Source: Prevotella sp.
Lineage (GTDB): Bacteria; Bacteroidota; Bacteroidia; Bacteroidales; Bacteroidaceae
Length of the DNA stretch: 50,006 nucleotides
Direction: 5' to 3'
NCBI GenBank assembly: GCA_017449495.1
Contig: JAFTFO010000025.1
Coordinates: 1 to 50,006 of the forward strand
In this document: positions 1-50,006 of the stretch, in pieces
Numbering within the stretch: the stretch's first letter is position 1
How the letters are laid out: the number at the start of each line of letters is the position of its first letter
Translations under genes and position numbers: made by a program
The notes under the pieces: generated by a model
Told to the model about the DNA's origin: nothing
Databases searched by the model: none
What the model saw: the letters and a program-made list of their open reading frames with translations, nothing else

Positions 1-1
1 C

Positions 2-1492
2 TCTGCCATCCCCTCGAAGCAGGGCGCGTCGGACTTCGACCAGAGCTACGACCGCTACAGGAATGACCACATCGTGTTCGAGCATTGCCTGACGAAGGCC
101 TTCGACGAGACGGAGGACGTGGCCGACAGGGAGGAGCGGGGACATGCGGCGCTCATCCGTCTGGCCCAATACTGCATGGAGTCGGGCGTGCCGATGGCCG
201 TGGCCCGCAGGATGGCCACGCTCTATGCCAACATCGGCGCCGACGCCGAACTGGTGGAGCGGGTATTCGACAACGCCTACCGTGAGAGCCACGTCAGGCG
301 GTACATGGAGAAGAAGGGCATCCAGCGCACGAGGCACATCCCGCCCGAGGCGCTGCTGACGATGAAGATCAATATCTTCCTCAACGCCAACTACGAACTG
401 CGGAAGAACGTGATGCGGGGTGTGGCCGAATACCGCATGAGGACGGGCGTCGGCTTCTCGTTTCAGGACCTGACGGAGGAGGCCCGCAACTCAATCACGA
501 TGCGGGCCCTGGAGCAGGGCATCCGCTGCTGGGACAAGGACATCAGGCGCTACGTGAACTCCGACGACATCGGGCGTTACGACCCGCTGAACGACTACTT
601 AGAACATCTGCCGCGCTGGGATGGGAAGGACCGTGTGACGGCTCTCGCCCAGAGGGTGCCGACGGAGTGGGAGGAATGGACGCACCTGTTCCACGTCTGG
701 ATGCGCTCGATGGTGGCGATGTGGCTCGGCAAGGGACAGTTGACGGGTAATGCCCTCGTACCTTTATTAATAGGAAGGCAGGGCTGCGGCAAGTCGAGTT
801 TCTGCCGTATCCTGCTGCCCCGCGACCTGTTGGACTACTATAACGACCGCATCAACTTCAAGAACGAGCAGGACCTGAACCTCGGGCTGACGTCGTTCGG
901 ACTGATCAACCTCGACGAGTTCGACAAGATCACGAGCCGTCAGCAGATTGTGCTGAAGTACCTCGTGTCGACGGCCGACCTGAAGTACCGCCCGCCCTAT
1001 GGCAAGGCCTACACCGTGAACCGCCGCTACGCCTCGTTCATCGGCACCACCAACGAACAGACGCCGCTGACCGATCCCTCAGGCTCACGACGGTTTGTCT
1101 GCGTGGCCGTCGACGGCGACATCGACTTCCTGTCGCCCGTGCAGCACGACCAGCTCTTCGCCCAGCTGCTCAGCGAGATCCGCCACGGCGAGCGCTACTG
1201 GCTGACAAAGGACGAGGAGCGGGCGCTGATGGAGCACAACCTACAGTACCAGCGGCTGAATGGCCTCGGCGAGATGCTCATGGCCGTCGTCCAGAAGCCC
1301 CGTCAGGACGAGGAAGGCGAGTGGATGTTGCTGAAAGACCTCTCTGCCCTGCTGAAGCAGCACTTCCGCAACTACAAGGAGGAGGCTGGCACGCTCATCA
1401 AACTGGGCGGCTACCTCAGCCGCCCGGAGTACAAGTTCGAAAGCAAGCGCACCAACAGCGGCACCGCCTACTTGGTCAAGAAGAAAGAATAA
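2..1492 (+). CDS. VirE/VapE-family P-loop protein (DUF3874-type C-terminus), 5' partial
   Basis: The reading frame is open from base 2, so the gene starts left of the window; the GTG at 74 is only an internal codon. About 496 residues are visible. A Walker A motif GRQGCGKS (bases 773-796) is followed by a Walker B LINLDEFDK near 905-930, a sensor-like GTTN and an SGSRRF arginine-finger-like stretch, in the order seen in VirE/VapE superfamily-3-helicase-like proteins. The charged C-terminal part fits the DUF3874 domain that ends these proteins in Bacteroidota. Family members usually sit in mobile islands or phage-like elements, often behind a BT4734-type primase-like N-terminus, which would lie outside this window. 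The role in replication or maintenance of an element is inference. The gene looks more GC-rich than the ATPase gene behind it. Confidence 0.8.
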   Translation, partial: SAIPSKQGASDFDQSYDRYRNDHIVFEHCLTKAFDETEDVADREERGHAALIRLAQYCMESGVPMAVARRMATLYANIGADAELVERVFDNAYRESHVRRYMEKKGIQRTRHIPPEALLTMKINIFLNANYELRKNVMRGVAEYRMRTGVGFSFQDLTEEARNSITMRALEQGIRCWDKDIRRYVNSDDIGRYDPLNDYLEHLPRWDGKDRVTALAQRVPTEWEEWTHLFHVWMRSMVAMWLGKGQLTGNALVPLLIGRQGCGKSSFCRILLPRDLLDYYNDRINFKNEQDLNLGLTSFGLINLDEFDKITSRQQIVLKYLVSTADLKYRPPYGKAYTVNRRYASFIGTTNEQTPLTDPSGSRRFVCVAVDGDIDFLSPVQHDQLFAQLLSEIRHGERYWLTKDEERALMEHNLQYQRLNGLGEMLMAVVQKPRQDEEGEWMLLKDLSALLKQHFRNYKEEAGTLIKLGGYLSRPEYKFESKRTNSGTAYLVKKKE

Positions 1493-1525
1493 GGAAAGGG
1501 AAATTATAGATTTTCTATTATTGAA

Positions 1526-1557
1526 TTTGTATAATTGAAATATTTTGTTTAACTTTG
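1526..1557 (+). promoter_or_regulatory. Bacteroidota-type promoter of the ATPase gene
   Basis: TTTG (1526-1529), 20 bp, then TAACTTTG (1550-1557) matches the sigma-ABfr consensus (-33 TTTG, -7 TAnnTTTG). The first ATG lies only 14 bp after the -7 box, so the transcript would have a very short leader. Confidence 0.65.
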
Positions 1558-1571
1558 TGCCCAAAAGCAAC

Positions 1572-2711
1572 ATGATGGAGAATCCTTTTTACATAACAGG
1601 TATCATACCAGAGCCCTATTTTTGTGATAGGGAGAAAGAAACGGCTTGGATGGTGCGTACATTAGGGAACAAGGCGCATATCCTGTTGACCTCGCCCCGA
1701 AGAATGGGCAAAACACAGTTGGTGCGCCACGTATTCGAACAGTCTTCTATCAAGGACAACTACTATACCTTCTATACAGATATCTACCCCACCACCAGTC
1801 TGAATGAGTTTGTCTTGTTCCTCAGCAAGGAGATTTATGCCGTATTGGTACCCAAAGGGAAGACCGTGCTTGACAAATTCCTGGCGGCTCTTCACTCGCT
1901 GGCAGGCAGTTTCGGCTACGACCCGATCTCCAACACACCCACTTTCAATATCAAACTGGGCGACATCCACTCCCCTGAACTGACGCTGGAAGAGATTTTC
2001 CGCTATCTGGAGCAGGCAGACAAACCCTGCATTTTCGCCATAGACGAATTTCAACAGATCGCCAACTATCCGGAAAAAAACGTAGAAGCAACGCTACGTA
2101 CCCATATCCAAAAAATGAACAACTGCCTGTTCATCTATGCCGGCAGCAACCGTCATATCTTGGAAAATATGTTCAACTCTGCTGCGAGACCCTTCTACAA
2201 TAGCGCAGAACAGATTTATCTGGACTGCATCCCCAAAGACATCTATACGGGGTTTGCAGCAGAACAATTCGTAAAAACCGCCCGCAGCATTACCCCCGAG
2301 GCACTATCTCTTGCCTACGACCTTTTCGAGGGTCACACATACTATGTCCACAATGTGCTCCATAACGCCTTCGCTTATTTTGATTCCGACAAGGTCTTGG
2401 ATGAACCAGATATCAACAAGACGCTCAGTGACATTTTGGAAGAGAAAGGCCGCACCTTTGCCATGGTGATGAACCAGCTGAACTACCAGCAAAAGGAGAC
2501 GTTGGTTGCCATTGCTAAGGAAGGAAAGGTCAGCGGAGTCACCTCTGCCCGTTTTGTCAAGAAACATGCGCTGAAATCTCCCAGTTCCGTCCAGTATGCT
2601 ATCAGCATATTGTTGGAGAAACAACTCCTGACCTATCAAAGTGAGGAACGAACAAAGGTTTACAGCGTCGCCGACCGCTTCATGGAAATGTGGATCTGCA
2701 AGACCTACTAA
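1572..2711 (+). CDS. Archaeal-type AAA+ ATPase with C-terminal winged-helix
   Basis: A cytosolic P-loop ATPase of about 379 residues. Walker A is SPRRMGKT (residues 41-48) and Walker B is IFAIDEF (residues 154-160). A sensor-like AGSNR follows, and the last 80 residues look like a winged helix (QKETLVAIAKEG onwards). This matches the archaeal ATPase family (PF01637 type), which is abundant in Bacteroides and Prevotella and has no firm function; DNA or protein handling tied to mobile DNA is often assumed. I start at the ATG pair 1572/1575, because the upstream in-frame codons overlap the promoter at 1550-1557. The gene stands alone between its own promoter and a two-hairpin terminator. The link to the upstream VirE gene is positional only. 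Confidence 0.8.
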   Translation: MMENPFYITGIIPEPYFCDREKETAWMVRTLGNKAHILLTSPRRMGKTQLVRHVFEQSSIKDNYYTFYTDIYPTTSLNEFVLFLSKEIYAVLVPKGKTVLDKFLAALHSLAGSFGYDPISNTPTFNIKLGDIHSPELTLEEIFRYLEQADKPCIFAIDEFQQIANYPEKNVEATLRTHIQKMNNCLFIYAGSNRHILENMFNSAARPFYNSAEQIYLDCIPKDIYTGFAAEQFVKTARSITPEALSLAYDLFEGHTYYVHNVLHNAFAYFDSDKVLDEPDINKTLSDILEEKGRTFAMVMNQLNYQQKETLVAIAKEGKVSGVTSARFVKKHALKSPSSVQYAISILLEKQLLTYQSEERTKVYSVADRFMEMWICKTY

Positions 2712-2714
2712 TTA

Positions 2715-2743
2715 TCCCCGAAGCCGGTGTGAAGCTTCGGGGA
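2715..2743 (+). terminator. Hairpin after the ATPase gene
   Basis: A perfect 10-bp stem (TCCCCGAAGC / GCTTCGGGGA) with a 9-nt loop begins 3 bp after the stop codon. No clear T-run follows. Confidence 0.6.
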
Positions 2744-2767
2744 TGATTGATAAAGAGGGTTTGCATT

Positions 2768-2794
2768 AACTCACGGGACCTGCCCCCGTGAGTT
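2768..2794. terminator. Second hairpin, probably bidirectional
   Basis: A perfect 10-bp stem (AACTCACGGG / CCCGTGAGTT) with a 7-nt loop lies between the converging ATPase gene and the small minus-strand ORF ending at 2803. It could serve both directions. Confidence 0.6.
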
Positions 2795-2802
2795 CTTGAA
2801 TG

Positions 2803-3147
2803 TTATTCCTCCGGCGAGACGATGAACTTCACCATACAGTAGACATCGTGGTTGCTCTTCACGCGGAACTTCAGATTGTACTCACCCGGCTCACACTTCG
2901 AGCTGACGAACACGGGCCAGCCTCCCCACTGATAACCAGACGGGAAGCCGAAGTAGCCGGCGGGAGCACAGTCGGGATCGAGTTCAAGAGCGTTGAAATC
3001 CAACTTTTCGTCCGCGCTTTCCTTTGGAGCCCAGTCGAAGTCGAAGGGTGGATAGGAGTTGGCCTTGCACTCTATCACATCCGTGCTCGTCTTGATCATC
3101 GTGTACTTCCAGCCATCGCCAGTGGCGAAATAGCAGGGAGCTTTCAC
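2803..3147 (-). CDS. Small hypothetical protein, possibly a gene remnant
   Basis: A 114-residue ORF with a GTG start. I do not recognise it. The alternation of aromatic and charged residues and the ending VYCMVKFIV suggest a small beta-sandwich. There is no signal peptide. The 5' side is poor: the frame meets a TGA about 12 codons upstream, and two nearby ATGs (bases 3187 and 3179) belong to frames that stop after 3 and 5 codons. A weak -7-like TGTCTTTG lies at 3219-3212. The frame may therefore be what is left of a longer secreted protein after a frameshift, or a real gene with a GTG start. An inverted repeat ATGTTTG-TTTTT-CAAACAT lies upstream at 3220-3238. Confidence 0.4.
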   Translation of the reverse strand: MKAPCYFATGDGWKYTMIKTSTDVIECKANSYPPFDFDWAPKESADEKLDFNALELDPDCAPAGYFGFPSGYQWGGWPVFVSSKCEPGEYNLKFRVKSNHDVYCMVKFIVSPEE

Positions 3148-3290
3148 GCTGGGTTTGCTCTTTAGTGTGTCGTCTTCATACCGTCATGTTTATACCTTGA
3201 ACAATATACTGCAAAGACAATGTTTGTTTTTCAAACATAAGCCGAAACCCATGAAGATTAAGTCATTGTTAACAAAGCCTTAGACGAAAA

Positions 3291-3322
3291 TATGAAGCAT
3301 CGCCAGGTGGCGATGCTTCATA
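3291..3322 (-). terminator. Terminator of secDF
   Basis: A perfect 14-bp stem (TATGAAGCATCGCC and its complement) with loop AGGT lies 26 bp past the secDF stop, in an AT-rich flank. Confidence 0.8.
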
Positions 3323-3348
3323 TTATATATATTAATAAGGTGTAAGCC

Positions 3349-6300
3349 TTATTTCTTTGCGGGTGCCTGAGCTGCTTCGTCTTCTTTGATGGTGCGACCC
3401 ATGGTCAGGTAGGCCACAGGAGCAGCGATGAAGATAGACGACAGCGTACCGAAGACAACACCGAGGATCATAGCGAACGAGAACGAGCGGATGCTATCAC
3501 CACCGAGGATGAAGATGGCGAGCAACACGATCAGAGTCGTCACTGAGGTGTTGATGGTACGGGCCAGCGTCTGGTTCAGCGAGTCGTTGAACAGGGTCTG
3601 ACGGTCGCGCTTGCCATAGAGGCCGATGTTCTCACGGATACGGTCGAAGACCACCACCTTATCGTTGATGGAGTAACCGATCACCGTCAGGATAGCACCG
3701 ATGAAGGTCTGGTCGATCTCGAGTGACATCGGAACCCATCCCCAGAGGACAGAGTACCAGCCAATCACGATGAGGGCATCGAGAGCCAGGGCAACGGTAG
3801 AACCTACGGAGAAGGCCACGTTGCGGAAGCGCAGCAGGATGTAGAGGAAGATGGCCACCAGGGCGATGATCACACTGATGATAGCACCGTATGTGATATC
3901 CTTAGCCACCGAAGGACCTACCTTCGCACTTGAGATGATACTTCCACCCTGACGGATATCAGGATTCTTGAACGACTCGACACTCTCCTGCGAGACGAGG
4001 CCGGCCTTCTTCAGGGTGTTGAAGAGGATGGTTTCTGCCTGGTCGTCGACATCAGGATTGTTCGACTCGATATCCCAGTTGGTAGAGATACGAACGGTTT
4101 TGCCGTCGGTACCGAGGGCGATGACGCTGGTGTTGGCCTCTTTCTGGGCGTTCTCACCCATCGTGTTGACGAAGGCACCAGCCAGAGCCTGACGAACCTG
4201 CTCCACAGGCGTCTCCTTGTCGAGGGTGACCACGTAGTTACGACCACCCGTGAAGTCGATGCTCTGGCTCAGGCCGCGAACGGCGAACGAGATGCAGAAG
4301 ATGACAGCTGCAACGCCCCAGATGATGAACGACTTCTTATAGATGCCCATGAAGTTGTAGTGTACATTCTGCATGAGGTTCTTCGAGTAGCCGGTGACGA
4401 AGGTCAGCTTGGTCCACTTGTCCTTGCTCAGCATGTGGTCGTAAACCACACGTGTCATATAGACAGCCGTGAAGAATGATACGACGATACCGATGATCCA
4501 GGTCGTGGCGAAGCCCTTCACAGGACCTGTACCGAAGTAGAGCAGGATGATACCTGTGATCAAAGAGGTCAGGTTCGAGTCGAAGATAGCTGAGAAGGCG
4601 TTCGAATAACCCTTGTTGAGAGCTTCCTTCACCGAGAGACCCTTGCGGAGCTCTTCCTTGATACGCTCATAGATCAGCACGTTAGCATCCACAGCCGTAC
4701 CCAGGGTCAGCACGATACCGGCGATACCGGGCATGGTCAGTGCAGCCTGGAACGATGTCAGGATACCGAGTGTGAAGAACAGGTTGAAGAGCAGGGCGAT
4801 ATCGGAGAGGATACCGGGAATCCAGCCGTACAGCATGATCATGTAGATCATCAGCAGCCCGAAGGCCACGATGAAGGAGATGACACCCTGCTTGATGGAC
4901 TGTGCACCCAGTGACGGGCCAACGACCTCCTCCTGTACGATACGGGTCGGAGCCGGCATCTTACCTGAGTTCAGCGTGTTGGCAAGGTCCTTGGTATCCT
5001 CGATGGTGAAGTTACCAGTAATCTGAGAGTTACCACCATCGATCTGTGTCAGGATACGGGGAGCAGAGTAAACGGCGTCGTCGAGCACGATGGCTACGGC
5101 CTTGCCGATGTTCTGCTTCGTGATCTGGCTCCAGCGGCGGGCACCGTCAGAGTTCATCTGCATCGACACGCAGGGATGACCCATCTGGTCGAAGTCGTCC
5201 TTACCGTTGGTGATGACATCACCCTCCAACGGTGCACGTCCAGAGGGCTCCGTGATCTTCAGGGCATAGAGCTCGAAGATGTCACCACGGGTATTCTGAC
5301 CACCAAAGTCCTCAGCCTTGGCACCCCAGCGGAGCTTCAGCTCAGCAGGCAGGATCTGACGGGCGAGGTCGGAGTAGATGATCTTGTTGATCTCTGCGGT
5401 ATCACGGGCGTTGGCATAACCTACCACTGCGAGCGTGTTACCCTGAGTGGGCTGGAAGATCGAGAACAGGGGATTCTGCTTCTTGGCCTGCTCAACAGCC
5501 TTGGTGTCGGCGCCATTGTCCTTCTTGGCCAGCTTGGCTGCCAGGTCGTTGGCAGCAGCCTTCACAGTGTCGGCAACAGCCTCCACAGCCTCGGCAGCAG
5601 CGGTCGTATCTTCCTCAACGACCTCACCACCCTGAATGGCATAGCGCTGGTTCAGCTGTGCCAGCAGCGGGGTGATCTCCTGAGAGTTATAAGTCTCCCA
5701 GAACTCGAGGTTGGCAGAGCCCTGAAGGAGTTTACGCACACGCTCCGGCTCCTTGATACCAGGCATCTCGACCATGATACGGCCGCTCTGGCCTTCGAGT
5801 TTCTGAATATTTGGCTGGACAACACCGAACTTGTCGATACGGTTACGAACCACATTGAACGAGTTGTCGACGGCGGAAGCCACCTCGGTACGCAGGGCTG
5901 ACTCTACCTCAGAGTCTGTGCTCTGGGTGCTTACCTTACCCTTCATCTGCTGGGTAGCAAAGATGGCGGCGAGGGGACGACCGTTACCTTCTTGTTTCCA
6001 ATACTTCACGAACAGAGAGATGAAGTCGTTCTGGCTTGTCTCTTCTTCCTTCTTGGCCAGTTCCATTGCCTTCTTGTAGGCAGCGTCCTGCTTGTGGTCG
6101 GCGAGCACGTCGACAACATCGGGTACCGACACCTCAAGAATCACGTTCATACCGCCCTTCAGGTCAAGACCCAGGCCAATCTCCATCTCACGGCACTGCT
6201 TCAGCGAGTAGATGCCCATATACACCTTCTCGTTGTTGATTGAGTCGAGGTACTCCGCACCAGCTTCCTCACCCATGGCGGCAGCCTTACTCTCGTAGTG

Positions 6301-6387
6301 GCGTGTCACGAATGAGAAGGAGAGGTAGAAGCAGCACACGAGCATCAGAAGCACTGCGATTACTTTTACAATTCCTTTGTTTTGCAT
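3349..6387 (-). CDS. secDF: Protein translocase subunit SecDF (fused)
   Basis: At 1012 residues this is the SecD-SecF fusion typical of Bacteroidota. It sits in the inner membrane and uses the proton gradient to pull secreted proteins through SecYEG. The SecD half has a first membrane helix near residues 7-27, then GLGLDLKGGMNVILEV, the RNRIDKFGV motif of the periplasmic P1 domain, an Ala/Lys-rich insertion near residues 255-300, and a six-helix bundle. The SecF half starts near residue 670 and carries DFTGGRNY and a second six-helix bundle. The C-terminus is a short charged tail. The gene is monocistronic, with a terminator behind it and a promoter-like TATATTTG ahead of it. Confidence 0.97.
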   Translation of the reverse strand: MQNKGIVKVIAVLLMLVCCFYLSFSFVTRHYESKAAAMGEEAGAEYLDSINNEKVYMGIYSLKQCREMEIGLGLDLKGGMNVILEVSVPDVVDVLADHKQDAAYKKAMELAKKEEETSQNDFISLFVKYWKQEGNGRPLAAIFATQQMKGKVSTQSTDSEVESALRTEVASAVDNSFNVVRNRIDKFGVVQPNIQKLEGQSGRIMVEMPGIKEPERVRKLLQGSANLEFWETYNSQEITPLLAQLNQRYAIQGGEVVEEDTTAAAEAVEAVADTVKAAANDLAAKLAKKDNGADTKAVEQAKKQNPLFSIFQPTQGNTLAVVGYANARDTAEINKIIYSDLARQILPAELKLRWGAKAEDFGGQNTRGDIFELYALKITEPSGRAPLEGDVITNGKDDFDQMGHPCVSMQMNSDGARRWSQITKQNIGKAVAIVLDDAVYSAPRILTQIDGGNSQITGNFTIEDTKDLANTLNSGKMPAPTRIVQEEVVGPSLGAQSIKQGVISFIVAFGLLMIYMIMLYGWIPGILSDIALLFNLFFTLGILTSFQAALTMPGIAGIVLTLGTAVDANVLIYERIKEELRKGLSVKEALNKGYSNAFSAIFDSNLTSLITGIILLYFGTGPVKGFATTWIIGIVVSFFTAVYMTRVVYDHMLSKDKWTKLTFVTGYSKNLMQNVHYNFMGIYKKSFIIWGVAAVIFCISFAVRGLSQSIDFTGGRNYVVTLDKETPVEQVRQALAGAFVNTMGENAQKEANTSVIALGTDGKTVRISTNWDIESNNPDVDDQAETILFNTLKKAGLVSQESVESFKNPDIRQGGSIISSAKVGPSVAKDITYGAIISVIIALVAIFLYILLRFRNVAFSVGSTVALALDALIVIGWYSVLWGWVPMSLEIDQTFIGAILTVIGYSINDKVVVFDRIRENIGLYGKRDRQTLFNDSLNQTLARTINTSVTTLIVLLAIFILGGDSIRSFSFAMILGVVFGTLSSIFIAAPVAYLTMGRTIKEDEAAQAPAKK

Positions 6388-6444
6388 TTTAATTTTTGAT
6401 GTTATTTATTATATTATATTCTGTTCGCGTACATTTTTAGCGTG

Positions 6445-6452
6445 CAAATATA
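6445..6452 (-). promoter_or_regulatory. -7 box of the secDF promoter
   Basis: Minus-strand TATATTTG fits TAnnTTTG, 58 bp upstream of the secDF start. I see no convincing -33 box at the usual distance. Confidence 0.45.
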
Positions 6453-6501
6453 GACATTTTTTTAGATATGGAAAAAAATATTGGTGTTTTTCATTCATTT
6501 T

Positions 6502-7602
6502 TTAAGGTTTATGCACTAATTTTAGCCAACAATAGATAGGATAATGGTCGCTGGCGTCAATTTCGTTATCAATTTTACAATTGTAAGGCGTGAAGTCGCT
6601 GGAGCACAAAATGTGGTCGATACGGAAGAAAAAGCCTTTCCGATTATATGACAAACCCACGCCACGGCCCGTCTCGGCGTAGCAGTCCGTCAGTCCCTCG
6701 GAGATGACATGACGGGAATAGGAGATAGGGTTATCATTGAAGTCACCGCAGACGATGGCAGGGTACTGGCTGTGTTGCTCGATATAACGGTGTATTGCCT
6801 CTGCCGCCTTGGCCCGGATGACGCTGGACCGGCTGACCTTCTCCAATAGTGCCTTCGACTCCTCCCTGACCGTGTCGCGCTTCAACTTTCCACGGATCAT
6901 CCTCTCATAGCGGTCACGGTCTTCCAGACTCAGATGGGTGCCCTCCAGATGGTTGTTGATGACCATCACGGTGTCGCTGCCCACTTTCAGGAACCATGCC
7001 ACAGAGCCGTTATACATCGACTCATAGGGTATCTGCTCCCGCCAAAGAATCGGATAGCGGGTGTGAATACCAAGCCCGTTCGTCAGTTCATCATTGGTAC
7101 AGAGGAAGATGGTATCGTTATAGGGATACACCTTCTTATAGCGATGGAGGACATATCGGCGCCAGGTGTCCACATCTTCCTGAAGGCATACGATGTCGGC
7201 ATCCTGACGGACCAGGAAGTTATAGATGGTGTCGAAGCCCTCATTGTCTTTGTAGCGGTCGATGCCGGAGTACATACACACATTATACGACAGCACCTTG
7301 ATTGCACCCTCGGGTACATCCTGAGCCGAGTGCATCGGCATATAGAGTGTCAGCGGGGGAAAGGCCAAGAGATAGCCCACTATCGGAATCCACACCTTCC
7401 GCCACTTGAACGTGAGCCAGAAAAAGATAAACAGCAGGTTGACCAACATGAATATGGGGAAGGCCATACCCAGGTTAGAGAGCAACGAGAAGGATGCAGG
7501 ATTAATATGGTCAGAATAGCCCGCCAACAGCATCAGCAGCACAGTAACCACATTCGCCCCGGCAAAGATGTTGACGGTCAGAGTCTTCAGTTGCTTGATC
7601 AT
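6502..7602 (-). CDS. Membrane-anchored endonuclease/exonuclease/phosphatase (EEP) family protein
   Basis: A 366-residue protein with three N-terminal hydrophobic segments (about residues 10-30, 42-62 and 70-90) followed by an EEP domain. The fold's active-site motifs appear in order: SYNV, CLQED (metal-binding Glu), INNHLEGTH (catalytic His), CGDFNDNP (Asp/Asn) and SDHYPI (Asp-His pair). EEP enzymes cleave phosphodiester or phosphate ester bonds in nucleic acids, lipids or inositides; the substrate here is unknown. The domain probably faces the periplasm, like related Bacteroidota proteins. The start ATG overlaps the rhomboid stop by 4 nt (ATGA), so the two genes are translationally coupled and probably one transcript. 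Confidence 0.85.
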   Translation of the reverse strand: MIKQLKTLTVNIFAGANVVTVLLMLLAGYSDHINPASFSLLSNLGMAFPIFMLVNLLFIFFWLTFKWRKVWIPIVGYLLAFPPLTLYMPMHSAQDVPEGAIKVLSYNVCMYSGIDRYKDNEGFDTIYNFLVRQDADIVCLQEDVDTWRRYVLHRYKKVYPYNDTIFLCTNDELTNGLGIHTRYPILWREQIPYESMYNGSVAWFLKVGSDTVMVINNHLEGTHLSLEDRDRYERMIRGKLKRDTVREESKALLEKVSRSSVIRAKAAEAIHRYIEQHSQYPAIVCGDFNDNPISYSRHVISEGLTDCYAETGRGVGLSYNRKGFFFRIDHILCSSDFTPYNCKIDNEIDASDHYPIYCWLKLVHKP

Positions 7603-8540
7603 CGCTCGTTGCTCGCATCGAAGAGCTTCTTCTTCTCTTCCTTCGTCAGACTATCATAGCCACTCTTACGAATCTTATCGAGGATGGCGTCAATCTCTTC
7701 CTGGTTCTTCCGCTTTCTGGCATTATATGCCTGATCCGCCTCTCGCGTCCCGCCGCCTTGCTCTGCATGCATCTGCGAGTGATTCTGGCGGTTGTTCTGC
7801 TGCCGCTGATCGAAGTTGCGCTTCAGGTTCTCAAAGAACTGCTGACCACGGCTACGGTCGTAGCTCCCATTCGGATGCTTGTTCCAGTAACGGATCATCA
7901 GATAGCCGAAGAGCATGCCGCCCAGGTGAGCCGTATGAGCCACACCATCGCCCGAAGAGCCGAGGGCCGAGAAGAACTCTATGGCCACATAGCCCAACAC
8001 GAACCACTTCGCCTTGATGGGGAAAGGGAAGGGGATGATAAACAGCCGCTCATTGGGGAAGGTCATACCAAAGGCGAGGATGACAGCATAGACGGCACCC
8101 GAAGCACCGATGGTGGTCCAGGCATTCAGGGCAGAAGCATACTGATGGCCATACTCCAGCACCATGCCTAATGTTGTTGCCGGCACCTGCTCTGCAACGG
8201 TCATATAGAAAGAGCCAAACTGTGCCAACTCCTGTAACAAGCCAGCTCCGATGCCACACGTAATGTAATAAAAAAGGAACTTTTTGGGACCCCATACATT
8301 TTCTATCACACAACCGAACATCCAAAGACCGAACATATTGGAGAGGATGTGCATAAAACTGGCATGCAGAAACAGGTAGGTCACCAACTGATAAAGATGG
8401 AAGTTGCTGGCCATGAAGAAATGCAGTCCGCCGATGTCTGCCAAGTCAATGCCGCGCATCTGGAATACCAGTGTGGCAAGGAAGGCGATCAAGTTGATGA
8501 TCAGCAGGTTCTTCGTGACGGGTGGTATGCGGAACATCAT
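7599..8540 (-). CDS. Rhomboid family intramembrane serine protease
   Basis: A 313-residue polytopic membrane protein with the rhomboid catalytic dyad: Ser147 in GASGAVYA and His205 in AHLGGMLFGY. The HASFMHILSNMFGLW segment (residues 59-73) is the conserved helix 2 region. The C-terminal 90 residues are a soluble, Gln/Asn- and Lys-rich tail, probably cytoplasmic. Rhomboids cut transmembrane substrates inside the bilayer; substrates in Bacteroidota are unknown. It is the first gene of a two-gene unit with the EEP protein. The start is ATGATG and either codon could be used. Confidence 0.93.
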   Translation of the reverse strand: MMFRIPPVTKNLLIINLIAFLATLVFQMRGIDLADIGGLHFFMASNFHLYQLVTYLFLHASFMHILSNMFGLWMFGCVIENVWGPKKFLFYYITCGIGAGLLQELAQFGSFYMTVAEQVPATTLGMVLEYGHQYASALNAWTTIGASGAVYAVILAFGMTFPNERLFIIPFPFPIKAKWFVLGYVAIEFFSALGSSGDGVAHTAHLGGMLFGYLMIRYWNKHPNGSYDRSRGQQFFENLKRNFDQRQQNNRQNHSQMHAEQGGGTREADQAYNARKRKNQEEIDAILDKIRKSGYDSLTKEEKKKLFDASNER

Positions 8541-8612
8541 GTCTATATACGCTTTAACGATTTATTTATTTTCGATTTTTCTCTTCCTTGTGCGTTTTGC
8601 ACATTTGCGCTG

Positions 8613-8620
8613 CAAAATTA
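8613..8620 (-). promoter_or_regulatory. -7 box of the rhomboid/EEP operon
   Basis: Minus-strand TAATTTTG, 72 bp upstream of the rhomboid start. No clear -33 box is visible at about 20 bp. Confidence 0.45.
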
Positions 8621-8702
8621 CGAAAAATATCTCGTTTTAGACTTAAAAATGAGGGGAATAGCACTTTTTTTTATTAAAAAAGCAATTTTTTCTCTTTTTT
8701 TG

Positions 8703-8733
8703 TTGTTTCTTTGAATACTTTACACTATATTTG
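8703..8733 (+). promoter_or_regulatory. Promoter of the HU gene
   Basis: TTG (8703-8705), 20 bp, then TATATTTG (8726-8733), with a T-rich stretch upstream. The leader is about 60 nt and AT-rich. Confidence 0.7.
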
Positions 8734-8796
8734 CCAAGAATTTCAGCGAATCATTCGTTTTATTACTATTAATAATTCATTTTAAATTTAAAAATT

Positions 8797-9069
8797 ATGA
8801 ACAAAACAGAATTGGTAGAGAAGATTGCAGCAGGTGCTGGTCTCTCAAAGGTAGACGCAAAGAAGGCTCTTGACGCCACAGTAGCAGCTATTAAGGACGC
8901 TCTCGTAGCAGGTGACAAGATCGCTCTCGTAGGTTTCGGTACATTCAGCGTAAACGAGCGCCCGGCTCGTGAGGGTATCAACCCCGCTACCAAGCAGAAG
9001 ATCAAGATTGCTGCCAAGAAGGTGGCAAAGTTCAAGGCTGGTGCTGAACTCGCTGACGCAATCAAATAA
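8797..9069 (+). CDS. HU-family DNA-binding protein
   Basis: A 90-residue nucleoid protein. It has the N-terminal helices (NKTELVEKIA), the GFGTFSV turn, and the arm with the conserved RPAREGINPATKQ segment, whose Arg-Asn-Pro residues intercalate into DNA. Length and sequence are those of classical HU rather than a long Bacteroidota variant. It bends and compacts DNA as a dimer. The gene is monocistronic, with its own promoter and a strong terminator. Codon use is skewed to a few preferred codons, as expected for high expression. Confidence 0.96.
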   Translation: MNKTELVEKIAAGAGLSKVDAKKALDATVAAIKDALVAGDKIALVGFGTFSVNERPAREGINPATKQKIKIAAKKVAKFKAGAELADAIK

Positions 9070-9090
9070 CTAAGATTGTAAAATAAAAAT

Positions 9091-9120
9091 ACATGGAGGC
9101 TTCGTCTGAAGCCTCCATGT
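9091..9120. terminator. Bidirectional terminator between HU and GH43 genes
   Basis: A perfect 13-bp stem (ACATGGAGGCTTC / GAAGCCTCCATGT) with loop GTCT. AT-rich flanks lie on both sides, and it sits between converging genes. Confidence 0.85.
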
Positions 9121-9139
9121 TATTTTATGCCGTCACACA

Positions 9140-10798
9140 TCAGTTCTTTGTTATCCTGATCCAATCGGCATCCACCCAGCCACGGTCACACTTCGGATCA
9201 GTTTCTGCGGCCACAAAGCCAAACTTCGCACCGATCCACTTGCCCTCCTTCATCTGGAACATGTCACCACAATCAGTAAACTTTTTACCATTATGACTCC
9301 AGGCAAAGCGCACCTGACTGTCTTTCACAGAGAGGCGCAGGTAGATATCCTCATGGATGCCTGGCTTATAGTCGATCTTGTCGATGGCCGTCGGCTTCAG
9401 CGTGGCAATGACGTTCTCCGTCTGGGCATGCCCTTTATCAGCAGCATGGCAGGTCATCTGTACTAACTCGAACACCTGCCCCACCCTACGCACAACCAGC
9501 GCCGAGTAGTCGAGACCCATCATGATAAGGCCGCAAAACTGTCCGTCGGCCTTCGAAGTCATACGCAGTTTGGTCGTCACAGTAAACTCATCTGCAGGCG
9601 TCTTCTGAAGAAGCAGATTGGGCACTTCCCAGAAATTCTTCCACTCCTTACTTAATTTATAGGTATAGATACGGAAGGTGCCGAACGCTGTTGGCACGCC
9701 AAACTTCTCGTCATAGTTGGCATGCCACTGCCACTGCTTGCCCATGACGGGCGCATTGAACTCGTCACTCTCCACGGGATTGACGATAGAAGTGGGAAGT
9801 GAGGTGTGAGGCTTCTTGTGGGTTATCACAGGTTCGCCGTTCTTTCCCATGACGGGCCAACCCGTCGACCAGTCTACGGGATTCAGATGAACCACACGAC
9901 CGTATGCCTCCTTGTCCTGGAAGTGGAGGAACCAGTCCTCACCATACTTTGTATGCACCCAGCCACCCTGATGAGGGCCGTTGACGCTCGTCTTACCCTG
10001 GGCGAGCACAATCTTGTGCTCGTAAGGGCCGTAAGGAGACTTCGAGCGCATGGCCAACTGGAAACCCGTCGGCACACCACCGGCAGGACACATGATCCAG
10101 TACCAGCCGTCACGCTTATAGAACTTCGGTCCCTCGCAGGTACGGTTCTCCGTACCGTTGCCGTCGAACACGATGACAGGCTGTCCGATGGCCTTTGTGC
10201 CGTCAGGTGACAACTCGCGCACCGTCAGCACCGAGGCGAACTTCGAGCGAGAGTTAGCCCAGCCGTTCACCAAGTAGCAGCGCCCGTCGTCATCCCAAAG
10301 GGGCGTAGTATCGATATAGCCTTGCCCCCGGATCACGCAGACAGGCTTCTCCCACTTGCCGGCAGGATCCTGTGTCTTCACCATATACACACCGAAGTCG
10401 GGATCGCCCCAGTAGATGTAGTACCAGCCGTCGTGATAGCGGATGGAGGGAGCCCACACGCCATTACCGTGCTGCGGTGTGCTAAAGTGTTTCTCCAAAG
10501 CCTCATCGCCCTCATAGAGAGAGGTCAGCGCATAGTTGATGATCTCCCAGTTCACCAAGTCCTTGGAGTGCAGGATAGGCAGACCCGGGACACACTGGAA
10601 CGACGAGGCCGTCAGATAGTAGTCCTCCCCACTGGCCCCAACGCAGACATCAGGATCGCTGTAGTCGGCATTGATCACAGGATTGGTGTAGGTACCGTCA
10701 CCGTTGTCGGGCGACCATACCTCAGAACGATAATTTGTCTGAGCACCGGCCAAGACGGGCAAGGCCAGTGTCAGACAAATAAGCATTAACATTCTCAT
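9140..10798 (-). CDS. Secreted glycoside hydrolase family 43 (xylosidase/arabinofuranosidase-like)
   Basis: About 552 residues. A signal peptide (MRMLMLICLTLALPVLAGAQ) supports the ATG at 10798, two bases past the last base of the SDR stop; a longer upstream frame overlaps the SDR gene and is less likely. The five-bladed propeller catalytic domain shows the GH43 residues: Asp48 in DYSDPDVC (base), Asp163 in YIDTTPLWDD (pKa modulator) and Glu222 in CEGPKFYK (acid). From about residue 340 a concanavalin-like beta-sandwich of the GH43_C2 type follows. The enzyme probably removes arabinose or xylose side groups from pectin or xylan in the periplasm. It is co-transcribed with a uronate/gluconate-type SDR, which favours a pectin-related role; that is inference. 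Confidence 0.9.
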   Translation of the reverse strand: MRMLMLICLTLALPVLAGAQTNYRSEVWSPDNGDGTYTNPVINADYSDPDVCVGASGEDYYLTASSFQCVPGLPILHSKDLVNWEIINYALTSLYEGDEALEKHFSTPQHGNGVWAPSIRYHDGWYYIYWGDPDFGVYMVKTQDPAGKWEKPVCVIRGQGYIDTTPLWDDDGRCYLVNGWANSRSKFASVLTVRELSPDGTKAIGQPVIVFDGNGTENRTCEGPKFYKRDGWYWIMCPAGGVPTGFQLAMRSKSPYGPYEHKIVLAQGKTSVNGPHQGGWVHTKYGEDWFLHFQDKEAYGRVVHLNPVDWSTGWPVMGKNGEPVITHKKPHTSLPTSIVNPVESDEFNAPVMGKQWQWHANYDEKFGVPTAFGTFRIYTYKLSKEWKNFWEVPNLLLQKTPADEFTVTTKLRMTSKADGQFCGLIMMGLDYSALVVRRVGQVFELVQMTCHAADKGHAQTENVIATLKPTAIDKIDYKPGIHEDIYLRLSVKDSQVRFAWSHNGKKFTDCGDMFQMKEGKWIGAKFGFVAAETDPKCDRGWVDADWIRITKN

Positions 10799-10799
10799 A

Positions 10800-11603
10800 T
10801 TACTTCGGCTGCTTGCCAATGTAAGCGAGGATACCACCGTCTACATAGAGCACATGGCCGTTCACGGCGTCAGAAGCGTGAGAGGCGAGGAACACAGCGG
10901 GACCACCCAGTTCAGAAGGATCGAGCCAGCGGCCTGCGGGTGTCTTGGCGCAGATGAATGAGTCGAACGGATGACGGCTGCCGTCTGGCTGACGCTCACG
11001 GAGCGGAGCGGTCTGCGGGGTAGCGATGTAGCCCGGGCCGATACCGTTACACTGGATGTTGTACTCACCATACTCAGAGCAGATGTTGCGGGTCAGCATC
11101 TTCAGACCACCCTTGGCGGCAGCGTAGGCGCTGACGGTCTCACGACCCAGTTCCGACATCATCGAGCAGATGTTGATAATCTTACCCTCCTTGCGCTCCA
11201 TCATCTCAGGAATGACGGCAGAAGAGCAGATGAACGGACCCACGAGGTCGATGTCGATGACCTGCTGGAACTCGGCGCGCTTCATCTCGTGCATCGGAAT
11301 GCGCTTGATGATACCGGCGTTGTTGACGAGGATATCAATGTTGCCTACCTCTTCGTGAATCTTCTCCACGAGTGCCTTCACGGCGTTCTCGTCGGTCACG
11401 TCACAGACGTAGCCCTTCACGTTCTCGATGCCAGCCTCCTTGTAGTTGTCGAGACCGCGCTGCAGGGCAGCTTCGTTGATGTCGTTGAAGATGATGTTCT
11501 TGATGCCAGCGGCTACGAAAGCCTTGGCAATGTTGAAACCAATACCGTAAGATGCGCCGGTGATCCATGCGTTCTTACCTTCCAATGAAAATAGATTTGC
11601 CAT
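10800..11603 (-). CDS. SDR-family oxidoreductase, gluconate 5-dehydrogenase/KduD-like
   Basis: A 267-residue classical short-chain dehydrogenase. The NAD(P) motif TGASYGIG lies at 15-22, NNAG at 94-97, and the catalytic Ser147, Tyr160 and Lys164 (YAAAK) are all present. The C-terminal HVLYVDGG motif is intact. The sequence resembles gluconate 5-dehydrogenases and 2-dehydro-3-deoxy-D-gluconate 5-dehydrogenases (KduD), which act on sugar acids released from pectin or uronates; the exact substrate cannot be told from sequence. It is cytosolic. Its stop abuts the start of the GH43 gene, so the two form an operon. Confidence 0.88.
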   Translation of the reverse strand: MANLFSLEGKNAWITGASYGIGFNIAKAFVAAGIKNIIFNDINEAALQRGLDNYKEAGIENVKGYVCDVTDENAVKALVEKIHEEVGNIDILVNNAGIIKRIPMHEMKRAEFQQVIDIDLVGPFICSSAVIPEMMERKEGKIINICSMMSELGRETVSAYAAAKGGLKMLTRNICSEYGEYNIQCNGIGPGYIATPQTAPLRERQPDGSRHPFDSFICAKTPAGRWLDPSELGGPAVFLASHASDAVNGHVLYVDGGILAYIGKQPK

Positions 11604-11654
11604 AATAGTTTTATTTTAAGAAGTTATTAATCATTTCCCTTTCGTTGTTGAGTG

Positions 11655-11662
11655 CAAAGATA
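11655..11662 (-). promoter_or_regulatory. -7 box of the SDR-GH43 operon
   Basis: Minus-strand TATCTTTG, 51 bp upstream of the SDR start. The place where a -33 box should be is taken up by the AATTGAT array at 11671-11698, so there is no TTG. Confidence 0.5.
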
Positions 11663-11670
11663 CGAATATT

Positions 11671-11698
11671 AATTGATAATTGATAATTGATAATTGAA
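11671..11698. repeat. Heptamer array, 4 x AATTGAW
   Basis: Three copies of AATTGAT and one AATTGAA in perfect 7-bp register. The same unit recurs at 28205-28239 and 43880-43907. Confidence 0.9.
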
Positions 11699-11824
11699 AA
11701 TTAACATAAATTCCTCGAAAACGTTTTCGCGCGTACATAAATTATATATATCTTGCGTTCCCTGACCCAAGCATCCGTGAGAAATGGAAAGCCTTCGAGA
11801 CGTTTTGGAACAGATCATACACAT

Positions 11825-11922
11825 ACAGATGATACAGATATATTCAGAAAAATACTCCTGCGTACACCTGTGCGCATATATGTACGCAGGAGATATTTCT
11901 TAAAAACAAGTGTATCATCTGT
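11825..11922. repeat. 98-bp imperfect inverted repeat element
   Basis: Two 42-nt arms (11825-11866 and 11881-11922) flank a 14-nt centre. The inner 12 bp (CTCCTGCGTACA and its complement) and the outer 12 bp (ACAGATGATACA and its complement) are perfect, while the part between is diverged. No gene fits here. It may be a palindromic intergenic repeat or MITE-like element. The gap from 11604 to 12110 otherwise holds only the heptamer array and the 22-bp tandem repeat. Confidence 0.75.
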
Positions 11923-11952
11923 AATCTGTATCAATCATGGTGATAGCCCTTA

Positions 11953-12040
11953 CTCCGAGAAACCTGCCACCTTTCTCCGAGAAACCAGCCACCTTTCTCC
12001 GAGAAACCAGCCACCTTTCTCCCAGTTTGCAGCCACCTTT
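11953..12040. repeat. 22-bp tandem repeat, 4 copies
   Basis: Four head-to-tail units starting at 11953, 11975, 11997 and 12019. Each begins CTCC and ends GCCACCTTT. Units 2 and 3 are identical, unit 1 has one change, and unit 4 is more diverged in its middle. The 22-bp period rules out a conserved coding frame. Confidence 0.9.
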
Positions 12041-12110
12041 CTCCCGCCGGCATCACCCACGACACGAGAGATTATTAAAAGGATTAGTAAGGATTCTTCG
12101 GGATTAATTG

Positions 12111-12181
12111 TTGGACGACTCGGATTCGAACCGGGAATGACAGAACCAAAACCTGTAGTGTTACCATTACACCATCGTCCA
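12111..12181 (-). tRNA. tRNA-Gln (anticodon TTG)
   Basis: The minus strand folds into a cloverleaf: acceptor TGGACGA / TCGTCCA (7 bp), D-arm GTGTAATGGTAACAC, anticodon stem ACAGG / TCTGT around loop TTTTGGT (anticodon TTG, reading CAA), and T-loop TTCGAAT. The T-stem has one C-A mismatch. The discriminator base is A and CCA is not encoded. A promoter lies upstream at 12193-12224. Confidence 0.93.
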
Positions 12182-12192
12182 GAATGTGGGTG

Positions 12193-12224
12193 CAAAGTTA
12201 GTGAAAATTTGGCATACCGCCAAA
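12193..12224 (-). promoter_or_regulatory. Promoter of tRNA-Gln, embedded in the tyrS hairpin
   Basis: On the minus strand TTTG (12224-12221), 20 bp, TAACTTTG (12200-12193) is a full consensus match. The -33 box and spacer lie inside the hairpin that follows tyrS. Confidence 0.7.
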
Positions 12225-12232
12225 TTTTCACT
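12200..12232 (-). terminator. Hairpin after tyrS
   Basis: A perfect 14-bp stem (AGTGAAAATTTGGC and complement) with a 5-nt loop, 8 bp after the tyrS stop. There is no U-run behind it; the following bases are the tRNA promoter -7 box. Confidence 0.65.
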
Positions 12233-12240
12233 GACTAATC

Positions 12241-13536
12241 TTATTTTACGATCAATAAATAATAGTTCTTCTTGCCTTTCTGGGCGAGAATATACTTACC
12301 GTCGATGAGGTCTTCGGCCGTGATGGGACGGTTCTGGTCGGTGAGTTTCTCCTTGTTCAAAGAGACGCCACCACCCTGCACCATCTTACGCATCTCACCC
12401 TTCGAGGGGAATACGGGAGCCACCGTGGTCAACAGTTCGATGGCAGGCTGACCGAGCTGGTCGCGGGAGATCTCATGTTTCTCCACACCGTCGAACACAT
12501 CGAGGAAGGTCTGCTCGTCGAGCTTCTCAAGGGCTTCCTTCGTGGACTTACCGAAAAGAATGTTTGAGGCTTCAATGGCCATGTCGAGGTCCTCCTTCGA
12601 GTGTACCATGACCGTGACCTCCTCGGCAAGCCGCTTTTGGAGGACACGACGGCCGGGATCCTGCTTGTGCTCCTCGACGAGAGCATCGATCACCTCTTTC
12701 TCTAAGGAGGTGAATATCTTGATGTAACGCTCGGCATCGTCGTCGCTCACATTCAGCCAGAACTGGTAGAAGCGGTAGGGGGTCGTACGGTTACGGTCGA
12801 GCCAGATGTTACCGCTCTCCGTCTTGCCGAACTTCTTACCGTCGGACTTTGTGATCAGCGGACAAGTCAAGGCAAAGGTCTCGACTTCATTACCTAAGGT
12901 GCGGCGAATCAGTTCCGTTCCCGTGGTCATGTTACCCCACTGGTCGTTACCGCCTAACTGCAACTTCACACCATAGTGCTGATAGAGGTACAGGAAGTCG
13001 TAACCCTGCAGCAACTGATAGGTGAACTCCGTAAAGGAGAGGCCGTCGCGAGCCGTACCGTTCAGGCGCTGCTGAACGCTCTCCTTAGCCATCATATAGT
13101 TCACGGTGATATGCTTACCCACCTCACGTGCGAAGTCGAGGAAGGTGAAGTCTTTCATCCAGTCGTAGTTATTGACCATGATAGCGGCATTGGGCTCCTT
13201 CGACTCGAAGTCGAGGAACTTGGCCACCTGCTTCTTGATGCACTCCTGATTGTGATAGAGCGTCTCATTGTTCAACAGATTGCGCTCCTGCGACTTACCC
13301 GAGGGGTCGCCGATCATACCTGTGGCACCTCCCACGAGAATCACGGGGCGATGACCACAACGCTGCAAGTGACGGAGCATCATGATGCCACAGAGATGCC
13401 CGATATGCAGGGAGTCGGCCGTCGGGTCGGTTCCCAGATAGGCGGTCACCATCTCCTTCTGAAGCAGTTCCTCGGTACCCGGCATCATCTGTGCCAGCAT
13501 ACCACGCCATTTCAGTTCTTCAATAAAGTTCTTCAT
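12241..13536 (-). CDS. tyrS: Tyrosyl-tRNA synthetase
   Basis: 431 residues, the bacterial TyrRS length. It is class I with the HIGH motif at 44-47 (LHIGH), a KFGKT version of KMSKS at 235-239, and the tyrosine-binding QLLQGYDF segment near 174-181. The last 70 residues, ending in [15 protein letters not shown], form the S4-like RNA-binding domain. It charges tRNA-Tyr in the cytosol. It is the last gene of the rnpA-yidD-tyrS run. A spacer of 8-bp ATG-bearing repeats separates it from yidD, and the tRNA-Gln gene follows. Confidence 0.97.
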
Positions 13537-13543
13537 ATTCCTA

Positions 13544-13576
13544 TTTCATTTTTTCATTTCTTCATTATTTCATTTC
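13544..13576. repeat. Octamer array between yidD and tyrS
   Basis: CAT trinucleotides at 13547, 13555, 13563 and 13571 sit in exact 8-bp register (units TTTCATTT and variants). On the coding strand this is ATGAAA every 8 nt, just before the tyrS start. Confidence 0.85.
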
Positions 13577-13578
13577 TC

Positions 13579-13809
13579 CTACGGCACCGGGTCGTATCCG
13601 GATCCTCCCCAAGGATTGCATCTCAGGATGCGCCAGATGGCCAGTCCGAGGCCTTTGATAGGACCATGTTTCAGGATGGCCTGTCGGGCATACTCACTGC
13701 ATGTGGGTGTAAACCGACACGACGGTCCCAACAGGGGGGAAATGCATATCTGGTAGAACCTGATGGGGAGTACCAATAGCTGGGACAATATGTGAGACAA
13801 CCACTTCAC
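13579..13809 (-). CDS. yidD: Membrane protein insertion efficiency factor YidD
   Basis: 76 residues with the signature [11 protein letters not shown], an N-terminal amphipathic helix ([18 protein letters not shown]) and the C-terminal [17 protein letters not shown]. YidD is a small inner-face membrane protein that helps YidC insert proteins. The start is GTG at 13809; an ATG 9 bp upstream is out of frame and stops at once. It lies behind rnpA as in most bacteria, and arrays of 8-bp repeats flank it on both sides. Confidence 0.95.
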
Positions 13810-13811
13810 CC

Positions 13812-13845
13812 TTTCATTTTTTCATTGTTTCATTTTTTCATTTTT
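13812..13845. repeat. Octamer array at the rnpA-yidD junction
   Basis: CAT at 13815, 13823, 13831 and 13839, 8 bp apart. The array encodes the last residues of RnpA and contains its stop codon. Confidence 0.85.
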
Positions 13846-14223
13846 CCCAATGCTCTGTAGGATTTTCACCACTCGGGCTTCTACCTCCTTGGTGGGATAA
13901 TGCCTGTCGGAGAGCCAGATGAATCCTAACAGCAATTCCTGCGCCTCAGTCATTCCTTCCCACACCAGTTGCTTATGCTGGCGATAAGCCTCGCGGATCT
14001 GTCGTTTCACCCTATTCCTGTCGACGGCATGCTTGAACCGCTTCTTAGGCACACTGATCAACAGCTGTACTGGAGCGTGGCCGTCACGACGATTGGTCAC
14101 CTGGTATACGGCTCTGAGCGGAAAGGCAGAGACAGACTGGCTGTTGCCGTTATCAAAGAGCGCCTCTATCAGCAGATTGCTTACCATGCGCTCCCGCTTC
14201 CTGAAGGTAGGAGCCGCTGCCAT
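13822..14223 (-). CDS. rnpA: Ribonuclease P protein component
   Basis: 133 residues. The RNase P protein signature is seen as RNRVKRQIREAYR (about residues 76-88), preceded by the LLISVPKKRFKHAV strand. The protein binds the RNase P RNA and helps it cut tRNA 5' leaders. The start lies 4 bp after the hemD stop, so it is in the same transcript. The C-terminal residues (KNEKMKQ) are encoded by an octamer repeat array and are probably not functional. Confidence 0.95.
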   Translation of the reverse strand: MAAAPTFRKRERMVSNLLIEALFDNGNSQSVSAFPLRAVYQVTNRRDGHAPVQLLISVPKKRFKHAVDRNRVKRQIREAYRQHKQLVWEGMTEAQELLLGFIWLSDRHYPTKEVEARVVKILQSIGKNEKMKQ

Positions 14224-14227
14224 CGTG

Positions 14228-14977
14228 CTAACCTTGTTTCTCTAAGAGATAATGCAGAAGGGCTCCCGTCATGGAAGGATATTTCTCCGACGGAGCCTCG
14301 ATGTCAAGACGGAGCCCCGCGTCCTTGGCGGCCTTTGCCGTAGCAGGACCGAAGGTGGCGATGGCAATCTCACCCTGCTTGAAGTTGGGGAAATTCTTCG
14401 TCAGCGACTCAATTCCCGACGGGCTGAAGAAGATCAGCATGTCGTAGTCGAAGGTCTTGATCTCCTCTGGCGTGAAGTCATTGCTGACGGTCTTATACAT
14501 CACGCACTCCCTATGGATGAGTTTCTTTGACTCCAGCAGATTCGAGAGACTGTCATTATGGACGTCGCTCATCGGCACGAGATACTTCTCGTTCTTATGC
14601 TTCACCATCGCAGGGATCAAATCATCCACACGACCAGTCTCACCGAAGAACACCTTACGCTTGCGATACTGCACATACTTCTGAATATACAGGGCGATGG
14701 TCTCGGTCACACAGAAATACTTCATGTCCTCAGGGATCGTGATGCGCAACTCCTTGGCCATATTAAAGAAATGGTCAATGGCATGACGCGAAGTAAACAC
14801 GATGGCCGTATAGTCAAGGATGCTGACTTTCTGGGCACGGAACTCCTTCGCACTGATGGCCTCCACCTTGATAAATGGACGGAACACCAATTCGACCTCG
14901 AATCTGCTCGCAATATCAAAGTACGGCGACTTCTCACTGGCAGGCCTGGGCTGTGAGACTAAAATCTTCTTTATCAT
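14228..14977 (-). CDS. hemD: Uroporphyrinogen-III synthase
   Basis: 249 residues of the HemD fold, two Rossmann-like lobes. Recognisable parts are the N-terminal ILVSQPRP strand, IVFTSRHAIDHF in lobe 1, and FFSPSGIESL and IATFGPATAKAA in lobe 2. The enzyme closes and inverts hydroxymethylbilane to uroporphyrinogen III for haem or corrinoid synthesis. In Bacteroidota hemD often stands alone next to DUF4271 and rnpA, as here. The other haem genes are not in this window. Confidence 0.92.
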   Translation of the reverse strand: MIKKILVSQPRPASEKSPYFDIASRFEVELVFRPFIKVEAISAKEFRAQKVSILDYTAIVFTSRHAIDHFFNMAKELRITIPEDMKYFCVTETIALYIQKYVQYRKRKVFFGETGRVDDLIPAMVKHKNEKYLVPMSDVHNDSLSNLLESKKLIHRECVMYKTVSNDFTPEEIKTFDYDMLIFFSPSGIESLTKNFPNFKQGEIAIATFGPATAKAAKDAGLRLDIEAPSEKYPSMTGALLHYLLEKQG

Positions 14978-14984
14978 CTCTGTC

Positions 14985-15998
14985 TTAAAAAATTACTCTC
15001 AAATGATTCACGATGACCGCCAGTCCACCCCAAAGTGAAAGCAACGGTACCATTTCAAGGGCGCAAAAGTACAAAATTATTTGCATATAAAGCGCTTTTT
15101 GAGCAAAAAAGATGACATAAGTCTTGTAAAATGTTAGAATTTTGATTAAAAGCACCACTATGAAGGCATAAATAGCTGCATTTTGCATGGGGAACTGGAA
15201 ATATGCCCGCAATAACAGGACCGGGAATAACAGGACCCCCTCCATAGAAATGAGGAAGATTAATAATGTAAGAAATTTTTTATTCTTCGTACCATCAAAC
15301 ATGATATGGTTCACGATGGTATAGAGGAGGAACTTCGACAGGAAATAGCCTGCCATGACGAGGAAGATCACGCCCAGCAGCATGTGTTCCGTAGAGAAGA
15401 TAAAGGTGTCGTCGACCTCCGTTGTCACATACAGATAGTAGAGCAATGAGCAAGTCAGACAGGTGATGACCGAGAAGACGATCTGGATATTGATTTCATC
15501 GCCCGTCTCCGCCACAGAGTGCTCACCCTTCTGCACATAGAAGAAGTCCTTGATCTGCCGCCCGATGAACCCGGAGATTCTGGCAAAGGCAAATGTCATC
15601 ACAAGGAAGCAGAGGATCAACAGTCCCGAGATCAGGCTGTCGTTACGCAGGGTCTCCGGCACAGGATCTCCCGCCACACCGTAGCGTCCTCCATTCAGTT
15701 CCGGGTGATAGAGCGAGTCGTTAGAGAAGAAGTTCTCACGATAGTACGTGGGCAGCTTCACGTCCTTTAAGTCCCTTGGTATCCCCTCGCCCGGCAGATG
15801 GAGTGTATCCGGGCGCTCACTATAGTGTATCTCATCTGGCGCGAACCACGCCTGGATGGCGGAGTCCTGCTGGGCAGGCGTCGCATCCTTAGGCAATAAC
15901 CGCAGCACCTGATAAGGCGTCTGCGGCTTTGCTGGTGTTCGTGGCACTAAGTCAAGTGCGACGATACTGGGCGGTTCTACGTAGATCGAGTCTTGCAT
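14985..15998 (-). CDS. DUF4271 domain membrane protein
   Basis: 337 residues. The first 110 are Pro-rich and extracytoplasmic in look (RTPAKPQTPYQVL). From about residue 125 come roughly seven hydrophobic segments, the arrangement of DUF4271 proteins, which are restricted to Bacteroidota and of unknown function. The start codon overlaps the last base of the metK stop (TGATG), so translation is coupled. The hemD start follows 7 bp after the stop. Confidence 0.85.
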   Translation of the reverse strand: MQDSIYVEPPSIVALDLVPRTPAKPQTPYQVLRLLPKDATPAQQDSAIQAWFAPDEIHYSERPDTLHLPGEGIPRDLKDVKLPTYYRENFFSNDSLYHPELNGGRYGVAGDPVPETLRNDSLISGLLILCFLVMTFAFARISGFIGRQIKDFFYVQKGEHSVAETGDEINIQIVFSVITCLTCSLLYYLYVTTEVDDTFIFSTEHMLLGVIFLVMAGYFLSKFLLYTIVNHIMFDGTKNKKFLTLLIFLISMEGVLLFPVLLLRAYFQFPMQNAAIYAFIVVLLIKILTFYKTYVIFFAQKALYMQIILYFCALEMVPLLSLWGGLAVIVNHLRVIF

Positions 15999-17254
15999 CA
16001 GATTCCAAACTCCTTGCGGATGTCATCCACACGGTCCAGTTTTTCCCAAGTGAACAACTCCACCTCGATGGTCTTGGTCTCGTGGTAGTGGCTGGTGAAG
16101 GTCTTCTTCACCACTTCACTCTTCCGCCCCATGTGACCATAGGCAGCCGTCTCACTATACATCGGCTGACGGAGTTTCAGCGTGCGCTCAATGGCTTTCG
16201 GACGCAGGTCGAAGAGCTTCTCGATGCGCTTGGCAATCTCACCGTCGCTCATCTGCACCTTGCTACGACCGTAGGTGTTCACGTAGATGTTCATCGGACG
16301 GGCTACGCCGATGGCATAGCTCACCTGTACCAGCATCTCGTCGGCCACACCGGCAGCCACCATATTCTTGGCGATATGGCGGGCAGCATAGGCAGCCGAG
16401 CGGTCTACCTTCGACGAGTCCTTGCCCGAGAAGGCTCCTCCACCATGAGCACCCTTGCCTCCATAGGTGTCAACGATGATCTTACGACCTGTAAGGCCTG
16501 TATCTCCGTGAGGGCCGCCGATGACGAACTTGCCGGTGGGGTTCACGTAGTATTTGATGTCGAATCCAAAGAGGTCAAGCACCTTCTGCGAATGAATCTG
16601 CTGCTTAACCCTCGGGATGAGGATATTGATGACATCGTCCTTGATCTTGGCGAGCATCTTCTCGTCCTCGTCAAACTCGTCGTGCTGGGTACTGACCACG
16701 ATGGTGTCGATGCGCTCAGGAATGCCGGCATCGCTATACTGCACCGTCACCTGACTCTTGGCATCGGGACGCAGATAGGTCATCTCCTTTCCCTCCTTGC
16801 GGATGTCGGCTAAGGTACGCATAATCAGATGGGCCAAGTCAAGCGAGACGGGCATGTAGCTCTCCGTCTCATTGGTGGCATAGCCGAACATCATACCCTG
16901 GTCACCGGCTCCCTGCTCGTCCTCATCGGCACGGTCGACACCTTGATTAATGTCTGCACTCTGCTCGTGGATAGCCGTCAAGATACCACACGAGTCACCG
17001 TCGAACTGATACTCGGCCTTGGTATAGCCAATGCGCTTAATGGTGTTCCGGGCGATGGTCTGCAGGTCGATGTATTCTTCACTGCGCACCTCACCCATAA
17101 TCACAACCTGACCTGTGGTGACAAACGACTCGACGGCGCAGCGCGCCTTCGGGTCGTAAGCCAGGAACTGGTCTAATATCGCGTCTGAAATCTGATCCGC
17201 CACCTTGTCGGGATGGCCCTCAGACACTGACTCTGATGAAAACAAATAACTCAT
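15998..17254 (-). CDS. metK: S-adenosylmethionine synthetase
   Basis: 418 residues. The signatures are clear: [18 protein letters not shown] at the N-terminus, the [12 protein letters not shown] motif that binds ATP and methionine, and [19 protein letters not shown] in the last third. It makes SAM from methionine and ATP in the cytosol. It is somewhat longer than the E. coli enzyme, as is usual in Bacteroidota. No promoter is visible in the 76-bp gap upstream, which is filled by a heptamer array; it may be read from the M16 gene. Confidence 0.97.
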
Positions 17255-17263
17255 TCTATACTA

Positions 17264-17324
17264 TAAACTGTAAACCGTAAACTGTAAACCGTAAACCGTA
17301 AACTGTAAACCGTAAACTGTAAAC
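17264..17324. repeat. Heptamer array, about 9 x TAAACYG
   Basis: Eight full and one partial 7-bp units (TAAACTG or TAAACCG) fill nearly the whole gap between the M16 gene and metK. The same unit is present on the other side of the M16 gene. Confidence 0.92.
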
Positions 17325-17330
17325 AAAAAA

Positions 17331-20150
17331 CTACTCCTCCGGCATCATGATGACCTCTGCACGGTTGCCAGCCTTCAGGACCTCCTGTACGAAGGCGCTG
17401 ATACTCTCTGGTGTCTGGGCGTTCACCATCTCTTCGTAGCCTGTGTGGAAGTCAACCCCCCACTGGCGCCAGTCGTTAATCTGATTCATCCAGTAACCGT
17501 TCTGCTTCAGTTGGTCACCATGGTTCTTCAGCATATACTCCTTCACCTTCGTCAACTTGTCGGGATCACAGGTCTTGGCGATAGCGGTCACCTCGTCACG
17601 CATGATCATCAGGGCGGTGTCAGCCTTCTCTGGCTTCATCGGACAGTAGACGAACATGGTGGTGCTGATCTCATAGTCATCGCGGCTAATGCCAGCATTG
17701 CTGCTCACGGTATAGGCGGCACTGGCATCCTCGCGAATCTTCTTCAGATACTCCATCATCAGCACCTGTCCGGCCATGGAGGCCTTGACCCTATTCTCCA
17801 GCGTATAAGGCAGATCCTTTGAATACCAGAACATCACGGCAATGGCCTTCGGGGTCTCTGACTTATGCTTGAAACTGTTGATGACCTCGCCAGTGAAGTC
17901 TGTCGAAATGTTCTTTCCTTTCTCAATCTTCCCCTTGGCAGGCAGTGAGGCGATATACTGCTCAATCAGCGGACGGATGGTAGCCTCATCGTAGTTACCG
18001 ACGATGGTGAAGGTATAGCCAGAAGCATCAGCGGTGCGCTCCTTGGCCATCTGAAGGATACGGTCGTAGTCCACCTGCTTCAGGTCTGCCACCTCCAGCG
18101 ACTTGACGCGAGGACTATGACTGCCGATGGTGGCGTTGAGCGAGTCGCTGAATACGGCCTCAGGCTGCAACAGACGGTTCTTCAGGCTGATCTCCGTGGT
18201 CTGCATCAGGTTGTCGTACGATTTCTGGTCCTTGTTGATCTGAGTGAAATAGAGATACACCAACTGCAGCATGGTCTCCACATCCTTCGGTGTCGACGAT
18301 CCGTTGACACTCTGCCTGTAAGCACTCATCGAGAGACTTGCGCTGGCGATCTTGCCTGCCAGGGCCTTCTCCAGTTCGGTATGAGAGAAGTTCCCCAGGC
18401 CGCTGGCCTCTATCACATCGTTGAACATCTTGACATTGGGCAGATCCTCATCGCCGTAGAGTGAGGAGCCTCCGAAGCCCTCACCACTCAGCAGCACCTG
18501 GTCTTTCTTCAGGTCGGTCTGCTTCAGCACCACCGTCACACCGTTCGAGAGTTTCAGCTCCGTATAGCCAAAGGTGTCGTTCTTCGTCTCACTGAGGATA
18601 GTACCTTTTTGGGGCAATGTAGTGATCAGCGGCTCGTCCTTCACATTGTCCACGTAGGCCTCGATCTGGGCAGCGCGGGCATCGGCAATGGCTTTCTTCA
18701 GCCCCTCCTCCGTAGGATAGACGGCCCCTTCCTTCTCATTGTTGAAGTTAAGCACCACAAGGTTGGTGTCACTCGGCGATACCAGTTCCTTCATCACACT
18801 ATTGATGGCTTCCAGGGGAATCATTGGAGCGATCTGCTTCATCGTCGTATAGGTATAGTCGATGCTGGGGATAGGTTCCTGATCGAGGAAGTGCTGCACA
18901 TACTGGTTCACGAACTGGCTGTTGAAACGCTTGTCCTTGTTAGAATATGCCTTCTCGAGATTGCTCACGTAGTCAGCCTTGAAACGGTTGTATTCCGTAG
19001 CCGTGAATCCGAACTCAGCGGCACGGCGGGCCTCAGTCAGGACATTCGTGACGGCAGCCTCCGTCTGACCGTCCTTGGGCAGCACATCCACCTCAAAGGC
19101 ATCGACAGCCTTCGACAGGAGATAGTCGCCGTCGCCGGCTGATGCCTGCAAGAACGGGCTCTCGGGCTTCTCTGCATATTCCTTCAGACGATTGTTCAGC
19201 ATCGAGAGGGCTGCATCCTTCACATAATCCGTGACGATATAGGCCAGCGTTCCTTTCAGGGAGTCGGGGAAGGCCTCATGCTTCATCATCACGTAGGCCA
19301 GGTTGTACTGCTGTTCCTTGTCCTTGTCGATGACGAAGATCGGCTCGGCATTGTCTGGCACGGGCTCTGCCACTACCTTGGCGGCATCGGGGCCTGGGGT
19401 TGCGATCTGCGAGAACAGGTCCTTGATCTTCTGCTCCACTTTGTCCACATCCACATCGCCAACAACGATGATACCCTGATTGTCGGGACGGTACCACTTC
19501 TCATAGTATGCCTGCAGGAAGGGTCGCTCAAAATTGTCAATGATCTCCATCAGTCCGATAGGCATACGGTAGCCGTACTTCGAATTGGGATAGAGTTTCG
19601 GCAGGTCGCGCTCCAGCATACGCATCTGGGCCGAAGTGCGCAGTCGCCATTCCTCATGGATAACGCCACGCTCCTTCTCTATCTCCTCCTGTTCGAGCAG
19701 CAGGCCGTCGGCCCAGTCGTAGAGGATCAGCAGACAGGAGTCGATGATGCTCTCTCGCGTCGTGGGTACATTACTTATATTATAAACCGTCTGGTCGATG
19801 CTTGTGTAGGCATTCAGGTCAGTACCGAACTTCACGCCGACACTTTCACACCAGCGCAGCAGCTCATTGCCCTTGAAGTGTTTCGAGCCGTTGAAGGCCA
19901 TATGCTCCAGGAAGTGGGCCAGTCCCCGCTGGTCGTCGTTCTCCTGTATGGAACCCACACGCTGGGCGATAAAGAACTCTGCACGGTTCTCAGGCCAGTT
20001 GTTATAACGGATATAGTAAGTCAGTCCGTTGTCGAGTTTGCCGATGCGCACATCGGGATCCACGGGAATTGACGGCATCTCTTGTGCCGATAGCGTCACA
20101 CTACTGGTCAGCGCCAGCAAGAGGCTAAGGAATAGTTTCTTCATCTTCAT
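17331..20150 (-). CDS. M16-family zinc metallopeptidase (pitrilysin/insulinase type)
   Basis: 939 residues with a signal peptide ([23 protein letters not shown]), so periplasmic or surface-exposed. The inverted zinc motif is HFLEH (residues 79-83), with downstream glutamates in EQEEIEKERGVIHEEW. Two active-like and inactive-like M16 halves follow each other, the usual four-domain clamshell on one chain. It degrades peptides; physiological substrates are unknown. A -7 box TAATTTTG lies upstream at 20184-20177. Heptamer repeat arrays lie on both sides of the gene. Confidence 0.93.
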   Translation of the reverse strand: MKMKKLFLSLLLALTSSVTLSAQEMPSIPVDPDVRIGKLDNGLTYYIRYNNWPENRAEFFIAQRVGSIQENDDQRGLAHFLEHMAFNGSKHFKGNELLRWCESVGVKFGTDLNAYTSIDQTVYNISNVPTTRESIIDSCLLILYDWADGLLLEQEEIEKERGVIHEEWRLRTSAQMRMLERDLPKLYPNSKYGYRMPIGLMEIIDNFERPFLQAYYEKWYRPDNQGIIVVGDVDVDKVEQKIKDLFSQIATPGPDAAKVVAEPVPDNAEPIFVIDKDKEQQYNLAYVMMKHEAFPDSLKGTLAYIVTDYVKDAALSMLNNRLKEYAEKPESPFLQASAGDGDYLLSKAVDAFEVDVLPKDGQTEAAVTNVLTEARRAAEFGFTATEYNRFKADYVSNLEKAYSNKDKRFNSQFVNQYVQHFLDQEPIPSIDYTYTTMKQIAPMIPLEAINSVMKELVSPSDTNLVVLNFNNEKEGAVYPTEEGLKKAIADARAAQIEAYVDNVKDEPLITTLPQKGTILSETKNDTFGYTELKLSNGVTVVLKQTDLKKDQVLLSGEGFGGSSLYGDEDLPNVKMFNDVIEASGLGNFSHTELEKALAGKIASASLSMSAYRQSVNGSSTPKDVETMLQLVYLYFTQINKDQKSYDNLMQTTEISLKNRLLQPEAVFSDSLNATIGSHSPRVKSLEVADLKQVDYDRILQMAKERTADASGYTFTIVGNYDEATIRPLIEQYIASLPAKGKIEKGKNISTDFTGEVINSFKHKSETPKAIAVMFWYSKDLPYTLENRVKASMAGQVLMMEYLKKIREDASAAYTVSSNAGISRDDYEISTTMFVYCPMKPEKADTALMIMRDEVTAIAKTCDPDKLTKVKEYMLKNHGDQLKQNGYWMNQINDWRQWGVDFHTGYEEMVNAQTPESISAFVQEVLKAGNRAEVIMMPEE

Positions 20151-20176
20151 AAGTTTGGTTATTGAATATTTGGGTG

Positions 20177-20184
20177 CAAAATTA
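20177..20184 (-). promoter_or_regulatory. -7 box of the M16 peptidase gene
   Basis: Minus-strand TAATTTTG, 26 bp upstream of the start. No good -33 box at 20 bp. Confidence 0.5.
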
Positions 20185-20242
20185 CTGCTTTTTTCTCAAT
20201 TAGACGCAGAAGTCATCTAAAAACTACAAGTTTTTATCGATT

Positions 20243-20344
20243 GTTTACAGTTTACGGTTTACAGTTTACAGTTGATAACCCGGCAAGCCACTCTATTCCT
20301 CTCAAATGTAATCATCTGTAAACCGTAAACTGTAAACCGTAAAC
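20243..20344. repeat. Two opposed heptamer arrays (GTTTACR and TAAACYG)
   Basis: Four GTTTACR units at 20243-20270 face three and a half TAAACYG units at 20319-20344, with about 48 bp between. They are the same heptamer in opposite orientation, so the region can fold into a long stem. It lies between xerD and the M16 gene. Confidence 0.88.
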
Positions 20345-20350
20345 TAAAAA

Positions 20351-21256
20351 TCACTTCCTCCTATTCCTCGGATGATGCTCGAGAATCTCCTTCCGCAGTG
20401 TCGAGGTGTCGATATGCGTATAGATCTCCGTTGTGCCGATGCTCTCGTGGCCCAGCAGTGCCTGAATCACCCTCAGGTCGGCACCTCCTTCGAGCAGGGC
20501 GGTGGCAAACGAGTGGCGCAGGGTATGGGGCGAGATGGTCTTCTGGATACCTGCCTCTTCCGCCTGCCGCTTGATCATGATGAGGATCATCACTCGCGTC
20601 AGATGCGCCCCCCGGCGGTTCAGAAACACATAGTCCTCCTCACCAGGTTTGATCGTCATGTGCCGACGGTCGTCGAACCAGTAGTCAAGTTCCTGGATGG
20701 CCTTTTTCGAAATAGGCACCAGCCGCTCTTTCGAACCTTTGCCCAATACGCGGATGAACTGCTCATCGAGATACAGGTTCGAGAGTTTCAAGGTCACCAG
20801 TTCGCTCACACGCAGGCCACAGGAGAAGAGAACCTCAATAATAGCCCTGTTCCTGTGTCCCTCCCACTTCGAGAGGTCGATGCTCGCTTCCAGACGGTCC
20901 ACCTCGGCCGTCGTCAGCACCTCAGGCAGGTGCTGTCCTATCTGCGGCGACTCCAGCAGTTCTGTAGGGTCGTCATCACGATAGCCGTCCAGTTGCAGGA
21001 AACGGAAGAAACTCCTCACCCCACTCAGGATCCTGCACTGGCTCCGTGCATGAATCCCAATGTCGTGCAAGCCTGCCGAGAAATGCTCCAGGTCTTCCAA
21101 CCGCACCTCTCGCGGGTCCTTACCCTCCCCTTCCAGATAGTCGAGCAGTTTCCGCAGGTCACGCTGGTATGCATCGAGCGTATTGCCCGACATGTTCCGC
21201 TGCAGTTTCAGATACCGCACGTATCGCCTTACCATCTCTTGCTGAACCTTTTCCAT
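20351..21256 (-). CDS. xerD: Tyrosine recombinase XerD-like
   Basis: 301 residues from the ATG at 21256, the normal Xer length; a longer frame upstream runs into the M64 gene's 3' end and is unlikely. The catalytic set is complete: Arg149 (CGLRVSEL), Lys173 (GKGSKERLVP), His244 and Arg247 (HTLRHSFA), His270 (LGHESI) and Tyr279. The N-terminal SAM-like domain carries NTLDAYQRDLRKLLDYL. XerD resolves chromosome dimers at dif with its partner; the lack of a nearby integrase cargo fits the housekeeping role. It could also be a single Xer or a XerC-type paralogue. Confidence 0.9.
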   Translation of the reverse strand: MEKVQQEMVRRYVRYLKLQRNMSGNTLDAYQRDLRKLLDYLEGEGKDPREVRLEDLEHFSAGLHDIGIHARSQCRILSGVRSFFRFLQLDGYRDDDPTELLESPQIGQHLPEVLTTAEVDRLEASIDLSKWEGHRNRAIIEVLFSCGLRVSELVTLKLSNLYLDEQFIRVLGKGSKERLVPISKKAIQELDYWFDDRRHMTIKPGEEDYVFLNRRGAHLTRVMILIMIKRQAEEAGIQKTISPHTLRHSFATALLEGGADLRVIQALLGHESIGTTEIYTHIDTSTLRKEILEHHPRNRRK

Positions 21257-21308
21257 CTCTATATCCAAGTGGTTCGGAGTCCCCGGGCCTTTCTGCTTGT
21301 CAATTCTT

Positions 21309-22982
21309 TTATCGCCAGATGATTCTTGGTGGTGCAGGCAGCCAAGGGGCATTCCCTCCTGCCACAGATGAAGACACAGCGGAATGGGTCCTTGTCGTAA
21401 ATGTCCATTTCTCTGGCTTGTGCTGACTGTCGAACTCTACAAACTCTTCGTATGTCGGCTGTTTGTCAAGCCCCAGTTCCATCACCTTATTATATATAGC
21501 CCGCCGGCTGGGAGCATTAAACGGCGCATCATTCTGATTCATCATGCTATTTTCCGTAGGTCGATAGACACCCTTGAAGAAGGTATAGCCGCCTTCATAC
21601 GTTCCAATCTTTTCATTGGCGAACTCGCCATCATAGATGAATCTGCTCCAAAGAACCTTCGTGGAATCCTTTTCCGAATCGATATTCATGAACCATGCCC
21701 ATTTCTCATGCAACTCCTTCAGAGCCTTGATGTCAGCATCCGTGGCGGAGCCTTCCGTAGAGCGCACATATTCATCGGCCAGTTTCGCGAAGCCATGGCC
21801 GATGGCCTCATGCGTCAATACCTGCCGGAACGTCTCGCTCTTCAGACTGCCGACCACCGGACACAGGGCGATGGCGTAATTGTAGTCAGTCTTCTTCTGG
21901 TCTCTTACCATATAGGTTATACCCTTTTTCTGATTAGTATTCAGTATCACCACCGCCAAGGCATGGATGGAGTCGATGTCTTCCACCTTCTTCACATAGT
22001 CCATCACGCGATCGGCATCTACGGAAATGCCTGTGGTCTGATGATCCGGTACCGTACGGAAAACTGTTGATAGGCCATCAAAGCGATTGCGCTCGGAGAC
22101 GGCCGTCACCTGATAGACGTTGAAATAGTCACGGAGCGACTTTATAGGCTCCTCACTGAAGAGATTGTCCACCGCCTGGTTCATGACTTCATCATAATAG
22201 CCGCTGTTAATGTCTTCATCCAGGAAGCCGTCACCCATCAGCACGAAGGGAATCCCTTTGCCCACCTTCGCAGTATTCAGCACCTTCACCTTCCCATCCT
22301 GAGAGAAGTCCGCCGAGATGGAACTGAAATACGGTTCCTGATATAGCCACAGCGTATCAAGCCCCAGATAATTACCCTTGTCGTCCTGCATCGCCATGAA
22401 GAGCGCACCCTCTCTCGGATATGGTGTTGAGTTCAGCCCCACATAGAGCATCATTGTTTCACCTTCATAGTCAGTTCTGCTTCTGGACTGATAGATGGGG
22501 TCCAGTTTCACCCATTCTTCCAGGCCGTCGGTGGCTAACAGCATCAGGTCTTTCACGTTGATGTTTGTGTGGTATGTAAAGGTCCTGCTGCCTCCGCCCT
22601 CCTCTATCATCCACTCATCCAGGTCAAACCAGGCATACTCATCGCGCTGTCTGATGCTGACGGTCTTCGTCTCACCACCAGCCTCTATGGTCATGACGGC
22701 CGTGCGGGGACTTTTCGTCCTGTTCGTCGATATGGTGGCAAGGGTGATGACATTCTCACCGGCCTTGCCGCTCCCTGGCGAGAAGGTCAGCCAGTTTGCC
22801 GGACAAACAGCCTTCCACGACTTTTCCGACCTGAACCTGAACTCGGCAGTCTGGTTAGTCACAGAATAGAGTTCCACTGTTTCCGGGGTTGACAGGGATA
22901 TCACCTCATCTTCTTTTTCGCAACCTACCATCAGGAACAGCGCCAGGCCACATGCCAGTTTACATATCCTTTCTCTTATCAT
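21309..22982 (-). CDS. M64-family (IgA-peptidase-like) lipoprotein with BACON-type domain
   Basis: 557 residues. A lipoprotein signal ends at Cys21 (FLMVGC). Residues about 25-113 look like a BACON beta-sandwich (FRSEKSWKAVCPANWLTFSPGSG), followed by a second similar segment. The C-terminal half is a metallopeptidase: HEAIGHGFAKLADEY gives His391, Glu392, His396 and, further on, Asp403-Glu404, as in peptidase family M64. GDGFLDED (250-257) is the conserved lead-in of the family. It is probably exported to the outer membrane surface. Members cleave mucosal or other glycoproteins in some gut bacteria; the substrate here is unknown. Confidence 0.88.
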   Translation of the reverse strand: MIRERICKLACGLALFLMVGCEKEDEVISLSTPETVELYSVTNQTAEFRFRSEKSWKAVCPANWLTFSPGSGKAGENVITLATISTNRTKSPRTAVMTIEAGGETKTVSIRQRDEYAWFDLDEWMIEEGGGSRTFTYHTNINVKDLMLLATDGLEEWVKLDPIYQSRSRTDYEGETMMLYVGLNSTPYPREGALFMAMQDDKGNYLGLDTLWLYQEPYFSSISADFSQDGKVKVLNTAKVGKGIPFVLMGDGFLDEDINSGYYDEVMNQAVDNLFSEEPIKSLRDYFNVYQVTAVSERNRFDGLSTVFRTVPDHQTTGISVDADRVMDYVKKVEDIDSIHALAVVILNTNQKKGITYMVRDQKKTDYNYAIALCPVVGSLKSETFRQVLTHEAIGHGFAKLADEYVRSTEGSATDADIKALKELHEKWAWFMNIDSEKDSTKVLWSRFIYDGEFANEKIGTYEGGYTFFKGVYRPTENSMMNQNDAPFNAPSRRAIYNKVMELGLDKQPTYEEFVEFDSQHKPEKWTFTTRTHSAVSSSVAGGNAPWLPAPPRIIWR

Positions 22983-23008
22983 ATAAACACCTCTAAATGT
23001 TTCGGATG

Positions 23009-23040
23009 CAAAGTTACGTATTTATTCTGACAAAGCCAAA
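23009..23040 (-). promoter_or_regulatory. Promoter of the M64 peptidase gene
   Basis: Minus-strand TTTG (23040-23037), 20 bp, TAACTTTG (23016-23009). The -7 box is 26 bp from the start codon. Confidence 0.7.
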
Positions 23041-23091
23041 TGTTTAGTTACGCCTTTTTGTGATTTTATGAGAAAGTTTTCCGGCTTTTTG

Positions 23092-23122
23092 TTGCACGGA
23101 TACATTTTATTCCTTATCTTTG
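23092..23122 (+). promoter_or_regulatory. Promoter of the rubrerythrin gene
   Basis: TTG (23092-23094), 20 bp, TATCTTTG (23115-23122), 35 bp upstream of the ATG. Confidence 0.7.
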
Positions 23123-23157
23123 CAGCTGATATCATTATCCACTAAACAAATACGACA

Positions 23158-23700
23158 ATGAAAGAACTGAAAGGAACAAAGACCGAGAAGAACCTGCAGG
23201 AAGCCTTCGCCGGCGAGTCGCAGGCCAGAAACAAGTACTCCTACTGGGCATCGAAGGCCAAGAAGGACGGTTATGTACAGATTGCCGCTATCTTTGAGGA
23301 GACAGCAGCCAACGAGAAGGAGCACGCCAAGATGTGGTTCAAGCTCTTAGAGGGTGGTGCCATCAAGTCGACCCCAGAGAACCTGGAGGCAGCAGCCAAC
23401 GGTGAGAACTTCGAGTGGACCGACATGTATGCCCGCATGGCTCAGGAGGCTCGTGAGGAGGGTTTCGATGAGATTGCCGACAAGTTCGAGGCTGTAGGCA
23501 AGATTGAGAAGGAGCACGAGGCCCGCTACCGTAAGTTGCTCGACAATATTAATAAGGAACGCGTGTTCTCGAAGGACAACGATGTCATCTGGCAGTGTTC
23601 CAACTGCGGTCATATCGTCATCGGCAAGAAGGCTCCCGAGGAGTGTCCCGTCTGCAACCATCCGCAGGCATACTTCCAGGTAAAGGCAGAGAATTACTAA
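23158..23700 (+). CDS. rbr: Rubrerythrin
   Basis: 180 residues. The N-terminal ferritin-like four-helix bundle carries the di-iron ligands (Glu20, [10 protein letters not shown] with Glu53 and His56, and Glu97/EKEH near 117-120). The C-terminal rubredoxin-like domain has Cys147, Cys150, Cys163 and Cys166. It reduces hydrogen peroxide in the cytosol of anaerobes, with electrons from a rubredoxin or NADH system. It is monocistronic and converges on the beta-helix gene, with 8 bp between the two stops and no hairpin. Confidence 0.97.
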
Positions 23701-23708
23701 TCTCTGCC

Positions 23709-25334
23709 TTACTGGTACGTACAGTGTAGGGACTGTATGACTGTGGCTGAGGCACCCGTAGAGCCTGTATGTTGAATATGGATGCCACCATAGTTACTGG
23801 AGTGTTCGATGATGGCCGATAGTTGCTGTTGCAGGTCATTCTGCTCAATCTGAGCCCAGAGCATACTACCCTTTACTGAGAGTGTCACACGACAGCCTCT
23901 TTTAAAGAGAACGCACTTTTCCGGAGAGCAGATCGGAGTGACCTCACCATCTTTATATTCCACCAGCACGACCTCCACCGCCTGGTCGTAAGTTGGTGTG
24001 CGGACGAATCGCAGGCCATAACCTGTAAGTGTCTGCGTGTCGAACTTGATACAGATATCCAAATACTGACCCGTAGCACTGCCAAAGCCCTGACCAGCCG
24101 ACTTGCAAGGTGATAATTCCACTGTCAGCGTCTGCCCGTCATAGTGCTCATCTTTCTTCCCAGTATACATTATCCGCGCTCCACGGACATTCTGAATCAT
24201 ACCATAGCAGCCCTCTGCGCCATCCACACCCTCACCAAAACACCAGGCTGGACGAGACGAATCCACGCTCCAGTCGTAGGCTGCAGTATCCTTCGGCTTA
24301 TAGGCATCCAACGTCCAACGATCTGATGCCAGCACTGGTTGATTTGAAATCGGTAGCATTGGCGTAGTGACAGGCATGGGCACATCTGGTGGCATAGGCA
24401 CATGAAGGGGCTTACCGTTCAACGTACAATTCTCCATGAGGCACAGCTTTTTCGGATTGGGCTTCTTCGTCCATTCTATTGTCAGGTCAGGATCATCGCT
24501 CGTCCAACGACAGTTACGCATCGTAACGGGGTCCGACACCTTCGTGAGGTACTGCACCCCCTGTACCTTCGAGTGGATATCGCAATCCTCAAAAATGGCT
24601 CCCTGTGGCGAAGTACAGTAGAATGGCTTGCTGGAAAAGAACGTGAAACGACAATGACGGTAAGTACCTGTACCACACAAGGCATCATCAGTACACTCGA
24701 AGTAGCAGTTGTAGAACTCAGCATGTTGAGCCCCAGCAAACGGGCAAAGGTTAAGACGCGAGATAAAACGACAGTTGCGGGCCTCATAACGATCACCGTC
24801 GCAGATGACCAACTGTGCCTGCACAATGGCATCACCCCGCCGCTTCCGGTTTTGACAAGAATCACGCTGATAGTTTAGATCCACATTACAATAATTGCCG
24901 AAGGTCAGATTCTCTGCCTGGATATCGTCGCCCGTGATATGCAGCAGGGTGAAATTACCCTCTGCCCCTTGCGTCTGTCCTCTGTTGCAGGCCAGCACCA
25001 CATCCTCAGGACTGTCACCCATGCCGACAAGACGCGTCCTGTTTAAGCGCACTTTCATGCCATAAGGGATGCTCTCACCTGGATCGGGTTTACGAATACT
25101 GGGGTCGTCAGGATTATCTATCCAATACACGCCTGGGGCAATATGGACTATGGTCCACACACTGTCACCGGCAAAAACCTCTGCCTGACGGAGTGCTTCA
25201 TTGACTGTTGTAAGACTGCCCTCCCCTGAGTTTGTCTGTCTCTGAGGATTCACATAAAGATGGCGTTCTGGCTGAGCGCAGACGGTCAGACACCATAGAG
25301 ACGTCACAACTAAAATAAAAAACCTTTGCCGCAT
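23709..25334 (-). CDS. Secreted right-handed beta-helix protein, pectinesterase-like
   Basis: 541 residues with a signal peptide ending CAQ. Residues about 25-325 resemble the parallel beta-helix of carbohydrate esterase family 8 and related pectin enzymes: TVNEALRQA and IVHIAPGVYW at the start, then repeated short turns with N, F and C residues (ENLTFGNYCN, ARNCRFISR, YNCYFECTDD). I cannot point to the full pectin methylesterase active site, so activity is uncertain. Residues about 350-541 look like a separate beta-sandwich. It is probably periplasmic or on the surface. It stands alone behind a good promoter. Confidence 0.7.
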   Translation of the reverse strand: MRQRFFILVVTSLWCLTVCAQPERHLYVNPQRQTNSGEGSLTTVNEALRQAEVFAGDSVWTIVHIAPGVYWIDNPDDPSIRKPDPGESIPYGMKVRLNRTRLVGMGDSPEDVVLACNRGQTQGAEGNFTLLHITGDDIQAENLTFGNYCNVDLNYQRDSCQNRKRRGDAIVQAQLVICDGDRYEARNCRFISRLNLCPFAGAQHAEFYNCYFECTDDALCGTGTYRHCRFTFFSSKPFYCTSPQGAIFEDCDIHSKVQGVQYLTKVSDPVTMRNCRWTSDDPDLTIEWTKKPNPKKLCLMENCTLNGKPLHVPMPPDVPMPVTTPMLPISNQPVLASDRWTLDAYKPKDTAAYDWSVDSSRPAWCFGEGVDGAEGCYGMIQNVRGARIMYTGKKDEHYDGQTLTVELSPCKSAGQGFGSATGQYLDICIKFDTQTLTGYGLRFVRTPTYDQAVEVVLVEYKDGEVTPICSPEKCVLFKRGCRVTLSVKGSMLWAQIEQNDLQQQLSAIIEHSSNYGGIHIQHTGSTGASATVIQSLHCTYQ

Positions 25335-25397
25335 ACCTTAAGTCTATGTTCGGCCATCAGCATCACCACAATACTCATGACGATTTACAATCTGGTG

Positions 25398-25429
25398 CAA
25401 AATTACTAAATTTCCCTCATATCACCAAA
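25398..25429 (-). promoter_or_regulatory. Promoter of the beta-helix gene
   Basis: Minus-strand TTTG (25429-25426), 20 bp, TAATTTTG (25405-25398). Confidence 0.7.
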
Positions 25430-25613
25430 TGTGCCATCAGTTTTCTCTCACCGTTGTTATTTACGCCTTACGCAACAATAATGTTAATGACCGTTATAAC
25501 CATTTCAATTGTGTTAAAGGATCATAAATAGCCATTGGTTTCTTGCAAGGTTTCAACCCTTTCAGCTTTATAAGAGTAGAGAATTGTATCATATTGCTAT
25601 TAAACAAAAGAGT

Positions 25614-26027
25614 ATGAAGAAGAGCATTTTCTTATGGCTAATCACTCTGGTCCTGATGATAACGGGACTGAGCAGTTGCAGTAATGATGATGGTTTCAGT
25701 GATATTATCGGAACATGGTATCTGGTGTCGTACAATAATGGTTGGGGAGACATCAGTACGTTCGACGAAGGTGAAATCACCGTCACTTTTACCAGTGATG
25801 GAGTTGTGAGGATCGTGAACAATAGAGAAGATCAGAGTCCTCTGCCGACAGGGACTCGTACCTACTCCTTCAAGGAAGTCGGGCAATCGATTTATACAGG
25901 CGAATCAAAACCGGGCATCACATTCGATGGGTACCTTGTTTACAGCTTTGACGTTTTTGAAGAGACGCTTCATATTTCAGCCGAAGCATACGATGGCCCA
26001 GGCTACGGATTTAAGAAAGCCTATTAA
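25614..26027 (+). CDS. Small lipocalin-like lipoprotein
   Basis: 137 residues from the ATG at 25614, chosen because it gives a clean lipoprotein signal (LMITGLSSC). The mature part begins after an Asp/Ser linker with IIGTWYLVSYNNGWG, the opening of lipocalin-like DUF domains common in Bacteroidota, and is rich in alternating hydrophobic and polar residues as in a beta-barrel. No ligand is known. Its stop codon overlaps that of the converging CE2 gene. I see no clear promoter box. Confidence 0.75.
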   Translation: MKKSIFLWLITLVLMITGLSSCSNDDGFSDIIGTWYLVSYNNGWGDISTFDEGEITVTFTSDGVVRIVNNREDQSPLPTGTRTYSFKEVGQSIYTGESKPGITFDGYLVYSFDVFEETLHISAEAYDGPGYGFKKAY

Positions 26028-27154
26028 AACCACTTCATGAGTGAACGGAGGTAGGCGGTGAGTTCGCCAGCCATCTTCTCGTCCTGATAGACGTTGGGGT
26101 GCCAGTCGTTGCCTAAGAACGCATCGCCGTTGATAGGAGCCATGTCGAAGCGGTAGACCTCCTTGTCGCCAGCTTTCTGAGCTTCGGCAGTCACCTCGTC
26201 AAGCAGTTGCTTCGCCTCTTTCAGTTCCTGATTGTAGAGCATGGAGCCAGAGAGGAACACGATCTTGGCCTGTGGGTTGTGCTCACGAACCAATTTATAG
26301 AGTTTCTGGTAACCTTGTTTCAGAAGCTTCAGGTCATAGTTGTTGGTAGAGAGGTCATTAGTGCCGAGGTTGATACAGACGACATCGGGCTGGTAACGGC
26401 TGAAGTCCCACTTCTCTTTCAGGAAAGAGGCCTCCTGCCGCAGGTCCAGGTCGAGGGCATAGCCCGTATAGTCGTACTGCACGGGCATGCAACTGCGAGG
26501 CGATCCCGTCTTCACGTCGCCATAATTTCGATAGGCGCCGATACCGCTACGGGCGACCACCCAATGCTGGGCATCGAGGTTACGGGCCGTGATGGAGGCG
26601 TAGGAGTAATAATGGTTCTCGGTCTCATACTCGAAGTGCTCATTCTTGTCACAACCCTCATTACCATAACCGCAAGTGATGGAGTTGCCGATAAATTCAA
26701 TCTTCCTTTCAGGCAGGGCGGGTGCATCCACCAACGACTTCCCCTTGTCTAAGATAAAGCCCCAGAACTCCGGATAGAACTCATAACCCTCGATGGCATA
26801 CATCAGCCGGACGATATGACGTCCCTCCGGCAGGGCTGTGGCAAGATTCGCCACCGAGTCGCGCTCTCCACGGAAAGCCACCTTGAACGGTTCGGCTCCA
26901 TCGATCTGAGCCATGAAATAGCCACTACGGGGCTTGGCCATCATCTTAAGCGACGTGCCCTCGAAGGCGGCAATGATCTGAATGCCGGGATAGTTCCAGG
27001 CCGGACGTTCAGGGTTGGTAAAACTGATGCGGCCTGCGTAAAGGATATGCTTATCGGCAGGACTGACAAAAGTTCCCTTCACGGGGAACGTCTTGTTGGA
27101 GAATGCGTTCTGGCAAACGATGGCCAAAAGGACGATGATGAGAGACTTCTTCAT
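26024..27154 (-). CDS. CE2-type SGNH carbohydrate esterase
   Basis: 376 residues with a signal peptide (about 1-19). An N-terminal jelly-roll (residues 25-145) precedes an SGNH hydrolase domain: nucleophile Ser158 in FIGNSITCGYG, Asn266 in GTND, and Asp350-His352 in NDWHPN. This order is that of carbohydrate esterase family 2, which deacetylates xylan, mannan or oligosaccharides. It should act in the periplasm or outside. It starts 13 bp after the LytTR regulator's stop, so it is probably the third gene of the kinase-regulator operon. Confidence 0.88.
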   Translation of the reverse strand: MKKSLIIVLLAIVCQNAFSNKTFPVKGTFVSPADKHILYAGRISFTNPERPAWNYPGIQIIAAFEGTSLKMMAKPRSGYFMAQIDGAEPFKVAFRGERDSVANLATALPEGRHIVRLMYAIEGYEFYPEFWGFILDKGKSLVDAPALPERKIEFIGNSITCGYGNEGCDKNEHFEYETENHYYSYASITARNLDAQHWVVARSGIGAYRNYGDVKTGSPRSCMPVQYDYTGYALDLDLRQEASFLKEKWDFSRYQPDVVCINLGTNDLSTNNYDLKLLKQGYQKLYKLVREHNPQAKIVFLSGSMLYNQELKEAKQLLDEVTAEAQKAGDKEVYRFDMAPINGDAFLGNDWHPNVYQDEKMAGELTAYLRSLMKWF

Positions 27155-27167
27155 ATACTATTTAGTT

Positions 27168-27896
27168 TTATTTACGGGTTCTTGAATAAAGGAACTGCTG
27201 GAAGTTCCCGAGATAGGCCTCGGTGACGTGGATAATCTCGTCGCCGATATAAATACAGTCGTTGCGGTCTACTTTACGAATTTTATCGAGACAGACGATG
27301 AAAGAACGATGGACGCGCATGAACTGCTGTGGAGGAAGCATCTCCTCGACGGCCTTCATCGTGAGATGAGTAACAAGCGGACGGCGTTCGCTGTCGAGGT
27401 AGAACATCACGTAGTCCTTCATGCCTGCCACATACAGGATGTCAGCAACGGAGATCTGACGATACTCACCATCGACCTTGAGGAAAAGGGAACTTTCCCC
27501 GGCAGACACTCCTCCCCTTTGGGAAGGTCGGGAGAGGTACCACTCCCTCGCCTTCTCCACAGCAGCGATGAACTTGTTGTAGCGGATGGGCTTCAGCAGG
27601 AAGTCGAGGGCCCTCACCTCATAGCTCTCAAAAGCATATTCCTTGAAGGCGGTGGTAAAGATAATGCGCGTCTCGGCGGGTATCATGTGGGCCAGTTCCA
27701 TACCGTTGAGGTCAGGCATCTGAATGTCGAGAAAGAGCAAATTCGGCCGTTGTTCCTTCACTGTGTTGATAGCCTCAACAGAATCCGTGAAGGAGCCTAT
27801 GAGTTGTAGGTCGGGGGTCTTCGCAACAAACGACTCCAGAAGTTTCACGGCCAGCGGCTCGTCATCGACAATGATACAAGAAAGCTTTTCTTCCAT
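27168..27896 (-). CDS. LytTR-family response regulator
   Basis: 242 residues. The receiver domain spans about 1-118 with acidic Asp11-Asp12, phospho-acceptor Asp57 (LFLDIQMPD) and Lys102 (LLKPIR). The LytTR DNA-binding domain spans about 137-242 (FLKVDGEYRQI, FMRVHRSFIVCLDKI). The linker at about 119-130 is encoded by an intergenic-type repeat (bases 27507-27540). It is coupled to the upstream kinase gene through an octamer array holding its own ATG. It is the cytosolic output partner of that kinase. Confidence 0.95.
   Translation of the reverse strand: MEEKLSCIIVDDEPLAVKLLESFVAKTPDLQLIGSFTDSVEAINTVKEQRPNLLFLDIQMPDLNGMELAHMIPAETRIIFTTAFKEYAFESYEVRALDFLLKPIRYNKFIAAVEKAREWYLSRPSQRGGVSAGESSLFLKVDGEYRQISVADILYVAGMKDYVMFYLDSERRPLVTHLTMKAVEEMLPPQQFMRVHRSFIVCLDKIRKVDRNDCIYIGDEIIHVTEAYLGNFQQFLYSRTRK
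27507..27540. repeat. Palindromic GC-rich repeat inside the LytTR regulator gene
   Basis: The stretch reads CCTCCCCTTTGGGAAGG then TCGGGAGAGG, an imperfect palindrome of the kind found between genes in many Bacteroidota. It is in frame in the linker between receiver and LytTR domains. Confidence 0.6.
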
Positions 27897-27925
27897 TATC
27901 TCATTCTTTCATTTCTCCATTTTTC
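27894..27925. repeat. Octamer array at the kinase-regulator junction
   Basis: CAT at 27894, 27902, 27910 and 27918, in 8-bp register. The first is the regulator's start codon, and the kinase stop (27901-27903) is inside the array. Confidence 0.8.
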
Positions 27926-28956
27926 AACGTGACACGAACGTGGTAGATATCGTCTACAAGCGATTGCTCCCATTGGTAGCGACCGGCGTACATGAGATCG
28001 AGACGACGGCGAGTGTTCTCCAAGCCGATGCCCGAGCCACTGCGGTCGGCATCGTCCTTGGGGTAGTTGGTATTATCGCAAGTGAAGACGAGCTGGTCAT
28101 CCTGCTGTTCTAAACGAATATCGATCTTCGATGGACGATTGCTGCTGACCCCGTGCTTAAAAGCATTCTCAATGAGGGAGATAAACAATAACGGGGCCAC
28201 TTCTAATTGATAATTGATAATTGACAATTGACAATTGACCTTCGTCTGTTCATTGCAGCGCAATTCCATCAGCGAGATATAGTTCTTCATAAACTCCACC
28301 TCACCCTGAATTGGCACCATCTTCTTATTGGTCTCGTACATGGCATAGCGCAGCAGGTCCGAAAGCTGGGCGATGGCATCCTGGGCGGCGTCGGGATCAA
28401 TCTGCGTGAGGCTGGAGATATTGTTCAGTGTATTAAATAAGAAATGTGGGTTGATCTGACTCTTGAGCCATGCCAGTTCCGCCTCGGTATTCTTCGCCTT
28501 CTCGTCCTTCAGCTGCTGACGGATCTGTCGGATGCGGATGAACTGACGGATGCCGATGGCAACACCAGCCATGAGACTGTCGAGGAGCAGGAAGAGGAAG
28601 GCCCCGGAGAAGAAGCCTATCCACGCCACACCAGGCATGTTGGGCACGTGCTCCTTAATCATGAAATAGCCGAAGAAGAAGCCATAGTTCACACCCGCTA
28701 TCAGCAACAGGTTAGCGAGGAAGAAGAGCCCGAAGCGTCGACGGAAGAAGAGCCAAGGTCCGAAGAGGTAGAAGTTTGCGAAATAGACGACCATCGGTGC
28801 CCACAGCACATGCCACACCATCATCAGCGAGGCGAAGGTCGATTCGGTGTTACGGGTACTGACATACGTCGCCAAGGGTAGCACCAGGATTGTCAGAGCC
28901 CATACGCCCGCCTGTGCCAGGAACAACCAGAGATCTTTTTTCTCTATTTTTTTCAT
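27901..28956 (-). CDS. LytS/YehU-type membrane sensor histidine kinase
   Basis: 351 residues. Four hydrophobic segments lie in the first 135 residues, with a short coiled stretch at 140-165. The His_kinase domain has the phospho-acceptor His171 in SQINPHFLFNTLNN, followed by the ATPase domain with the N-box ENAFKHG (263-269) and GSGIGLENTRRRL (307-319). It senses a membrane or periplasmic signal and phosphorylates the LytTR regulator. Residues about 240-251 (NCQLSIINYQL) are encoded by five AATTGAY heptamers. The promoter's -7 box ends 7 bp before the ATG, so the message is nearly leaderless. Confidence 0.94.
   Translation of the reverse strand: MKKIEKKDLWLFLAQAGVWALTILVLPLATYVSTRNTESTFASLMMVWHVLWAPMVVYFANFYLFGPWLFFRRRFGLFFLANLLLIAGVNYGFFFGYFMIKEHVPNMPGVAWIGFFSGAFLFLLLDSLMAGVAIGIRQFIRIRQIRQQLKDEKAKNTEAELAWLKSQINPHFLFNTLNNISSLTQIDPDAAQDAIAQLSDLLRYAMYETNKKMVPIQGEVEFMKNYISLMELRCNEQTKVNCQLSIINYQLEVAPLLFISLIENAFKHGVSSNRPSKIDIRLEQQDDQLVFTCDNTNYPKDDADRSGSGIGLENTRRRLDLMYAGRYQWEQSLVDDIYHVRVTLKNGEMKE
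28205..28239. repeat. Heptamer array inside the kinase gene, 5 x AATTGAY
   Basis: Two AATTGAT and three AATTGAC in perfect 7-bp register, read as protein on the minus strand. Confidence 0.92.
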
Positions 28957-28963
28957 ACGCCTG

Positions 28964-28995
28964 CAAAGTTAAGCATTATTTCTGAAACTACCAAA
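28964..28995 (-). promoter_or_regulatory. Promoter of the kinase-regulator-CE2 operon
   Basis: Minus-strand TTTG (28995-28992), 20 bp, TAACTTTG (28971-28964): a full consensus, ending only 7 bp before the kinase ATG. Confidence 0.75.
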
Positions 28996-29046
28996 TCTCT
29001 CCCGCATTATCTCAATGCGGGAGAGAAAACTGATGTGGAATTGATA

Positions 29047-31557
29047 TTATTGAGGCATGCTACCGTTAGATGTTCCGTTGCCTGTGCTGCCAGAGCCTAC
29101 GCTGTTGAACATCTCACCCTGCGACTGCTGCTCGATGAAGTCGTTCTGCACACGGTTGACATGCTGCTTGGTCATCATCTTAGAGTTTCCGAAGGTGTAG
29201 CTGACAGTGAAGGTCACACCGTAGATGGGCACCTTGATGTTGGTGGTACTGTAGAAGTTCTGTCCGCGGTTATAACTCTCGATGTTCAGGTTACCGCCCT
29301 TGTTGAGGCCCATGATACCAGAGACGCTGAGGTTGAGCTTGTCTTTGAGCAGCGACTTCGAGAGACTTGCGGTCAGAAGGTTGAAACCACCGCTCCAGCC
29401 CTGCAGGGTGTAGTTCTTCGTAGAGGTGATGGCGAAGGCACTGAGCTTGAGATCCCAAGGGAGTGTCTGCTGCAGGCCTGCCATAATGTTGGCCGTCCAT
29501 CCGCTGTTGCTCTGGTTCAGGGCATCGCTGCGCAGATCGGCGTAGTTCAGGCCACCATTCATGAAGAGACGGGTACTCGGGGTCAACAGGTAGTTCACAT
29601 AAGCGCTCAGGCCCGTCTGGTGACGCTGTACGACGTTACCGTAGGTGGTGTTCAACAGGTTGTCGCTGTCGTAGAAGCTGTACTGCGAGATAGCATTGTC
29701 TGTGAAGTTATGATGGAGGTTGAGGTTGACCATCAGCTTCGGGGTGAACAGGTTGTAGACCAGCGAGAGGTTATGGGCCTTCTCTACATCAAGGTCAGGA
29801 TTACCGTAGTTGAGAGCTATGGGGTTCGACTTGTCGACATATGGGTTTAGGTAGGTGATACCAGGACGGCTGATGCGCATATTGTAGGTAAGGCCGAGGT
29901 TGCTGCCCTGTGAGAGGGTGTACTGCAGGCTGGCTGTCGGCACGAGGCTGCCGTAGCTGGTGCTGAAGTCATTGCCGCTGCCGAGATGGTACTCCACATC
30001 CTGCCACGTGTACTCATAACGGACTCCTGCCTTCACACCCATCTTATTGAAGTTGCCAGCATATTCACCGTATCCAGCGAGAATTTTATTCTTGTACTCA
30101 TACTCTGAGCTGGTCGAGGGATCGTAGACACCCTGAAGGTAATACTTCGAATCAGAGGTGGCGTCGTGGAGCTGCAGCTTACCGCCGAGGTTCAGTGTCT
30201 GACCGATACCGAGGGGCATCGTGTAGTCGAGCTGGAAGGTATGGTTAGTGGTCTTGTCCTCGTTCTCAGAGTAACGGCTTGTCAGGTCGGGCAGGCCGGC
30301 ACCACGGGTACCGCCGAAGGTGTTGGTCGACTCGGTAGTGGCAGGACTGTAGTTCAACTGGTAGGTGAAGGCAATCGACTGGGTGTGCTCCTTGTTGAAG
30401 AAGCGCTGGTAGTCGAGGCTTCCGCTGAACGAGGCACGGGAGTTCTTCATATCTGTTTTGCTGTCGTAACTGAAGTTAGGGACATCATAGCCGCCCATCA
30501 TGGTGGTGGTGCTACCAGTGCTCTTCATCGACATGGTGTTGAGTTGGGCCGTTGCATTGATGGCGCTCATCTCGTCGAGTTGATAGCCTAAGGTCAGGCT
30601 TCCCATGGTGAACGGGGTCTTCACGTCGTTGCTCGAGGTCATGATCTGCGACACACCGTTGTCCTGAATCTGCTCCAGTTCGGTCTCGGTGTTGCCTGGC
30701 TTGTTGTAGCTGGTCATGGCATTAACGCTATAAGAGAGCTTCCCCTGCTGACCGCTGACGAAAGCACTTCCGCCCAGCTGCTTATTACCGGCTGAGGCAC
30801 GGATGGTTCCGTTATAACCGTTCATACTGTAGCTCTGGGCAGGCATACCACCAGCAGCAGGCGTCTGCTTGTTCATCACGATGTTCAGCACACCGGAGGC
30901 ACCCTCGGCATCGTACTTGGCACCAGGGTTGGTCATCACCTCGATACTCTTCACGGCTGAGGCGGGCATGCTCTTGAACACCATCGAGGGGTTCGAAGAG
31001 AACATCACATTGGGCATGCCGTCGACATAGACCTTAAATGAGGAGCTTCCGTTGACGGAGATGTTGTCCTGACCGTCGACAGTCACCATAGGCACCTTAC
31101 GGAGCATATCGAGCACGGTGTTCGACTTCGAGTCCTCATCATCGGCCACGTTGTAGCTCATCTTGTCGACCTCCATCTTCACCAATGGTTTCTGGGCGAC
31201 CACCTCCACACCTTTCAGCATGGTAGCGTTCTCTTTTATATATAAGGTACCGAGGTTGAGTTCACTTTCACCGCCCAGGTCGATGGTCTGACGGAGATCC
31301 TCCTTACCCACGCTGCTGAACACAATGTCGAACTTACCCTTTCCGTTGACCTGCTCAGAGAACTGTCCGTCCTCCTTCGTCAGGAACATGGCCACAGGCT
31401 TGTCCGTCTTGCCAGCCTTGAACACGCGGACGGTGGCAAAGGGCTCTGCCTCGCCCAAAGTCTCGTCCATCAACACGCCCTTCACCGTTGTCTGGGCCAT
31501 CACTACTGCCGACACCGTCAGCATCATCATCACGAAGAATAATCTAATCTGTTTCAT
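29047..31557 (-). CDS. Outer-membrane beta-barrel receptor-like protein (TonB-dependent-like, OMP_b-brl_3 type)
   Basis: 836 residues with signal peptide MKQIRLFFVMMMLTVSAVVMAQ. An N-terminal carboxypeptidase-regulatory-like sandwich (GVLMDETLGEAEPFATVRVF) precedes a plug-like domain (DMLRKVPMVTVDGQDNISVN, then IEVMTNPGAKYDAEGASGVL). The rest is a barrel of repeated aromatic strands. The C-terminal tail is Gly/Ser/Asn-rich. No SusD partner is next to it, so it is not a typical polysaccharide locus. Cargo is unknown. It lies upstream of the kinase on the same strand but each has its own promoter. Confidence 0.9.
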   Translation of the reverse strand: MKQIRLFFVMMMLTVSAVVMAQTTVKGVLMDETLGEAEPFATVRVFKAGKTDKPVAMFLTKEDGQFSEQVNGKGKFDIVFSSVGKEDLRQTIDLGGESELNLGTLYIKENATMLKGVEVVAQKPLVKMEVDKMSYNVADDEDSKSNTVLDMLRKVPMVTVDGQDNISVNGSSSFKVYVDGMPNVMFSSNPSMVFKSMPASAVKSIEVMTNPGAKYDAEGASGVLNIVMNKQTPAAGGMPAQSYSMNGYNGTIRASAGNKQLGGSAFVSGQQGKLSYSVNAMTSYNKPGNTETELEQIQDNGVSQIMTSSNDVKTPFTMGSLTLGYQLDEMSAINATAQLNTMSMKSTGSTTTMMGGYDVPNFSYDSKTDMKNSRASFSGSLDYQRFFNKEHTQSIAFTYQLNYSPATTESTNTFGGTRGAGLPDLTSRYSENEDKTTNHTFQLDYTMPLGIGQTLNLGGKLQLHDATSDSKYYLQGVYDPSTSSEYEYKNKILAGYGEYAGNFNKMGVKAGVRYEYTWQDVEYHLGSGNDFSTSYGSLVPTASLQYTLSQGSNLGLTYNMRISRPGITYLNPYVDKSNPIALNYGNPDLDVEKAHNLSLVYNLFTPKLMVNLNLHHNFTDNAISQYSFYDSDNLLNTTYGNVVQRHQTGLSAYVNYLLTPSTRLFMNGGLNYADLRSDALNQSNSGWTANIMAGLQQTLPWDLKLSAFAITSTKNYTLQGWSGGFNLLTASLSKSLLKDKLNLSVSGIMGLNKGGNLNIESYNRGQNFYSTTNIKVPIYGVTFTVSYTFGNSKMMTKQHVNRVQNDFIEQQSQGEMFNSVGSGSTGNGTSNGSMPQ

Positions 31558-31619
31558 ATCTTTACTTTATATTTTATGATTCCACTTGTTCGTTCTTACA
31601 TTCCTTTCGAATGTTGGTG

Positions 31620-31650
31620 CAAAGGTAAGGTGAATATCCTTCGCCTCCAA
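31620..31650 (-). promoter_or_regulatory. Promoter of the outer-membrane protein gene
   Basis: Minus-strand TTG (31650-31648), 20 bp, TACCTTTG (31627-31620), about 62 bp upstream of the start. Confidence 0.7.
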
Positions 31651-31767
31651 GAACCTTTCGACGACTTCCTGGGATTTTTTCGACGACTTTCTCGAAAATG
31701 TTAATCTTCCATAAGAATAGCGATGGCGATTTTACTTTTCCTTCTAACGCGTGTCAAAAGATTATAG

Positions 31768-33111
<1,344 letters not shown>

Positions 33112-33130
33112 GGAAGAAGACCATATAAAT

Positions 33131-33162
33131 AAAGAAAGGTAGCCGAGTGGCTGCCTTTCTTT
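33131..33162. terminator. Bidirectional terminator between esterase and nrdG
   Basis: A 14-bp stem with one T-G pair (AAAGAAAGGTAGCC / GGCTGCCTTTCTTT) and loop GAGT. Its right end overlaps the nrdG stop codon. Confidence 0.8.
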
Positions 33163-33631
33163 ATGCTTTCTTCCAGAAGCGGGAGGTGATATCTTCAAAC
33201 TCCCCTTGGTCGTTCTGCCGGTAGAGACGCTGGTTAGTCGTGGACTTCTTCAGGGGGCCCAAATGCTTAATGAAAGGCCCCACCTTAATATAGTCGAAAT
33301 CTTCCTTGTGGACAGCAGAAGAGATGACAGTTCGACCACTGTACCAAGCCACCCGCAACTGCGGGTACTCCTCATGGACATACTGCGCCAGCTGGTTGAC
33401 ACCCTTCGGGTCACTGTCACCACCCATGAAGGCGATGCAGGTGAGGTTGGAGCCGAACTTCTGGACGAAATCGTCGATGGCATCGGGGTTGAGTGGCAGA
33501 CCGATGTCCTCCCAGAGGTAATGGCTGTGACACCCCGGACAGTGACACGGGCAATTCGAGATATTAATTGCCAATGTCACTTCGTCGGGTATCTCCTGGA
33601 ATACAATGTCAGAGTTGACGTACTTCAGCAT
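33161..33631 (-). CDS. nrdG: Anaerobic ribonucleotide reductase activating protein
   Basis: 156 residues from the ATG at 33631; a GTG directly upstream is in frame and adjoins the nrdD stop. The radical SAM cluster motif is CPCHCPGC (CxxxCxxC, near residues 27-34), with the WYSGRTV strand downstream. The protein makes the glycyl radical on NrdD using SAM and an iron-sulfur cluster in anaerobic conditions. It is translationally coupled to nrdD. Confidence 0.95.
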   Translation of the reverse strand: MLKYVNSDIVFQEIPDEVTLAINISNCPCHCPGCHSHYLWEDIGLPLNPDAIDDFVQKFGSNLTCIAFMGGDSDPKGVNQLAQYVHEEYPQLRVAWYSGRTVISSAVHKEDFDYIKVGPFIKHLGPLKKSTTNQRLYRQNDQGEFEDITSRFWKKA

Positions 33632-33634
33632 CAC

Positions 33635-35731
33635 TTAGTCTGCCACTGCGTAGTAACGGCGTGCAGCCTCTTCCTGACGGGCCTGCGAGAAATTCGAGAC
33701 GCGCTTCAGATAACCGATGATACGCGTCATATAATCCACATTCTTTGAATGGCAGTGGGGACATTCCTTCAGGTAGCGCTTGTCAATATGACCACAGTCG
33801 TTGCAGACGGTGTTGGGGATATTGAAGGTGAAGTAGTTACATCCCTCCTTGGCAGCCACCTTCAGCAGATGGGCATACTGCTCCTTCGAGAGGTGCTCCT
33901 CGAGATTCATGTGAAGGGCTGAGCCACCTGTGAGGTGCTCGATATAAGGCGCACCGTGGAGCTTGAACTTGTCAATGATCGTTAGCGAGTTGTCTTCAAC
34001 GACATAGAAGTATGAGTTGTAGCAGTCGCGGGGCACGAAGTAACCGTCCTCACGGTCCCACTTGGCATGCTTCACACCCACATTCTCGGCAGGGATCATC
34101 TCACAGTTGAACATCACATCCTTCGTGCGATACTTCTTATTATACTGTTCGATGAGTCCGAGGATGCCCTGTACGAAGTGCAGGTAGTCGTCGTTAGGCG
34201 TGATCTTCAGACCCATGAACTCGGCAGCCTCCACCAGACCGTTGATGCCGATGGTGAGGTACTGGCGGCCGATATTGATGTAGCCGGCATCGAACAGGGG
34301 CAGCATACCGCGCTCCTGCAGTTCCTTCAGATTCTCGTTGTAAGCCAACTGCACCTTGTGGCAGAGGTCGATGATACTGCCCAGATAATCGAGATAGTTC
34401 AACTCGTGGTTCACGGCGAACTGGATGCAGCGGTTCAGGTTGATGGTGAGCACGCTCTTCGAACCAGTGCTGACGCCACCGGCACCAAGCGTATAGGAGA
34501 AGCCGTTGTCGGTGATCTCGTTGCGCAGACGGCAGCAGGAACTCAGCGAGTCGGCGTTGTTGCTCATATAGGTGAAGAACGAGTGCCCCTCGCTGTACAT
34601 CTCGGCGGTGAAGTCGCCCCACTCGGGATCCTTGCAGTCGCCGTTCTCGTCGGTCAGCAGCGCCATCGTCTCCACGGGGAAGGTGAGCATTGTCTTCGTA
34701 CGCTCTTTATTGAACCACTTCATGAAACGCTTCTGCAGCCAAGAGAGACCCTCCCAGTCAGGCTTCGAACCGTCGGGGAAGTAGAAGTCGCCGAAGATCG
34801 ACTCGAAGTAGTACTTGTCGTAGTAGGCGATGTTCCAGAACACGGCCTGATAGTTGCGGGCACCCGTCGGCTGGTTCAGCGTGTAGACAATCTGCTCGAA
34901 GTAGTCGGTGATCACCTTGTCGATGGTGCGCTTCTTCAGCGAGAGGTCGGCCTGCTCGTTGGCACGTTTCCAATAGTCCAGGCCATACTCCTTGCCGATG
35001 AAGTAGTTCATGTACATCAGGAACTCGGGTGTGGCACAGGCGCCGCTGAGCATCGAACTGACCATGAACACCATGTTCACGAAGCCTCCGGCAAACGACT
35101 TCAGGTTCGTTGGAGCCGTGGAGTTACCGCCGATGCTGGTCGTTCCGCCGATGAGCCAGGGGTACATCGTGATCGACGCACAATAGTTGGCCAAAGACGT
35201 CTCATCATTCTTATATATAAAATGGTGGGTCAACTTGTCAATATATTCATCAGCCAGTTCTTTGCCGTACATCTTTTTGATACGGTCAGTGAGCAGACGG
35301 CGATTCAGGCGGATAAAGTTTGACTTGGGCAACTCACCGATCAGCGTGGCGATGTTCTTATGCTCCACATTGGCGTTGGCATCGTACTTAGAACCTGTGG
35401 CGGCATTCACCGACTCTGTGTACTCTGAGAGGAACATCATCTTCTCCAGCGTGTCACGATCCTCGCTGTGTGTCTGACGATAGAGGATAAACGATTTGGC
35501 CACATGGTAGAAACCTTCCTGCATCAGGGCTTCCTCCACCTGGTTCTGGATGTTCTCCACCGTGATGTCGTCGTGGATGTCCAGATGGCTGAGGATCTTT
35601 GAGATCGTCCCCAGATCAGCCGGCTCGTTCACACTGTCGAATGCCTTGACGATTGCATTCATGATTTTGTCCAATGAGAATTGGGCTTGCGACCCGTCTC
35701 GTTTTGTGATGGTAAAGTTTTTAATTTCCAT
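33635..35731 (-). CDS. nrdD: Anaerobic ribonucleoside-triphosphate reductase
   Basis: 698 residues. The N-terminal ATP-cone (TKRDGSQAQFSLDKIMNAIV) is the allosteric site. The glycyl-radical enzyme core follows, with a zinc site CNDCG...CPHC near residues 643-660 and the radical glycine in RIIGYLKRV near the end. It reduces ribonucleoside triphosphates to deoxy forms without oxygen. Operon order is nrdD then nrdG. The 5' leader, about 110 nt from the -7 box, contains two 19-bp direct repeats and a palindrome. Confidence 0.97.
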   Translation of the reverse strand: MEIKNFTITKRDGSQAQFSLDKIMNAIVKAFDSVNEPADLGTISKILSHLDIHDDITVENIQNQVEEALMQEGFYHVAKSFILYRQTHSEDRDTLEKMMFLSEYTESVNAATGSKYDANANVEHKNIATLIGELPKSNFIRLNRRLLTDRIKKMYGKELADEYIDKLTHHFIYKNDETSLANYCASITMYPWLIGGTTSIGGNSTAPTNLKSFAGGFVNMVFMVSSMLSGACATPEFLMYMNYFIGKEYGLDYWKRANEQADLSLKKRTIDKVITDYFEQIVYTLNQPTGARNYQAVFWNIAYYDKYYFESIFGDFYFPDGSKPDWEGLSWLQKRFMKWFNKERTKTMLTFPVETMALLTDENGDCKDPEWGDFTAEMYSEGHSFFTYMSNNADSLSSCCRLRNEITDNGFSYTLGAGGVSTGSKSVLTINLNRCIQFAVNHELNYLDYLGSIIDLCHKVQLAYNENLKELQERGMLPLFDAGYINIGRQYLTIGINGLVEAAEFMGLKITPNDDYLHFVQGILGLIEQYNKKYRTKDVMFNCEMIPAENVGVKHAKWDREDGYFVPRDCYNSYFYVVEDNSLTIIDKFKLHGAPYIEHLTGGSALHMNLEEHLSKEQYAHLLKVAAKEGCNYFTFNIPNTVCNDCGHIDKRYLKECPHCHSKNVDYMTRIIGYLKRVSNFSQARQEEAARRYYAVAD

Positions 35732-35771
35732 TGTATTGTTTGTTAATGTTTATGCCGCTATTGCCGACGGA

Positions 35772-35833
35772 AGTTGTCCGTTTTGGGAAACTTTTTCTCC
35801 TTTCGGTTTTAAAAAGTTATCCGTTTTGGAAAA
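35772..35833 (-). promoter_or_regulatory. Direct repeats in the nrdD leader
   Basis: AGTTGTCCGTTTTGGGAAA (35772-35790) and AGTTATCCGTTTTGGAAAA (35815-35833) differ at two positions and lie 43 bp apart, start to start, between the -7 box and the start codon. They could be regulator sites or RNA elements. Confidence 0.6.
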
Positions 35834-35846
35834 CCCGAATCGGTTG

Positions 35847-35880
35847 CAAAGGTACTAAATTTCCCTATACGTTATATCAA
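35847..35880 (-). promoter_or_regulatory. Promoter of nrdDG
   Basis: Minus-strand TACCTTTG (35854-35847), with TTG (35880-35878) at a 23-bp spacing, slightly long. An imperfect palindrome AACCCGAATCGGTT (35832-35845) sits at the expected start of transcription. Confidence 0.55.
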
Positions 35881-35949
35881 TTAATATCTAAAAAAAACAT
35901 AAAATGATAATAATTTTATGATTTCCACGACATTTCGCAAAAAGATTCG

Positions 35950-35957
35950 TACCTTTG
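35950..35957 (+). promoter_or_regulatory. -7 box of the lemA-DUF2207-AraC operon
   Basis: TACCTTTG, 28 bp before the lemA ATG. No clear TTG at 20 bp upstream. Confidence 0.5.
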
Positions 35958-35985
35958 TACCCCAAGAAACTAAATACATCACATT

Positions 35986-36561
35986 ATGAGTACAGCATTA
36001 ATTATCATCATTGTTTTGGCGGTTATCGTCATTGGTTATTTCATCTCTACCCAGCGCTCGCTGGTGAATCTCGACGAAATGTGTAAGAATGCCCTGAGCC
36101 AGATCGAGGTTCAGTTGAACTCCCGCTTCGACGCTGTGATAGCGCTGGCCAAGACAGCAGCCCAGTATGCCAAGCACGAGTCGGAGACCATCATCCAGAC
36201 CGTACAAGCCCGTGGCGGCAACAGTGGTACAGCAGCCAACACGCCTGCGACCATTAACGAACAGAGTGACCTGCTCACCCAGATGATGGGTCGTCTGAAC
36301 GTGGTCTTCGAGCGTTATCCGGAACTGAAGGCCAGCGAACTCTACGTCAAAGCACAGGAAGGGCAGAAGCAGTATGAAGAGAATGTACGTATGTCGCGCA
36401 TGATCTATAACGACACAGCCACCAAGATGAACCGCATGGTGCGCCAGTGGCCGTCAAGCATCGTCGCCTCGATGCTTCATTTCGACATCAAGGACTACCT
36501 GAAGGTGGATAGTGAGGAGAAGAAACAATATCCGAATCTTGATGAAGCATTTAAGAAGTGA
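35986..36561 (+). CDS. lemA: LemA family protein
   Basis: 191 residues. One N-terminal membrane helix (ALIIIIVLAVIVIGYFIS) is followed by the LemA coiled-helix domain: LVNLDEMCKNALSQIEVQLNSR, then LTQMMGRLNVVFERYPELKAS, and YNDTATKMNRMVRQWPSSIVA. LemA proteins are membrane-anchored helical bundles of unknown function, often coded next to DUF2207 proteins, as here. The DUF2207 start overlaps its 3' end by 20 nt. Confidence 0.93.
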   Translation: MSTALIIIIVLAVIVIGYFISTQRSLVNLDEMCKNALSQIEVQLNSRFDAVIALAKTAAQYAKHESETIIQTVQARGGNSGTAANTPATINEQSDLLTQMMGRLNVVFERYPELKASELYVKAQEGQKQYEENVRMSRMIYNDTATKMNRMVRQWPSSIVASMLHFDIKDYLKVDSEEKKQYPNLDEAFKK

Positions 36562-38233
36562 TCTGTTTCGAGGAGTGAGGAATGTGGAATGTGGAGTGAG
36601 ATCACTCCTGACGGCAGTCATGCTGTTGGCAGTTCTCACTTCTGAGGCTCGGCCTCAACTCCAGAACCTGGACATCCGTGTCGTACTGTCGAGAAATGGC
36701 GATGCCCGCATCACGGAGACACGCCAGATGAGCATTGACTCTGAGGGGACGGAGTGCTATATCGTTATTGGCAACCTGAACGGCAGTGAGATCCGCGATC
36801 TCAGCGTGAGCGACGAGACGGGGCAGACCTTTACCAACATCGGCAGCTGGGATGTCGACCGCAGTCGCGACTGGAAAGAGGGCAAGTGTGGCATTGTCAC
36901 CAAACGCGACGGATACGAGCTCTGTTGGGGTCTCGGTGAGAGGGGTGAGCGCACCTATACGACCAGCTACACCGTCACACGACTGGTGAAAGGCTTCGAC
37001 GATGCCGACGGATTCAACTATATGTTCGTGGCCCAGGGCATCTCTCCCCTACCCGACCATGCAAAACTGACCATTGAGCCAGAAGACACCCTACACTTCA
37101 CGGCTGAGAACGCAGGCGTCTGGGGTTTCCGGTTCAAAGGCGAGGTAGGCTTCTACGATAACCGTATCGTCGCTGAGAGCAGCGAGCCTTTCGAGAACCG
37201 CAGTGCGATGGTCGTGATGTGCCGCTTCAACAAGGGTATGTTTGAGCCCGCCGATGTGAGGGCTGGCAGCTTCGAGGATGTAAAGCAGCGTGCCTTTGAC
37301 GGCAGCGACTATGTCGACGACGACGAGTGGACCACCAAGGATACCATCATCCTGATCGCTCTGATCCTGGGCTTCCTCTTCGTGCCTATCGTGGCTTTGG
37401 CGTGGTATATAATATATGTATGGCGCGCACGCAGGAAGGCGACCAAGGACCTGCTCTGGTATCGGGACATCCCGATGAATGGCAACCTACAACAGGCTAA
37501 CGACATGCTGAATGCCTACAAGTACTTCAACACCGACTACAACAACCTGCTGTCGGCCTGCATCCTGAAGCTCATCAACCTCGGAGCTATCACCATCGAG
37601 CAGCACCTGAACCACAAAGGCAAGAACGTGCAGAACTTCGTCATCCACGATCTGAGGGATGCCGACAAGCAGCCTGTGCTGCTGAAGAAGGTACACCAGA
37701 TCTTCCAGAAGGCCGCCGGCTCAGACACCATCCTCGAACCGAAGGAGCTAAAGTCGTTCATGAAGAGTAACTACAACCAGAGCATCACCGATTCGTTCAT
37801 CAATACCCTCCACACCAAGACCAGTCTCAGCAGCTATAAGGATCGTCTCGACGAGGTGCGTCAGGTGTTCGGCCTGAAGAAATTCCTACAAGAGTTCTCG
37901 CTCATTGACGAGCGGCATGTGCAGGAGGTGTCGCTGTGGAAGGACTATATGATCTACGCCACGCTCTTCGGCATCGCCGACCAGGTGATCAAGGACATGA
38001 AACAGATCAACCCCGAGTACTTCAACATGGACCAGGTGGCCAGTCAGATGGCCGACGACATGACCCTGCCGATGATCTACTCCACGATGCACAGCAGCAC
38101 TACGCGTGCCGCCATGAGCAAGGCCGAGCGCGAGGCAGCCCGTGAGGCGCGTGCCTCCGGCAGAGGCGGCCATTCCTCATGGGGTGGCGGCGGTGGCTTC
38201 TCCGGTGGTGGCTTCGGCGGCGGCGTCAGATAA
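36542..38233 (+). CDS. DUF2207 domain membrane protein
   Basis: About 563 residues from the ATG at 36542, chosen because it gives an N-terminal signal segment (LLTAVMLLAVLTSEA) and a 20-nt overlap with lemA. The extracytoplasmic DUF2207 domain (LDIRVVLSRNGDARITETRQ onwards) is followed by a membrane helix (TIILIALILGFLFVPIVALA), a cytoplasmic region of about 220 residues, and a Gly-rich tail ending GGFSGGGFGGGVR, typical of the family. Function is unknown. The first 20 residues before the signal are read from GGARTGW heptamers, so the true start may be later. Confidence 0.88.
   Translation: MKHLRSDLFRGVRNVECGVRSLLTAVMLLAVLTSEARPQLQNLDIRVVLSRNGDARITETRQMSIDSEGTECYIVIGNLNGSEIRDLSVSDETGQTFTNIGSWDVDRSRDWKEGKCGIVTKRDGYELCWGLGERGERTYTTSYTVTRLVKGFDDADGFNYMFVAQGISPLPDHAKLTIEPEDTLHFTAENAGVWGFRFKGEVGFYDNRIVAESSEPFENRSAMVVMCRFNKGMFEPADVRAGSFEDVKQRAFDGSDYVDDDEWTTKDTIILIALILGFLFVPIVALAWYIIYVWRARRKATKDLLWYRDIPMNGNLQQANDMLNAYKYFNTDYNNLLSACILKLINLGAITIEQHLNHKGKNVQNFVIHDLRDADKQPVLLKKVHQIFQKAAGSDTILEPKELKSFMKSNYNQSITDSFINTLHTKTSLSSYKDRLDEVRQVFGLKKFLQEFSLIDERHVQEVSLWKDYMIYATLFGIADQVIKDMKQINPEYFNMDQVASQMADDMTLPMIYSTMHSSTTRAAMSKAEREAAREARASGRGGHSSWGGGGGFSGGGFGGGVR
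36572..36599. repeat. Heptamer array, 4 x GGARTGW, at the DUF2207 N-terminus
   Basis: GGAGTGA, GGAATGT, GGAATGT, GGAGTGA in exact 7-bp register. They encode part of the segment before the hydrophobic signal. Confidence 0.85.
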
Positions 38234-38258
38234 GTGAACCGCTGAAAATAGCAATGGA

Positions 38259-39458
38259 ATGGATCTGCTCGAACAAATATCTCCACAGTTTATACTGTTT
38301 TTCATCCTCTACGGCGTGACAGGAGCGGTGCCGCTCATCGCGGCCCTCTACCTGCTGCTGCGCCGGGGCAATGCCATCGCACCCGGCATCACGCCGCCGG
38401 TGCGGCTGCGCCGATGGGCGGCGTCGTTCTTTGCCATGGCAGCACTGGGACATGTGTGGTGGTATTTACTCTACGTCTATTCCCGCGACCTTATGTCTAT
38501 GGACGGCGTGGTACATTCGGCTGGCTATGTGGCAGTGGCAGTGCTCGACTGCGTGACGCTGCTCACCACCCTCGCCGGCACGTTGCTCTCCATGCTTCAG
38601 GACCGTCGCCGGCCCATGTGGCCCGTCTTTGTGGCCATGCTGCCATTCGTGGCACTCGGGGGCGTGCTCATGGTCCATCCCAGTCAGCAGGCCATGCTCA
38701 TCGCCGAGGTGTACGTCCTGTTGCTCTACGCACTCTTCACCGTCTATATGGTGTTTGCCGTCAGACGGTACGGGCGGTGGCTGAACGACAACTACGCCGA
38801 CCTGGAGAACAAGAAGGTATGGCTATGCCAGGTGGTGACGCTCGCCTGCCTGTTGCTGTTCATCCTCTACACCCTCGTTGACATCGACACCACCCTCTTA
38901 ATCTTCCTTTTGCATTTCACCGAACTCGTGCTGTTCGGACTCTTACTCTGGCGTGTGGAGACACTGCCGCAGCTGGAAGATAACAGCCTTACCCCCAACC
39001 CCTCTCCAAAGAGCGAGGGGAGTGAATACCCTCAAGGACAAGAACGAACGGAAGAACTATCTACTCCCCTCGCCCTTCGGAGAGGGGGCGGGGGTCAGGC
39101 TCCTATCAATATCGACCTCGCCCAAATCGAACGGCTGCTGGCAGAGCACTGCGTGGGCACACAACTTTACCTTCAGCACGACCTGACCGTTCACCAGCTT
39201 GCTCTCGCAATTGGCACCAACCGCTTGTATCTCAACCAGTATTTCTCCCGTCAGGGCATCACTTACAACACCTATATCAACAACCTGCGCATCAACCACT
39301 TCATCAGCCGCTACCAAGAAGCCGCCCAGGCCGGGCAGCCCTTCACCGCCCAGCAACTGGCCAGCGAGAGTGGTTACCGCAGCTACAGCACCTTCAGCCT
39401 CGCTTTCAAGCAGCGCACAGGTCAGAGCGTGACCGCTTGGATGCGCGACTCGGATTGA
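38259..39458 (+). CDS. Membrane-anchored AraC-family transcriptional regulator (copy 1)
   Basis: 399 residues. Six or seven hydrophobic segments fill residues 1-235, ending with the FGLLLWRVETLPQLE signature shared by the other copies. A 40-residue linker follows, encoded by an intergenic-type inverted repeat. The C-terminal AraC domain (about 290-395) has two helix-turn-helix units, VHQLALAIGTNRLYLNQYFS and AQQLASESGYRSYSTFSLAFKQ. It presumably senses a signal in the membrane and binds DNA while tethered. It is the third gene after lemA-DUF2207, with 25 bp between. The GC-rich codons differ little from its neighbours. Confidence 0.9.
   Translation: MDLLEQISPQFILFFILYGVTGAVPLIAALYLLLRRGNAIAPGITPPVRLRRWAASFFAMAALGHVWWYLLYVYSRDLMSMDGVVHSAGYVAVAVLDCVTLLTTLAGTLLSMLQDRRRPMWPVFVAMLPFVALGGVLMVHPSQQAMLIAEVYVLLLYALFTVYMVFAVRRYGRWLNDNYADLENKKVWLCQVVTLACLLLFILYTLVDIDTTLLIFLLHFTELVLFGLLLWRVETLPQLEDNSLTPNPSPKSEGSEYPQGQERTEELSTPLALRRGGGGQAPINIDLAQIERLLAEHCVGTQLYLQHDLTVHQLALAIGTNRLYLNQYFSRQGITYNTYINNLRINHFISRYQEAAQAGQPFTAQQLASESGYRSYSTFSLAFKQRTGQSVTAWMRDSD
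38986..39100. repeat. Inverted repeat (two 38-nt arms) inside the AraC copy 1 gene
   Basis: Arms 38986-39023 and 39063-39100 match at 33 of 38 positions when one is complemented, with 39 bp between. The arms are read in frame as SLTPNPSPKSEGS and STPLALRRGGGGQAP. TPNPSPKGEG-type peptides are a known by-product of an intergenic repeat that is frequent in Bacteroidota. Confidence 0.88.
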
Positions 39459-39479
39459 CTTTCGAAATCAGTTGTCGAG

Positions 39480-39517
39480 TTTCAAAATCTGCAAAAATTG
39501 TTTCAAAATCTGCAAAA
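39480..39517 (+). promoter_or_regulatory. 17-4-17 direct repeat, probable AraC-type operator
   Basis: TTTCAAAATCTGCAAAA occurs twice without a mismatch (39480-39496 and 39501-39517), 4 bp apart. The second copy ends 47 bp before the -7 box at 39565. The spacing fits two half-sites on one DNA face. Confidence 0.65.
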
Positions 39518-39564
39518 TCTTTCAAGGAGGGCGATTTGGGCTAACAACCTTGGAGGATTTTGCG

Positions 39565-39572
39565 TATCTTTG
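39565..39572 (+). promoter_or_regulatory. -7 box of the domain-only membrane protein operon
   Basis: TATCTTTG, 24 bp before the ATG. No TTG lies at the usual distance; the nearest upstream TTTG is 26 bp away. The promoter may need an activator. Confidence 0.55.
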
Positions 39573-39596
39573 CAGAGCAATTTGAAACAGTAGATT

Positions 39597-40316
39597 ATGT
39601 ACGAACTTCAAGGACTGAGTGATTCATTTTTCCTGATGCTCTACGGCGCGGCGGCATGGTTCGCGCTGTTGGCGGCGGTGTACCTGCTCTTCGGGCGGGG
39701 CAACGCGGTGGCGGGCGACGAGGTGGTGCCGAACACGTTGCTACGGCGGTGGACGGCGACGTTCATGATGGCCGTGTTCATGAGCCACGTGTGGTGGGCC
39801 GTGCCTGAAGCGTCCGACGACCGGCTGGTGCGCAACATCGTGTGCATCGCGCTCGACCGGCTGACCTTCGTGCCGCTAATGATGTGCGTGCTACTGCGGA
39901 TACTGCAAGACCGTCGGCGATCGCTCTGGCCCGTGTGGGCAGCAGTGGCACCGGTAGCCGTGCTGGCCGTGGTGTGCCTCGCCCTGCGCAGCGACGTGTT
40001 CGAGCCAGCGGTGGAGTGGTACATGGCAGTGGTCGCCGTAGGCTTCCTCGTCTACTACGTTCGGGCCGTGCGGCAGTACGGCCACTGGCTGCTCGACAAC
40101 TACGCCGACCTGGAGCGCAAGGAGGTGTGGCAGAGCCTGCTGCTGCTGGCTCTCATCCTGTTCGTCCACGTGGCCTACTCCACCAACGGCGGTGCGCTCG
40201 TGACGGAATATCTGGCGCAGGTGAACACGATGGTCATCATCGCCTTCCTCCTTTGGCGCGTGGAGACGTTGCAGGAACTGGAGGCCGAGGAGGATGAAAA
40301 CAATGAAAACTTATAG
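39597..40316 (+). CDS. Membrane protein homologous to the AraC copies' sensor domain, no DNA-binding domain
   Basis: 239 residues, about six hydrophobic segments. It matches the N-terminal part of the two membrane AraC regulators: LYGAAAWFALLAAVYLLFGR, LRRWTATF, HVWW, LRILQDRRRSLWP, YGHWLLDNYADLERKEVW and FLLWRVETLQELE all have close counterparts in them. It stops just after that last motif, where the others have their linker and helix-turn-helix domain. It may be a dominant-negative partner, a decoy sensor or a decayed gene; the intact frame and promoter favour function. It leads a three-gene run. Confidence 0.8.
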   Translation: MYELQGLSDSFFLMLYGAAAWFALLAAVYLLFGRGNAVAGDEVVPNTLLRRWTATFMMAVFMSHVWWAVPEASDDRLVRNIVCIALDRLTFVPLMMCVLLRILQDRRRSLWPVWAAVAPVAVLAVVCLALRSDVFEPAVEWYMAVVAVGFLVYYVRAVRQYGHWLLDNYADLERKEVWQSLLLLALILFVHVAYSTNGGALVTEYLAQVNTMVIIAFLLWRVETLQELEAEEDENNENL

Positions 40317-40330
40317 ACTGCTAAATACTT

Positions 40331-40681
40331 ATGGACCAAGAAAAGACTTATACTATCGACGTCGATGAGAACTATCTTGAATTTATCCGTCGCGTCATCG
40401 CCGACCAACCTGACCGCGAGCCGTTGCGCATCGTGGAACAACTGGTGGAGATTGTCGGTGGAGAAGTGAAGGACCGCCTCTACGACCTGAGTGCCGTTGC
40501 CTCAGAGAAGCGCCTCACCGTGACGCTCCGTCATGGCGGGAAACGGATTGACGGCCGGCTGATACTGATCATGGGCGACAATACCGACCATGTGGACTAT
40601 TATCTCGACGGCGACGAGTGGGTGCTCACCATCCGTCGCGACGTACCCCCACCCTTCGTCACCCGCCATAGCTACAAATAA
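40331..40681 (+). CDS. Hypothetical cytosolic protein
   Basis: 116 residues, not recognised. No signal or membrane segment. It is rich in Asp, Glu and Arg, with two likely helices (YLEFIRRVIADQ, PLRIVEQLVEIVGG) and then beta-like strands (KRLTVTLRHGGKRIDGRLILIMG, EWVLTIRRD). It starts 14 bp after the previous stop and ends 16 bp before the next gene, so it is in the middle of an operon of three. Confidence 0.7.
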   Translation: MDQEKTYTIDVDENYLEFIRRVIADQPDREPLRIVEQLVEIVGGEVKDRLYDLSAVASEKRLTVTLRHGGKRIDGRLILIMGDNTDHVDYYLDGDEWVLTIRRDVPPPFVTRHSYK

Positions 40682-40697
40682 CAAAATTCTAACTGTT

Positions 40698-41261
40698 ATG
40701 CAGACAAGATTTAAGAAGAATGCCAAGATTTTCGACATCGTGATTACCGCCGTCGGCGGCACGCTGTCGGTGGGCGTGATGCTCTACGCCGTTTTCCACT
40801 TCGGACTGTACGATGTCTGGCCCGAACTCGTGCTCAACCTATTCTACATCGCCGGTCTGGTGATGATCTGGATGTACTTCTTCAACTCCCCGCGCATCAC
40901 CACCCAGCAGTTCAACTACTGGTGCTCCATCTCGGTGGGTGTGACGGTGCTGCTGCGCGACATCCTCTTCCCGCCGCCCCTGGCCTACTACGGCCTGCAC
41001 CTGTCGTGCCTCACCCTGTCGGTGTTGCTGCTCTGCATGCTCACCTTCTTCTATGCCCGCAGGGATTGGAAGAGCTACTCAAAAGGCAATCTGTGGGCCA
41101 TCTGCATCGTCGACATGCTCATTGCCACACTCTACAACCTCGACATCTACCTGGAGCCCATTAACGAGTACACCGACTATCTGCTCGTCGAGATCTGGAT
41201 CCGTCCCACCATCACCTACGGCCTCGTGGCCTGTTTCGTGACGGAAACGGAGAAGAGTTAG
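40698..41261 (+). CDS. Hypothetical six-helix membrane protein
   Basis: 187 residues from the ATG at 40698; the open frame runs further up but overlaps the preceding gene. Hydrophobic segments lie near residues 15-32, 38-57, 68-85, 92-112, 128-147 and 165-180. No known motif is seen. It shares no clear sequence with the AraC sensor domain. The stop is 4 bp from the stop of the converging AraC copy 2 gene, without a hairpin between. Confidence 0.72.
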   Translation: MQTRFKKNAKIFDIVITAVGGTLSVGVMLYAVFHFGLYDVWPELVLNLFYIAGLVMIWMYFFNSPRITTQQFNYWCSISVGVTVLLRDILFPPPLAYYGLHLSCLTLSVLLLCMLTFFYARRDWKSYSKGNLWAICIVDMLIATLYNLDIYLEPINEYTDYLLVEIWIRPTITYGLVACFVTETEKS

Positions 41262-41265
41262 AGAA

Positions 41266-42438
41266 TCATGCCTCCAAGACACTTACCCAAGAGGCAATGC
41301 TCTGGCCCATGCGCTGCTTGAAGGCGGTGGCGAAGGTGCTGTAACTGCGGAAGCCGCTCTCGAGGGCCAGTTGCTGGGCGGTAAAGGGACGATGGGTGGC
41401 GACGGCTTCGCGGCAGAGACTGACGAAGTGGCGAATGCGGAGGTCGTGGATGTAGTTGTAGTAGGTAGTGCCCTGGCTGGCGAAATACTGGCCGAGATAG
41501 TTGCGGTTGACGCCGACGGCTGCCGAGAGTTGCGACAGGGTCAGATCTTGCTGCAGGTAGAGCCTCGTGCCGACACATTCCGTTTCCAACCGTTGGCCGA
41601 TACGGGACAATACATCAGCCCTGGCTTTTCTCCGACGAGAGGTGGGGGGGGTAACATTTTTTCCCGCTGGGTTCTCGCCCTGGATGTCAATGTCAGCTTC
41701 TTGTTCAGGTTCCGGTTCCGGCAGGAGGTTCTCCTCTTGCTCCGAGGCTTCCTCCAACAGCGGCAACGTCTCCACACGCCACACAAGGAGGACGAACAGC
41801 GCGAAGCTGCTCAGTTGGACGAGCAGGAACGACAGCAAGTCGTCAGCAAACCCGTAGTTGACCAGGAGGAGCAGCACCACGATGACCAGCGTATGGCTGA
41901 CCCACACCTCCTTATGCTCCAGGTCAGCGTAGTGGTCGCGCAACCACCGCTGGTATTGCCTGACGGCGATAATCATATATACGGTAAAGACGGCATAGAG
42001 CGACAGCATATAGACGACGATGGGGGGCGCGAAATTGATGTCGGGCCGAGCCATCTGCAGTGCTCCGAGTACCACGAAGGGCACGGTGGCGGCGACGAAA
42101 GGCCTGAGCGATCGGTGGCGGTCCTGAAGCATGGAAAGCATGGTACCGAAGAGGGTGATGAGCAACCCCGCACCGTCGAGTACGGCGAGCAGCGTAAAGA
42201 GCCAGGATTGCTCGGCGAAGCCGCTGGCGTAGGCCAGTAGCCAGTAGACATGGCCAACGGCTGCGAAGCCGAAGAATGCTGCCGCCCACCGTCGCAGCCG
42301 CACGGGCGGCGTGATGCCGGGCGCGATGACGTTCACCTTACTCAACAGCAGATAGAGGCACAGCAGCAGCGCCGTCGCCGCTGCCCCGCCGTAGAGCGTG
42401 AAGTACAGCATTATCTGTGCAGAAGTTAGTTCGTGCAT
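41266..42438 (-). CDS. Membrane-anchored AraC-family transcriptional regulator (copy 2)
   Basis: About 390 residues from the ATG at 42438; an in-frame ATG at 42477 lies inside the promoter. The membrane domain (1-215) has the shared motifs ITPPVRLRRWAA, MLSMLQDRHRSLRP, QRWLRDHYADLEHKEVW and LVWRVETLPLLE. An acidic linker (EPEPEQEADID) and a Pro/Arg stretch precede the AraC domain (about 285-388) with LSQLSAAVGVNRNYLGQYFA and AQQLALESGFRSYSTFATAFKQ. An uninterrupted G8 run (41644-41651) lies in the linker. It is divergent from the RND efflux operon and the best candidate to control it. Confidence 0.9.
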   Translation of the reverse strand: MHELTSAQIMLYFTLYGGAAATALLLCLYLLLSKVNVIAPGITPPVRLRRWAAAFFGFAAVGHVYWLLAYASGFAEQSWLFTLLAVLDGAGLLITLFGTMLSMLQDRHRSLRPFVAATVPFVVLGALQMARPDINFAPPIVVYMLSLYAVFTVYMIIAVRQYQRWLRDHYADLEHKEVWVSHTLVIVVLLLLVNYGFADDLLSFLLVQLSSFALFVLLVWRVETLPLLEEASEQEENLLPEPEPEQEADIDIQGENPAGKNVTPPTSRRRKARADVLSRIGQRLETECVGTRLYLQQDLTLSQLSAAVGVNRNYLGQYFASQGTTYYNYIHDLRIRHFVSLCREAVATHRPFTAQQLALESGFRSYSTFATAFKQRMGQSIASWVSVLEA

Positions 42439-42474
42439 ATCCTTTATATTTATTTCTCGCAGCCTTTTTGGCTG

Positions 42475-42482
42475 CAAAGTTA
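42475..42482 (-). promoter_or_regulatory. -7 box of AraC copy 2
   Basis: Minus-strand TAACTTTG, 36 bp before the start. No TTG at 20 bp upstream. Confidence 0.55.
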
Positions 42483-42540
42483 CAGCTTTTTTTCAATTAT
42501 CAGCCCTTTAACGCTTAAAAAATAAATTTCAACGCTCAGC

Positions 42541-42591
42541 TAATGCAATTCCGACCCGGGATATGCAAGACTCTCGTTTAATGCAATTTCG
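42541..42591. promoter_or_regulatory. TAATGCAATTYCG direct repeat in the divergent region
   Basis: TAATGCAATTCCG (42541-42553) and TAATGCAATTTCG (42579-42591) lie 38 bp apart, with a third TGCAA at 42564-42568 between them. The 330-bp gap between AraC copy 2 and the RND operon holds these, the 17-4-17 repeat and the two promoters, and no gene. Confidence 0.55.
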
Positions 42592-42600
42592 CCTCGCGAC

Positions 42601-42638
42601 TGACGGCTAAAGCAAAAAAAGTGACGGCTAAAGCAAAA
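42601..42638 (+). promoter_or_regulatory. 17-4-17 direct repeat, probable operator of the RND operon
   Basis: TGACGGCTAAAGCAAAA occurs twice without a mismatch (42601-42617 and 42622-42638), 4 bp apart. The second copy ends 47 bp before the -7 box at 42686, exactly as at 39480-39565. Confidence 0.7.
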
Positions 42639-42685
42639 TCTTTCGCGGCGGCCGATTCGGATGCGGCGGAATGGGGATTTTTGTG

Positions 42686-42693
42686 TATCTTTG
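42686..42693 (+). promoter_or_regulatory. -7 box of the RND efflux operon
   Basis: TATCTTTG, 76 bp before the first ATG. No -33 TTG at 20 bp, which suggests activator dependence. Confidence 0.6.
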
Positions 42694-42769
42694 AAGGCAA
42701 ATTTAGTAACTAAAACTTTTTATTAATACAAATTAGAAATCATATCAATAAAAATAATAGAGTAAAACA

Positions 42770-43885
42770 ATGAAAAAGAAATCAATTAAATGCGCTTTGA
42801 TGCTCGGGATCATCACAGGGTTGGTGGCGTGTAACTTAAACATGCCCAAGGAGACACAGTCATCATTTGAGACAATGACAGTGGAGAAATCTGACATTGA
42901 ACTGCCCTACAAGTTCAGTGCAAGGATGAAAGGTCAGAATGATGTGACCGTAACGCCGCAGGTCAGTGGTCAGTTGATGAAGATTTGCGTGGCTGAGGGT
43001 CAACAAGTGAAGAAGGGGCAGACGCTCTTTATTATCGACTCCCGTAACGCCCAACTGGAATTGGAGGCAGCACAGGCCAACCTGCAGGCCGCCTTAGCTC
43101 AGGAGAACTCCGCCAAACTGGAGTACGAGTCGAATAAGAACCTGTTTGAGAAGAAAATTGTGAGCAGTTATATGCTGAACAATTCGGAAAACGCCTTCAA
43201 ACAGGCTCAGGCTGCAGTGGCTCAGGCCCGTGCATCGGTGAACAGCGCGAAGGTCAACTTAGGATTCTGTACTATCACGGCTACTGTATCGGGAGTCATT
43301 GGAGAGATTCCCGTGCGTATCGGCGACCAGGTGTCGCCTATGACACAACTGACTATGCTGAGCGGCAACACGACGATGTACGCCGAGTTCTCAGTAACGG
43401 AGGCCATTGTCGAGGCCATGGTGAAGGAGGGCATGAATGCAACCGATGTGGAGAAGTATATTGCCAGTCTGCCCGAAGCAACGTTTGTCATGAAGAACGG
43501 CACCGAGTATCCTCACAAAGGTCGCGTCGTCAGCCTGACGGGTGTTGTCAATTCGACAACAGGCTCATTGACCGCCAAGGTGTCGTTCCCCAATCCTGAA
43601 GGTCATCTGTATTCTGGCATACAGGGTTCGATAGTCATGTCATTTGCTGAAGAAGGCGTGATGGTCATTCCCCAAAACGCTGTAGTGCGCCTGCAAGATA
43701 AGTCACTGGTCTATAAGGTGAAGGCTGACAGCACGGCTACCGCTATAGACGTGACGACACAGGATACCGGTAACGGTAAGGACTTCATCATAACCAGCGG
43801 CCTGAACGTGGGTGACAAGATTGTGACCACAGGTGCCAATAACGTGACAGAGGGACAGAGGGTGCTGTTTCCAGAGGAGAATTGA
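42770..43885 (+). CDS. RND efflux periplasmic adaptor (AcrA/HlyD-like lipoprotein)
   Basis: 371 residues. A lipoprotein signal ends at Cys21 (ITGLVAC). The lipoyl-like halves are TVTPQVSGQLMKICVAEGQQV and ITATVSGVIGEIPVRIGDQV, with a long alpha-hairpin (LELEAAQANLQAALAQENS to ARASVNSAKVN) between them and beta-barrel and membrane-proximal domains after. It links the inner-membrane pump to the outer-membrane channel. It is the first gene of the operon. Its stop codon lies in the heptamer array before the pump gene. Confidence 0.95.
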   Translation: MKKKSIKCALMLGIITGLVACNLNMPKETQSSFETMTVEKSDIELPYKFSARMKGQNDVTVTPQVSGQLMKICVAEGQQVKKGQTLFIIDSRNAQLELEAAQANLQAALAQENSAKLEYESNKNLFEKKIVSSYMLNNSENAFKQAQAAVAQARASVNSAKVNLGFCTITATVSGVIGEIPVRIGDQVSPMTQLTMLSGNTTMYAEFSVTEAIVEAMVKEGMNATDVEKYIASLPEATFVMKNGTEYPHKGRVVSLTGVVNSTTGSLTAKVSFPNPEGHLYSGIQGSIVMSFAEEGVMVIPQNAVVRLQDKSLVYKVKADSTATAIDVTTQDTGNGKDFIITSGLNVGDKIVTTGANNVTEGQRVLFPEEN

Positions 43886-43907
43886 GAATTGATAATTGAC
43901 AATTGAC
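43880..43907. repeat. Heptamer array, 4 x AATTGAB, at the adaptor-pump junction
   Basis: AATTGAG, AATTGAT, AATTGAC, AATTGAC in 7-bp register. It contains the adaptor stop codon and ends one base before the pump ATG at 43909, where a ribosome site would be expected. Confidence 0.88.
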
Positions 43908-43908
43908 A

Positions 43909-46900
43909 ATGAAGAACAATATCTTTATCAATAAATACGTGATGGCATGTGCCATCTCGATTGTGATAGCACTGGTGGGCTACATCTCGATGAGCACACT
44001 GCCAGTGGAGCAGTATCCCGACATCGCGCCGCCAACGGTGATGGTAACGACGAGTTACTCTGGCGCTGATGAGAACACGGTGATGAAGTCGGTCATCCAG
44101 CCGCTCGAAGAAGCTATCAATGGCGTGACGGACATGTCTTACATGACCTCCAAAGCCTCGTCGAACGGTGATGTGGAGATCAGTGTCTATTTCAAGCAGG
44201 GCGTTGATCCTGACTTAGCGGCGGTGAACGTTCAGAACCGCGTGACCCGCGCACAGGCCCTGCTGCCTGCCGACGTCAACAAGATTGGTGTGACCGTGGA
44301 GAAGCGTCAGAACAACATCCTGCAGATTTTCGCAGTGCGCAGTGCCGACGGCAAGTACGACGAGGACTTCGTCTCTAACTACGTCGACATCAATATCAAG
44401 CCACGCCTGATGCGTATCACCGGTGTGGGTAACGTGCAGAGCCTTGGTAACACTTATGCCCTGCGCCTCTGGCTGAAGCCCGACGTGATGGCACAGTACG
44501 GCCTGACCCCTAATGACATCTTCGCCGCCATCGGCGGACAGAGTTTCGTCTCGGCTGTGGGTTCCTTGGGCGAGAAGTCCGGCAATTCCTACCAATATAA
44601 TATGCAGTACAAGGGAACGCTGAAGACGGTTGAGGAGTTCAACGACATCGTGCTGCGCACCAGTGGCGGCGGTATGCTCCACCTGAGCGACGTGGCTGAA
44701 GTGAAGATTGGTGCCATGAGTTACAACTTCACCTCAAACATCCAGGACCGTCCGGGCGCCATGTTCATGGTGTTCCAGGCACCGGGAGCCAACGCCACTG
44801 AGGTGAACGCCCGCATCAACAAGACGTTTGAGGAGGTGAAGGCAACAATGCCGGCCGGACTGGAGTTCGTCACCCTGATGACCAGCGATGACTTCCTGTT
44901 CGCTGCCATCCACAATGTGGTGGAGACACTGGTCATCGCCATCATCCTCGTGGTGCTCGTGGTGTTCTTCTTCCTGCAGAACTTCAAGGCCACCATCATT
45001 CCCTCCATATCCATTATCGTATCATTGTTGGGTACCTTTGCCATCGTTTCATTGGCAGGCTTCTCGCTCAACATCCTGACGCTCTTCGCCCTCGTGCTGG
45101 CCATTGGTACGGTGGTCGACGATGCCATTGTGGTGGTAGAGGCTGTCATGGCGAAGATGGAGGGAGGTATCAGCGATGCCCGCGAGGCCACCCGTCAGGC
45201 GATGAACGAGGTGTCGGTAGCCGTGGTCTCGTGTACCTTGGTGTTTATGGCTGTGTTCATCCCCGTGACGTTCATGCCCGGCACCTCAGGTACCTTCTTC
45301 ACCCAGTTTGGTGTGACGATTGCCTCCAGCGTTGGCCTGTCGTGTGTCTCGGCCCTGACGCTCTGTCCCGCGCTCTGCGCCATCATGATGCGCGTGACGG
45401 AAGGCAAGAAGGAGGGTAAGGGTATTATCTACTACACGAAGAAAGCCTACAACGTCAGTTATAATGCCATCTACAACAAATACAGCCGGAGTGTCCAGAA
45501 GTTCATCAAGCGTCCCCTCATGGCTTGGACCCTTCTGGCCGTGGCTGCCGTGCTGCTTGTGTTCTTCATGAGAAGCCTGCCGTCAGGACTGGTGCCCCAG
45601 GAGGATCAGGGCGTATTCCTGGTTGACCTCAGTGCACCGGAGGGAACCACGCTGCAGCAGACCCGTGAGATCATGAAGCAGGTGGAGGAGAAGGTGAAGA
45701 AGATTCCCGAGATGGAGAGCTTCGCCCTTTGCTGTGGCTATGGTATGCTCTCGGGTGCCGGTTCCAACTTTGCCACATTGGTAGTCCGTCTGAAGAACTG
45801 GGAGGAGCGCCCGGGCATGAACCATCTGCTGACACTCGTCATGTATCGCTTCTACTTCGATTGTCAGGACATCAAGAACGTGCAGGTGACACCTTTTGAG
45901 ATGCCTCAGATTCCCGGCTACGGTACGAGCAACAGTGTAACGCTGGTCGTCGAGGATCCCTCTGATGGCAACCTGTCGGAGTTTGCCAAGCAAACCGAGC
46001 ATTTCCTGGCCAAATTGTCTGAGCAGCCGGAGATTGCCGCGGCTATGTCCACGTACTCTGAGCGGTTCCCGAAGTATCAGGTCGATGTCGATGCGGCCCA
46101 GTGTGACCGTGCCGGTGTGTCGCCGGCCGACGTACTCAATACGCTCGGTACTTTCTGCGGTGGCGCGTATATCGGCAACTTCAACCAGTTTGGTAAGGTC
46201 TATCGTATCATGGCTGCTGCCTCGCCCGAATATCGTCTCGACCCGTCGTCACTGCAGAACATCTTCGTACAGGTCGGTGACGGCAGGATGGCACCTATCG
46301 CTGAGTTTGTCTCGTTGAAGGAGATTGTCGGCCCTGCCAACATCGAGCACTTCAACCTATTCCAGAGCATCACCTGTTACATCCAAACCGGTAGTGGCTT
46401 TACCGAGGGTGATGCCCACAAGGCCATCGCCAAGGTGTTCAAGGAGGAGATGCCTGCTACAGCCTCCTACGAGTATAGTGGCATGTCGCGTGAGTTGGAG
46501 GAGGCTGCCGGGTCTAATGCCACCGCCTTCATCTACATCATCTGCGCTATCCTGATCTACCTCATCCTGGCCTCACTGTATAACTCTTGGTTCACACCGT
46601 GGGCTGTGCTCTTCAGCGTGCCTTTCGGACTGATGGGTGCCTTTGTGTTTGCCTATTTCGGCAATTTGCTGAGTCTGCCCGGCATGGACAACAACATCTA
46701 CCTACAGACAGGTGTCATCATGCTGATAGGTCTATTGGCGAAGACGGCCATCCTGATTACCGAGTTCGCCACAGAGCGCCGTGCCCAGGGGCTGAGCATC
46801 TATGATGCCGCCTTCGAGGCCTGTAAGGAGCGTCTGCGCCCCATTCTGATGACGGTGGCCACGATGATCATCGGTATGATTCCGCTCGTCATTGAGGGTG

Positions 46901-47076
46901 GTGCAGGTGCCAACGGTAACCGTGCCCTGGCTCTCGGCGTCATCGGCGGTATGAGCATCGGCACCATTGCCCTACTCTTCGTCGTGCCGGCCTTCTTCAT
47001 CGTGTTCCAGAAGCTGCACGAGAAGTATCAGGGTGCCCCGAAAATGAAAAGTGTTGAAGTAAAAACGGAGGAATAA
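43909..47076 (+). CDS. RND efflux inner-membrane transporter (AcrB/MexB-like)
   Basis: 1055 residues from the ATG at 43909. Twelve membrane helices and two large periplasmic loops are arranged as in hydrophobe/amphiphile efflux pumps. The proton-relay aspartates are Asp404-Asp405 in GTVVDDAIVVVEAV. The N-terminus (FINKYVMACAISIVIALVGYISM) and LPVEQYPDIAPP are characteristic. It exports drugs, bile salts or similar compounds by proton antiport, as a trimer. Substrates cannot be read from sequence. Confidence 0.97.
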   Translation: MKNNIFINKYVMACAISIVIALVGYISMSTLPVEQYPDIAPPTVMVTTSYSGADENTVMKSVIQPLEEAINGVTDMSYMTSKASSNGDVEISVYFKQGVDPDLAAVNVQNRVTRAQALLPADVNKIGVTVEKRQNNILQIFAVRSADGKYDEDFVSNYVDINIKPRLMRITGVGNVQSLGNTYALRLWLKPDVMAQYGLTPNDIFAAIGGQSFVSAVGSLGEKSGNSYQYNMQYKGTLKTVEEFNDIVLRTSGGGMLHLSDVAEVKIGAMSYNFTSNIQDRPGAMFMVFQAPGANATEVNARINKTFEEVKATMPAGLEFVTLMTSDDFLFAAIHNVVETLVIAIILVVLVVFFFLQNFKATIIPSISIIVSLLGTFAIVSLAGFSLNILTLFALVLAIGTVVDDAIVVVEAVMAKMEGGISDAREATRQAMNEVSVAVVSCTLVFMAVFIPVTFMPGTSGTFFTQFGVTIASSVGLSCVSALTLCPALCAIMMRVTEGKKEGKGIIYYTKKAYNVSYNAIYNKYSRSVQKFIKRPLMAWTLLAVAAVLLVFFMRSLPSGLVPQEDQGVFLVDLSAPEGTTLQQTREIMKQVEEKVKKIPEMESFALCCGYGMLSGAGSNFATLVVRLKNWEERPGMNHLLTLVMYRFYFDCQDIKNVQVTPFEMPQIPGYGTSNSVTLVVEDPSDGNLSEFAKQTEHFLAKLSEQPEIAAAMSTYSERFPKYQVDVDAAQCDRAGVSPADVLNTLGTFCGGAYIGNFNQFGKVYRIMAAASPEYRLDPSSLQNIFVQVGDGRMAPIAEFVSLKEIVGPANIEHFNLFQSITCYIQTGSGFTEGDAHKAIAKVFKEEMPATASYEYSGMSRELEEAAGSNATAFIYIICAILIYLILASLYNSWFTPWAVLFSVPFGLMGAFVFAYFGNLLSLPGMDNNIYLQTGVIMLIGLLAKTAILITEFATERRAQGLSIYDAAFEACKERLRPILMTVATMIIGMIPLVIEGGAGANGNRALALGVIGGMSIGTIALLFVVPAFFIVFQKLHEKYQGAPKMKSVEVKTEE

Positions 47077-47079
47077 ATC

Positions 47080-48501
47080 ATGAAAAGACTAAGCAATATC
47101 TTCGTCGCTGCAGCCGTGAGCCTGATGCTCACAGGCTGCGGTATATATAATAGGTACGCGCAAGAAACACCTACACCCGCCGATGTCTTTGGTACCGACG
47201 GGAACATTCAGGCAGCCACGGGCGAGACGTCCATGGCCCAGGTGTCATGGCGCAAGTTTTTCACCGACCCGCTGCTACAGCAACTCATTGAGCAGGTACT
47301 GGCCAACAACACCGACCTCAACTCCGCCCGCATTGCCGTGGAGAAGAGCGAAGCCGCACTGACGGCAGCCAAACTGGCCTACCTGCCCTCGCTCTACTTC
47401 GCACCTCAGGGCTCGCTATCCAGTTTCGACGGGAGTGCCGCCTCGAAGACCTATACTCTGCCGTTGCAACTGTCGATGGACATCGATGTGTTCGGTTCCA
47501 TCACCAACCAGAAGCGTGCGGCAAAGGCCGTGGTCCTGCAGGCCCAGATGCAGCAGCAGGCCATACGATCCAACCTCATATCGGTCACGGCCCAGCAGTA
47601 CCTGATGCTGCAGGTGCTCGACCTACAGTTGGAAATCCTTACTCAAACCGACAGCCTTTGGAACAAGTCGCTCGAGACCGAGCAGGCACTCTGGGAGAAC
47701 GGCAAGGCCTATAGCACCGCCGTCAATCAGATGGAGGCCTCCTACCTAAACGTGAAGACGCAGATGGCTGACACCCGCCGCAATATCCGAGCCGTCGAGA
47801 ACGCCATCTGCAAGTTGCTGGCCGTCAGCCCGCAGCACATCAACCGTCAGAAGTGGGGCACCTCCACCCTGCATCATGCCGAGGCTACGGGTGAGGTAGA
47901 AGAGCGCATGTTCAACACCAGGTACCTGCAGATCGGCGTGCCGGCACAGATGCTGGAGAACCGACCCGACATCCGCATGGCCAACCACGCCATGGAAGAG
48001 GCTTTCTACAACACGCAGGCGGCCCGTTCGGCCTTCTATCCCAGCATCACGCTTAGCGGCACTGCCGGATGGACCAATGATGCCGGCATCGTCGTCAATC
48101 CCGGCAAACTGCTGCTGAACGCCGTCGCCCAACTCACGCAGCCCATCTTCGCCCGTGGCAAGTTGATTGCCAACAAGAAGATAGCCACGCTCACCGAGGA
48201 GGACCTGCAGAAGAAGTACGTCCAGACGGTCATCAATGCCGGAAACGAGGTGAACGAGGCCTTGGCCGACTGCCTGACGGCTCGCGAGAAGCACACCTAC
48301 TACCAGCGCCAGGTGGAGGTGCTCGGTGAGGCATATTCCGGTACGCACGAACTGATGGACAACGGCAAAGCCAGTTACATCGAGGTGCTCACTGCCCAGG
48401 AGTCGCTGCTCAACGCACAACTCAGCCAAGCTATGAACATGTACAATGCATCCGAGGCCGTCATTGCCCTCTACATTGCCCTCGGAGGAGGCACCAAGTA
48501 G
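47080..48501 (+). CDS. RND efflux outer-membrane channel (TolC/NodT family lipoprotein)
   Basis: 473 residues, lipoprotein signal ending at Cys20 (SLMLTGC). Two outer-membrane efflux repeats (about residues 55-250 and 270-465) with long helices; DLNSARIAVEKSEAALTAAKLAYLPSL and ENRPDIRMANHAMEEAFYNTQAARSAFYPSI are the typical paired motifs. It forms the outer-membrane exit duct of the pump. Only 3 bp separate it from the transporter gene. Confidence 0.95.
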   Translation: MKRLSNIFVAAAVSLMLTGCGIYNRYAQETPTPADVFGTDGNIQAATGETSMAQVSWRKFFTDPLLQQLIEQVLANNTDLNSARIAVEKSEAALTAAKLAYLPSLYFAPQGSLSSFDGSAASKTYTLPLQLSMDIDVFGSITNQKRAAKAVVLQAQMQQQAIRSNLISVTAQQYLMLQVLDLQLEILTQTDSLWNKSLETEQALWENGKAYSTAVNQMEASYLNVKTQMADTRRNIRAVENAICKLLAVSPQHINRQKWGTSTLHHAEATGEVEERMFNTRYLQIGVPAQMLENRPDIRMANHAMEEAFYNTQAARSAFYPSITLSGTAGWTNDAGIVVNPGKLLLNAVAQLTQPIFARGKLIANKKIATLTEEDLQKKYVQTVINAGNEVNEALADCLTAREKHTYYQRQVEVLGEAYSGTHELMDNGKASYIEVLTAQESLLNAQLSQAMNMYNASEAVIALYIALGGGTK

Positions 48502-48538
48502 TATTGAGAATTGAACATTAATGAATAATAATAGCACA

Positions 48539-50006
48539 ATGAAAATCAGACATTATCTAACAATGATCGCCGTTGTCCTGACAGTTCAGGCTAACGCAGA
48601 AGATTATCGTGACATGAAACCCCTTACGCTGGAAACTCCGGAGATGAAGGCTGCGCTTGTGGAAACAAAGGATCTTCCACCCGCTACGATGAATCTGACG
48701 ACAACCGCCGACAAGTGGAAACCTGACTTTGACTTCTTCAAGTCGAAGACGAATCCAGGTGTCAAGCCCTACAAGTTCATGGACGACCTGACCTTCGTCG
48801 GCGTTCCTCTGTTCGTTGCAGGTTGGGCCGTCAAGGGCGACAAGGCCATGTTCCGCGTCAATGCCAAGGCCGACCAAGGCGGCAAGAAGAACACACAGTT
48901 GCTCACCGACTTCAAGACCGGCATCGACGACTATACGCAGTTCTTCGGCCCCGCCATGGTGGTCGGATTGAAACTGGGCGGCTACGAAGGCCGCAGCGAC
49001 TGGCCCCGTCTGTTAGCCAGTTCACTGTCATCGTATGCCATCATGGCTGCCTTCGTCAATGGCATCAAGTACACCGCCAAGGAGATGCGTCCTGACGGCA
49101 GTACCGCCAACTCATGGCCTTCGGGGCACACTGCCACCGCTTTCGTCGGTGCCTCGCTGCTCCACAAGGAGTATGGACTGACGCGCTCCCCCTGGTGGTC
49201 GGTGGCCGGCTACGGTGTGGCCACGGCAACGGGCGTGATGCGTGTGCTCAACAACCGCCACTGGATCAGCGACGTGATGTCGGGTGCCGGCATCGGTATC
49301 ATGTCCACCGAGTTGGGCTACGCCCTCTGCGACCTGATGTTCAAGCAGAAGGGACTGCTGCGGGGTGACCTGGTGCTGGACAGCGAGGATCCCTCCTTCT
49401 TCAGCATCTCCATGGGTCTTGGTCTGGGCAACAAGGACCTCGAGTTTGAGAGCTATGGTGAGAAGATCGGCCTCAAGTTCCGTGCCGCCACGGTGGTCGA
49501 TGCCGAGGGCGCCTACTTCTTTAACAAGTACGTGGGCGTGGGTGGCCGTCTCCGCGTCAGGGCACAGTCGGTCAAGGACTTCGGCGACTTTGCCGATATC
49601 GTGGCCGTCGAGGACTATTATGCCTGGCAGGGCCTGCAGCCTCACTACGAGGCAGCGTTCCCCGGTGACTTCACGGGTACCCCCGACCAGAACGAACTGA
49701 CCTTCCTGAACAAGATGGGCTATCGGATGGACTCGGAGAGTGCCTGGAATGACAACGCTCCCGTCACCAACAGTTACGGCATCGTGAAGAGCGACCACAT
49801 CACCGAGTTCACCGGTAGTGTCGGCGTCTATTTCAACCTGCCACTCAGCAGCCACTTCTCTTTGGGCACCAAGGCGCTCATCGGCCGTTCCATCACGCAG
49901 GACCTTGACATCGACGGCCACGCCGAGGGCAACATGAAGGACATCGCCTACACGATGACGCTCGACAATCGTCCGGGGCACAAGGATGCCTCTGGTGACC
50001 CCAACA
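48539..50006 (+). CDS. PAP2-family phosphatase with C-terminal beta-barrel-like region, 3' partial
   Basis: The frame is open to the window's right edge; 489 codons are visible. A signal peptide (MKIRHYLTMIAVVLTVQANA) is followed by a PAP2 domain whose motifs are all present: KYTAKEMRP (Lys177, Arg184), PSGH (194-197) and R235-x5-H241-x3-D245. PAP2 enzymes dephosphorylate lipid phosphates such as undecaprenyl diphosphate or lipid A phosphates. From about residue 280 the sequence turns into alternating, aromatic-rich strands (FFSISMGLGLGNKDLEF, VGVGGRLRVRAQ) like an outer-membrane barrel. It lies 37 bp after the efflux channel gene and may belong to the same transcript. Confidence 0.85.
   Translation, partial: MKIRHYLTMIAVVLTVQANAEDYRDMKPLTLETPEMKAALVETKDLPPATMNLTTTADKWKPDFDFFKSKTNPGVKPYKFMDDLTFVGVPLFVAGWAVKGDKAMFRVNAKADQGGKKNTQLLTDFKTGIDDYTQFFGPAMVVGLKLGGYEGRSDWPRLLASSLSSYAIMAAFVNGIKYTAKEMRPDGSTANSWPSGHTATAFVGASLLHKEYGLTRSPWWSVAGYGVATATGVMRVLNNRHWISDVMSGAGIGIMSTELGYALCDLMFKQKGLLRGDLVLDSEDPSFFSISMGLGLGNKDLEFESYGEKIGLKFRAATVVDAEGAYFFNKYVGVGGRLRVRAQSVKDFGDFADIVAVEDYYAWQGLQPHYEAAFPGDFTGTPDQNELTFLNKMGYRMDSESAWNDNAPVTNSYGIVKSDHITEFTGSVGVYFNLPLSSHFSLGTKALIGRSITQDLDIDGHAEGNMKDIAYTMTLDNRPGHKDASGDPN

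Follow-up and report, generated by a model that had tools for sequence, protein, structure and literature searches.

Genes of the locus and their families

The window studied here is a stretch of 50,006 nucleotides of the Prevotella sp. contig JAFTFO010000025.1. It contains two genes of membrane proteins with a C-terminal AraC domain (MA1 and MA2), a gene of a related membrane protein without such a domain (MB), two small genes (S116 and S188) and an RND efflux operon (Table 1). This gene set had been claimed by the original prediction, which was made from the sequence alone, and it proved to be real. The genes MFP, RND permease and OMF follow each other in a single run and, according to ORFs, Pfam and NCBIfam, encode a complete tripartite RND efflux system. 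A PAP2-superfamily gene also adjoins the pump in four other loci (L051, L172, L221, and L304). Other short tandem or inverted repeats are also present in the window.

Table 1. Genes and predicted regulatory elements of the window
Feature	Position	Strand	Remarks
MA1, 7TM domain at about residues 1-240 and C-terminal AraC domain	38259..39458	+	399 aa; ORF call, Pfam
Predicted MA1 operator, TTTCAAAATCTGCAAAA at 39480 and 39501, 21-bp period	39477..39520	+	0 matches in 100 shuffles; precedes MB
Predicted -7 element TATCTTTGCA	39565..39574	+	47 bp past last repeat of MA1 operator
MB, stand-alone 7TM domain without AraC	39597..40316	+	239 aa
S116, small uncharacterised protein	40331..40681	+	
S188, predicted 6TM protein, N-in/C-in	40698..41261	+	Likely start 40698
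MA2, second 7TM-AraC regulator, divergent from RND operon	41266..42477	-	403 aa; start may be 42441
Predicted MA2 operator, TGACGGCTAAAGCAAAA at 42601 and 42622, 21-bp period	42601..42638	+	Precedes RND operon, beside MA2
Predicted -7 element TATCTTTGAA of RND operon	42686..42695	+	47 bp past last repeat of MA2 operator
MFP, RND periplasmic adaptor	42770..43885	+	RND_mfp (NCBIfam) above cut-off
RND permease, AcrB type	43903..47076	+	ACR_tran (Pfam) above cut-off
OMF, outer-membrane efflux protein	47080..48501	+	OEP (Pfam) above cut-off
PAP2-superfamily protein	48521..50005	+	Incomplete at window end

The hydropathy profile of the MA regulators has seven peaks, with lysine and arginine mostly on the loops predicted to be inside, followed by the AraC part; the topology of the membrane domain that we use below is derived from hydropathy. 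HTH_18 matches MA1 with 38.9 bits and MA2 with 38.8 bits (the Pfam cut-off is 33.6), and HTH_AraC matches them too. Both proteins have the two C-terminal helix-turn-helix motifs of this type that characterize AraC/XylS regulators. Pfam gives no AraC match in MB. The matches of MA1 in its own genome are MA2 (51%), MB (40%), and, on contig C2, a fourth copy (49%). Four motifs had been described as common to the three genes: the shared domain is confirmed, but MA2 has DHYADLE and LVWRVETL instead of DNYADLE and LLWRVETL.

Neither the membrane domain nor S116 nor S188 has a Pfam or NCBIfam match above the cut-off. PDB profile matches are confined to the AraC part, leaving the membrane domain without any, and PDB sequence searches with MB and S188 gave no informative match. 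Thus these Pfam, NCBIfam, and PDB searches did not reveal the membrane domain to be a known family with an unrelated role. S188 was considered as a detectable homologue of the membrane domain and rejected, as profile comparison gave a probability of only 0.2-0.3%. A longer ORF was listed for it, beginning at 40590 and overlapping S116; the start codon of its relatives is a methionine matching 40698, and identity is 68-90% across 17 aligned relatives. Homologues of S116 were found in two of 59 other genomes searched and also in L250.

The most similar architecture elsewhere is that of two 7TM-AraC proteins of other Bacteroidales (L211 and L212), where AraC follows a hydrophobic N-terminal region and a related NNYSNL motif is present; the similarity is low, with E-values of only 3e-6 and 4e-5 and a partial alignment at 23% identity. 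Literature searches, which covered open-licence papers and partial listings, found no membrane AraC regulators of this kind. The 7TM-AraC regulators of rumen Prevotella are apparently an undescribed family.

Predicted operators

A motif of width 28 was found behind the AraC-bearing copies. Its score is 1206 bits, whereas two dinucleotide-shuffle runs, which had fewer starts, reached 180 and 202. The motif scores above 12 in 58 of 70 non-redundant regions and 12 or less in the other 12. The predicted family operator is a pair of tandem boxes TTTCAAAATNNGCAAAA with a repeat lag of 21 bp, located about 46 bp upstream of a Bacteroidetes -7 promoter. TAnnTTTG occurs within 90 bp downstream in 40 of 52 operators (3.5 are expected from mononucleotide shuffles), and the distance is 45-48 bp for 36 of 43 positions. 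One of the locus sets consists of the best 80 of at least 495 loci by similarity to MA1, and so counts from it favor the MA1 type. The predicted operators resemble those of AraC/XylS regulators, namely the I1-I2 sites of AraC, which are a direct repeat with the same 21-bp period. We predict that the direct-repeat sites upstream of target promoters are putative binding sites of the AraC domains.

The main matrix fails to recognize the operator next to MA2, scoring -15.3 before MFP. This operator is predicted because of its exact 21-bp repeat, its promoter spacing, and GCTAATG boxes like its own beside two relatives of MA2. No boxes of the GCTAATG type are found in the stretch examined of L191, the sister of MA2 in the tree. 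Possible extra half-sites are located at 42536 and 42576.

Operator type covaries with the recognition helix. Arginine occupies one position of the second helix-turn-helix in 10/10 genes with a GTCAAAT-type half-box and in 0/68 genes of TTTCAAAAT type. The genes examined number 127, and the remaining 49 were of unclear or different class or lacked a residue call; the box classes were set after seeing earlier tables, whose patterns failed or misassigned. For three of 13 arginine genes the operator class is unclear, and both box types occur together in L173. On the membrane-domain tree the arginine label requires 10 changes, at least five of them forced by supported branches. Operator and AraC domain have possibly moved jointly as a cassette, in which case there would be fewer independent covariation events.

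Sites are present in 10/10 genomes with the regulator family and in 0/16 without it, these 26 genomes being hand-picked by match or no match among the genus matches listed (at least 150), four of the 16 by another match list. This co-occurrence, together with the covariation and the fixed promoter spacing, argues against the direct repeats being processing or recombination signals unrelated to AraC proteins. The further repeats of the window speak for such signals, an explanation that we regard as highly improbable.

An operator upstream of the promoter and not overlapping it is in the usual position for an activator. The predicted operators are located in this way, at a constant spacing of about 46 bp, which makes it unlikely that the regulators are repressors and not activators. 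In favor of repression, efflux operons are commonly under local repressors, e.g., BmeR5 of Bacteroides fragilis, according to excerpts of the source (PMC4790292).

The AraC-less copy and the pump

Comparisons of neighborhoods confirmed that the genes co-occur in related genomes, as the original prediction required. Among the genus matches listed (at least 150), 9/9 MB-type genes are accompanied at up to 2.3 kb by a membrane gene with AraC. For comparison, such a partner occurs at this distance in 0/20 AraC-bearing near relatives; of these 20 neighborhoods six were picked by score and are unplaced in the tree, L255 and L256 are near-copies, and several have a short one-sided flank.

The closest relatives first at hand gave the impression that MB is a decayed copy, and the neighborhoods, the common end point, and the tree overturned it. 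The decay reading, which takes MB to be a degenerating paralogue, deprived of its AraC domain and without function, draws on the AraC-bearing genes among the nearest relatives of MB in the tree and on the existence of broken copies with the AraC part in another frame (L055 and L246). It also draws on three TM-only genes (L056, L245, and L247) with dissimilar tails and no partner seen. Two of these, L245 (G175) and L247 (G080), are outside the MB clade; the 5-6 kb fetched around them contain no partner, and the genes themselves have no AraC remnant. L056 likewise lacks both (5-12 kb fetched for the three); thus TM-only genes are not always located beside a partner. Against decay, a quick tree places the TM-only copies of the MB clade in two subclades, one with 8 rows (SH-aLRT 99) and one with 13 (SH-aLRT 91); the tree comprises 156 of the 178 ORFs, as duplicates and rows under about 190 profile positions were dropped. 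These copies share one end point and have no AraC remnant. The dN/dS of MB is 0.15-0.35 in five pairs, i.e., MB is under purifying selection. Because of the common end point, this selection, and the partner linkage in all nine listed MB-type genes, we do not regard MB as a decayed copy, and the decay reading is quite improbable. It is the linkage, and nothing else, that suggests that MB may modulate the AraC-bearing regulators.

The claim that tethered AraC domains switch the pump gains cis-regulatory support, since a variant operator at equal spacing precedes the RND operon beside MA2. However, the pump is not the general target. A 44-bp matrix trained on 42 sites gave 116 sites in the fetched loci, the same 42 counted again, and only 6 of the 116 are directly before MFP. 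A main-type operator is directly upstream of 6 of 33 MFP genes scanned, one being a duplicate. Strict linkage of regulator and pump as a rule was rejected: a 7TM-AraC gene is near MFP in 3 of 15 stretches whose MFP has 61% identity or more, and some of the 12 without such a gene end at a contig edge. The predicted targets include the pump along with several others, and the pump is usually located elsewhere.

Alternatively, MB and S188 could lie outside the signalling apparatus and be accessory components, belonging either to the efflux pump or to an envelope complex. MB, S188, and the pump are indeed in one same-strand run in L165 and L181, and S188 is directly upstream of MFP in L218 and L219. 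However, MFP is within 6 kb of only 2/9 MB-type genes among the genus matches listed. Among 299 genomes of the genus, S188 is found in 76, MFP of the pump in 97, and both in 49, yet they are at most 6 kb apart in only 7. MB is also homologous to the membrane domain of the regulators. The accessory-part reading seems unlikely to us.

Proposed mechanism and its meaning

The most probable explanation, as far as genome comparison can tell, combines membrane-tethered AraC regulators, tandem-box operators, and MB as an AraC-less membrane associate. MA1 and MA2 would be one-component regulators in which the 7TM sensor domain (N-out, C-in) keeps the AraC domain at the inner membrane face. About 46 bp upstream of the -7 promoter, a dimer would bind a tandem pair of 17-bp boxes with a 21-bp period, and this would most likely activate transcription. 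The MA1 operator would drive MB-S116-S188, and the variant operator of MA2 would drive the RND operon. MB, which would be expressed from an MA1-controlled promoter and retains the membrane domain only, most likely associates in the membrane with its AraC-bearing partner, either as a receptor part or as a feedback partner. Protein anatomy, predicted operators and their spacing, covariation, and linkage can be read from the sequence, while what S188 does and which signal the regulators sense (envelope stress or an efflux substrate in the original prediction) are conjectural.

Several known systems are comparable. AraC/XylS regulators have a cytoplasmic ligand-binding domain, unlike the 7TM sensor domain of the MA proteins, which has no Pfam family. 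ToxR-like systems bind DNA through an N-terminal winged helix of the ToxR/OmpR type. The MA regulators, according to hydropathy prediction, likewise combine a membrane part and a DNA-binding domain in one polypeptide, but this domain is C-terminal and of the AraC type, and seven helices are predicted instead of one. Thus they would work like ToxR-like systems but are not members. TcpP-TcpH consists of a regulator and a co-encoded membrane partner, as does ToxR-ToxS according to excerpts of the published description; in our case the putative partner, MB, is homologous to the very membrane domain of MA. The gene of BmeR5, a TetR-type local regulator of an RND pump in Bacteroidota, also adjoins the RND operon, whereas MA proteins are membrane-tethered, of the AraC type, and have predicted direct-repeat operators, and most of the predicted sites are not before pumps.

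More tentatively, the locus may exemplify a two-gene one-component regulator. Here an AraC-bearing 7TM protein and a DNA-binding-less 7TM homologue expressed from its promoter would form heteromers that set the gain of an envelope/efflux regulon, and co-evolution of operator and helix would allow several parallel switches in one cell without cross-talk. This is possible, although we would not yet favor it.

The regulator family has a predicted DNA address, and therefore its targets, including efflux, PAP2, and exported proteins, should be predictable in other genomes. The family is a natural series of DNA-specificity variants and a natural test case of a membrane transcription factor working with a sensor-only homologue. 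In rumen Prevotella, membrane-seated switches appear to control neighboring envelope genes, including an efflux pump, via a repeated DNA address.

Predicted membrane-anchored regulators and the stand-alone domain

The regulators MA1 and MA2 each have a stretch of about 240 residues that shows seven hydrophobic peaks, followed by an AraC domain; MB is the membrane part only, without this domain. An N-out, C-in topology fits the sequences of both MA and MB: their K and R residues are found mainly on loops whose orientation would leave the AraC domain inside the cell. A six-helix topology with both termini inside fits S188, a small gene behind MB. Neither the membrane domain nor S188 has an above-cut-off match in Pfam or NCBIfam, and matches in PDB profile searches were confined to the AraC part. 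The reading frames of two fetched loci (L055 and L248) finish in repeat peptides similar in look to the MA1 linker repeat (see the table), and a 7TM-AraC gene of a third (L048:8144-10399, 752 aa in total), directly 5' of S188 and the pump, continues in frame into an exported-looking part.

By analogy, the MA regulators would work like a ToxR-like membrane one-component system. Their output domain is of the AraC family, and they are not filed under the ToxR family because its winged-helix feature is missing (on known parallels see PMC1183210, PMC5936718 and PMC4790292). The papers listed in searches of the open-licence literature on membrane AraC regulators included no description of this family.

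To judge from its sequence, MB is a genuine stand-alone gene. Three main clades (I, II and the MB clade) and two rows outside them make up a tree of 156 membrane domains. Clade I, which holds MA1 and MA2, includes 87 rows, and the three without an intact AraC ORF are located at a contig end or carry a frameshift. Four of the 29 rows of clade II are TM-only, i.e., without an AraC domain, and the MB clade combines 22 TM-only with 16 AraC-bearing rows. These 22 comprise a subclade of eight (support 99), a subclade of 13 (support 91) and one long-branched row; the proteins stop at most about 25 residues past WRVETLQEL or a close variant, and no AraC remnant was seen in them.

Among the matches listed, genomes of the genus have 16 open frames of at most 277 residues. 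Nine are MB-type genes, all nine with an AraC-bearing membrane gene at most 2.3 kb away; S188 is next 3' in seven of the nine, with a gap of 16-48 bp in six, the seventh being the window, where S116 lies between MB and S188. Two further short frames (G293:C28 and G074:C3) also have a partner, at most 1.3 kb away, and two outside the MB clade with no AraC remnant (G175:C2 and G080:C122) have none in 6 and 5 kb, respectively. The frame of G280 has a frameshift ahead of the AraC part, and those of G282 and G096 are cut by a contig end. No second membrane-domain gene was found in the fetched stretches of the 20 AraC-bearing genes next best to MB by score, 14 of which belong to the MB clade of the tree. 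Since an AraC-bearing partner accompanies 9/9 MB-type genes versus 0/20 near relatives, the sensor-only form within the MB clade was seen only with a DNA-binding partner nearby.

Distribution across genomes

The source genome (2.2 Mb, 68% complete) contains the window as its contig C35. Named relatives are chiefly rumen or other ruminant-gut Prevotella-type Bacteroidales (best 80 of at least 495 loci). The membrane domain is present in 13 of 60 genomes, own counted, all of one genus. Within that genus, 98 of 299 genomes have it among the matches listed. An order-level search matched it in 5 of 198 genomes: the own one, two strong (G399 and G409) and two distant (G358 and G464, both with AraC). 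The G409 contig, which carries an MA-MB pair, has the same length and genes as locus L120, a likeness that may reflect either transfer or misbinning.

Among the 299 genus genomes, S188 was found in 76 and the pump adaptor MFP (E up to 1e-130) in 97. They occur together in 49 genomes versus 24.7 expected (at most 6 kb apart in seven), a co-occurrence whose probability is no clean test because the genomes are related. Three genomes (G013, G014 and G018) have S188 with the membrane domain absent at E up to 1e-20 among the matches listed; G013 has a membrane-domain fragment at a contig end, and no operator site was found in G018.

Predicted operators and their specificity

Between an AraC-bearing copy and the next gene 3' of it on the same strand, the median gap is 189 bp. 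A strong motif common to these gaps is made up of two boxes that recur at a 21-bp period. The promoter element TAnnTTTG lies downstream of the operator in 40/52 cases, at a distance of 45-48 bp in 36/43 positions.

Predicted operators and repeats in the window
Feature	Position	Location	Remark
Predicted main-type operator	39480/39501	between MA1 and MB	only such site in the window
Predicted operator, different exact repeat TGACGGCTAAAGCAAAA	42601 and 42622	between MA2 and the RND operon	
50-nt inverted repeat	38979-39107	linker joining the membrane domain of MA1 to its AraC domain	in frame; arms 82% complementary
Short tandem repeat, 22-bp period	11948-12046 (approximate)		sequence unlike operators
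Short tandem repeat, 21-bp period	17264-17318 (approximate)		sequence unlike operators

The TGACGGCTAAAGCAAAA repeat has the 21-bp period and a 47-bp spacing to TATCTTTGAA, both as at the MA1-MB site. Similar GCTAATG boxes occur on the divergent side of MA2 relatives in L190 and L143; none were seen in the inspected part of L191. The fourth regulator of the own genome (contig C2) has a variant of its own, TTTCAGAATTAACAAAA twice, 5' of a 673-residue gene.

A second operator type has GTCAAAT where the main type has TTTCAAAAT. Arg occupies one position of the second helix-turn-helix in 10/10 genes of the GTCAAAT class versus 0/68 main-type genes; 3 of the 13 Arg genes have no clear operator class, and L173 has both box types. 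On the membrane-domain tree the Arg label needs 10 changes, at least five of them forced. This points either to repeated joint change of residue and site or to movement of the AraC domain and its site as a unit; on either reading the protein is tied to its site.

Predicted targets and proposed control

The 2.33 Mb of fetched DNA holds 116 distinct predicted sites. The gene 3' of the site is MB in 15 cases, S188 in 13, MFP in six, PAP2 (the gene after the pump) in two, a regulator in two and S116 in one. Sixty sites precede other same-strand genes; a crude leader pattern marks 27 of these as exported, and more look so by eye; for the remainder the next gene is opposite or far (nine) or absent (five), or the site is inside a gene (three). 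A membrane-AraC gene is the upstream neighbour of 75 of the 116. The pump lies downstream of a site in a same-strand run in six loci (L048, L160, L165, L172, L181 and L304), and L107 has a site 5' of MFP with the adjacent regulator absent. Sites with at most three mismatches were found in 10/10 picked genomes with the membrane-domain family versus 0/16 picked without it.

A single contig of G316 (L293-L295) has six operator sites within 40 kb; five lie apart from the regulator, and several are 5' of runs of exported-looking proteins. Unrelated exported proteins behind operators in L294, L295, L296, L040 and L045 share a near-identical leader (K-WM-LAAILICG---T-C); by eye, these leaders are closer to one another than ordinary signal peptides. 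Proteins of about 2300-3900 residues with a GRPWLL-type leader stand immediately 3' of S188 in L214, L225, L227 and L293; two of these are cut by the end of the fetched DNA. S116 homologues in L250 and L119 adjoin a gene that we take to resemble an LD-carboxypeptidase; the one in L250 also adjoins an AraC-bearing MB relative, and the carboxypeptidase-like gene is next to many such relatives (20 neighbourhoods).

Anatomy, linkage, sites, spacing and covariation are apparent at the sequence level. In the control that we infer, a regulator dimer on the two boxes would activate the promoter, with MA1 controlling MB-S116-S188 and MA2 the pump. MB and MA may pair in the membrane, and MB made from an MA-controlled promoter would close a feedback loop, either positive or negative.
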